Of a stretch of 40,824 bases of DNA, positions 1-40,824 are shown in pieces. Under the pieces are notes generated by a model that did no database searches, was not told the DNA's origin, and saw nothing but the letters and a program-made list of their open reading frames with translations. The translations under genes and the position numbers were made by a program. Source of the DNA: Thiogranum sp. (GTDB taxonomy: Bacteria > Pseudomonadota > Gammaproteobacteria > DSM-19610); assembly GCA_024636585.1 (NCBI GenBank), contig JAGXGS010000026.1:1-40824 (forward strand), read 5' to 3'. Position 1 is the first letter of the stretch, and the number at the start of each line of letters is the position of its first letter.

Positions 1-300
1 GCCTTCTTCGCTGGAGCCTTCTTCGCTGGAGCCTTCTTCGCTGGAGCCTTCTTCGCTGGAGCCTTCTTCGCTGGAGCCTTCTTCGCTGGTGCCTTCTTCG
101 CTGGAGCCTTCTTCGCTGGTGCCTTCTTCGCTGGAGCCTTCTTCGCTGGAGCCTTCTTCGCTGGAGCCTTCTTCGCTGGAGCCTTCTTCGCTGGAGCCTT
201 CTTCGCTGGTGCCTTTTTGGCCGGAGCCTTCTTGGCCGGAGCCTTCTTGGCCGGTGCCTTCTTCGCTGGTGCCTTCTTCGCTGGTGCTTTTTTAGCCGGT
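1..300. repeat. 15-bp tandem repeat array encoding PAKKA units
   Basis: About 20 contiguous copies of a 15-bp unit (plus strand GCCTTCTTCGCTGGA) fill positions 1-300 and run off the window edge. They are in frame with adk on the minus strand; each unit encodes Ala-Lys-Lys-Ala-Pro in rotation. Differences between units are mostly synonymous (GCT/GCA for Ala, GCG/GCC for Ala, AAG/AAA for Lys), which argues for selection on the peptide. Units nearest the kinase domain (about 210-300) are the most diverged and those toward the C-terminus nearly identical, as expected for recent expansion at the distal end. Confidence 0.95.
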
Positions 301-1076
301 GTTTTTTTGGCAGTGCCAGCCGATCCGGCAACTGCCTTTTCAGCGGCTAATGCGCCCGGCCCCTGCTCATTCAGGGCTGCCTGCGTCACTTCAGGCTCAG
401 CAATCTGCGGCTCGCGCGGTGGCGCGCTTTGCACTTCATTCACCGCCTTCAGGACCGCAGTGAAAACATCCTGGATATCGCCAATGCCCTGCACGGTGCG
501 CAGCCGACTCTGCTCGCGGTAGCGCTCGATCACCGGCGCCGTCTGGAGCTCGAAAACCCGCAGGCGATTGCCAATGGTTTCTTCATTGTCATCGGAACGG
601 CGCTTGAGACGCCCGCCGCATTCATCGCAGCGGTCATCCATTTTCGGGGGCGCGGAGAAAATGTTGTAGCTGGCGCCGCACGACGTGCAAGTGCGACGCC
701 CCAGCAGACGCTGCAGAATGACATCGATGTCCACGTCGATCAGCAGCGCCACATCGATCGGCTTGCGCAGCTCGGCGAGTAACCCATCGAGCTGCTCGGC
801 CTGCGTCGTATTGCGTGGGAAACCATCAAGAATGAAGCCTTTGCCTGTGTCGGGGCGGGTAAGCCGATCGCGGATTACCCCCAGCACGATGTCATCGGAA
901 ACCAGTTGCCCGGCGTCCATGACAGCCTTGGCGGCGCGACCCAGAGGCGTTCCCTCGGCGACTGCCTGGCGCAACAGATCGCCGGTAGAGATCTCAGGAA
1001 TATCGTAATGCTCGGCGAGACGCTGTCCCTGCGTGCCTTTCCCACTACCGGGAGCTCCCAAAAGAATTATCCTCAT
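1..1076 (-). CDS. adk: Adenylate kinase with lysine/alanine/proline-rich C-terminal repeat tail (3' end outside window)
   Basis: Adenylate kinase interconverts ATP + AMP and 2 ADP in the cytoplasm. The P-loop GAPGSGKGT lies at residues 8-15, followed by the AMP-site motif STGDLLR (about 30-36) and DGFPRN (about 84-89). The lid carries four cysteines (C130, C133, C150, C153), a structural zinc site that E. coli Adk lacks. The catalytic core ends near residue 215, the normal family length. It continues through an acidic/Ala-rich linker (about 216-255) into at least 20 PAKKA pentapeptides, still open at the window edge (358 codons visible). The tail resembles histone-H1-like or AlgP-like basic tails; its role is unknown. 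The ATG at 1076 is set by the conserved MRIILLG start. A candidate promoter lies at 1153-1181. Confidence 0.95.
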
Positions 1077-1152
1077 GAGCCTGCTTTAGCCTCTATTTGA
1101 TTGTTTTTTATCAAGTTTCCTTCGCACCACGGAAATTTCTGGAAACGCCCGG

Positions 1153-1181
1153 TAATAAATCTTTTTTCATAGGACATTCAA
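1153..1181 (-). promoter_or_regulatory. Candidate sigma70 promoter for adk
   Basis: On the minus strand TTGAAT (1176-1181) and TTATTA (1153-1158) are separated by 17 bases, about 75-100 bases upstream of the adk start. Both boxes are fair matches to -35 and -10 consensus. The region is A/T-rich compared with the surrounding genes. Not confirmed by anything else in the sequence. Confidence 0.4.
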
Positions 1182-1245
1182 TTTTTTGCATAGGCGAACA
1201 GTAGAACAGTGATTAAGCTACCGCCTGCGTTGGGCTCAAGTCAAA

Positions 1246-1272
1246 CAAAGCAACTGAATTGCTTTGCTTTTT
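1246..1272 (+). terminator. Terminator-like hairpin with U-tract, no obvious upstream gene
   Basis: An 8-bp perfect stem (CAAAGCAA / TTGCTTTG) with a 5-base loop is followed by CTTTTT on the plus strand. No plus-strand gene precedes it in the window: the only upstream gene, adk, reads the other way. The A/T-rich stretch 1077-1245 that it would terminate contains no recognisable ORF, so it could hold a short RNA. It could also be a leader element for the small gene starting at 1324. Confidence 0.4.
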
Positions 1273-1323
1273 GCTCTATGCTTGAGCGCCTTTTCAACCG
1301 TCAGGATTCCATTGACCGCAACC

Positions 1324-1559
1324 ATGAGCAAGATTCCTGATTACTCGGACAGCGAGATATGGGTCGTCAAGGCAAACCTTGGCGGGCGTTACGGCACGGC
1401 CCGGAAATCCAGCTGGCTGAGCGCTGTCAGTTTTTCTACCGGCGGCGTCAAATGTATGGCACCGGCATCCCCGAATACGATGATCTGGCGGAATGCGTCG
1501 TGTCGCTGCTGCAGGTGCAGGCCGACCGTCACGCCGGACAGCAAGACGAACCAGATTAA
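1324..1559 (+). pseudogene. Small hypothetical protein gene, apparently frameshifted
   Basis: No single frame gives a convincing protein. The frame from the ATG at 1324 begins plausibly (MSKIPDYSDSEIWVVKANLG) and then degenerates after about residue 25 into Cys/Arg-rich sequence. From about 1395 a different frame reads convincingly (GPEIQLAE, then QMYGTGIPEYDDLAECVV and LLQVQAD) to a TAA at 1557-1559. The two halves join as one small soluble protein if a single base has been lost around 1390-1402, in a G/C run. It lies 43 bases upstream of pfp on the same strand. I do not assign a function. A sequencing error, or two unrelated overlapping ORFs, would look the same. If it is not a gene, 1077-1602 holds only the promoter and hairpin listed. 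Confidence 0.45.
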
Positions 1560-1602
1560 TTAACCAGCACAATCGGAAAAAGCAACCAACAGGAGTATTC
1601 TG

Positions 1603-2883
1603 ATGGCGACATCCCCAGAAAAAAAGAACGCCTTTTATGCCCAGTCGGGCGGCGTAACGGCGGTCATCAACGCCAGCGCCTGTGGCGTGATCGAGACGGC
1701 GCGCAAGCACAAGGACAAGATCGGCAAGGTCTATGCCGGCCGCAACGGCATCATCGGAGCGCTGACTGAAGATCTGATCGACACCAGCAAGGAGTCGGCC
1801 CGGTCAATCGCTGCACTGCGTCACACGCCATCCGGCGCCTTCGGGTCCTGTCGTTACAAACTCAAGAGCCTGGAAGCCAACAAGCGCGAGTATGACCGCC
1901 TGATCGAAGTGTTTGCCGCGCATAACATCGGCTATTTCTTTTATAACGGCGGCGGCGATTCCGCAGATACCTGCCTGAAAGTATCGCAGCTGGCGAAATC
2001 CACCGGTTATCCGATCCAGGCCATTCACGTGCCGAAGACTGTCGATAACGATCTTCCTATTACCGACAACTGTCCCGGCTTCGGTTCGGTCGCCAAGTAC
2101 ATTGCCATCAGCACCCGTGAAGCGAGCTTTGACGTTGCCTCGATGTGCAAGACTTCAACCAAGATCTTTGTCCTCGAAGTGATGGGCCGGCATGCCGGCT
2201 GGATCGCCGCGGCGGGTGGCATGGCTGCCAGCGAAAACTGCGATCTGCCGATCGTCATTCTGTTCCCGGAAGTCAATTTCAACCAGGGTAAATTCCTGGC
2301 CAAGGTCAAGGACAAGGTCAACAAATACGGTTACTGCTCGATCGTGGTTTCCGAAGGCGTACATGACCGTTCCGGCAACTTCCTGGCCGACCAGGGGCTG
2401 AAAGATGCATTCGGACATGCGCAGCTGGGCGGCGTGGCACCGGTCATAGCGAATCTGATCCGCAACAAACTGGGCTACAAATATCACTGGGCGGTTGCGG
2501 ATTACCTGCAGCGCGCTGCACGCCACATCGCTTCGAAGAACGACGTGGAACAGGCCTACGCCATGGGCAAGGCCGCCGTGGAACTGGCATTGGCCGGCAA
2601 GAACTCGGTCATGCCCACCATCGTTCGCACGTCCAACAGCCCCTACCGATGGAAAGTCGGCGAAGCCAAGCTGGCGCGCGTTGCAAATGTCGAGAAAATG
2701 ATGCCCAAGGGTTTCATCACCCCGGATGGATTCGGGATTACCAAAAAATGCCGCGACTACCTGGCGCCGCTCATGCAGGGCGAAGATTATCCGCCTTACG
2801 GCAAGGATGGCATGCCGCAATACGTGCAGCTCAAGAACGTCGCGGTCAAACAAAAGCTAAAGACCGCATTTAAGGTTAAGTAG
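1603..2883 (+). CDS. pfp: Pyrophosphate-dependent 6-phosphofructokinase
   Basis: This enzyme phosphorylates fructose 6-phosphate with PPi, reversibly, so it can serve glycolysis and gluconeogenesis. It is a PfkA-superfamily protein of 426 residues. The N-terminal GG loop (about 13-18), the NGGGDSADT motif (about 114-122), the PKTVDNDLP substrate loop (about 146-154) and MGRHAGW (about 194-200) are all present. The Asp following the glycine run, where ATP enzymes have Gly, and the Lys of PKTVDND are the hallmarks of PPi rather than ATP use. The start is supported by AGGAG eight bases upstream of ATG 1603. It is followed by a small ORF and hppA on the same strand; in Methylococcus capsulatus pfp is reported as co-transcribed with an H+-PPase gene, and the arrangement here matches. 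Confidence 0.93.
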   Translation: MATSPEKKNAFYAQSGGVTAVINASACGVIETARKHKDKIGKVYAGRNGIIGALTEDLIDTSKESARSIAALRHTPSGAFGSCRYKLKSLEANKREYDRLIEVFAAHNIGYFFYNGGGDSADTCLKVSQLAKSTGYPIQAIHVPKTVDNDLPITDNCPGFGSVAKYIAISTREASFDVASMCKTSTKIFVLEVMGRHAGWIAAAGGMAASENCDLPIVILFPEVNFNQGKFLAKVKDKVNKYGYCSIVVSEGVHDRSGNFLADQGLKDAFGHAQLGGVAPVIANLIRNKLGYKYHWAVADYLQRAARHIASKNDVEQAYAMGKAAVELALAGKNSVMPTIVRTSNSPYRWKVGEAKLARVANVEKMMPKGFITPDGFGITKKCRDYLAPLMQGEDYPPYGKDGMPQYVQLKNVAVKQKLKTAFKVK

Positions 2884-2938
2884 GCATTACTTTTTTTTGG
2901 GTACATTAGTATCTAATAATATTGATGCAGATCAAGTC

Positions 2939-3091
2939 ATGACACGCACAAAAGCCCGAGAATTACTCGGCGTTCAGGTCGGTCCGGGTAGCGGCTATAA
3001 CCGCAACGCCGCCCGCCTGATACTCGCCGAGGTTGAGCGGGAGCACGGTTCGAATGCAGTGGATCAACTGATACGTGACTTTGATCTGTAG
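2939..3091 (+). CDS. Small conserved-looking hypothetical protein (50 aa)
   Basis: The 50-residue product starts MTRTKARELLGV, contains a GPGSGYNRNAARLI segment, and ends in an amphipathic helix-like stretch with ADQLIRDF-like character (actual end AVDQLIRDFDL). It sits 55 bases after pfp and 100 bases before hppA on the same strand. The frame is open back to a TTG at 2897, but the T-rich stretch just before that makes the ATG at 2939 more likely; neither has a strong Shine-Dalgarno. No signal peptide or membrane segment. I do not recognise a named family. Composition and location suggest a real gene. Confidence 0.6.
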   Translation: MTRTKARELLGVQVGPGSGYNRNAARLILAEVEREHGSNAVDQLIRDFDL

Positions 3092-3100
3092 AATCACTTT

Positions 3101-3145
3101 GGTTTTCGGCCAGGCCAGAAATTTAATCGGGCCTGGCCGAAAACC
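3101..3145. repeat. 16-bp perfect inverted repeat upstream of hppA
   Basis: The arms GGTTTTCGGCCAGGCC (3101-3116) and its exact complement (3130-3145) flank a 13-base A/T-rich loop. It begins 10 bases after the stop of the 50-aa gene and ends 46 bases before the hppA ATG. It is not a canonical terminator: the T run is at the base of the left arm and the A run at the base of the right arm, and no U-tract follows on either strand. It could be an mRNA processing or stability hairpin, or a protein-binding palindrome setting hppA expression. Confidence 0.75.
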
Positions 3146-3190
3146 GGAGTCCTAATAACCACTCGAGAATAACTCGAATCGGAGGCTGTT

Positions 3191-5221
3191 ATGTCTGCTG
3201 GGCTAATTTTCGCTCTGTTGTGCGCTGGTATCGCTCTGGCGTATGGCGCCATATCTGTAAAATGGATTTTGAGCAAACCCACCGGAACTGATCGTATGGT
3301 GGAAATTTCCAACGCCATACAGGAAGGTGCCAACGCGTATCTCAACCGGCAGTACACCACTATCGGCCTGGTCGGCGTGGTGCTGCTGATACTGGTCGGA
3401 ATCTTCATTGGTTGGGCAACAGCCATCGGTTTTGCCATCGGCGCAATATTCTCGGCACTGGCCGGTTATATCGGGATGAATATCTCGGTACGTGCCAATG
3501 TGCGCACCGCACAAGCCGCCAATGACGGCCTGAATGCCGCCATGCAGGTCGCATTCCGCGGCGGTGCCATCACCGGCATGCTGGTGGTGGGGCTTGGTCT
3601 TCTGGGCGTCGCAGGCTACTACGCAATTCTGGTGCAGATGGGTGTCGATGATCCGATTCACCCGCTGGTCGGCCTGGCCTTCGGTGGTTCATTGATCTCG
3701 ATCTTTGCACGACTTGGCGGCGGCATCTTCACCAAGGGCGCGGATGTCGGTGCAGACATCGTCGGCAAGGTGGAAGCCGGCATTCCCGAGGACGATCCAC
3801 GCAACCCCGCAGTTATCGCCGACAATGTCGGTGACAACGTTGGCGACTGCGCCGGCATGGCAGCCGATCTGTTCGAAACCTACGCAGTGACAGTGATTGC
3901 AACCATGCTGCTTGGCGGTCTGCTGCTGGAGAACGCCGGCGCTTCCGCGGCGGTTTATCCGCTGGTACTGGGTGGCGTATCCATCATCGCCTCGATCATC
4001 GGCACCTACTTCGTCAAGGCCCGCGAGGGCGGCAAGATCATGAACGCCCTGTATCGCGGGCTCATGGTCGCCGGCGGACTGGCGGCCATTGCCTTCTATC
4101 CAGTCACCGCCTGGATGATGGGCGACAGCATCAGCGTCGCGGGAGAAACCATCCCCAGCCTCAACCTGTACCTGACTGCACTGATTGGTCTGGCGCTGAC
4201 CGCGGCCATGGTGGTGATCACCGAGTACTACACCGCCACCGAATACGCGCCGGTACGCCATATCGCTTCAGCCTCCACCACCGGTGACGGCACCAACGTG
4301 ATCGCCGGCCTGGGTGTGTCGATGAAATCGACAGCCGCCCCGGTGCTCGCGGTCTGCGCCTCTATCTGGGGTTCCTATGAACTGGCCGGACTGTACGGCA
4401 TCGCCATTGCCGCGACCTCGATGCTGTCCATGACCGGCATCATCGTGGCTCTGGATGCTTACGGTCCGATCACCGACAACGCCGGCGGCATTGCCGAAAT
4501 GGCTGATCTCGACGACAAGATCCGCAGCATCACTGATCCGCTCGATGCGGTCGGCAATACCACCAAGGCAGTCACCAAGGGCTATGCTATCGGTTCTGCC
4601 GGTCTGGCAGCCCTGGTGCTGTTTGCCGACTACACCCACGGCCTCGAAGCCCAGGGTTTGCACCTCGAGTTCTCGCTGTCCGATCCGCTGGTCATCATCG
4701 GGTTGTTCATTGGCGGCCTGATACCTTATCTGTTCGGCGCCATGGCGATGGAAGCCGTCGGGCGTGCCGCCGGTGGCATCGTCAATGAAGTCCGGCGTCA
4801 GTTCAAGGAAATGCCCGGTATCATGAACCATACCCAGAAGCCGGACTATTCCAGGGCCGTGGATATGCTCACCAAATCGGCCATCAAGGAAATGATCGTG
4901 CCTTCACTGCTGCCGGTACTGGTGCCGGTCGTCGTAGGTCTGACATTGGGTCCGGTAGCCCTGGGCGGCGTATTGCTCGGCACCATCGTCACCGGCCTGT
5001 TCGTCGCGATCTCCATGACTACCGGTGGTGGCGCCTGGGATAATGCCAAGAAGTACATCGAAGACGGCAACCACGGCGGCAAGGGTTCCGACGCTCACAA
5101 GGCGGCGGTCACTGGCGACACGGTTGGCGATCCCTACAAGGACACCGCCGGACCTGCCATTAACCCGTTGATCAAGATCATCAATATCGTGGCGCTGCTG
5201 ATCGTGCCACTGCTCGCCTAA
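3191..5221 (+). CDS. hppA: Membrane-bound proton-translocating pyrophosphatase, K+-independent type
   Basis: An integral inner-membrane pump that hydrolyses PPi and moves H+ out of the cytoplasm (or makes PPi from the gradient). The 676-residue length and about 16 hydrophobic segments fit the family. The substrate site is visible as [20 protein letters not shown] (from residue 186) and [14 protein letters not shown], with a second acidic cluster [15 protein letters not shown] near the C-terminus. GNTTKA at 455-460 carries Lys where K+-dependent enzymes have Ala, which assigns it to the K+-independent, H+-pumping class. A strong GGAGG precedes ATG 3191. It follows pfp and is followed by soluble ppa, making a PPi-metabolism cluster. 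Confidence 0.96.
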
Positions 5222-5236
5222 GTCATTCTGCCAGTC

Positions 5237-5269
5237 GGGCGGCGGACCAGGGAAATCCGGCCGCCGCCC
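5237..5269 (+). terminator. GC-rich hairpin after hppA (no U-tract)
   Basis: Sixteen bases after the hppA stop, GGGCGGCGG (5237-5245) pairs perfectly with CCGCCGCCC (5261-5269) around a 15-base loop. No T run follows, so this is more likely a 3'-end stabilising or pausing hairpin than a complete intrinsic terminator. The second hairpin at 5323-5348 has the U-tract. Confidence 0.4.
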
Positions 5270-5322
5270 ACGCCGGTGCGTCGCCCGGCGTTCTATGGTA
5301 AATTAGTCTCTGCTAATGTTGT

Positions 5323-5348
5323 GCCGGTCTCTGGGCCGGCCTTTTTTT
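5323..5348 (+). terminator. Terminator-like hairpin with T7 tract in the hppA-ppa spacer
   Basis: GCCGG (5323-5327) pairs with CCGGC (5336-5340) around an 8-base loop and is followed by CTTTTTTT (5341-5348). The T tract ends only 24 bases before the ppa ATG. It may end the hppA transcript, or act as an attenuator inside a ppa leader, since a possible -10 element (TAAATT near 5300) lies upstream. The all-GC stem is short, so efficiency is uncertain. Confidence 0.5.
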
Positions 5349-5372
5349 ATTTATTGCCCCTGGAGTACCATC

Positions 5373-5921
5373 ATGAATCTCGATCGCGTCAGTCCCGGCG
5401 AGGATGTCCCGAATGACGTCAATGTCATTATCGAGATTCCCTCGCATGCCGACCCGGTGAAGTACGAAGTCGACAAGCAGACCGGTGCCATGTTTGTGGA
5501 TCGTTTCATGACCACGGCCATGCACTACCCCTGCAATTACGGCTATGTGCCACACACCTTGTCTGATGATGGCGACCCGGTGGATGTGCTGGTGCTGACC
5601 CCGGTTCCGCTGATCAGTGGCTCGGTAGTGCGCTGCCGCCCGGTCGGGGTGCTGAAAATGACTGATGAATCCGGTGACGATGCGAAAGTGCTGGCGGTAC
5701 CGATCGACAAGCTGTGCAAGGTCTACCGCCATGTGCAGGATTTTCGCGACGTCTCACCCGTGACTCTGGACCAGATCGCCCATTTCTTTGAACACTATAA
5801 AGATCTGGACGAAGGCAAATGGGTTCGCGTGGAAGGCTGGGCCGGGGTTGATGAAGCCAAAGCGGAGATTCTAAACAGCATCGAAATGTACAGGAACGCA
5901 CCCGAGAAACCGAACTTCTGA
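5373..5921 (+). CDS. ppa: Soluble inorganic pyrophosphatase, family I
   Basis: Cytoplasmic Mg2+-dependent hydrolysis of PPi to two phosphates, pulling biosynthetic reactions forward. The 182-residue product aligns by eye along its length with E. coli Ppa: [16 protein letters not shown] near the N-terminus, [18 protein letters not shown], the Asp-rich metal site [27 protein letters not shown], and a C-terminal [15 protein letters not shown]. The frame is open upstream to an ATG at 5316, but that start would lie before the hairpin and T tract. ATG 5373 has CTGGAG seven bases upstream and matches the family's N-terminus. A soluble PPase beside a pump and a PPi-PFK means the three compete for the same PPi pool. 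Confidence 0.96.
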
Positions 5922-5928
5922 GTCAGCC

Positions 5929-6471
5929 ATGAAAATCTGTATCGTATCCGACAGTCATGATAACCGGGCATTGCTTGAAGCCGCGGTACGCTCAGCCAAA
6001 GCGCGCGGTGCCGAGGCGGTGATTCACTGCGGGGACGTGGTGGCGCCGAGTACCCTGAGCGTGCTTAAACCGCTGGGGCTACCGGTACATGTCATTCATG
6101 GCAACAACAGTGGCGATCTCTACATGATGTCGCGCATTGCCCAGAAAGCTGACAGTGTGGTGACCTTCTACGGCCAGGATGCCGGCATCATGCTCGGAGG
6201 CCGCCGGATTTTCGTAGTCCATTATCCGCACTACGCGCGCGCCATGGCCACGACCGGCGACTGGGATCTGGTATGTTGCGGACATGACCATGCAGTAAAG
6301 CTTGAAACGGTACGGAATATCCTCGGTAGCGACTGTCTCCTGGTGAATCCCGGCACTGTGGGCGGTGTGGCGGCGCCGGCCACCTATGTCATGGGAGATC
6401 TGGCCAGCATGAAATTCACTATTTATGACGTCGAGACAGACATCGAAAGCGATTGCGCGGCTGTCTCCTGA
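5929..6471 (+). CDS. YfcE/MJ0936-type metallophosphoesterase
   Basis: A calcineurin-like phosphoesterase of 180 residues, cytoplasmic, probably a phosphodiesterase with a di-metal centre. The metal ligands appear in order: DSHDN (8-12), HCGDVV (about 34-39), HGNNS (57-61), VVHYPH (about 94-99) and CCGHDHA (about 116-122). Unlike most YfcE proteins it keeps GHDH rather than GHTH. It starts seven bases after the ppa stop, so the two are probably co-transcribed. The physiological substrate cannot be read from sequence. Confidence 0.82.
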   Translation: MKICIVSDSHDNRALLEAAVRSAKARGAEAVIHCGDVVAPSTLSVLKPLGLPVHVIHGNNSGDLYMMSRIAQKADSVVTFYGQDAGIMLGGRRIFVVHYPHYARAMATTGDWDLVCCGHDHAVKLETVRNILGSDCLLVNPGTVGGVAAPATYVMGDLASMKFTIYDVETDIESDCAAVS

Positions 6472-6485
6472 CCGCCTCCGCCAGG

Positions 6486-6923
6486 CTAACCCGGGGTATT
6501 ATGTTCGACCCAGCGCGCGCCATCTTCGCGCTGTTCTTTCTTCCACAGCGGGGCTTTCGATTTCAGCTCCTCCATCAGGAAACGGCTGGCTTCGAAAGCG
6601 GCCTTGCGATGCGCCGACCACACCGCAACCAGTACAATCGGTTCTCCCGGATGCAGTTCTCCGACCCGATGCACAATCAGACTGTCGAGCAGATTCCAGC
6701 GCTCGGTTGCCGCGACAGAAATTTTTTCCAGCCAGGCTTCCGTCATGCCCGGGTAGTGTTCGAGAAACAGGCTTTGTACGTTTTGATCTTCATTGAAATC
6801 CCGCATCGTGCCGACGAACACCGCGGTCGCCCCGTAGGCGCCTTCCGGTGGCGCACCGGCGCGCTGGTAATCCGACAGCAGCGCCCAGGGATCGAAACCG
6901 GCATCGAGAATTCTGACGGTCAT
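6486..6923 (-). CDS. moaE: Molybdopterin synthase catalytic subunit
   Basis: MoaE, with MoaD, inserts the dithiolene sulfurs into precursor Z (cPMP) to make molybdopterin. The 145-residue product has GATAVFVGTMRDFN (about 31-44), LEHYPGM, the AHRKAAFEA helix, and the active-site lysine region KSKAPLWKKE (about 121-130). The start codon overlaps the moaD stop (ATGA), with GGAGG inside the moaD 3' end as its ribosome binding site, so translation is coupled. It is convergent with the phosphoesterase gene, with 14 bases between. Confidence 0.94.
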   Translation of the reverse strand: MTVRILDAGFDPWALLSDYQRAGAPPEGAYGATAVFVGTMRDFNEDQNVQSLFLEHYPGMTEAWLEKISVAATERWNLLDSLIVHRVGELHPGEPIVLVAVWSAHRKAAFEASRFLMEELKSKAPLWKKEQREDGARWVEHNTPG

Positions 6924-7159
6924 CCGGCGCCTCCGGTCACAGGCGGGAAAAAAGCGATCTCATCGCCGTCACAGGGGATGCTGGACAGGTCCACGTATTC
7001 CATGTTGCGGGCAGCCAGCACGTTGTCCGGCAGGGGCTCTTCCGGGACAACCAGGGACCAGAGCTGGCGGATGCTGGTGTCGTCAGGCACTGACACTTCG
7101 CGCTCGGCGACCCCCAGACGTTCCCGTAAACCGGCAAAAAACCGCACTTCAATGCGCAT
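6920..7159 (-). CDS. moaD: Molybdopterin synthase sulfur-carrier subunit, atypical C-terminus
   Basis: MoaD is a ubiquitin-fold protein whose C-terminal Gly-Gly is adenylated by MoeB and thiocarboxylated to deliver sulfur to MoaE. The 79-residue length and the sequence (MRIEVRFFAGLRERLG at the start, DEIAFFPPVTGG near the end) fit. The protein reads TGGAG-stop: two residues follow the Gly-Gly that is normally the exact C-terminus. Those codons overlap the spacer of the moaE ribosome binding site. Either the tail is trimmed, or it blocks activation. ATG 7159 fits the family; the frame is open further upstream but that sequence is not MoaD-like. Confidence 0.88.
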   Translation of the reverse strand: MRIEVRFFAGLRERLGVAEREVSVPDDTSIRQLWSLVVPEEPLPDNVLAARNMEYVDLSSIPCDGDEIAFFPPVTGGAG

Positions 7160-7311
7160 AGAAAATAAGGCCTTACGTTGCGTCGCCGCACCCGCCGTCC
7201 TATAGTCAATATCTGCCACAGGGGCAGTGCCGGGAAGGCTATGCGGGACTATGTACTGTGCCTCCCAGTGTATCACGGGCATTCTGAAATCAGCCGCACA
7301 TGGAATCAGGT

Positions 7312-7800
7312 ATGAGCGAACTCACCCACTTCAATGCAGCCGGCCAGTCGCATATGGTCGACGTCGGAGACAAACACAGCACCGCACGGCGAGCTGTTGC
7401 CGAAGGACGGATTCGCATGCTGCCGGCGACCCTGGAAACCGTGCGCCGCGGCGACCACCGCAAGGGTGATGTGCTGGGCGTGGCGCGTATCGCTGGAATA
7501 ATGGCTGCCAAGCGAACGTCAGACCTCGTACCGCTCTGCCACCCGCTGGCGTTGACCCGGGTGGAAATAGAACTGGAGCTGGAAACGGACCCCGCCGCAG
7601 TATATTGCCGGGCCACAGTCGAAACCCGCGGCCCGACCGGCGTGGAAATGGAGGCCCTGACGGCGGTGCAAATCAGCCTGCTTACCGTCTATGACATGTG
7701 CAAAGCCGTCGATCGCGGCATGACCATCGATGGCGTACAGCTGCTGGAGAAAGCCGGCGGCAAATCCGGCCACTGGCGGCGCGAAGCAGATCGGTCATAA
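7312..7800 (+). CDS. moaC: Cyclic pyranopterin monophosphate synthase
   Basis: MoaC completes cPMP formation downstream of MoaA in molybdenum cofactor synthesis. Conserved features are [18 protein letters not shown] at the N-terminus, [16 protein letters not shown] (about 67-82), the [19 protein letters not shown] block, and the Lys-rich C-terminus [13 protein letters not shown] 7312 gives the usual MSELTHF start; ATG 7300 four codons upstream is also in frame. It is divergent from moaDE across about 150 bases, which must hold the promoters for both directions. moaA, moaB and moeB are not in the window. Confidence 0.95.
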
Positions 7801-7964
7801 AACGGCACAATGCTTGCGTGCTTAACGCCGGCGCGCCGGGAACAGCTTGCCCCGCGAGGATCAGGGGAAAGACCAGCACCACCAGATTGCGCAACACCGC
7901 CCGCGCCAACCGGCGCCAGGGCAGATTGGCGCAGGCAATCAGCACCAAAAAGGATGATCGTGGT

Positions 7965-10079
7965 ATGAGCATACCCTTACGACTGCTTATCGTCGAAGAT
8001 AACGAGGACGATGCCCAGTTGCTTCTGATGCGCTTGCGGCGCGCAGAGTACGAACCGGACTATTTGAGGGTCGACAATGAAGCCGACCTGCGCCGGGTGT
8101 TGCCCGAGCGGGCCTGGCAGATCGTTATTTCCGATTACGCGATGCCTGGCTTCAGCGGACTGGAAGCATTGCGCATTATCCGCGAGTTCGATCCGGACGT
8201 TCCTTTCATTCTGGTGTCGGGGACCGTGGGTGAGGAAATCGCCGTAGACGCCATGCGCACCGGCGCCAACGATTACATCATGAAGGACAACCTGGCGCGC
8301 CTGATACCGACCATACAGCGTGAACTGCGCGAGGCACTCGAACACGCCGAACGCCGTCGCGCCGAAGAGGCGCTGTACCAGGAACGCGAGCGGGCGCTCG
8401 TTACCCTGCACTCGATTGGCGACGGCGTCATCACCACCGACGCTTCCGGACGCGTCGATTACATGAACCCGGTTGCAGAGAATGTCACCGGCTGGACCTA
8501 TGGCGAGTCGCAAGGTTACCCGCTGACCGAAGTCCTGCCCCTGATCGATGAAAACACCCGCACCCCGATCGAGAGCCCGGCTGAAATCTGCCTGCGCACC
8601 GGCCGGGTAGTCAGCCTCACGGACCAGTGCCTGCTGGTCAACCGGAACGGCCAGGAGTTTCATATAGAGGATTCGGCCGCACCGATCTTCGATCGTGATA
8701 ACGCTATTATTGGTTCAGTACTGGTATTCCACGACGTGACGCGCGAACGACGCATGGCCCGTCAGATGACCTGGCAGGCAACTCACGACAGCCTGACCGG
8801 TCTTGCCAACCGCAACGAATTCTCCGAGCGCCTGGCCAGCATGCTTGCAAGCATGGCGGGCAGCGAACAGCGCGAACACGCCCTGCTGTATCTGGATCTG
8901 GATCAGTTCAAGGTAGTGAATGACACCTGCGGACATGCCGCCGGCGATGAGTTGCTCAAGCAACTGAGCCGCATGCTGCGCCGTAACATACCGCCGAATT
9001 GTTCACTGGCACGTCTGGGTGGCGATGAATTCGGCATCCTGGTCGAGAACACCGATCTTACCCAGGCACGGGAAATCGCCCAGCAACTGATCCGGGCGAT
9101 CGGCGAATTCACCTTCCAGTGGGAAGACCGGCGCTTCGATGTCGGCGTCAGCATCGGCATGGTACCCATTCAACGCGAAACCCAGAGCGCTTCTTTCGTA
9201 CTGAGTGCGGCCGACGTAGCCTGTTATGTGGCCAAGGAAGGGGGCCGCAATCGCGTCCACGTATACGAGGAATCCGACATCAATCTGGGCCAGCGGCACA
9301 GCGAGATGCACTGGGTGTCGCGCATCAAGGAGGCACTGGAGGAAGATCGGTTCGTGCTTTACCGGCAGGAGATCACGGCACTGCAATCCGGCGAGGACAC
9401 GCCGCACTATGAATTGCTGATCCGCATGCGCGGAAAAGACGGCAATATCATTCCGCCCGGCGTCTTCATTCCGGCAGCCGAACGTTACAACCTGATGAAT
9501 ACAGTGGATCGCTGGATCATCAATGCCGCTTTTCGACAACTGTCCACATTGAAGGGCCAGGACGACCGAGCGATTTACTCGATCAATCTGTCCGGCAATT
9601 CGATCAACGATGATGAGTTCCCTGAGTACATCCGCCAGAAAATCCGTCAGTACCAGATGCGGCCAGGCAATCTGTGCTTCGAAGTCACTGAAACCGCTGC
9701 TGTCTTCAATCTCGAACGAGCCAGCCGCATGATTCACGCGCTGAGAAAAATCGGCTGTCGCTTCTCACTGGACGATTTCGGCAGCGGCCTGAGCTCATTC
9801 GGCTATCTGAAGAATCTGCCGGTCGACTTCCTCAAGATCGATGGCAGCTTTGTCCGCGACATGGACACCGATCCCATGAACCGCGCAATCGTCGAAGCCA
9901 TCAACCAGGTCGGCCACACCCTGAGCATACGCACCATCGCCGAGTTCGTGGAAAATCAGGCGATCGCCGATCGTCTGAAGGAGATGGGGGTGGATTTCGC
10001 CCAGGGCTATCACTTCAGCATGCCGGAGCCGCTGTCCGGCAGCGAAAATGTGGTGCCGCTGCACAAAAAGGCCCGATAG
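7965..10079 (+). CDS. Response regulator with REC-PAS-GGDEF-EAL architecture (c-di-GMP turnover)
   Basis: A cytoplasmic protein of 704 residues. An N-terminal receiver (about 5-125; LLIVEDNEDD, phospho-acceptor Asp in VISDYAMPG) leads by a charged coiled coil (REALEHAERRRAEEALYQER) to a PAS domain (about 150-260). A diguanylate cyclase domain (about 275-440) follows with an intact RLGGDEFG motif, then an EAL domain (about 450-700). The EAL signature reads ELLIR, and NLS, ETE/EVTET, LDDFGSG, KIDG and the QGYHF loop are present, so phosphodiesterase activity is plausible. Both domains look competent; which dominates is not decidable here. No transmembrane segment and no adjacent histidine kinase, so it is an orphan regulator. 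The frame extends upstream to 7698 but overlaps moaC; ATG 7965 starts at the receiver. Confidence 0.93.
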   Translation: MSIPLRLLIVEDNEDDAQLLLMRLRRAEYEPDYLRVDNEADLRRVLPERAWQIVISDYAMPGFSGLEALRIIREFDPDVPFILVSGTVGEEIAVDAMRTGANDYIMKDNLARLIPTIQRELREALEHAERRRAEEALYQERERALVTLHSIGDGVITTDASGRVDYMNPVAENVTGWTYGESQGYPLTEVLPLIDENTRTPIESPAEICLRTGRVVSLTDQCLLVNRNGQEFHIEDSAAPIFDRDNAIIGSVLVFHDVTRERRMARQMTWQATHDSLTGLANRNEFSERLASMLASMAGSEQREHALLYLDLDQFKVVNDTCGHAAGDELLKQLSRMLRRNIPPNCSLARLGGDEFGILVENTDLTQAREIAQQLIRAIGEFTFQWEDRRFDVGVSIGMVPIQRETQSASFVLSAADVACYVAKEGGRNRVHVYEESDINLGQRHSEMHWVSRIKEALEEDRFVLYRQEITALQSGEDTPHYELLIRMRGKDGNIIPPGVFIPAAERYNLMNTVDRWIINAAFRQLSTLKGQDDRAIYSINLSGNSINDDEFPEYIRQKIRQYQMRPGNLCFEVTETAAVFNLERASRMIHALRKIGCRFSLDDFGSGLSSFGYLKNLPVDFLKIDGSFVRDMDTDPMNRAIVEAINQVGHTLSIRTIAEFVENQAIADRLKEMGVDFAQGYHFSMPEPLSGSENVVPLHKKAR

Positions 10080-10102
10080 CGGCAAAACCGTCAAAATTTC
10101 GT

Positions 10103-10108
10103 TATACT
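10103..10108 (+). promoter_or_regulatory. Candidate -10 element seven bases before a start codon
   Basis: TATACT at 10103-10108 is a near-consensus -10 box, and the next gene's ATG is at 10115. Transcription would begin at or very near the start codon, giving a leaderless or almost leaderless mRNA. No Shine-Dalgarno is visible before that ATG, in keeping with this. No convincing -35 box is seen. Confidence 0.4.
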
Positions 10109-10114
10109 CGTGCC

Positions 10115-10453
10115 ATGCAATGGCTAAATCTTGTTCCCGAAGATGCCGGCGTCCAACGCCTCAAGGCGGATAATCGCCAGCCGGTGGTGACGCGCAGCGT
10201 CGACACGGTAGCGCCTTATCCCGCGACTCACGAAAGCCGGCTGGCCGCGAATCGGCTGCCCGAGCGTGACCTGACCCGTGACCGACGCGGGCGTAACGGC
10301 GACCGGCGCCAGGGCGAACGCCGCCAAAAGCAGGTTCCGGTGTTGCTGGATACCCGCTGCGACAATCGGCGGGGCCTCGGAAACCGGCGTCAGGATGCCA
10401 CGTCTGCAGATGCCGCGACACTGGCCAGCGCCCGAATCAATGTGTATGCCTGA
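10115..10453 (+). CDS. Hypothetical Arg-rich protein with DRR/GDRRQGERR motif
   Basis: A 112-residue, strongly basic, probably largely disordered protein. The middle carries RDRRGRNGDRRQGERRQ (about 55-71), then VLLDTRCDNRR and LGNRRQ, ending in ARINVYA. I recall arginine-repeat small proteins of this type in gammaproteobacteria as uncharacterised, but I cannot name a family. No signal peptide or membrane segment. It is followed after 20 bases by a DUF1289 gene and then the aminopeptidase, probably one transcript. The opposite strand is also open here, but this frame has the better start and a protein-like C-terminus. Confidence 0.6.
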   Translation: MQWLNLVPEDAGVQRLKADNRQPVVTRSVDTVAPYPATHESRLAANRLPERDLTRDRRGRNGDRRQGERRQKQVPVLLDTRCDNRRGLGNRRQDATSADAATLASARINVYA

Positions 10454-10473
10454 TAATCGCGGCGGGCGCGCCG

Positions 10474-10653
10474 ATGGATGAGTCTCCTGCTTCCCCCTGT
10501 ATCCGCAACTGCTGTCTGGACCAGAACGACATCTGCCTCGGTTGTTTCCGCAGCGTCGATGAAATCTGCGCCTGGAGCACCTGTGACGCTGCCGGCAAAC
10601 ACCGGATCCTGGATAGCGCCGCCAACCGCAAACAGCAACGCAATAAAACCTGA
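10474..10653 (+). CDS. DUF1289 family Cys-rich small protein (59 aa)
   Basis: A short gene of 59 codons. It starts [20 protein letters not shown], continues [14 protein letters not shown], and has a basic C-terminus (NRKQQRNKT). The CI-x2-C...LD...C-x-GC-x-R-x-x-x-EI-x-x-W pattern is that of DUF1289, small proteins with clustered cysteines that probably bind a metal; their function is not established. It lies 20 bases after the Arg-rich gene and 11 bases before the M18 aminopeptidase on the same strand. Confidence 0.85.
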
Positions 10654-10664
10654 CCCGGAAACTC

Positions 10665-11954
10665 ATGACCAGCGCATCCCTGAACCAGCAATTGCTTGAC
10701 TACATCCAGCGCTCGCCCACGCCCTTCCATGCCACCCGCGGATTGTCGGAGCGCCTGCTGGAAGCGGGCTTCATACAGCTCCATGAGTCCGATCGCTGGC
10801 AGCTGGAAGCCAATGGCCGGTATCTGATTACCCGCAACGATTCATCGCTGATCGCCTTCACCCTGGGCACCACTGACCTGTCCGAAACCGGACTGCGCAT
10901 GGTCGGAGCGCATACCGACAGTCCCTGTCTGCGCATCAAACCGGAACCCCAGATGCTGGTACAGGGCTACTATCAGCTCGGGGTCGAAGTCTATGGCGGC
11001 GCACTGCTGAACCCCTGGTTCGACCGTGACCTGTCGATTGCCGGACGCATCAGTTATCGCGATGGCAGTGGCCAGCTGGGTAACGCGCTGATCGACTTCG
11101 AACAATCGGTGGCAACCATCCCGAGCCTTGCCATACACCTGGATCGCGAAGCCAATGAAGCGCGCAAAATCGACAAGCAGCTGCACCTGCCGCCGATCCT
11201 GATGCGCGCTGGCGGCGATACTGCTGAGCCATTCCGCGATACTCTGCTGGCCCAGGCGCAGCGCCAGCATCCGCAACTCGATATCGATGCGGTGCTGGAT
11301 TTCGAGTTATCACTGTATGACACGCAGCCACCGGCCCTGACCGGGTTGAACCGGGAATTCATTTCCGCTGCCCGACTGGACAACCTGCTCAGCTGTTTCA
11401 TCGGTCTGCGGGCATTGCTCGACAGCGATCCTGCGCAACCCCGGCTGTTGATCTGCACCGATCACGAAGAGGTTGGCAGCACTTCCCGCTGCGGCGCTGA
11501 CGGGCCATTCCTTCTGTCCACATTGCAACGCCTGTGTCCGGAACCGGAAGCACTGGCACGCTGCATCGACCGGTCCTGGCTGATCTCCGCCGATAATGCC
11601 CATGGTGTGCATCCGAATTACGCGGATCGACATGACGCCAACCACGGCCCGCTGCTCAATCAGGGCCCGGTCGTGAAGATCAATGCGAACCAGCGCTATG
11701 CCAGCACCAGCGAAGGCGCCGCACTGTTCCGTCACCTGTGCGAACGGGAAAAAATCCCGATGCAATCATTCGTGGTTCGCAGCGATCTTGGCTGTGGCAG
11801 CACTGTCGGACCGATTACCTCCGCCAATATCGGCGTGCGCACCCTGGATGTCGGCGTTCCGACTTTCGCCATGCATTCGATACGCGAGTTCGGGGGTGCC
11901 GAAGATACCGGACACCTGTACCAGGCACTGAAGGCCTTTTTCAATCGGGTTTGA
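10665..11954 (+). CDS. apeB: M18 family aminopeptidase
   Basis: A cytoplasmic zinc aminopeptidase that removes N-terminal residues (typically acidic or neutral) from peptides. At 429 residues it has the usual length. Metal and catalytic motifs in order: [13 protein letters not shown] (H83), [19 protein letters not shown] (catalytic Glu and a metal Glu), [12 protein letters not shown] (bridging region) and [12 protein letters not shown] (C-terminal His). The N-terminus ([14 protein letters not shown]) is typical of the family. It begins 11 bases after the DUF1289 gene. apeB is used as the symbol common for bacterial M18 members; substrate preference is inferred from the family. Confidence 0.93.
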
Positions 11955-12051
11955 GTAACGGGAGCGCTTGCGGCGGGTACAGCTTTACCGGCCCATTGCG
12001 CGGCACTAGAATCAGACAGATCGCTCGCGAGCAATCGCCGCAAGGATAATG

Positions 12052-13413
12052 ATGCCAGACCAGAAGCGCGCGTTGGTTGTTGATGATTCCAGATCGGCCC
12101 GGCTGGTGTTGCGGCGGATGCTGGAAAAGCACGACATTGTCGTCGATACGGTGGAGTCTGCCGCCAGCGCTCTGGATTTCCTGAACGACAACCGCCCTGA
12201 TGTCATTTTTCTCGACCACATGATGCCTGGCATGGACGGGTTCGAAGCCATCCGGGCGATCAAGAACAATCCGGACACCGCAACTATCCCGGTCATGATG
12301 TACACCTCCAAAGGCGGCGACCTGTATCTGGGGCAGGCGCGCGCCCTGGGCGCTGTCGGAGTCCTGCCAAAGACCGTGGCGCCGGTCGAACTGTTCGAGT
12401 CACTGCAGCGGCTGGGCCTGATTCAGGAACGCCGCAGCGCCGACCGTTCGAGCGGCGAAAACGGCGCATCGGAACGCGCCGAAGATGTACAGAAACGGCC
12501 CGCCGATGCCGCGCCCCGGATGGATCCCGGCATACCGGCGGCACCTGCCGCAGCGCCTGCCGGCAATCTCCCGGAGGATCGGGTTCGCAAACTCCTGGAC
12601 GAACAGCGGGTGGAAATCCGCAAGGATATGCTGCTCACCATCGAAACCGTAACCCGGCAGACCGGTAGCCGGTATGCGCGTGAACTGGACGAGAAACTCG
12701 AAAGCCTGCAACAGCGCACAGCGCCTCGCGCGGCAGAATCAAAGCTGCCGTTACTGGTTCTCGCGGCGTTACTGCTGATATCCATAACCTGGAATATGCT
12801 GCCGCACGAACAGCCGGAGGAACCGGTGCGGATCGCCGCGCCGGTCGACACTGCCCAGGTGGCTAAGTCAGACAGCAGTGAGATGCTGGCGGAACTGCAG
12901 AGCCGGCTCGATGCGACACTCGGGCAGATGAACAGCCTCCTGCATACCACCGACTGGGCTCTCAACCAGTCACTGGATTATCCCTATGACGAGATCGCGC
13001 TGGACGCCGGACGCATCGAACTGATCGAACAGTTACTGACCCGGCTGCGCGACAGTGGCTACAACGGCAGGATCATTCTGGAAACCCACGTCGGCGAGTT
13101 CTGTCTGCTGGGCAGCCAGGAACAGGGCTTTAGTCTACCGCCACCGGATCTGCCGCTGGATGACTGCGAGTTCATCGGCAATCCTGTGCAGGCCGCAGAT
13201 ACTCCAGCCGCCCACCAGTCGCTGGCTTTCGCGAATTTCCTGGCCAGCACGCCGCTGCTGGAGAACAGTCCTTATATTCTGGAGATTGTTGCTGGCTCGC
13301 GCGAAGCGCCATTGCACAGCTATCCACCCAGGGCAGCGCCCGCCACCGCCCATGAATGGAATCGGATAGCGGAACGCAACAACCGCCTGATCATCCAGCT
13401 GGTCGACCGGTAG
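12052..13413 (+). CDS. Receiver-domain protein with membrane anchor and OmpA-like extracytoplasmic region
   Basis: A 453-residue protein with an unusual layout. A CheY-like receiver (1-125) has VVDDSRSAR (9-17), phospho-acceptor D55 in FLDHMMPGMDG, T85/S86 and K107. A low-complexity linker (about 125-175), a predicted coiled coil (about 178-225) and one strong membrane segment (about 229-249, LPLLVLAALLLISITWNML) follow, then about 200 residues that basic flanking residues place outside the cytoplasm. The last part (IELIEQLLTRLRDSGYNGRI, then EWNRIAERNNRLIIQLV) recalls an OmpA-like fold, but weakly. Two cysteines there could form a disulfide. AAGGA sits five bases before ATG 12052, better spaced than for ATG 12049. 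Convergent with thiC, with one base between the stops. Confidence 0.85.
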   Translation: MPDQKRALVVDDSRSARLVLRRMLEKHDIVVDTVESAASALDFLNDNRPDVIFLDHMMPGMDGFEAIRAIKNNPDTATIPVMMYTSKGGDLYLGQARALGAVGVLPKTVAPVELFESLQRLGLIQERRSADRSSGENGASERAEDVQKRPADAAPRMDPGIPAAPAAAPAGNLPEDRVRKLLDEQRVEIRKDMLLTIETVTRQTGSRYARELDEKLESLQQRTAPRAAESKLPLLVLAALLLISITWNMLPHEQPEEPVRIAAPVDTAQVAKSDSSEMLAELQSRLDATLGQMNSLLHTTDWALNQSLDYPYDEIALDAGRIELIEQLLTRLRDSGYNGRIILETHVGEFCLLGSQEQGFSLPPPDLPLDDCEFIGNPVQAADTPAAHQSLAFANFLASTPLLENSPYILEIVAGSREAPLHSYPPRAAPATAHEWNRIAERNNRLIIQLVDR

Positions 13414-13414
13414 C

Positions 13415-15355
<1,941 letters not shown>

Positions 15356-15358
15356 TCA

Positions 15359-15440
15359 GCTTCCCTGCGCTGGTATTAACCGGATCAGGTTCAAAGGGTT
15401 TTCTCTCAGCCCCCGCAGATGAATCAGGAGCACCCCTAGC
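15359..15440 (-). promoter_or_regulatory. TPP riboswitch (THI element) upstream of thiC
   Basis: On the minus strand the leader reads AGGGGTGCTCC, then GGGGGCTGAGAGAAAACCC, then TTTGAACCTGATCCGG, TTAATACC, AGCGCAGGGAAGC. These are the conserved THI-box blocks in the right order: the CUGAGAG pyrimidine-sensing core and the ACCUGAUC...GUUAAUACCAGCG...GGGAAG pyrophosphate-sensing arm. It ends 66 bases before the thiC ATG. The start-codon region is purine-rich, so control could act on translation initiation; I see no clear terminator with a U-tract in between. Confidence 0.95.
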
Positions 15441-15534
15441 TTCGAGCCTTACAAATTAGCTAAAGGTCTGGAGTATTGCAAGCACGCCGGGCTGCCAGTA
15501 CCCTTCGTATCAGTCGGGGAGAGCGAATACCATA

Positions 15535-16197
15535 ATGAACCCAATGAATATTGAAGAAGCGCGTTTCAACATGATCGAGCAGCAAATTCGTCCCTGGGAC
15601 GTGCTCGATGACAAGGTCCTCAACGTTATATCGAGCACGCCGCGCGAGGACTTCGTTCCAGAGGCCTATCGCGCGCTGGCGTTCTCTGACATCAGCATTC
15701 CGCTCGCCCACGGACAGGTCATGATGCCGCCGAGACTGGAAGGTCGATTGCTGCAAACCCTGTCACTAAAGCCTGACGACCGCATTCTCGAAATTGGTAC
15801 CGGTAGCGGCTACCTCACCGCCTGCCTGTCCAGGCTGGGCGGCAGCGTGGTCAGCATCGATCTTTACGATGATTTCATTCAGCAGGCTGAGGCCAGGCTG
15901 GAACAGCACGACATTCACAATGTCAGGCTCGTCCAGGGCGATGCTGCCAGTGGCTGGGATGCCGACAGCGGCTTCGATGCCATAGCGGTGACCGGCTCGC
16001 TACCAGTGCTGCACCGGGGCTTTCATACTCTGCTCAATCCCGGCGGCCGCCTGTTTGTGATCGTCGGCAGGCCACCGATCATGCAGGCACTGCTGATCAC
16101 GCGCACCGGCGATCAGGAGTGGTCGGAAGAAAGTCTGTTCGAAGTTTCGGTTCCACCGCTTGAGAATGCGCCGGCACCCTCTACCTTCAGGTTCTGA
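15535..16197 (+). CDS. Protein-L-isoaspartate O-methyltransferase-like protein
   Basis: A cytoplasmic SAM-dependent methyltransferase of the Pcm family, 220 residues. The N-terminal helix MIEQQIRPWDVLD, the PREDFVPEAYRALAFSD segment, the Pcm-type IPLAHGQVMMPPR motif and the SAM loop LEIGTGSGYLTA are clear; VSIDLYDD follows as the acidic motif. This branch (starts FNMIEQQIRPW, GQ-MMPPR) commonly sits just upstream of tolC in proteobacteria, as here, and may not do classical isoaspartate repair. GGGGAGAG precedes the ATG at 15535; ATG 15544 is also possible. Rhodanese and tolC follow at 5 and 3 bases. Confidence 0.88.
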   Translation: MNPMNIEEARFNMIEQQIRPWDVLDDKVLNVISSTPREDFVPEAYRALAFSDISIPLAHGQVMMPPRLEGRLLQTLSLKPDDRILEIGTGSGYLTACLSRLGGSVVSIDLYDDFIQQAEARLEQHDIHNVRLVQGDAASGWDADSGFDAIAVTGSLPVLHRGFHTLLNPGGRLFVIVGRPPIMQALLITRTGDQEWSEESLFEVSVPPLENAPAPSTFRF

Positions 16198-16202
16198 ACG
16201 GA

Positions 16203-16523
16203 ATGCGCGAACTGTCTGCCACTGACCTGCACGATTACCTGATATCGGCCCCTGACAGACCGTTGTTGCTCGATGTGCGCGAACCCTGGGAGTTCGAGAC
16301 TGCACATATCGACGGCGCGACGCTGATACCGATGCGCACGATCAATGATCGTGCGGCAGAGCTCGACCCGGCGCAGGAAACTGTCGTCATTTGTCACCAC
16401 GGCATTCGCAGTCGCATGGTGTGCCGTTTCCTGGAAAATCAAGGCTTTTCCAATCTCATCAATCTCAGCGGAGGCGTAGACGCCTGGGCGCGCGAGGTTG
16501 ATCCGCAGATGCCCACCTACTGA
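16203..16523 (+). CDS. Single-domain rhodanese-like protein
   Basis: A 106-residue rhodanese domain, cytoplasmic, expected to carry a persulfide and transfer sulfur to an acceptor. LLLDVREPWEFETAHIDGA gives the conserved N-terminal CH2 motif. The active-site loop VVICHHGIRS has the catalytic Cys (about residue 63), and the C-terminal LSGGVDAWA matches GG-x-x-AW. The CHHGxRS loop is typical of GlpE/PspE-like single-domain forms. It lies between the Pcm-like gene and tolC with almost no spacing. Confidence 0.9.
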   Translation: MRELSATDLHDYLISAPDRPLLLDVREPWEFETAHIDGATLIPMRTINDRAAELDPAQETVVICHHGIRSRMVCRFLENQGFSNLINLSGGVDAWAREVDPQMPTY

Positions 16524-16526
16524 GTT

Positions 16527-17852
16527 ATGATAATGAAGAAGATTTTACTTGCTGGACTTCTGCTGTGCGCGATGCAAACTCATGCCGCCGACCTCGTTAC
16601 CATATATCGCGACGCCGCGGCCACCAATCCGCAACTGGCAGCCGCCGCGGCACGTCTGGACGCGGTTCGTGAAGCTCGACCACAGGCGCGTGCCGGTCTG
16701 TTGCCCAACATCGACTTGATCGGCACTCTGGACCGCACCCGCCGCAAAAGCGTGAACCCGTCGCAACCCGCCAGCTACAGCACCGACAAGCTGGCCAGCA
16801 TCAATCTGAACCAGCCGTTGTTCCGCTACGACCGCTGGATTCAGCTGCAGCAGGCCGACAGCCGCATTGCCACTGCCGCCGCCGAATACGAAGCGGCCCA
16901 GCAGGAACTGATGCTGCTGGTTGCGGAGCGTTATTTCGGCATACTCGAAGCACAGGCCAATCTGGAGTTCGCCCAGGCGGAGAAAAGCGCCATCGGGCGC
17001 CAGCTGGAACAGGCCCAGCAGCGTTTCGAAGTGGGCCTGATCGCCATTACCGATGTCAAGGCCGCCCAGGCGCGCTACGATCTTTCGGTCAGTCAGGAAA
17101 TCCGTGCCGCGAGCAATGTACAGCAGGCCAGGGACGCGCTGCACCAGGTCACCGGCCGTTTCTATCCCGAAATTGCGCCGCTCCGGGATGATCTTTTCCT
17201 CGCGCGACCGCAGCCCGATTCCGCCGACAGCTGGATAGAGGGCGCGCGCGAGCAGAATCTGCGCGTGCTTGCTGCCACTGCCGCTGTCGAAACCGCCCGC
17301 CAGGAAATGCTCATACAACGCTCCGGGCACCTGCCAACGCTGGACTTCAATGCCAGCGCCAGCTATCTCGACGCCAACTTCGGCGGCATACAGCCAGTGG
17401 AACGCGAGGATGCCGAAATCGGCCTGGAACTGAGGCTGCCCATTTACCAGGGCGGATCGGTGAGTTCGCTGACCCGCGAAGCCCGTTACCGCTTCCAGGA
17501 AAGTATCGAGCTGTTACAGGAGCAGGTTCGTGACGCAGAGTTTCAGACCCGTGACGCCTTCCGCGGCATCCTGACCGATATCGCGCAGATCAATGCGCTG
17601 GAGGCTTCGCTGCAATCGACCGAGATCGCGGTGGAAGCCGAGCAGGCCGGCTTCGAAGTCGGCACCCGCACCATTGTCGACGTACTCAATGCCCAGCGCG
17701 AATACCATTCGGCACGCTTCAACTTTGCCGCTGCGCGTTACCTGTATGTGCTCGACCAGTTGCGGCTCAAGAACGCTGCCGGCATCCTGTCACCAGACGA
17801 CCTGCACGAAGTGAATGATGCCCTCGGTCCTGAACCGGCTGTCGATGGCTGA
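16527..17852 (+). CDS. tolC: TolC-family outer membrane efflux channel
   Basis: An outer-membrane trimer whose alpha-barrel spans the periplasm, serving type I secretion or drug efflux. A signal peptide is visible (MKKILLAGLLLCAMQTHA, cleavage near Ala-Ala-Asp). Two repeated halves follow: NPQLAAAAARLDAVREA... and a second OEP repeat with AATAAVETARQEML. VGLIAITDVKAAQARYD and VGTRTIVDVLNAQREYH are the classic TolC repeat motifs. The 441-residue length fits. Either ATG 16527 or ATG 16533 could start it; neither has a strong Shine-Dalgarno, and coupling to the rhodanese gene is likely. The Pcm-like/rhodanese/tolC order supports TolC rather than a CusC-type lipoprotein. Confidence 0.92.
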   Translation: MIMKKILLAGLLLCAMQTHAADLVTIYRDAAATNPQLAAAAARLDAVREARPQARAGLLPNIDLIGTLDRTRRKSVNPSQPASYSTDKLASINLNQPLFRYDRWIQLQQADSRIATAAAEYEAAQQELMLLVAERYFGILEAQANLEFAQAEKSAIGRQLEQAQQRFEVGLIAITDVKAAQARYDLSVSQEIRAASNVQQARDALHQVTGRFYPEIAPLRDDLFLARPQPDSADSWIEGAREQNLRVLAATAAVETARQEMLIQRSGHLPTLDFNASASYLDANFGGIQPVEREDAEIGLELRLPIYQGGSVSSLTREARYRFQESIELLQEQVRDAEFQTRDAFRGILTDIAQINALEASLQSTEIAVEAEQAGFEVGTRTIVDVLNAQREYHSARFNFAAARYLYVLDQLRLKNAAGILSPDDLHEVNDALGPEPAVDG

Positions 17853-18411
17853 GGATACCGGCCTGTGCCGGAGCGGCGATTCGCTGCTGCTGGTTGTCGA
17901 TATGCAGGAACGCCTGGCGAGCGCAGTACCGGCGGAAGATTTCAATCCAGCGGCCACAAATACCGTCATGCTCCTGCAGGCCGCCGCCGCCCTCGAGGTA
18001 CCGGTGATACGCACCGAGCAGTACCCTAAAGGTCTTGGCAAAACCGTGGCGGCATTGCAGCCACACCTCTCGGAAGCTGCCATAAAGCTGGATAAAACCG
18101 GGTTTTCCTGTTGCAGCGCCGGTGGCTTCATGGAAGCCATCCAGTCGATGCAGCGGCGCCAGGTCATCATCACCGGAATGGAAACGCATATCTGCGTACT
18201 GCAGACCGCCTTCGAGCTGCAACAGCGTGGCTACCAGGTGTTTGTCGCTGCGGACGCCTGCTGCGCACGCTCGCCGGAGCGCTCGAGCAACGGCATTCAG
18301 CGCTTGCGCCACGCCGGCATCACCGTGACACATTCCGAATCCGTGCTGTTCGAATGGCTGGGTGACGCCACGCACCCGCAGTTTAAAGCGCTGTCACAGC
18401 TGCTGAAGTGA
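17845..18411 (+). CDS. Isochorismatase-like cysteine hydrolase
   Basis: A 188-residue, probably cytoplasmic hydrolase of the isochorismatase/YcaC group. The Asp-Lys-Cys triad is visible: Asp in LLVVDMQERL, Lys in LDKTGFSC, and Cys in GMETHICVLQTAFEL. RTEQYPKGLGKT in the middle is typical of the subgroup that includes animal ISOC proteins. The substrate is unknown. ATG 17845 overlaps the tolC stop (ATGGCTGA), suggesting translational coupling; an upstream in-frame ATG at 17815 would overlap tolC by 38 bases. Confidence 0.88.
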   Translation: MAEDTGLCRSGDSLLLVVDMQERLASAVPAEDFNPAATNTVMLLQAAAALEVPVIRTEQYPKGLGKTVAALQPHLSEAAIKLDKTGFSCCSAGGFMEAIQSMQRRQVIITGMETHICVLQTAFELQQRGYQVFVAADACCARSPERSSNGIQRLRHAGITVTHSESVLFEWLGDATHPQFKALSQLLK

Positions 18412-18421
18412 GTCACGGTGG

Positions 18422-18949
18422 ATGATATTGGATAAATTAATGCCTGACCCTGCACCTGATTTCAACGATCCGCTGGGTCTCCTGCTGGCTTGTCACCAGC
18501 GCATCCTGTCGCGCTGCGAGATGCTGGAAAAACTGCTGCCGCACATCGCCGAACACGGCGTAGATAGCGAAGCCCGCAGCACCATTCGCAACATTTCCCA
18601 GTATTTCAGCACCGCTGCGGTACATCATACCCAGGACGAAGAAGTCGACCTGTTCCCGGCGCTGAACCGCCAGTCGCTGAAGCTTGCCGACATCGTCTAT
18701 CGCCTGCACAAACAGCACGCGGAACTGCAGGCTCTGCAGGACCGGATTCTCGCGGCCCTGAAAAACAGTTCGACGCTGCCGGACAATGCGGATTTTGCCG
18801 ACGCCGTGGGGCAGTTCTGTGCGCTGTATCGCGAGCACATCAAAAGCGAAGAAAAAGAATTGTTCAGTATTGCCCGGCACATTCTCAGCAGCCAGCAGAT
18901 CGAAGACCTCGGCGATGCCATGGCACGTCGCCGCCGCGTGCCCCGCTGA
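18422..18949 (+). CDS. Hemerythrin HHE-domain protein
   Basis: A 175-residue helical protein expected to hold a di-iron site. Metal ligands fit the HHE pattern: LLACHQRILSRCEMLEKL in the first helix, VHHTQDEEVDLFPAL in the second, LHKQHAELQ in the third and YREHIKSEEKELFSIA in the last. Such single-domain proteins are linked to O2, NO or iron handling. It starts 10 bases after the isochorismatase-like gene and ends the five-gene plus-strand run. The C-terminus is very basic (ARRRRVPR). The downstream repeat element begins right after the stop. Confidence 0.9.
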   Translation: MILDKLMPDPAPDFNDPLGLLLACHQRILSRCEMLEKLLPHIAEHGVDSEARSTIRNISQYFSTAAVHHTQDEEVDLFPALNRQSLKLADIVYRLHKQHAELQALQDRILAALKNSSTLPDNADFADAVGQFCALYREHIKSEEKELFSIARHILSSQQIEDLGDAMARRRRVPR

Positions 18950-18950
18950 T

Positions 18951-19078
18951 GCCTTGACCCGAAGGGTAAGGTACCCGTAATGAACCCCGAAGGGGTTCTA
19001 CGGGCGCAGTGACGCGGCGGCCTCCCGATACTGTCACCGCCGTATGAGATTGCCGCGCTACGCTCGCAATGACGGCAA
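18951..19078 (+). repeat. Composite interspersed repeat, copy 1
   Basis: Non-coding sequence between the convergent hemerythrin and waaA genes. It has a GACCCGAAGGGTAAGGTACC block, the palindrome GAACCCCGAAGGGGTTC, and at the end GAGATTGCCGCGCTACGCTC followed by GCAATGACGGCAA. The same blocks recur in the same order, inverted, at 31845-31996. The GATTGCCGCG...CGCAATGACG core is a dispersed repeat type I have seen in many bacterial genomes, resembling a REP or MITE remnant. GTCATTGCG occurs once more at 19091-19099. The gap 19079-19124 shows nothing else. Confidence 0.8.
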
Positions 19079-19124
19079 CCTTGTCCCTACGTCATTGCGC
19101 CGCTGACCTGCCAGGCAACCGCTG

Positions 19125-20390
19125 TCAATCCGACAACTGCGCCGCCAGCAGCGCCAGGGTGCGCTCCACCGCGCCGCGCTGCTGTTCGATGACGCGCTGC
19201 CCGGCAGCAACCGCGTACTGCCGTTGTGCAGTATCCGCAAGCAACCCGAGCACAGCATCAGCCAGCCCGTCGCTGTGTTCGACGTCAGTCACTGCGCCCT
19301 GTTCTTCCAGCAACCGGTAGACCTCGGCAAAATTATTTCGCTGCGGTCCGCTTATGACCGGCGCCCCGGCCAGCACTGCCTCGATCGGATTATGGCCGCC
19401 CCCGCCCGCCAGGCTGCCACCGATGAAAGCCGCGGATGCGATGGCATAGAGATAACGTAATTCGCCGAGCACATCGACGAGAATCACCGAGTCATCAGCC
19501 TGGAGCGTCTGCATCCTGCTGTAACATCTGGCCGGCAACCGTTCGGATTCGCATAACCGTTGCAGCGCCGCGCAGCGTTCCGGGTGGCGCGGCGCCAGCA
19601 ACAACAGAGCGTCCGGCAGGTCCGCCAGAACCCGTCGGTGCGCTGCCAGCACTTTCTGTTCTTCCCCTGGATGCGTACTGGCGGCGATCCAGATGGGCCG
19701 CGTTGAACCGAAGCGCTCGCGCAGTGCGACGCGGCGGGCGGTGAAATCCTCCGGCAGTGTCGCATCGAACTTGAAATTGCCGACCACCGCGAGCTGCTGT
19801 TGATCGGCACCCAACCGCGCAAAGCCTTCTGCATCGCTTTGAGTCTGCGCAGCGATATGCGTCACGCACTGGAGGGTAGGGCCCACCAGCCCCGGAAATC
19901 GCGCATAACCGCGCAGCGAAGCAGCTGACAGGCGCGCGTTGACGATTGCCAGCGGTATCTCCCGGCGCCGCAATGCGAAGAACAGGTTAGGCCAGAGCTC
20001 GGTCTCCAGCACAATCGCCAGTACCGGCGACACTCGCGACAGAAACCGTTCGACACTGCCGGGCAGGTCATACGGCAGATAACTGCATGAAACCGTATTG
20101 CCGAACAGGCGCTGGATCGTTGCACGGCCGGTCGGCGTGCTGGTGGTCATCCACAGACGCCGGTTCGGCCAGCGCTGTTGCAGCGCCTGGACCAGCGGCG
20201 CGGTGGCATAGACTTCCCCGACCGATACCGCATGCAGCCAGATAACATCCCCGCCGCCGCTCGACTGCAGGTAGCCGAAACGCTCGCCAGGATGCCGGAG
20301 GTCGGCACGATTGCCGCGCCCGCGCCACCACAGGCGCAGCAGCGCCCAGGGCAACAGCAGATACAGTAATAGTGAATAGAACCGGCGCAC
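19125..20390 (-). CDS. waaA: 3-deoxy-D-manno-octulosonic acid (KDO) transferase
   Basis: Adds KDO to lipid IV-A at the cytoplasmic face of the inner membrane, the first step of LPS core assembly. The N-terminal membrane anchor (FYSLLLYLLLPWALLRLWW), WLHAVSVGE, TTSTPTGR, ETELWPNL, the N/R-rich VNARLS, and C-terminal GGSLAGGGGHNPIEA are all family motifs. The frame is open to an ATG at 20480, but that would overlap the divergent lpxL start. The GTG at 20390 gives the expected VRRFYSLLLY beginning and about 421 residues, the family length. Start choice is moderately sure. Confidence 0.92.
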   Translation of the reverse strand: MRRFYSLLLYLLLPWALLRLWWRGRGNRADLRHPGERFGYLQSSGGGDVIWLHAVSVGEVYATAPLVQALQQRWPNRRLWMTTSTPTGRATIQRLFGNTVSCSYLPYDLPGSVERFLSRVSPVLAIVLETELWPNLFFALRRREIPLAIVNARLSAASLRGYARFPGLVGPTLQCVTHIAAQTQSDAEGFARLGADQQQLAVVGNFKFDATLPEDFTARRVALRERFGSTRPIWIAASTHPGEEQKVLAAHRRVLADLPDALLLLAPRHPERCAALQRLCESERLPARCYSRMQTLQADDSVILVDVLGELRYLYAIASAAFIGGSLAGGGGHNPIEAVLAGAPVISGPQRNNFAEVYRLLEEQGAVTDVEHSDGLADAVLGLLADTAQRQYAVAAGQRVIEQQRGAVERTLALLAAQLSD

Positions 20391-20462
20391 GCGTGATCGC
20401 TGTGTAGAATCGAGCGGCAAAGTGTACCGCGATCCTCGCGCCAAAGCCTGTGCGGCATTTGC

Positions 20463-20468
20463 TACAAT
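20463..20468 (+). promoter_or_regulatory. Candidate -10 element six bases before the lpxL GTG
   Basis: TACAAT at 20463-20468, preceded by TTTGC, lies just before the GTG start at 20475 in the 84-base gap between divergent waaA and lpxL. As at 10103, the spacing implies transcription from about the start codon and little or no leader. No clear -35 box. Confidence 0.35.
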
Positions 20469-20474
20469 CGCCGC

Positions 20475-21395
20475 GTGCAAACCCCTTCCCGCTTCTGGTG
20501 GCGATCTTATCTGGCGCCACGATTCTGGCCGACCTGGCTCATGTTCGCATCGTTATGGCTGCTCACGCGCCTGCCGTTCCGCTGGCAAATGCACTGCGGC
20601 AACGGGATCGGCATTGTCGCCGGGCGACTGGCACAGCGACGCCGGCATATCGCCGCAGTGAATCTGGCACTGTGCTTTCCGGAGCTCAACGATGCGCAGC
20701 GCAAATGCCTGCTCGATGCCCACTTCAGGGCCCTGGGACGTGGCATCGTCGAAACCGCATTGTGCTGGTGGGGACCTGATTCAGCGTTGCGAAAACAGGT
20801 AAAGATCACCGGCCTGCAGCATCTGGAGCAGGCGCGTGCGCGCGGCAAGGGCGTGATTCTGCTCAGCGCGCATTTCACCACGCTGGAACTCGGTGGCCGG
20901 TTACTGGCCATGCACGCACCCTTTCATGTGCTCTACCGGCCACACCGGAACGCGCTGTTCGAAACCGTCATGCAGCGTGCGCGCGAGCGCCGCTTCGAGA
21001 AAGCCATCGCACGTGATGACACCCGCGGCCTGCTCGCCAGCCTCAAGGCCGGCATGCCGGTCTGGTATGCGCCCGATCAGAATCACGGTGGCCCGCAATC
21101 GGTCTTCGTGCCGTTCTTCGGAGTGGCGGCCGCCACGCTCACCAGCACCGCTCGCATCGCCAGGCTCAGCGGCGCCGCGGTAGTGCCGTTCTTCCAGACC
21201 TACCTGTCTGATCGGGAAGGCTATCTATTGACACTGTGCCCGGCATTGAAGGATTTTCCGAGCGACGATGCAATTCTCGACACTGCGCGCATCAACAGCC
21301 TGATCGAGGATGTGGTCCGGGAAATGCCCGAGCAATACCTTTGGGTGCACCGGCGTTTCAAAACCCGGCCGGAAGGTGAAGTCTATCCCTACTGA
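20475..21395 (+). CDS. lpxL: Lipid A biosynthesis acyltransferase, LpxL/HtrB-type
   Basis: An inner-membrane acyltransferase that adds a secondary acyl chain to KDO2-lipid IV-A. The 306-residue length, one N-terminal membrane segment (WLMFASLWLLTRLPF), the catalytic HX4E motif in LLSAHFTTLELGG (about 131-143), VLYRPHRN, and the DQNHGG loop (about 198-203) fit LpxL/LpxM. It starts with GTG 20475, divergent from waaA, which supplies its substrate. Its stop overlaps the stop of the convergent ELM1-like gene by 7 bases. LpxL and LpxM cannot be separated safely by eye; LpxL is preferred. Confidence 0.9.
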   Translation: MQTPSRFWWRSYLAPRFWPTWLMFASLWLLTRLPFRWQMHCGNGIGIVAGRLAQRRRHIAAVNLALCFPELNDAQRKCLLDAHFRALGRGIVETALCWWGPDSALRKQVKITGLQHLEQARARGKGVILLSAHFTTLELGGRLLAMHAPFHVLYRPHRNALFETVMQRARERRFEKAIARDDTRGLLASLKAGMPVWYAPDQNHGGPQSVFVPFFGVAAATLTSTARIARLSGAAVVPFFQTYLSDREGYLLTLCPALKDFPSDDAILDTARINSLIEDVVREMPEQYLWVHRRFKTRPEGEVYPY

Positions 21396-22417
21396 AGAAA
21401 CCGGCGCAGACGTTCGGCCAGATCAGCTGTCGGTGAGCCGCGCAGCACCCGGCATTTTTGTTGCCCCAGTGACTCGGGTTGCATAGCCAGCTCTTCGATG
21501 CGATGCCGGCACAACCAGCCCTGGTTGCTAAAACGCTGCAACGCCTGATCGAAACACGCCGCGGGCTGCGCACTGCGCGGTGCCAGACTGTGCACCGGGC
21601 GTTGCGAACAGATTGCTTCCGTGAGCATAGTCATGCTGTCTTCAGTAACGAACACCTGGTCCGCCGCACCGAGATACTCCTCGATCTGAAAACTGTCCCC
21701 GCCCGCATACCAGCTCTGCATGGCGCTGCAGCTGCCCATGCCGTCGCGCAGCATCTGTTCTGCGATCCGTCCAGTGCGGCGCGAACTGGCGATCAGCCAG
21801 CGGATGCCGTGACGCTCGCTCAAACTCTTCAGCAGCTCGCGCAGCGCCAGCCAGTCGAGACGGTCATAGCGGTAACCGGCACCGGCACCACCCACCAGCA
21901 ACGTCCAGTAACGCTGCTGCGGCGATCCCAGACGGGCGCGTAGCGTGGCCCCCGCCGTCGCAACCGACGTGGCATCGATCGGGCTGGGCGGCAATGGCAG
22001 CACCAGGTTATTGTCAGCGCCGGCCACGGCTTCCAGCGTCAGCACAGCACTGAACAATGCCGGATCCAGACCGCGCAATGAGCCGGCATAAATATTCGGC
22101 ACATCCAGATATGCCGCCAGCCAGGCGTTGGCGAATGATGTCTTGCCGCCTGCCGAGACCAGCACATCACAGCGCGGTCCGGGCAACTCATCGATGCGGC
22201 AACAGGCTTTCAGGAATCGCAGATTGTCCGGGCGTCGCATGCGATTGAGTCGCCGGCGCAGCAGTGTGCGCACCAGCCCGGCGCGCAACCGCATGTCGAT
22301 CCAGTCGGTTTCGACCGGCTGCAGCGTCTCCAGGGCGCGCACGATGCCGCGTGACTGGTTGTAATGTCCGGCCTGACCATCGGACAGCACCCAGACACGC
22401 AGGCCGGCATCAGCCAT
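21389..22417 (-). CDS. ELM1/GtrOC1-family putative glycosyltransferase (first paralogue)
   Basis: A 342-residue protein of the family known as mitochondrial fission ELM1 (DUF1022), in bacteria usually near LPS genes and thought to be a GT-B-like glycosyltransferase. Family marks are VWVLSDGQAGHYNQSRG at the N-terminus, LVSAGGKTSFAN, LLVGGAGAGYRYD, LIASSRRTG and the VTEDSMTMLTEA motif. The frame extends upstream, but ATG 22417 fits the conserved start and overlaps the upstream glycosyltransferase stop by 8 bases. It is the last gene of the glnE-led minus-strand run. A second, divergent copy is the gene at 25329-26216. Confidence 0.85.
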   Translation of the reverse strand: MADAGLRVWVLSDGQAGHYNQSRGIVRALETLQPVETDWIDMRLRAGLVRTLLRRRLNRMRRPDNLRFLKACCRIDELPGPRCDVLVSAGGKTSFANAWLAAYLDVPNIYAGSLRGLDPALFSAVLTLEAVAGADNNLVLPLPPSPIDATSVATAGATLRARLGSPQQRYWTLLVGGAGAGYRYDRLDWLALRELLKSLSERHGIRWLIASSRRTGRIAEQMLRDGMGSCSAMQSWYAGGDSFQIEEYLGAADQVFVTEDSMTMLTEAICSQRPVHSLAPRSAQPAACFDQALQRFSNQGWLCRHRIEELAMQPESLGQQKCRVLRGSPTADLAERLRRFLQ

Positions 22418-23429
22418 GCAGCACCTTCTGATATACCGCCTCGGTCCGGCCCACCATATGCTGCAGACTGCATTCCGCCCGCGTGCGCTGCCAGACCGGC
22501 TCGAAGTCACTGCCGATCTGGTCCGGCTGCGCCAGTGCTGCCTGCAGCAGCGCCGTCAGCGCGGGCGCGTCATCTATCTCGAACAACCAGTCTGGCGGCA
22601 GCAGATCGACAGCGCCCGGTACCCGCGCGGCGACTACCGGCAATCGCTGAAACAGTGCTTCCACCAGCACATAGGGAAAGCCTTCGCGCCGCGACGGCAA
22701 CACCAGCAGGTCAGCCGCCTGCATCAGGACATCGATGTCGTCACGCTCACCGAGCAGGGCCACCCGATCGCCCAGCCCGTAGTCCTGAATCAGACCTTGC
22801 AATGCATCGCGCTGCGGGCCTTCACCGGCGATCCATAGTTGCGCAGGCATATCGCGCCAGCACTGCAACAACAGATCGAAACCCTTTGCTTCCACCAGAC
22901 GCCCGACTGCCAGAACCAGCGGCGGGTTTTGCAGCGTTGCCTGCAGCGCCTCGACACGCGCCGGATCCACTGGACCCGGCTCTGCAATGCCGTTCGGAAT
23001 CACTTCGACACCGGACCGCGGCAGCGACTCGGCCAGCGTACGGCTGACCGCGATGACCGCGTCACATTTTCTGAACATGGACAGTCGTGATTTGTCATTG
23101 TGCAGGGTGGCAACAAATGACATGGACAACCAGGGCTTCAACGTTGCCAGCATGGCGGTAGCCTTGTTGGCGTGGCTGTGTACAAGGTCCGGCATGGCGT
23201 CGCGCAATGCACGATGGAGTTGCCACAACAGCCGTGGGTTGAAACGACTGCCGCTCATATCCAGCGGCACAAGATGCACCGCCGGCGCGAGCGCTTCGGC
23301 ATGCATCGGGTGAGCGATCGCTGTTACCTGGTGCCGTTCGCTCAGGGCATTGCACAGGTCGATGAAGTGACGCTCCAGGCCACCATGCTCGGCACCGCCC
23401 AGAACCTGGCAGATACTGCGCGCTACCAA
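22410..23429 (-). CDS. GT4-family glycosyltransferase
   Basis: A 339-residue retaining GT-B glycosyltransferase, soluble or membrane-associated in the cytoplasm. The N-terminal glycine-rich acceptor loop (LGGAEHGGLERHFIDL), HSHANKA, AVSRTLAESL, the phosphate-binding LAVGRLVEAKGFDLL and the sugar-nucleotide motif LPSRREGFPYVLVEAL (E-x7-E) are present. Acceptor and sugar cannot be deduced, but neighbours waaA, lpxL, a deacetylase and ELM1-like proteins point to LPS core or surface glycan. Both ends overlap neighbours (8 and 7 bases), so it is translated as part of the operon. Confidence 0.88.
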   Translation of the reverse strand: MVARSICQVLGGAEHGGLERHFIDLCNALSERHQVTAIAHPMHAEALAPAVHLVPLDMSGSRFNPRLLWQLHRALRDAMPDLVHSHANKATAMLATLKPWLSMSFVATLHNDKSRLSMFRKCDAVIAVSRTLAESLPRSGVEVIPNGIAEPGPVDPARVEALQATLQNPPLVLAVGRLVEAKGFDLLLQCWRDMPAQLWIAGEGPQRDALQGLIQDYGLGDRVALLGERDDIDVLMQAADLLVLPSRREGFPYVLVEALFQRLPVVAARVPGAVDLLPPDWLFEIDDAPALTALLQAALAQPDQIGSDFEPVWQRTRAECSLQHMVGRTEAVYQKVLHG

Positions 23430-24232
23430 CCGCGCCGCCCGCCCCGCATGCGCAATTTGAATGCGAACAGACTGTCTCTGCCACTGACCTTGATACGTCG
23501 CAGCTCCATGGGCTTGCGCTGCGCCGGCGGATCGATGCCTTCGCGCGTGGTCAGCGCACTTCGATAACCGGCCTGTTGCACCAGTTCGCCCAGTTCGGGT
23601 CGGTAGATTCCGAACGGATAGGCGAAGCTGTCGATGGCCACATCGAATCGCTGCTCGAGTTCGCGCTTCGAATCCTGCAGTTCGCGCGCCACTGCGGTGT
23701 TGCCGAGATGCGCAAAGTTTGCATGAGTCATGGTGTGCGAGCCGAGTTCAAAATGCCCGGATTCCAGTAACTCGCGCACTTGCGCATCGCTGAGTTTCGG
23801 CTCCCGACGCAGCTCGCCGCCGCCGTGATGCGCCTTGCGCTGCACCGACCAGTCGCGGTCAAAGCGATCCACCACCAGGTACAGGGTCGCCTTGCAGCCG
23901 TATTTGCGCAGCAGCGGCAGCGCCGCAGTCAGGTTGTCTTCGTACCCGTCATCGAAAGTGATGGCGAAGGCCTTCTCCGGCACCTGCTGCCCGGCGTCGA
24001 GCAGTTCGCTGACGGTGAAGCTCTGCCAGCCCTGCTGACGCAGCCAGCACAACTGCCGTTCGAAGGCGCTGGGCCTGACGCGCAATCCATTGAAGCGCGC
24101 GCCACGGCGTGGGGGTGCGATCATGTGGTACATCAGGATGCGCGGGAAACGATAATCGACCGGCGGTCGCCACCAGGCATAGCGCACCGAGAACCAGGCT
24201 CCCGCGAGTAGTGCCAGTGCAGTCAGCTCCAT
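23423..24232 (-). CDS. NodB-type polysaccharide deacetylase
   Basis: A carbohydrate esterase family 4 protein of 269 residues, expected to remove N- or O-acetyl groups from a glycan with a metal ion. The N-terminal hydrophobic stretch (MELTALALLAGAWFSVRYAW) could be a signal anchor. Motif 1 is ITFDDGYEDN (catalytic Asp and metal Asp), motif 2 is GSHTMTHANF (metal His pair), and motif 3 is FAYPFGIY. The basic C-terminus (RMRGGRRGW) suggests the rest stays at the membrane. The start overlaps the upstream glycosyltransferase stop (TGATG). It probably tailors the sugar chain built by the flanking enzymes. Confidence 0.9.
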   Translation of the reverse strand: MELTALALLAGAWFSVRYAWWRPPVDYRFPRILMYHMIAPPRRGARFNGLRVRPSAFERQLCWLRQQGWQSFTVSELLDAGQQVPEKAFAITFDDGYEDNLTAALPLLRKYGCKATLYLVVDRFDRDWSVQRKAHHGGGELRREPKLSDAQVRELLESGHFELGSHTMTHANFAHLGNTAVARELQDSKRELEQRFDVAIDSFAYPFGIYRPELGELVQQAGYRSALTTREGIDPPAQRKPMELRRIKVSGRDSLFAFKLRMRGGRRGW

Positions 24233-25344
24233 CAGCCGGCAAGTTCCCGATACAGTTCGAGGGTCTGTTCCACCATTTCCTGCACCGTCGTAAAGGGACA
24301 GGATTCAACCTCCGGCGGATACTCCAGCAGTCTGCGCGTGGTGTTTTCCAGCGCATCGATATCGCCCGGAGGCACCCGACCGGCCGGATAGGCGAGCTCC
24401 AGTGATTCGCCAACGCCACCGTGGCTATAACCGATCACCGGCGTTCCTATCGCCAGCGCTTCACGTACCGTCCGCCCGAATGACTCGGGTTTGGAGGACA
24501 GCGAAAATACGCAGTTAGAGACCGCATAGATGTCGCGCACGTCCATCCGGTGTCCGGCAAAGGTGATGAAGCTCTGCAGGCCCAATGCCTGCACCTGATC
24601 GCGAATCTCCTGCAGATAGTCGGCATGGGCGGGATCTTCGCCGCCAACGATCAAGCCGTAAACCGGCAGCTCATCGGCCACCAGCCGCGCCAGCAGTTTG
24701 AGAAAATCAGTGTGACCTTTCAGACGCGTAATGCGGCCCGGCAGCGTGAGCAACTGGCGCTCCAGAAGAAACGGATAATCGCGGTACCAGCGACTGAGCC
24801 AGGATTCCGGCGGCCGGTAATTGTGTGGAAAAATCATCGGGTCGATGCCGCGCTCGATGCAATGCAGGCGCTCCGCGTCGAAACCGGGATAATTTTCCAG
24901 CACGTAGCGACGCGCGCTGTCTGACACCGCGATCACTGCCTCGCCGCGCGTCATGATGCGGCTGTAACGGTTGACCGAATACAACCCGTGCACGGTAGTG
25001 ACAAGACGCGGCCGCTGTTCCACCGGCATGCCGCGCCATGCCAGCCAGGCGATCCAGGCGGGGAACCGCGAACGGACATGCAGAATATCAACCTGCTGCT
25101 CGCGCAACAGGCGCCGCAGGCGAGGCACCCAGCGCAGCGTCCACAGCGACTTGCGGCCGATTGGTGCTTCGATATGTTCGCTGCCCTGGGCGGTGAGACG
25201 ACTGACCAGTTGCCCGCCGGACGACATCACCAGCGAACGGTGCCCTGCCTGCACCAGTCCAGCGGCGATTTCCAGGGTGCCGCGCTCGACACCGCCGCTT
25301 TCCAGCGCCGGCAGCAGCTGCAGGACGGTCAGTGCACGAGCCAT
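24232..25344 (-). CDS. GT4-family glycosyltransferase (LPS/surface glycan)
   Basis: A GT-B fold glycosyltransferase of about 370 residues. VLQLLPALESGGVERGTLE is the acceptor-side N-terminus typical of proteobacterial LPS glycosyltransferases. DILHVRSRFPAW, TTVHGLYSVNRYS, AVSDSARRYV, LTLPGRITRLKGH and the SSKPESFGRTVREALAIG sugar-nucleotide motif follow. ATG 25344 is preferred over ATG 25356 because a GGA lies seven bases upstream and the conserved N-terminus begins here. It overlaps the upstream ELM1-like gene by 16 bases. Specificity unknown. Confidence 0.88.
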   Translation of the reverse strand: MARALTVLQLLPALESGGVERGTLEIAAGLVQAGHRSLVMSSGGQLVSRLTAQGSEHIEAPIGRKSLWTLRWVPRLRRLLREQQVDILHVRSRFPAWIAWLAWRGMPVEQRPRLVTTVHGLYSVNRYSRIMTRGEAVIAVSDSARRYVLENYPGFDAERLHCIERGIDPMIFPHNYRPPESWLSRWYRDYPFLLERQLLTLPGRITRLKGHTDFLKLLARLVADELPVYGLIVGGEDPAHADYLQEIRDQVQALGLQSFITFAGHRMDVRDIYAVSNCVFSLSSKPESFGRTVREALAIGTPVIGYSHGGVGESLELAYPAGRVPPGDIDALENTTRRLLEYPPEVESCPFTTVQEMVEQTLELYRELAG

Positions 25345-26216
25345 TGTTGTATCCATTCAGCGCAACGCGCCGCTTCGTTTAGGGGCCGGTCGGCGACCGG
25401 CGCCGGTTGCCATTCACCGGGCCGACCGACCCGCCGGTTCGTAACCAGAGAATCTATTTCGCGCGTGACCCGGTTGGACCCGCCGCGCGGCACACTGAGC
25501 AGCCCGACCCGCGCGCCTGCCGTCAGCGCTTCGTAAATCATCGAGACGCTGTCTTCACTGATCCATACCTCACCTGCCTCAGCCAGCTGCTGCGGCAACC
25601 AGCCAGCGGCGCAGGTATCGAACGGCACGAACTCCCAGGGCCCCGCCTCGAGTTGCGCCCGCAATTGCGGTGGCGTGCGCGGCGAGGTGGTGAGCCGCCA
25701 GTGCTGCAGCGGGCGCGCCGCGATCAGCTGCCGGACCTGGGCGAGCATGGTCGCATTGTCCCAGCGGCAGTGCCGGGACGGTCCACCCAGCACGATCAGA
25801 CCGCTGCCGGCGGCCTGGTTTTCACCCGGCCTGAGGTTATTCAGCACCCCCTCTGTCACCAGGGCATTGCCGACCGCTGGCGGGGCGTCGTGCCGGGGAA
25901 TCAGGCACAGGTCGAACCAGGCAAGCGGCAATGAAGGTTTCATGCACAGAACGATGCGCCCGCCCCGGCAGCGGCGCGCCGCCAGCAGATGCGGATGCGT
26001 GGCGTGCCCGGCGCCGAGCAACAGATCGGGTGCCGGCAACGCCTTGCCCGGCGGGTAATGACAGCCCAACCACCAGCGAAAAGCGCGGGCGCCGCTGCGC
26101 ACCGGCAGTTCGTGAACAGTGAAATCGCCCTGCTCCTGCAGGGCCGTGACCAGACCCAGCGTCTGTCGATCGTGCCCGGGCCTGCCGTCGGTGAAACGCC
26201 AGAGGATCAGTGACAC
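25329..26216 (-). CDS. ELM1-family putative glycosyltransferase (second, divergent paralogue)
   Basis: A 295-residue protein, shorter than the first ELM1-like gene. ILWRFTDGRPGHDRQTLGL is the equivalent of the SDGQAGHYNQSRG start; LIVLGGPSRHCRWD and WISEDSVSMIYEALTAGARV match the GGAGAGYRYD and VTEDSMTML blocks. The two proteins differ widely elsewhere, so the duplication is old. It is the first sugar-related gene after the zinc-finger gene in the run. An ELM1-like pair flanking two GT4 enzymes and a deacetylase suggests one pathway. Function inferred from family and context only. Confidence 0.8.
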   Translation of the reverse strand: MSLILWRFTDGRPGHDRQTLGLVTALQEQGDFTVHELPVRSGARAFRWWLGCHYPPGKALPAPDLLLGAGHATHPHLLAARRCRGGRIVLCMKPSLPLAWFDLCLIPRHDAPPAVGNALVTEGVLNNLRPGENQAAGSGLIVLGGPSRHCRWDNATMLAQVRQLIAARPLQHWRLTTSPRTPPQLRAQLEAGPWEFVPFDTCAAGWLPQQLAEAGEVWISEDSVSMIYEALTAGARVGLLSVPRGGSNRVTREIDSLVTNRRVGRPGEWQPAPVADRPLNEAARCAEWIQQWLVH

Positions 26217-26238
26217 GCGCAGCTACACCGGATTGGCG

Positions 26239-26457
26239 TCAGTCCTTCAGCACGTAGTCGGCGCCGCAATAGGGGCATTTGGCCTCGCCGGTGGCCTCGA
26301 TCGGCAGGTACACGCGCGGATGCGAGTTCCACAGCGTCATGCCATCCAGGGGGCAATGCAAAGGCAGATCCGCGCGCGTGACTTCATAACGGTTCTCGGC
26401 ATTTGCCTGGATGTATTTTTTTCCTTCGGCCTCGGCAGAAGTGTTGGGACTGGGCAT
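26239..26457 (-). CDS. Zinc-finger (CHCC-type) small protein
   Basis: A 72-residue protein with a C-terminal CHCC zinc finger resembling that of the NDUFS6 accessory subunit of complex I: Cys in LPLHCPLDG, His in NSHPRVYLP, and the pair CPYCGADYVL. The finger is preceded by a polar N-terminus (MPSPNTSAEAEGKKYIQ). ATG 26457 has a strong GGAGG upstream. The gene follows ilvE directly, an association I have seen in other gammaproteobacteria, but its role is not known. Confidence 0.87.
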   Translation of the reverse strand: MPSPNTSAEAEGKKYIQANAENRYEVTRADLPLHCPLDGMTLWNSHPRVYLPIEATGEAKCPYCGADYVLKD

Positions 26458-26489
26458 AGTTTGTTTCCTCCAGGCCGGCGACGGATAAC

Positions 26490-27413
26490 CTATCCGACCA
26501 GCGTCAACCATTCAGGGTGATCTTCGCGCCGGCCGTACACCTGATCGAAATACAGCGTCTGCAGTTTCTCGGTAATCGGTCCGCGCCCGCCTGCGCCAAT
26601 GCTCCGGTCGTCGACTTCGCGGATTGGCGTCACTTCAGCGGCGGTACCGGTGAAAAAGGCTTCGTCCGCCACGTAGACCTCGTCGCGGGTGATGCGCTTT
26701 TCGCGGATCTCCAGCCCCTCATCATGCGCCAGCGTCATAATGGTATCGCGAGTGATGCCTTCCAGTGCCGAGGTCAGGTCCGGTGTATACAGGACACCAT
26801 CGCGCACGATGAAAATATTTTCGCCGCTGCCTTCGGCGACATAACCCTGGGCATCGAGCAGCATGGCCTCGTCATAGCCACAGGTAAGCGCCTCGCGCAA
26901 TGCCAGCATCGAGTTCATGTAGTTACCGTTGGCCTTGGCTTTGCACATGGTGATGTTGACGTGATGCCGGGTGTAGGAAGACGTACGGATGCGAATCCCG
27001 CTCTCCAGATTTTCCTTGCCAAGATAGGCGCCCCATTCCCAGGCCGCGACAATCACATGCACTTTGAGATTATCCGCGCGCAGGCCCATACCCTCGGCAC
27101 CGTAAAAGCACATGGGTCGCAGATAGGCTGACTGCAAATTGTTTTCCCGCACCACGTCGAGCTGCGCCTGATTGATAGTCTCCCGATCGTAGGGGATCGA
27201 CATCTGCAGGATGTGTGCGGAACGGAACAACCGGTCAGTGTGCTCACGAAGCCGGAAAATAGCCGTGCCCTGTTCGGCATCGTAGGCGCGCACACCTTCG
27301 AATACCCCCATTCCGTAGTGCAGGGTATGGGTCAATACATGGGTGGTCGCTTCGCGCCAGGGAACCATTTTCCCGTCGTACCAGATGACGCCGTCACGAT
27401 CGGCCATCGACAT
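26490..27413 (-). CDS. ilvE: Branched-chain amino acid aminotransferase
   Basis: A PLP enzyme that makes the last step of leucine, isoleucine and valine synthesis using glutamate. The 307-residue length is normal. GVIWYDGKMVPW, HTLHYGMGVFEGVRAY, the PLP-lysine segment NITMCKAKANGNYMNSML, DEAMLLDAQGYVAEGSGENI and FFTGTAAEVTPIREVD are family motifs. AGGAG lies seven bases before ATG 27413; an in-frame upstream extension is unlikely. It follows glnE by 30 bases, so nitrogen-status control and branched-chain amino acid synthesis share a transcript with envelope sugar genes. Confidence 0.97.
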   Translation of the reverse strand: MSMADRDGVIWYDGKMVPWREATTHVLTHTLHYGMGVFEGVRAYDAEQGTAIFRLREHTDRLFRSAHILQMSIPYDRETINQAQLDVVRENNLQSAYLRPMCFYGAEGMGLRADNLKVHVIVAAWEWGAYLGKENLESGIRIRTSSYTRHHVNITMCKAKANGNYMNSMLALREALTCGYDEAMLLDAQGYVAEGSGENIFIVRDGVLYTPDLTSALEGITRDTIMTLAHDEGLEIREKRITRDEVYVADEAFFTGTAAEVTPIREVDDRSIGAGGRGPITEKLQTLYFDQVYGRREDHPEWLTLVG

Positions 27414-27443
27414 CGAACTTCTCCTCACTCAAACAGGTCTGTT

Positions 27444-30359
27444 TCAAACTTCCATCACACGTCGCCATACTGCGACGACTCTGTCGCGCACGTCGCTCAG
27501 CGTATCATCGCTGACCAGGGCGGAACGTTCCGCCAGCGTCAGCCGGTGATTGAGTGCGCGATACTCTTTATAAGCACTGATCAGCGTCTGCGCATCCGTT
27601 ATGTTCAGCCGGCCGACCTCTGCAAGCGTCTCCAGCAGTCGTATGGTGTCGGTGAAGCGCAAAAGATCGGGATGCGTTCTACACCAGCGCAGGACCAGAT
27701 ATTGGACCATAAATTCGATATCAACGATACCACCCGGATCCTGCTTGATGTGGAAACCCTCGCGCCCGCGGGAGCCGAGTTCACTGCGCATGCGTTCGCG
27801 CATCTGCAGCACTTCCAGGCGCAGCTGGCCGGCCTTGCGGGGCAGGCTCAGCACGCTGCCGCGAACTTTTTCAAACGCCGCTGTCAGGCTCCGGTCGCCG
27901 GCCACCACCCGCGCCCGTACCAGTGCCTGGTGTTCCCAGGTCCAGGCCGCTTCGCGTTGGTATTCGTTGAATGCTTCGAGTGAACTCACCAGCAGACCGG
28001 CGTTGCCGGATGGTCGCAAACGCATGTCCACCTCGTACAGCACCCCTGCCGCAGTCATGGTCTCCAGCATGTGAATCATGCGCTGACCCAGACGCGTGAG
28101 AAATATCGAATTGTCGACCGATTTGCGGCCCGAGGTTTTCTGATCGTCGCCCTCACTGTCATGCAGAAATACCAGATCCAGATCCGATCCGTAGCCGAGT
28201 TCTATACCACCGAACTTGCCATATGCCACCACGATAAATGCCACCTGGCGCTGTTTGCCGGCGACCTTGCAGCGTGGCACCCCGTAGCGTCCGCTCATTT
28301 CCTTCCAGACCAGCGACAACACCTTCTGTACCACCACCTCGGCGATGACCGTCAGGCGATCGCTGACCACCATGAGGGGAATCGCATCCGCCACATCCGC
28401 CGCCGCCACGCGCAATATCATCGCGTGGCGGAACTGGCGCAAGCCGTCCATTTGCTGTTCCAGATCGCTGGCGTCAATGCCCTTGAGCCGCTGTTCGAGC
28501 TCGGCCTCCAGCTCCTCGCGCTGCAGCGGCGCATACAGGGTGCGCGGGTCCAGCAACTGATCCAGCAGCAGCGGGAAGCGTGCAATCTGATCGGCAATCC
28601 AGGCACTGGCGGCGCAAAGTTTCACCAGTTGATTCAGCACCTGCGGCGACTCCTGCAGCAGCGCCAGGTAAGTCGTGCGTCCGGCGATCTGTTCGAGAAT
28701 ACTGACCAGACGTCCGAGCACCTGCGCCGGATCCGCCTGCTCACCGACCACGCCCAGCAGCATTGGAATCAGCGCATCGAAGCGCGCGCGGCCCTGTTCG
28801 CCGAGATAGCGCGGCGCATTCCCGGTGCGCAACTGTTCAATCAGGCGCCAGGCCTCGGCGGGATCGTCGTAGCCAGCCTGCTTCAGCGTGTGTTCAATGT
28901 CTTCGCGGGATCCCGATTGGCCGATCCAGACAGTCTTGAGCGCAACGAGCGACGGCGCCGGCCCGGCATCCGCGATCGCAAACACCTGCGCGAAATGCTC
29001 TTCGACATGCCGCTGATGGATCTGCAATGCGGCACAGAATGCATCCCAGTCGGAGAACTGCATTGCCAGCGCCAGGCGCGCTTGCTCCAGCTCCGCTTCC
29101 GGCAGATGGTGGATCTGCTGATCGTGCATGGCCTGCAGGCGATTTTCTGCACGGCGCAGAAACCGGTAGGCTTCGATCAGTTCACGACTGGCCGCAGCTG
29201 GCAGCAGGCCCAGTTCGGCCAGCGCCTCGAGCACCACCACGGCGCCACGCTGGCGCAGGCGCGGTTCCCGGCCGCCTCTGACCAGCTGGAATGCCTGGGC
29301 AATGAATTCGATTTCACGAATGCCGCCCGGCCCCAGCTTCAGGTTGCTCTTGCGGCCCTTGCGCGCGACCTCGCGGCCAATTTGCTGTTTCAGATCGCGC
29401 AGCGAATCGAAAGCGCGATAATCGAGATAACGGCGGAACACGAACGGGCGCAGCAAGTCATCGAGTTCCTGCCGCCGATCCGCTTCTCCAGTCACCGGGC
29501 GCGCCTTGATCATGGCATAACGCTCCCAGTCCCGGCCCTGCGACTGATAGTACTCTTCGAGCGCTTCAAAACTGCAGGCCAGCGTGCCCGCCTCGCCATA
29601 CGGTCGCAGCCGCATGTCGACGCGAAACACGAAGCCGTCCTGATCGGGATGCGACAGCGCCTGAATCAGCGACTGTCCGAGGCGCGAAAAATATTCTTCG
29701 GCGCTCAGTTCGCCACGCCGCTGCGAATCCGCAGCGTCGGGATATGCAAAGATCAGATCAATATCTGAAGAAAAATTCAGCTCCCGCGCGCCGAGCTTGC
29801 CCATCGCCAGTACGATCAGCGACAGCGGCCGTCCGGCCGCGTCACGGGGAACCGGCGTTTCGGCCGCCTGCCAGTCGCCAAGCTTTGCCAGCGCCGACTG
29901 GATGCAGGTGTCCGCCAGATCAGAAAGATCTGTCAGCGTCTCGTCCAGATCCGACCAGCCGGCAATGTCGCGCCAGGCGATGCGCAGCATCTCCCGGCGC
30001 CGCAACCGCCGCAGGCTGCGATACAGCGACACTTCATCGGTGCAGGTCGCCACCTCCCGGCGCACCCGCTCTGCCAGCGCCCCGGCCCAGGAATCGGCCA
30101 GCAGATCGCCGCTGTCGAGCAACAGACGTGGCAGCTGCGGCTCGCGAATGCAGCTGTCGGCAATGAAATCACTTGCCGCAAATACCCGACACATTAGTTG
30201 GCGAAAATGTACATCTGCCGGAACCGCCTGTTGATCCATGCCGGCGGCGGCCAGATAACGCTGCCAACGACCCGAGGTCATTTCCTGCAGGCTTGCCGGA
30301 AGGCTTTTCCAGGGTTCGCTGGTGTCTATCGCAGTTTTTGTTTTTATCGCACGCGCCAT
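27444..30359 (-). CDS. glnE: Bifunctional glutamine synthetase adenylyltransferase/adenylyl-removing enzyme
   Basis: GlnE adds AMP to glutamine synthetase when nitrogen is plentiful and removes it when scarce, under control of PII. The 971-residue length matches the two-domain family. The N-terminal adenylyl-removing nucleotidyltransferase carries GARELNFSSDIDLIFAYPD (about 200-218), and the C-terminal adenylyltransferase carries GGIELGYGSDLDLVFLHDS (about 720-738). Both Asp pairs are intact, so both activities are expected. The first gene of a long minus-strand run, with a 158-base divergent gap to the sigma-factor gene. Confidence 0.97.
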   Translation of the reverse strand: MARAIKTKTAIDTSEPWKSLPASLQEMTSGRWQRYLAAAGMDQQAVPADVHFRQLMCRVFAASDFIADSCIREPQLPRLLLDSGDLLADSWAGALAERVRREVATCTDEVSLYRSLRRLRRREMLRIAWRDIAGWSDLDETLTDLSDLADTCIQSALAKLGDWQAAETPVPRDAAGRPLSLIVLAMGKLGARELNFSSDIDLIFAYPDAADSQRRGELSAEEYFSRLGQSLIQALSHPDQDGFVFRVDMRLRPYGEAGTLACSFEALEEYYQSQGRDWERYAMIKARPVTGEADRRQELDDLLRPFVFRRYLDYRAFDSLRDLKQQIGREVARKGRKSNLKLGPGGIREIEFIAQAFQLVRGGREPRLRQRGAVVVLEALAELGLLPAAASRELIEAYRFLRRAENRLQAMHDQQIHHLPEAELEQARLALAMQFSDWDAFCAALQIHQRHVEEHFAQVFAIADAGPAPSLVALKTVWIGQSGSREDIEHTLKQAGYDDPAEAWRLIEQLRTGNAPRYLGEQGRARFDALIPMLLGVVGEQADPAQVLGRLVSILEQIAGRTTYLALLQESPQVLNQLVKLCAASAWIADQIARFPLLLDQLLDPRTLYAPLQREELEAELEQRLKGIDASDLEQQMDGLRQFRHAMILRVAAADVADAIPLMVVSDRLTVIAEVVVQKVLSLVWKEMSGRYGVPRCKVAGKQRQVAFIVVAYGKFGGIELGYGSDLDLVFLHDSEGDDQKTSGRKSVDNSIFLTRLGQRMIHMLETMTAAGVLYEVDMRLRPSGNAGLLVSSLEAFNEYQREAAWTWEHQALVRARVVAGDRSLTAAFEKVRGSVLSLPRKAGQLRLEVLQMRERMRSELGSRGREGFHIKQDPGGIVDIEFMVQYLVLRWCRTHPDLLRFTDTIRLLETLAEVGRLNITDAQTLISAYKEYRALNHRLTLAERSALVSDDTLSDVRDRVVAVWRRVMEV

Positions 30360-30466
30360 AACGCAAGAGTACCGTTTATCCGGGGGAATCGCAGCTGTGC
30401 GCGGCGCATTGGGCGTGCATGACTAAATACATACTACTTGCAGGGTTATCAGGGGCGGTCGGTTAA

Positions 30467-30493
30467 GGAATAATCGATGCTGGAGTCCGTCTA
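30467..30493 (+). promoter_or_regulatory. Candidate ECF-sigma (autoregulated) promoter
   Basis: GGAAT (30467-30471) and CGTCTA (30488-30493) are separated by 16 bases. This matches the GGAAC-type -35 and CGTC/TCTA -10 of many ECF sigma factors. It lies 25 bases before the sigma-factor ATG, putting transcription start near 30500. Autoregulation is the usual arrangement for an ECF sigma/anti-sigma pair. Confidence 0.55.
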
Positions 30494-30517
30494 TCTGCCA
30501 TAGGGAAGTTCAAGGGT

Positions 30518-31066
30518 ATGACCGTGATAAAGACCTTTTGCAAGAACCAGCAGTTCAAGCGCACGCTGGCAGAGTACCGCGAGAACCTCTACCGGATCGC
30601 TTATTCCTGGTGCCATAACCCGGCGCTGGCGGATGACCTGGTGCAGGAAACACTCGCCAAGGCGCTCAAAAACAGCAGTCAACTGCGTGACCTTGCAACC
30701 ATGAAAGCATGGTTGTACCGCATTCTCAGCAATTGCTGGCGGGACCACTTTCGGCGTAGCCGGGAGACGGTGGACATCGACGATATCGTGCTGGTTGACG
30801 GAGACACGCCGGATCTGCGCAATGACCGGCAGCAGATCATCCACCGGGTACGCAACGCCATTGCACGCTTACCCAACGGGCAGCGTCAGGTCATCACCCT
30901 GGTCGACCTGGAAGGCTGTTCATATATTGAAGTGGCACAAATCCTGGATGTGCCTATCGGAACTGTTATGAGCCGCCTGTCGCGCGCCAGGAAGGCGCTC
31001 AAGGAGCTACTGCTCCAGGCCGAGCTACCGCGCGACCGCAAGGTTCATCAATTAAGGTCAGTGTAA
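30518..31066 (+). CDS. ECF-type RNA polymerase sigma factor
   Basis: A 182-residue group-4 sigma factor with only regions 2 and 4. Region 2 spans about 18-85 (YRIAYSWCHNPALADDLVQE, then WLYRILSNCWRDHFRR, typical of -10 recognition). Region 4 is about 117-170 (LPNGQRQVITLVDLEGCSYI, GTVMSRLSRARKALK, the helix-turn-helix that reads the -35). A GTG at 30524 with AAGGG seven bases upstream is an alternative start. The following gene, two bases downstream, encodes its presumed transmembrane anti-sigma partner. The target regulon is unknown. Confidence 0.92.
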   Translation: MTVIKTFCKNQQFKRTLAEYRENLYRIAYSWCHNPALADDLVQETLAKALKNSSQLRDLATMKAWLYRILSNCWRDHFRRSRETVDIDDIVLVDGDTPDLRNDRQQIIHRVRNAIARLPNGQRQVITLVDLEGCSYIEVAQILDVPIGTVMSRLSRARKALKELLLQAELPRDRKVHQLRSV

Positions 31067-31067
31067 A

Positions 31068-31832
31068 ATGAGCAACAATGACATTTCCGATGAGCGTCTC
31101 AATGCGTTTATTGATGACGAGCTCGATGCGCTGGAAAAAAGCGAAGTATTCGAAGCGCTGGAAGCCGAACGCGAGCTCAGCCAGCAGGTGTGTGAACTGC
31201 GTCAGCTGAGCGAACTGGTGCGTCACGCCTACGATACGCCCCCGGCCATTGAACAATACCGTCCGCAGCACACAAAACGGATCAATCCCTGGGGCGCCGC
31301 TGCAGCTGCTTCACTGCTGCTCGGAATAGGCGCGACGCTGGGCTGGGTAGGACATCAGCCGCCAGAACCGGTTGACGTGCCACGGCTGAACGCCATGTAC
31401 TGGGATAAGGAGCACGCATTCCAGAACAGCGACCTCGCTGCCATCGCACAGAACCCGGACAGCAGAAAGATCATCGTGCACCTGAATACCTCGAGTGGCC
31501 CGAAATTCGAACAGGCGCTGGCTACCGCGGAACAACTTCTTGAGACGTATGCCGACAGCGACAAGGGTGCAGAAATAGAGGTGGTAGCAAATGCCAGCGC
31601 AGTGAAAATGCTGCGCGCCGGCTTTACACCGTACTCACAACGCGTCAGCGACCTGCAGGAACGCTACATCAATCTGACTTTCCTGGCGTGCAAGGATGCA
31701 ATGGATCATATTCGCGAACTGGAAAATGACCAGGGCGAAGTGCAGCTTCTGCCTGGTGTGGATGTTACGCCATCGGCGCTGGAACATATCCTGAACCGTC
31801 TCAGCGACGGCTGGATGTACATCAACGTCTAA
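31068..31832 (+). CDS. Transmembrane anti-sigma factor with extracytoplasmic DsrE-like domain
   Basis: A 254-residue protein. Residues 1-60 resemble the cytoplasmic sigma-binding region of membrane anti-sigma factors (ISDERLNAFIDDELDALEKS), without a His-x3-Cys-x2-Cys zinc motif. One membrane segment (about 75-95, WGAAAAASLLLGIGATLGWV) with basic residues just before it puts the rest outside the cytoplasm. Residues about 134-254 read like a DsrE-type sulfur-relay fold: KIIVHLNTSSGPKFEQALA, EIEVVANASAVKMLR, LTFLACKDAM with Cys208, QLLPGVDVTPSALEHI and GWMYINV. Cys208 is the only cysteine on that side. The start is two bases after the sigma stop. The architecture suggests a sulfur or redox sensor; that role is inference. 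Confidence 0.85.
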   Translation: MSNNDISDERLNAFIDDELDALEKSEVFEALEAERELSQQVCELRQLSELVRHAYDTPPAIEQYRPQHTKRINPWGAAAAASLLLGIGATLGWVGHQPPEPVDVPRLNAMYWDKEHAFQNSDLAAIAQNPDSRKIIVHLNTSSGPKFEQALATAEQLLETYADSDKGAEIEVVANASAVKMLRAGFTPYSQRVSDLQERYINLTFLACKDAMDHIRELENDQGEVQLLPGVDVTPSALEHILNRLSDGWMYINV

Positions 31833-31844
31833 AAGAGCAGCAAT

Positions 31845-31996
31845 CCTTGCCGTCATTGCGAGGCGCGAAGCGACGCGGCAATCTCTGACCGAATGAGTCT
31901 GAATCCTGAGATTGCCGCGCTACGCTCATAGAACCCCTGCGGGGTTCATCATGCGTACCTCACCCTTCGGGTCGAGGCATCGCAATGACAGGCAGG
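31845..31996 (-). repeat. Composite interspersed repeat, copy 2 (inverted relative to copy 1)
   Basis: Non-coding sequence between the convergent anti-sigma and groL genes. Read on the minus strand it has CCTGCCTGTCATTGCGA, then GACCCGAAGGGTGAGGTACG, the palindrome GAACCCCGCAGGGGTTC, GCGTAGCGCGGCAATCTC and finally GATTGCCGCG...CGCAATGACGGCAAGG. Order and spacing match 18951-19078. The two ends form an imperfect terminal inverted repeat (TGCCgTCATTGCGA / TGCCTGTCATTGCGA). The rest of 31833-32074 holds only the groL terminator. Confidence 0.8.
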
Positions 31997-32025
31997 AGTG
32001 GAGCGCTACGGTTGCAATGACAGAC

Positions 32026-32054
32026 AAAAAAAAGCCCGCCGAAAGGCGGGCTTT
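32026..32054 (-). terminator. Rho-independent terminator of groL
   Basis: A perfect 10-bp stem (AAAGCCCGCC / GGCGGGCTTT) with a GAAA loop is followed on the minus strand by a run of T (A8 at 32026-32033 on the plus strand). It lies 20 bases after the groL stop. It may also work weakly for the anti-sigma transcript from the other side. Confidence 0.93.
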
Positions 32055-32074
32055 CTTATGCACAGATGTAAAAA

Positions 32075-34040
<1,966 letters not shown>

Positions 34041-34092
34041 CAGAGTATTCTCCTTTTTTTCCTGCAAAGCCTTGAATGTGATGAGCGCGTTA

Positions 34093-34119
34093 TTAGCACT
34101 CACCTTAAGTGAGTGCTAA
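34093..34119. promoter_or_regulatory. CIRCE operator (HrcA binding site)
   Basis: TTAGCACTC (34093-34101), nine bases, then GAGTGCTAA (34111-34119): a perfect match to the CIRCE consensus TTAGCACTC-N9-GAGTGCTAA. It overlaps the expected groS transcription start. HrcA bound here represses groESL until heat shock. hrcA itself is not in the window. Confidence 0.97.
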
Positions 34120-34146
34120 TCATAGTCAGCAAAGCTTCAGAGTCAA
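34119..34146 (-). promoter_or_regulatory. sigma70-type promoter of groS-groL
   Basis: On the minus strand TTGACT (34141-34146) and TATGAT (34119-34124) are separated by 16 bases. The start would be near 34112, inside the CIRCE element. That is the usual layout of HrcA-repressed groESL operons. No separate sigma32-type promoter was recognised. Confidence 0.7.
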
Positions 34147-34170
34147 GAGGGAAGTTGTACGGCGGGCGAT

Positions 34171-34617
34171 TTAGTCGTCGTCGCGACGGTATTCTCCGTC
34201 GAGCGTGTAGCGGGGCGGGGGCCCCTCGCCGCCAGGGCTCCCCGGAGGGGGGCCGGGAAAGGTTATTTTCTTTAATAACCAACGGATTATGGATCGCCTC
34301 AGGGGCGGCGCCAGAAATGCAAAACCAATCGCATCGGTGACAAAACCAGGGGTCAGCAGCAGTGCGCCGGCGAACAGTAGCAGCACGCCCTCGAACATTT
34401 CCAGCGCCGGCAGCCGCCCCTGCGCCATGCTGATCCGGGTGCGCTGCAAGGTGGTGAAACCCTGGAAGCGCAGCAGCATGGCTCCCAGCAGGGCGGTAAA
34501 TACCACCAGCGCGACCGTAGATATCGCACCAATACTGTTACCGACCTTGATGAGAAAATAAATCTCCACCAGCGGCACCAGGATGAATAAAAGGAAAAGC
34601 AAAGCGAAGGGATTCAT
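34171..34617 (-). CDS. fxsA: FxsA family membrane protein
   Basis: A small inner-membrane protein (148 residues) with three to four hydrophobic segments: FALLFLLFILVPLVEIYFLI, VALVVFTALLGAMLLRF, VLLLFAGALLLTPGFVTDA. The motif LLTPGFVTDAIGFAFL is the FxsA signature. In E. coli FxsA affects F-plasmid exclusion of phage T7; its normal role is unclear. The C-terminus is Pro/Gly-rich and ends in acidic residues. ATG 34617 gives the usual MNPFALLFLLF start; the longer open frame upstream is not family-like. fxsA directly before groES is also seen in E. coli. Confidence 0.93.
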   Translation of the reverse strand: MNPFALLFLLFILVPLVEIYFLIKVGNSIGAISTVALVVFTALLGAMLLRFQGFTTLQRTRISMAQGRLPALEMFEGVLLLFAGALLLTPGFVTDAIGFAFLAPPLRRSIIRWLLKKITFPGPPPGSPGGEGPPPRYTLDGEYRRDDD

Positions 34618-34730
34618 GCCGGAAACCATACGCCGAGCGCATCCGGTACTCAAGGGAGCCCGAACGGCGCGGGAGCGTTCGGTGCCGGTTCGCTTGTGCC
34701 GGGTTGGGCCACTCCGGTATGTTGCATGCC

Positions 34731-35063
34731 ATGGCAAAAACTGACGAAATCCAGATTGTGTTCTGTACAGTGCCCGATCTCGACACCGGCCGCCGGATCG
34801 CCCGCGATCTGGTGGAATACCGGTTCGCTGCTTGCGTCAATGTAGTACCTGGCATCGAATCCGTGTACCGCTGGCAGGGTCAGGTTCAATGTGATGCGGA
34901 AGCGCTTCTGGTGATCAAGGCTCGTGCCAGGGATTTCGCGCAGCTGCAGGCGGCCATTCTCAAACAGCATCCTTACGAACTTCCGGAAATTCTGGCAGTC
35001 CCAGTAACCAATGCGCTTCCAGAGTACCTGGCCTGGGTGCAGAACCACAACGAGGCAAAATGA
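34731..35063 (+). CDS. cutA: Divalent cation tolerance protein CutA
   Basis: A 110-residue trimeric ferredoxin-like protein linked to copper tolerance; structurally similar to PII proteins. IVFCTVPDLDTGRRIARDLV, AACVNVVPGIESVYRWQG, EALLVIKARARDF and HPYELPEILAVPV are family motifs. ATG 34731 is preferred; earlier in-frame ATGs at 34704 and 34719 add non-conserved residues. It overlaps dsbD by four bases (ATGA), the same cutA-dsbD pair as in E. coli, so both are co-translated. Confidence 0.95.
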   Translation: MAKTDEIQIVFCTVPDLDTGRRIARDLVEYRFAACVNVVPGIESVYRWQGQVQCDAEALLVIKARARDFAQLQAAILKQHPYELPEILAVPVTNALPEYLAWVQNHNEAK

Positions 35064-37306
35064 AATACTGGCTTCTCACGCTGCTGACCGGCTGGCTCTC
35101 CGTGACCCAGGCGGCGATTTTCGATAACAATGAACTGTTGCCCGTTGAAGAGGCGTTCACCGTACAGGCCGAACTGATCGGCAACGACCGCATTCGTGCC
35201 GAGTGGCAGATTGCGGAAGGCTATTACCTGTACCGTAGCAAGTTTCGCTTTGACACCGACGCTGAAGGCATCAGCTTCGGCGAACCGCTGATCCCGCCCG
35301 GCAAAAAGAAGCAGGATGAGTTCTTCGGCGAGGTAGAGACCTACCGCGACAAGGTCTCGATCGAGATTCCGCTTCGAGAGATGCCGGCAGCCGGCGGCAC
35401 TTTCGCGCTGCGTGCTGGCTCGCAGGGGTGCGCGGATATCGGCATCTGCTATCCCCCACATACGCAGGTTGTGACTCTGACCCTGCCGGCCAGCAAGGCT
35501 GATGCCGGGCAGTCCGGCGGCGGCAGCGCGCTGCAGGCATTGAGCGATCTGGGCGGCGGTTTCGGTTTCGGTAATGAACAGGAATTGCTGCCGGCCGACG
35601 AAGCCTTCCAGCTCGACGTGCAGGTGATCGATGCCAGTACACTGAGCGCCAGCTGGAACATCGCCGAAGGTTATTACCTGTACCGCCACGCTTTTGAATT
35701 CACTGCCACAGACGACAGCGATGTAGTCGTGGAGCCGGCACAGATCAGCGATGGAGAAAAAAAGACTGACGAGTTTTTCGGTGATATCGAGGTGTATTAC
35801 GAGGATGCGCAGGCACGCATTCCGTTACAGCGCGATACGACCCGGCAAACGCCGCTAAGCCTGACCGTGAAGTATCAGGGCTGTGCCGAAATGGGTGTCT
35901 GTTATCCGCCGATCACCAGGGTTGTCGACCTGGTGTTGCCGGCTGCGGACGCGGCGACTGCAAGCACACCCGCTTCGCCCGGCGCTGACGCACCGCGCCT
36001 CAGCGAACAGGATGCACTCGCTCAGCGCCTGATACACGGTAACCTGATCGCCTCCCTGCTGGCATTTTTCGGTTTCGGCCTGCTGCTGGCTTTCACGCCC
36101 TGCGTGTTCCCCATGATCCCGATCCTGTCCTCGATCATCGTTGGACAGGGCAAGGAATTAACCACCGCGCGCAGCTTCACGCTGTCGCTGGTGTATGTGC
36201 TGGCAATGGCCGTGACCTACACGGTGGCCGGCGTACTGGCGGGGCTGTTCGGTGGAAACCTGCAGGCCTATTTCCAGGACCCCTGGATACTCTCTACCTT
36301 TGCCCTGGTTTTCGTGCTGCTGGCGTTATCGATGTTCGGTTTCTACGACCTGCAGATGCCATCCTTTATCCAGAACCGTCTGGCCGCGGCCAGCAACCGC
36401 CAGAAGAGCGGCAGCCTTACCGGCGTTGCGGTGATGGGCTTTCTTTCCGCTCTGATTGTCGGGCCCTGTGTCGCTGCGCCGCTGATGGGTGCGCTGATCG
36501 TGATTGGCCAAACCGGTGATGCAGTACTGGGCGGCATGGCGCTGTTCGCTTTCAGCCTGGGTATGGGCGCACCGCTGCTCGCTATTGGTACCGGTGCCGG
36601 CAAGCTGCTGCCCAGAGCCGGAAAATGGATGGATGCCGTCAAAGCGGTGTTCGGCGTCCTGTTGCTGGCGGTTGCGATCTGGATGCTGGAGCGGATTTTA
36701 CCGGCCGCTGTGACGCTCGCGCTATGGGCCACACTGTTGATTCTTTCAGCCATTTATTTGCGGGCGCTGGATCAGCTGCCGGTCGAAGCCACCGGCTGGT
36801 CACGGTTCTGGAAAGGACTGGGGGTCATGGCACTGGTCTACGGCGTGGTATTGCTGATCGGCGCGGCGAGCGGCGCGCGTGATCCATTGCAACCCCTGGC
36901 CGGAGTATTCGGCGGCGCCGTGGCCACCCAGACCGAAACGCACGCATTACCGTTCAGGTCGATCAAGACAGTTTCGGATCTGGAGAGAGAACTCGCCGCG
37001 GCACGCCAGCAAGGGACACCGGTCATGGTCGACTTTTACGCCGACTGGTGTGTGAGCTGCAAGGAAATGGAGAAATACACATTCGCAAAGCCCGAAGTGC
37101 AGCAGGCGCTCTCCGACTTTGTATTGCTCCAGGCCGACGTTACTGCCAACGATGAAGCCGACAAGGCGCTGCTACAGCATTACCAGCTGTTCGGACCGCC
37201 GACCATGTTGTTTTACGACGAGGCGGGTCGCCTGCGCCCGGACCTGACGCTGGTGGGATTCAAGCCCGCCGATGAATTCGTGGCGCACGTGCAGGAGTTG
37301 CAATAA
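35060..37306 (+). CDS. dsbD: Thiol:disulfide interchange protein DsbD with duplicated N-terminal alpha domain
   Basis: DsbD carries electrons from cytoplasmic thioredoxin across the inner membrane to periplasmic DsbC/DsbG and cytochrome c maturation proteins. A signal peptide (MKYWLLTLLTGWLSVTQA) is followed by two alpha domains: residues about 20-145 with QGCADIGICYPP (C124, C130), and about 172-295 with QGCAEMGVCYPP (C275, C281). The eight-helix beta domain (about 328-605) has FTPCVFPM (C348) and VGPCVAAPL (C470). The C-terminal thioredoxin-like gamma domain has DWCVSCKEM (C664, C667). At 748 residues it is far longer than E. coli DsbD (565); the excess is the second alpha domain. All redox cysteines are intact. 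Confidence 0.97.
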   Translation: MKYWLLTLLTGWLSVTQAAIFDNNELLPVEEAFTVQAELIGNDRIRAEWQIAEGYYLYRSKFRFDTDAEGISFGEPLIPPGKKKQDEFFGEVETYRDKVSIEIPLREMPAAGGTFALRAGSQGCADIGICYPPHTQVVTLTLPASKADAGQSGGGSALQALSDLGGGFGFGNEQELLPADEAFQLDVQVIDASTLSASWNIAEGYYLYRHAFEFTATDDSDVVVEPAQISDGEKKTDEFFGDIEVYYEDAQARIPLQRDTTRQTPLSLTVKYQGCAEMGVCYPPITRVVDLVLPAADAATASTPASPGADAPRLSEQDALAQRLIHGNLIASLLAFFGFGLLLAFTPCVFPMIPILSSIIVGQGKELTTARSFTLSLVYVLAMAVTYTVAGVLAGLFGGNLQAYFQDPWILSTFALVFVLLALSMFGFYDLQMPSFIQNRLAAASNRQKSGSLTGVAVMGFLSALIVGPCVAAPLMGALIVIGQTGDAVLGGMALFAFSLGMGAPLLAIGTGAGKLLPRAGKWMDAVKAVFGVLLLAVAIWMLERILPAAVTLALWATLLILSAIYLRALDQLPVEATGWSRFWKGLGVMALVYGVVLLIGAASGARDPLQPLAGVFGGAVATQTETHALPFRSIKTVSDLERELAAARQQGTPVMVDFYADWCVSCKEMEKYTFAKPEVQQALSDFVLLQADVTANDEADKALLQHYQLFGPPTMLFYDEAGRLRPDLTLVGFKPADEFVAHVQELQ

Positions 37307-37319
37307 CTATCCGCAACCG

Positions 37320-37341
37320 GTGCGCCCGCTGACCGGCGCAC
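37320..37341. terminator. Hairpin between convergent dsbD and prsR
   Basis: GTGCGCC (37320-37326) pairs with GGCGCAC (37335-37341) around an 8-base loop, filling most of the 38-base gap between the two stop codons. No T tract follows on either strand, so termination by this hairpin alone is uncertain. Confidence 0.35.
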
Positions 37342-37344
37342 GCC

Positions 37345-38700
37345 CTACTTCAGGTGATATTTCTTGATCAGGTCGTACATGGTGGGACGGCTGACACCCA
37401 GTAGATCGGACGCCTGTGAAATCTTTCCACCGACGTGGCCCATGGCCCTGACGATGGCCTGACGTTCGGCCTGTTCGCGAATTTCCCGCAGATTGAAGGT
37501 CCGCGCGTCATCGACCCCGGCACCACCGAGCTCAAGATCGGAAGCGGAAATCTGTTTGTGCTCGGCCATGATCACCGAGCGCTTGACGCGGTTTTCAAGC
37601 TCACGCACATTGCCCGGCCAGGGATAGGTTTCGATGGCGGCCAGCGCATCCTTGCTGAAACGGTGCTGCTGCTTGCCCATTTGCTGACTGAATTTTTCCA
37701 GGAATACGCGCGCCAGCAGTAATGTATCGCCTTCGCGTTCGCGCAATGCCGGGATGCGAATGGTCAGTTCGCTGATCCGGTAATAAAGATCTTCACGGAA
37801 GGCTTTTTCGCGCGCCAGTTGCGGCAGATCCTTGTGGGTCGCGCAGATAACGCGCACGTCCACCGGGATTTCCTGGCGGCCACCGACGCGCTCGATCACC
37901 CGCTCCTGCAGGAAACGCAGCAGTTTGGCTTGCAGCGACAGCGGCATGTCGCCAACCTCGTCGAGGAACAGGGTACCGCCGTTGGCCATTTCGATCTTGC
38001 CAGGCGTCTGTTTGGCCGCACCGGTAAACGCGCCTTTTTCATAGCCGAACAGCTCGCTTTCCAGCAGGGCTTCGGGAATGGCTGCGCAGTTGATGGCGAC
38101 GAACCGCCCGTCGGCGCGCCCGCCGAGAGCGTGCACGGCACGCGCGATTAGTTCTTTACCGGTACCTGATTCACCCAGCACCAGAACCGTGGCGTCGGAC
38201 GGAGCCACTTTTTCCACCGTGCGGCACACCTTCAGCATTTCCGGGCTGGCGGTGATGATCCCTTCCAGCGGTGATTCACCGCCGGTGAAATGCAGGCGCT
38301 GATTCTCGCTTTCCAGCTCATGCAGACGATAGGCGCGGTTAACGATGAAACCGAGCATATCGACATCGATTGGTTTATAGAAGAAATCGTAGGCGCCGGA
38401 GCCAACGGCCTGAAGCGCATTCTGGCGATCGTTATTTCCGGTGACCACAATGATCTTGGTATTGGGAGCCCGCGAAAGGATTTCCTCGAGGGTCTGGAAG
38501 CCTTCCGCCGTGCCGTCCGCATCAGGCGGCAATCCCAGATCCAGAGTGACTACCGGCGGCCGATGTTTTTCCAGTTCAGCCAGCGCGGTGTCGCGTTCCC
38601 CCGCAATAATGACGCTGTAGCCTTCAAAGCACCATTTCAGCTGCGTCTGCAGCCCCGGGTCATCCTCAATAACCAGCAATTTCCTTGAATCGGTTGTCAT
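37345..38700 (-). CDS. prsR: PrsR-type sigma54-dependent response regulator (PEP-CTERM system)
   Basis: An NtrC-like activator of about 451 residues. The receiver (about 8-125) has LLVIEDDPGL and phospho-acceptor Asp in TLDLGLPPDADG. The AAA+ domain (about 145-380) has Walker A LGESGTGKEL, the sigma54 contact loop GAFTGA in ELFGYEKGAFTGA, and Walker B GGTLFLDEVGDM. The Fis-type helix-turn-helix (about 405-450) ends in LLGVSRPTMYDLIKKY. The GVSRPTMYDL end and the pairing with a PrsK-like kinase are typical of PEP-CTERM/exosortase genomes. ATG 38700 overlaps the prsK 3' end by 35 bases. It needs RpoN promoters, so exopolysaccharide or PEP-CTERM targets are expected elsewhere. Confidence 0.93.
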   Translation of the reverse strand: MTTDSRKLLVIEDDPGLQTQLKWCFEGYSVIIAGERDTALAELEKHRPPVVTLDLGLPPDADGTAEGFQTLEEILSRAPNTKIIVVTGNNDRQNALQAVGSGAYDFFYKPIDVDMLGFIVNRAYRLHELESENQRLHFTGGESPLEGIITASPEMLKVCRTVEKVAPSDATVLVLGESGTGKELIARAVHALGGRADGRFVAINCAAIPEALLESELFGYEKGAFTGAAKQTPGKIEMANGGTLFLDEVGDMPLSLQAKLLRFLQERVIERVGGRQEIPVDVRVICATHKDLPQLAREKAFREDLYYRISELTIRIPALREREGDTLLLARVFLEKFSQQMGKQQHRFSKDALAAIETYPWPGNVRELENRVKRSVIMAEHKQISASDLELGGAGVDDARTFNLREIREQAERQAIVRAMGHVGGKISQASDLLGVSRPTMYDLIKKYHLK

Positions 38701-40822
38701 CAACCTGTCCGTTTTCTGATTTGTCGGCCGACCTTACACTATTTTTTTCTTCTTCGCTAATGGGAATTCGCATCCGAAAAGTAGTCCCCTCGCTGACGCG
38801 GCTGATCACTTCCACCTCACCGGAAAGGCCGCGAATGAACTCACGCGTTTCGTAGGCGCCTATTCCCATTCCCGAATTGCCCTTGGTGCTGGCAAAGGGT
38901 TTGAAGAGACCATCGCGCAAAAACGCCTCTTCCATGCCCTCGCCATTATCCTGCACTTCAATCACCGCATAATCATGCTGTTTGAATAATCTGACGATGA
39001 CCAGTCCCTCGGCTGGAGTGGCGTCCTGAGCATTGCGGATGATATGACCGATGACGGCGCCGAACCGGTCACGGTCGGCGCGGATGTAAATACCGGCGGC
39101 CTGACAGTCCATCCGCGGCACCGGCGAACCCGCTGACATGGTTTTGACCGCCTCGGTAAGCGATTGACAGAGCTCGATTTTATTATTCTGCTGCTGGGAA
39201 GATTCACCGCCGCTGCGCAATTGCGCAAGCATCCGGTTCATTTTGGTCACGGAATTCTCGACAGTCTGGATCGCATCTTCCATAAACTGCGGATTATTCT
39301 TGTGTCGGGCCGCATTCGAAACCACCAGGGAAAGCTGCGCGATGAGGTTCTTGAGATCGTGCATGACATAGGCAGACAGGCGATTGCAGGCCTCGAACTG
39401 TTTGGCCTGGAACAGCGCCTGCGCCGCATCCAGCTGCGCCAGATGCGCGGCAGACTGGCGACCGACTATGCGCAACAGATCGTAGTCCTCATAGTTCATG
39501 GCATGCGTGACCTGCGGACGCATCAGCACCACGAATCCCGACAGGCGAAAATGGAACACCAGCGGCACGATCAGCCAGGCATTCTCGATCTCGCCGAACC
39601 ACGCCGGCAATTCAAGTTCCTGATAGCGTTGGGGCGCTGCAGCGAACTCATCGACATTCACAATCCATTCGGCGTCACGCAGATAGCGAATCAGCGGACT
39701 GTCCGCATCGAGCATATAGTCGCCGCCGGTGTGGGCCGGCATCTGCCAGTTGGCAGCGGGTTCATAGCGCCGCACCTCGCGGTTGAGCCACAGCATGCCA
39801 CCCGGGCAACCAAAGATATCCGCCATTGCCTTGATGGTCCGTTCCCGCAGCTGTTCATCCGGCTCCTGGGTGGTCAACGTATGGATGAAGCGCAACCACT
39901 CCTCGCGGTATTCAAATTTATAGTGAAAAAAGTGCTTGTTGATGAAGACCCGCAGACTGGCGCGCAACTGTGCTGAAAACAGCAGAATCATCAGCATCAA
40001 TACGGCACCGAACAGGAAGATGACCTGGGCCACAGTGCCCCAGGTGCCGCCGTACTCGCGAATGACGAAACCGCCCGCACCCATCGCCAGAAGATAGATG
40101 CCCGAACCAAGCAAAGCAGCGGTATGGAACACCACCCGTCGTGAAACGAAAATATCCAGCGACCACTGCGGATCACGCGCCGCTGCAATACCGATTACCG
40201 GCACCACAATGGCATTGATGAACCCACGCGCATTCCACAGGGAGGCGTCCACTCCGCGGAACAGCAAGGCATGGGAATACAGATAAAAGTCATAGGCGAA
40301 AATCGCCCCAAGCCCGATGCAGAGATACTTGACCGCCCGGCGCGATTCGGGACGGGCATTACGGATCAGCTGTTCAACCAGCACCAGCCCCGCGACCGCC
40401 ATCACCAGGTAACCAGCGAGCAACATGTCGATGCCGCCCGCGGACGGCAGTTGCTTGCCGGATGCGACCCGGTACAGGACCATCATGATCAGCAGCATGG
40501 AAAAACTGGCCAGCACACCAACTGTATTCCGGAAATAGCTGCGCGCCTGTTCCGGTTTGGAATAGGCCGCACTCAAAACCCGCACCACGAAAGCGAGCAG
40601 GGCCAGATTCCGCAGGGGTTCCAGCAGGTAGGAAGCAACCGGTGCGATATCATTGGCTGCGATATACGCGGTGATGGCCATCCAGAGCGCGCTGATCAAA
40701 GCCGCGAGCAGTAAAGCATTCTTGTGTGGACGGCCCCGCTGCCCGGTCATCAGAACCAGCGACAGAATCAGGAAAACTCCTGCGCCGGTTGCGTAGCTGA
40801 TCGCTCCGATGTTGACCATCAT
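38666..40822 (-). CDS. prsK: PrsK-type membrane histidine kinase (PEP-CTERM system)
   Basis: A 718-residue sensor kinase, partner of PrsR. The N-terminus (about 1-280) holds some eight hydrophobic segments (for example ATGAGVFLILSLVLM, MLLAGYLVMAVAGLVLVEQL) and no large periplasmic domain. A GAF-like region follows (about 320-470), then the phospho-acceptor His in AYVMHDLKNLIAQL (about 487). The ATPase part has IIRNAQDATP (N box), VQDNGEGM (G1) and STKGNSGMGIGAYETREF (G2). ATG 40822 or 40819 fits a PrsK-like start (MVNIGAISYATGAG), but only two bases remain beyond it, so a longer N-terminus cannot be excluded. Its stop lies inside prsR, so the two are translationally coupled. Confidence 0.92.
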   Translation of the reverse strand: MMVNIGAISYATGAGVFLILSLVLMTGQRGRPHKNALLLAALISALWMAITAYIAANDIAPVASYLLEPLRNLALLAFVVRVLSAAYSKPEQARSYFRNTVGVLASFSMLLIMMVLYRVASGKQLPSAGGIDMLLAGYLVMAVAGLVLVEQLIRNARPESRRAVKYLCIGLGAIFAYDFYLYSHALLFRGVDASLWNARGFINAIVVPVIGIAAARDPQWSLDIFVSRRVVFHTAALLGSGIYLLAMGAGGFVIREYGGTWGTVAQVIFLFGAVLMLMILLFSAQLRASLRVFINKHFFHYKFEYREEWLRFIHTLTTQEPDEQLRERTIKAMADIFGCPGGMLWLNREVRRYEPAANWQMPAHTGGDYMLDADSPLIRYLRDAEWIVNVDEFAAAPQRYQELELPAWFGEIENAWLIVPLVFHFRLSGFVVLMRPQVTHAMNYEDYDLLRIVGRQSAAHLAQLDAAQALFQAKQFEACNRLSAYVMHDLKNLIAQLSLVVSNAARHKNNPQFMEDAIQTVENSVTKMNRMLAQLRSGGESSQQQNNKIELCQSLTEAVKTMSAGSPVPRMDCQAAGIYIRADRDRFGAVIGHIIRNAQDATPAEGLVIVRLFKQHDYAVIEVQDNGEGMEEAFLRDGLFKPFASTKGNSGMGIGAYETREFIRGLSGEVEVISRVSEGTTFRMRIPISEEEKNSVRSADKSENGQVDDNRFKEIAGY

Positions 40823-40824
40823 GA

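Follow-up and report, generated by a model that had tools for sequence, protein, structure and literature searches.

Introduction

RpoE and RseA form a pair consisting of an ECF sigma factor and a class I anti-sigma. Zinc-binding redox anti-sigmas of the ZAS (RsrA) type carry an HxxxCxxC motif in their N-terminal domain. DsrEFH and TusBCD are cytoplasmic hetero-hexamers that operate a sulfur relay using a cysteine. At the level of transcription, excerpts of three reports describe how SoxR and sHdrR of Hyphomicrobium place sulfur-oxidation genes, sox among them, under the control of sulfane sulfur (PMC10451225, PMC12423496, PMC11582611). RpoE1 and RpoE4 of Sinorhizobium (ECF26) are ECF sigma factors with a neighbouring anti-sigma gene that control sulfite oxidation, and their signal is described, in the sections consulted, as generated inside cells (PMC3511301). 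The sensing of sulfur outside the cell by regulators is called poorly understood in one excerpt (PMC11582611), while another describes certain bacteria whose Sox system is truncated as needing little sophisticated transcriptional control (PMC10451225).

Here, we analyse a two-gene locus within a window of 40,824 nucleotides from Thiogranum sp. (contig JAGXGS010000026.1). We favour, with a probability of about 0.62, a model in which the locus encodes an ECF switch: a periplasmic DsrE domain detects sulfane sulfur via Cys208 and frees a sigma factor to transcribe sox genes.

Results

Architecture of the locus

The locus comprises the following features, each given with the evidence that defines it.

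27444–30359, minus strand: glnE, divergent neighbour and left border of the window-type locus (neighbour maps)
30467–30493, plus strand: ECF-type promoter GGAAT-N16-CGTCTA (GGAAT at 30467–30471, 16 nt, CGTCTA at 30488–30493)
30518–31066, plus strand: ECF sigma factor, 182 amino acids (ATG at 30518; Pfam and TIGR02937)
31068–31832, plus strand: transmembrane anti-sigma with extracytoplasmic DsrE domain, 254 amino acids (Pfam, model and fold match, alignments)
31068–31229, plus strand: predicted cytoplasmic sigma-binding helices, residues 1–54 (model helices 8–15, 21–33 and 35–54; operon position)
31287–31352, plus strand: predicted membrane helix, residues 74–95 (model helix; hydropathy)
31461–31829, plus strand: extracytoplasmic DsrE domain, residues 132–254 (Pfam, PDB sequence matches, Foldseek)
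31689–31691, plus strand: codon of Cys208, sole cysteine of the DsrE domain (invariant in the family)
32075–33709, minus strand: groEL, convergent neighbour and right border of the window-type locus (neighbour maps)

The sigma factor contains regions 2 and 4 (Sigma70_r2, 54.7 bits; Sigma70_r4_2, 65.9 bits; Pfam) and reaches 93.4 bits against TIGR02937, for which the cut-off is 42.9. A single nucleotide separates its gene from that of the anti-sigma. The operon promoter at 30467 scores 22.7 with the weight matrix described below; the remaining two matches above 13 in the window (7495 and 9496) lie inside genes. This promoter is kept at about the same position before sigma genes of the window type (class 1).

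A predicted model of the whole anti-sigma (mean pLDDT 85.9) was compared with known structures using Foldseek. The best match was 1l1s (MTH1491; E 6e-9, target TM 0.86), and further matches were ST0148, YchN (1jx7) and DsrEFH (2hy5; E 1.6e-3), with TusBCD also among the fold matches. Sequence searches of the PDB returned 2pd2 and 1l1s for the DsrE domain (E ~5e-6), and Pfam assigned residues 143–253 to the DsrE/DsrF-like family (PF02635) with 24.1 bits against a gathering cut-off of 22.7. Hydropathy reaches its maximum of 1.62 for 19-residue stretches from residues 76–77, indicating a single membrane span. Model and hydropathy together predict that the DsrE domain, which follows this helix, lies outside, unlike the cytoplasmic DsrEFH/TusBCD relay. 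The N-terminus matches zf-HC2 with 15.2 bits (cut-off 22.2), and that of a relative (L138) matches RseA_N with 19.6 bits (cut-off 24). Since the zf-HC2 match falls under its cut-off, the N-terminus is assigned as sigma-binding from its place in the operon, the predicted helices and the family. The HxxxCxxC zinc motif is absent from the anti-sigma, whose cytoplasmic part contains only Cys42.

A preliminary description of this DNA had proposed an ECF sigma factor followed by an anti-sigma fused to an extracytoplasmic DsrE-like domain. Pfam, the fold match and recurrence of the pair across a family bear this out, including the DsrE-like fold of the outer part (1l1s, TM 0.86) and, by prediction, the one membrane helix. 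The proposed autoregulation through GGAAT-N16-CGTCTA is likewise supported by conservation of the promoter before class-1 sigma genes and by the matrix matches. Two corrections apply. The "normal" sigma-binding N-terminus agrees with the three model helices and with operon position, but no domain in it scores above cut-off; and besides Cys208, its sole outer cysteine, the protein carries Cys42 in the cytoplasmic part. We regard the overall architecture, an ECF sigma factor with a transmembrane anti-sigma whose outer domain is DsrE, as close to certain.

Three other regions of the window drew our attention. The intergenic region between the anti-sigma gene and groEL (about 31835–32000) contains inverted copies of a attgcgaggcgcgaagcgacgcggcaatctc-like element that appears REP-like by eye. 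At the left end, 3–1076 (minus strand) encodes an adenylate kinase whose C-terminus extends into a long (AKKAP)n tail similar to the histone H1-like HC2 (Pfam HC2, 42.8 bits, cut-off 40); the underlying 15-bp repeat runs for 18.9 copies and is cut by the window end. At the right end, 37345–40822 (minus strand) encodes a histidine kinase with a GAF domain and a sigma-54 response regulator, which we take to resemble the PrsK/PrsR pair of PEP-CTERM systems.

A widespread family with four invariant residues

A search of genome contigs with the single query P0002 returned no match; an alignment-based query returned 48 loci. These came from Thiogranum, Thiohalobacter and other Gammaproteobacteria, from Betaproteobacteria, Rubrivivax and Burkholderiales, and from one Acidobacteria MAG. 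Within the window's family, 18 of 20 genomes had matches, its own included. Several of these genomes carry two or three copies of the fusion, and the window's own genome has two (the window and G000:C2). The preliminary description had suggested a profile search for anti-sigma/DsrE fusions, and the family proved large: in a sample of Gammaproteobacteria, 68 of 369 genomes had a fusion match (E ≤ 1e-30); 66 of these matches span nearly the whole protein, and those of G276 and G281 are partial. In a tree of 89 non-redundant fusions, the window falls in a 12-row clade (100/100) within a 17-row clade (100/98), 16 of whose 17 members adjoin glnE and/or groEL.

Among the 85 fusions for which 1 kb or more of upstream sequence was available, 84 are immediately preceded by a sigma gene; for the exception (L268), a sigma-labelled frame is present in its neighbour map. 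This recurrence places the fusion beyond chance. H138, N175, C208 and W249 are invariant in all 89 fusions, the window included, when segments shorter than 95 residues and duplicates are left out. Cys208, whose loss in orthologues would have counted against the preliminary description, is also the sole cysteine of the matched DsrE segment in 89 of 89 fusions; its conservation was likewise complete in 41 of 41 sequences of an earlier alignment. A lone invariant cysteine points to persulfide or thiol chemistry, or to transfer between proteins, rather than to an internal disulfide. Pfam alone was rejected as a test of family membership: none of eight other fusions scanned (L028, L114, L138, L121, L139, L123, L033 and L020) passes the DsrE cut-off, yet their key residues align.

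Two other loci deserve mention. In G017, L214:1129–1365 (reverse-complement numbering) encodes a 78-amino-acid anti-sigma frame that keeps the N-terminal part and is without the membrane and DsrE parts; the sigma gene beside it retains the family promoter. L103 lies on a contig binned as Desulfobacterales and carries a window-type locus (65% identity, adjoining glnE) that is either misbinned or transferred.

The residue counts bear on an explanation in which the DsrE domain is an inert relic, ordinary regulated proteolysis cuts the anti-sigma, and the link to sox reflects a common habitat. One anti-sigma of the family, the 78-amino-acid form, does without the domain, as a relic would allow. 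Against this, the four residues are invariant in 89 of 89 fusions across a deep divergence that includes Acidobacteria and Betaproteobacteria, which argues that the domain is not evolving as a relic, and the promoter sequence of the sigma factor precedes sox genes, as shown below. We consider a relic highly improbable.

Apparently secreted DsrE proteins and porins beside the fusions

Neighbours were counted around 77 fusions with more than 2.5 kb of upstream sequence, duplicates removed. Stand-alone DsrE genes occur within 4.5 kb of 42 of the 77 and porin genes within 6 kb of 40, compared with 20 for glnE and 13 for groEL (both within 4.5 kb). The neighbouring dsrE is usually divergent and its product has, by eye, a signal-peptide-like start, so that it is apparently secreted; a porin gene then follows (Porin_4/Porin_O_P in the one scanned). 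A model of one such stand-alone protein has the DsrE fold (1l1s, TM 0.90). These neighbours limit the earlier statement on the cytoplasm as the normal place of action of DsrE proteins, because ones with signal-peptide-like starts are frequent beside this family. The neighbour maps of window-type loci show no adjacent dsrE; in the window's own genome, dsrE adjoins the other fusion copy (L028). A third group of fusion paralogues (L040, L041 and L046) adjoins hydrolases of the metallo-beta-lactamase fold, one of which is related to SoxH but below cut-off (155.5 versus 280 bits).

Such neighbours raise the possibility that the DsrE domain, instead of sensing sulfur, offers a docking surface for secreted DsrE or SoxYZ and responds to how much of the partner is present or how much sulfur it carries. 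The signal would then be contact between proteins, served by the cysteine. Consistent with docking are the frequent DsrE and porin neighbours, the same single cysteine in each of the stand-alone DsrE segments collected from these loci (51 of 51), and the hetero-oligomers among known DsrE-fold structures (DsrEFH and TusBCD among the fold matches). Window-type loci nevertheless have no adjacent dsrE, even though one lies beside L028 in the same genome, and the stand-alone proteins mostly differ at positions 138 (H in 13 of 51) and 175 (N in 1 of 51). The latter difference indicates that the fusion domain is not a mere copy of the stand-alone protein. We judge docking unlikely, though it is the rival to which we give the most weight.

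The sigma promoter precedes sox genes

We trained a two-block weight matrix (PWM) on 52 sigma upstream regions, leaving out L067, whose anti-sigma has no DsrE part, and L051:7954, a mixed frame. Scores exceed 14 in 51 of the 52 sigma genes, which are the training data themselves. On the dsrE side, outside training, scores exceed 12 in 35 of 40 divergent dsrE genes versus 3.4% of 642 control frames, these being long unlabelled frames of the same loci, gene status unchecked, with duplicates removed. Non-divergent dsrE genes score above 14 in 3 of 12 cases, that of the window's own genome included.

The exact class-1 pattern, which has 14 spacer bases, occurs at 30 sites in 13 genomes versus 3 for the reversed pattern. 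By our reading, ten are the sigma factor's own promoter, eight precede soxB and two precede DsbD-like genes; the rest are one at a contig end after soxA (G012) and nine others, some inside frames. Sites before soxX have 15 spacer bases and are hence missed by this pattern. The eight soxB sites lie 45–51 nt before the gene as identified by eye, an identification confirmed for two at ~740 bits (cut-off 550) and further supported by homology search. Of the 10 class-1 genomes in which the start of soxB could be read, 8 have an exact site.

The preliminary description had also proposed a motif search for the regulon. Within the window's family, a site (exact or PWM above 14) precedes soxB in 12 of 16 genomes with a readable soxB start; sites above 14 are missing in G001, G014, G015 and G016, and class 1 is present in two of these four, G001 and G015. 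The motif before soxX, scoring 18.2 to 24.1, is present in every one of the 16 family genomes, the window's own among them, whose soxX upstream region could be read (the region is unreadable in G005, G007, G008 and G018). Homology to soxB led to fourteen of these soxX clusters; for those of G000 and G012 the motif itself was the route, so their sites are not independent finds. GGAATAAA and CGTC are identical and equally spaced in all 16 sites, and the sequence of the spacer varies. The genome that contains the window has soxXYZA on G000:C56, and a site at 2163 (minus strand, score 22.2) stands ~190 nt before soxX; a contig end truncates the soxB of this genome. G004, a complete genome, has two strong sites in its sox cluster, one before soxX and one before soxB.

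Control of sox solely by window-type fusions is not upheld in its strict form. Five genomes of the family (G002, G010, G014, G016 and G017) keep the soxX motif, and no window-type fusion was found in them. The sigma factors found in G010, G002 and G014 have promoters reading CATC or TATC, not CGTC, and no sigma factor with a CGTC promoter was found in these three genomes. Orphan or class-2 sigma factors with CGTC promoters occur in G008, G015 (L223) and G016 (L210). In L210 and L223, no anti-sigma gene was recognised beside the sigma paralogue, and the gene that comes next encodes, by eye, a Crp-like regulator.

Outside the window's family, we examined 3 kb upstream of soxB in 40 of 62 genomes with both fusion and soxB and in 39 of 85 soxB genomes without the fusion, taken in list order; G174, G284 and G241 were left out, as were the non-fusion genomes G214, G316, G317, G342 and G357. 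Scores above 14 occur in 13 of 40 fusion genomes versus 6 of 39 others (p 0.11), a weak contrast, and within 250 nt of soxB in 6 of 40 versus 1 of 39. With a cut-off of 18, which was chosen post hoc, the counts are 10 of 40 versus 1 of 39; the reverse strand of the same 3-kb regions has no score above 18. In G140, G254 and G350, all from the window's 17-row clade, the site lies ~2.6 kb before soxB, which would be the soxX position if the cluster reads soxXYZAB. On balance, we think it quite probable that sox belongs to the regulon of this sigma family.

Two further observations came from the motif searches. In L408 (G015:C25), two high-scoring sites stand back to back at 6703 (minus) and 6734 (plus) between unknown genes, which are candidate targets. 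A GGAATATATYGAGGC..CAGCGTCT string recurs at L403:4038 (G000:C39) and in many genomes of the family, near sox in some; its matches resemble a conserved coding stretch, are probably coding, and were not counted as promoters.

The fusion co-occurs with sox genes

soxB was called with TIGR04486 (E ≤ 1e-60) in 151 of the 369 sampled Gammaproteobacteria genomes. It is present in 66 of 68 fusion genomes versus 85 of 301 others, with an odds ratio of 84 and a Fisher p of 7e-28 that ignores kinship; the fusion-match genomes in which it is absent at this threshold are G074 and G276. The association may come in part from habitat and kinship, and sox does not require the fusion, since 85 of 301 genomes without a match have soxB. 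Direct linkage (soxB within 8 kb) was seen for 3 of 77 fusions. In G174 and G284, one strand carries in order the sigma gene, the anti-sigma gene, soxX, an open frame at the place expected for soxYZ, soxA and soxB; in G185, the fusion lies ~2 kb from soxB. A supposed soxB neighbour in G117 (L275:1–1362, minus strand; G117:C153) was withdrawn, the truncated frame scoring only 52.9 bits against SoxB; this frame, divergent from the fusion locus L275, is probably another metallophosphoesterase. A SoxA label in L114 (38.8 bits) was left unused.

These data also address whether the locus is a general switch for envelope thiol or oxidant stress, with sox just one output. The window-type locus adjoins groEL and dsbD is nearby, hinting at protein stress, and in G013 and G015 an exact class-1 motif stands ~220 nt before the DsbD-like gene (by eye). 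That site, however, is found by the exact pattern in 2 of 13 genomes, compared with a soxX site in all 16 readable ones, and it is soxB with which the fusions associate. Moreover, the one cysteine of the DsrE domain leaves no internal disulfide switch. We therefore regard a general stress switch as improbable, though less so than a relic.

Discussion

Architecture, fold, topology, residue conservation, shared promoters and the association with sox were computed, and on these we base a model for the switch. At rest, the membrane-anchored anti-sigma would hold the sigma factor. On arrival of thiosulfate or sulfane sulfur in the periplasm, Cys208 of the DsrE domain would be the point at which sulfur is taken up or reacts, either directly or from a secreted single-cysteine DsrE or SoxYZ. 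The domain would then change state and the hold on the sigma factor would weaken, directly or through proteolysis, leading to release. The freed sigma factor would transcribe its own operon together with the soxX operon and soxB from GGAATAAA-N-CGTC promoters, and paralogous copies would drive secreted DsrE and the porin. We infer the sulfur ligand, the persulfide chemistry, the periplasmic location, the release step and actual transcription from the computed features. Promoters before soxX and soxB and the secreted DsrE and porin neighbours favour sulfane sulfur from thiosulfate over general oxidants; that sulfur on Cys208 is the signal we hold slightly likelier than the contrary. The single conserved cysteine on an outer DsrE domain, combined with the signature before thiosulfate-oxidation genes, makes the protein a probable sensor of external sulfur of a new kind.

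It is possible, although we rate this at somewhat under even odds, that the fusions constitute a transmembrane sulfur-receptor family in which thiosulfate-derived sulfur, delivered by secreted DsrE or SoxYZ, persulfidates the DsrE domain and frees a sox-activating sigma factor, while duplicates with differing -10 elements serve separate sulfur tasks. If true, this would reveal a major overlooked sox regulator of Gammaproteobacteria that reaches Betaproteobacteria and Acidobacteria, the tasks of the duplicates being sox genes and DsrE-porin uptake. The locus is in any case a conserved, widespread and testable candidate for sensing from the periplasm; its promoter is defined and the genes of its predicted regulon can be named. 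It further points to a function for certain secreted and membrane-bound DsrE proteins, a group barely recognised by the family libraries scanned.

ECF/anti-sigma switches and DsrE proteins are each known; it is for their combination, the outside location and the tie to sox that we found no description. Excerpts of the matches listed in open-licence PMC papers contain neither a DsrE anti-sigma nor an ECF sigma factor controlling sox, in keeping with the earlier view that no system of this type had been described. The same holds for the consulted sections of PMC2147049, PMC7451513, PMC10512742 and PMC6504805, and in a word search the term DsrE was absent from the main text of two ECF papers (PMC7406223 and PMC8103513).

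Comparison with described systems sets the locus apart in several respects. SoxR and sHdrR are, in the excerpts consulted, ArsR-type repressors, SoxR having two conserved cysteines, whereas the window encodes a transmembrane anti-sigma with one outer cysteine; neither the sigma factor nor the anti-sigma matches an ArsR-type family (Pfam, E ≤ 1). RpoE1 and RpoE4 are described in the consulted sections as having an anti-sigma of the COG5662 type, and the targets given there for RpoE4 are sulfite oxidase genes, not sox (PMC3511301). Among DsrE proteins, those of the MTH1491/ST0148 type (1l1s, 2pd2) provide the best sequence and fold matches, and Cys208 aligns with their cysteine; they are stand-alone archaeal proteins, whereas in the window an anti-sigma carries this fold as its outer part. 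The DsrEFH/TusBCD relay shares the fold class at a weaker match (DsrEFH, E 1.6e-3), but the window's domain is predicted to be periplasmic and membrane-tethered. In its organization, the locus resembles pairs of ECF and class I anti-sigma such as RpoE-RseA: a two-gene operon, a membrane anti-sigma, and autoregulation from an ECF promoter whose -35 and -10 elements are conserved. It differs from them in its sensor, which is a DsrE domain.
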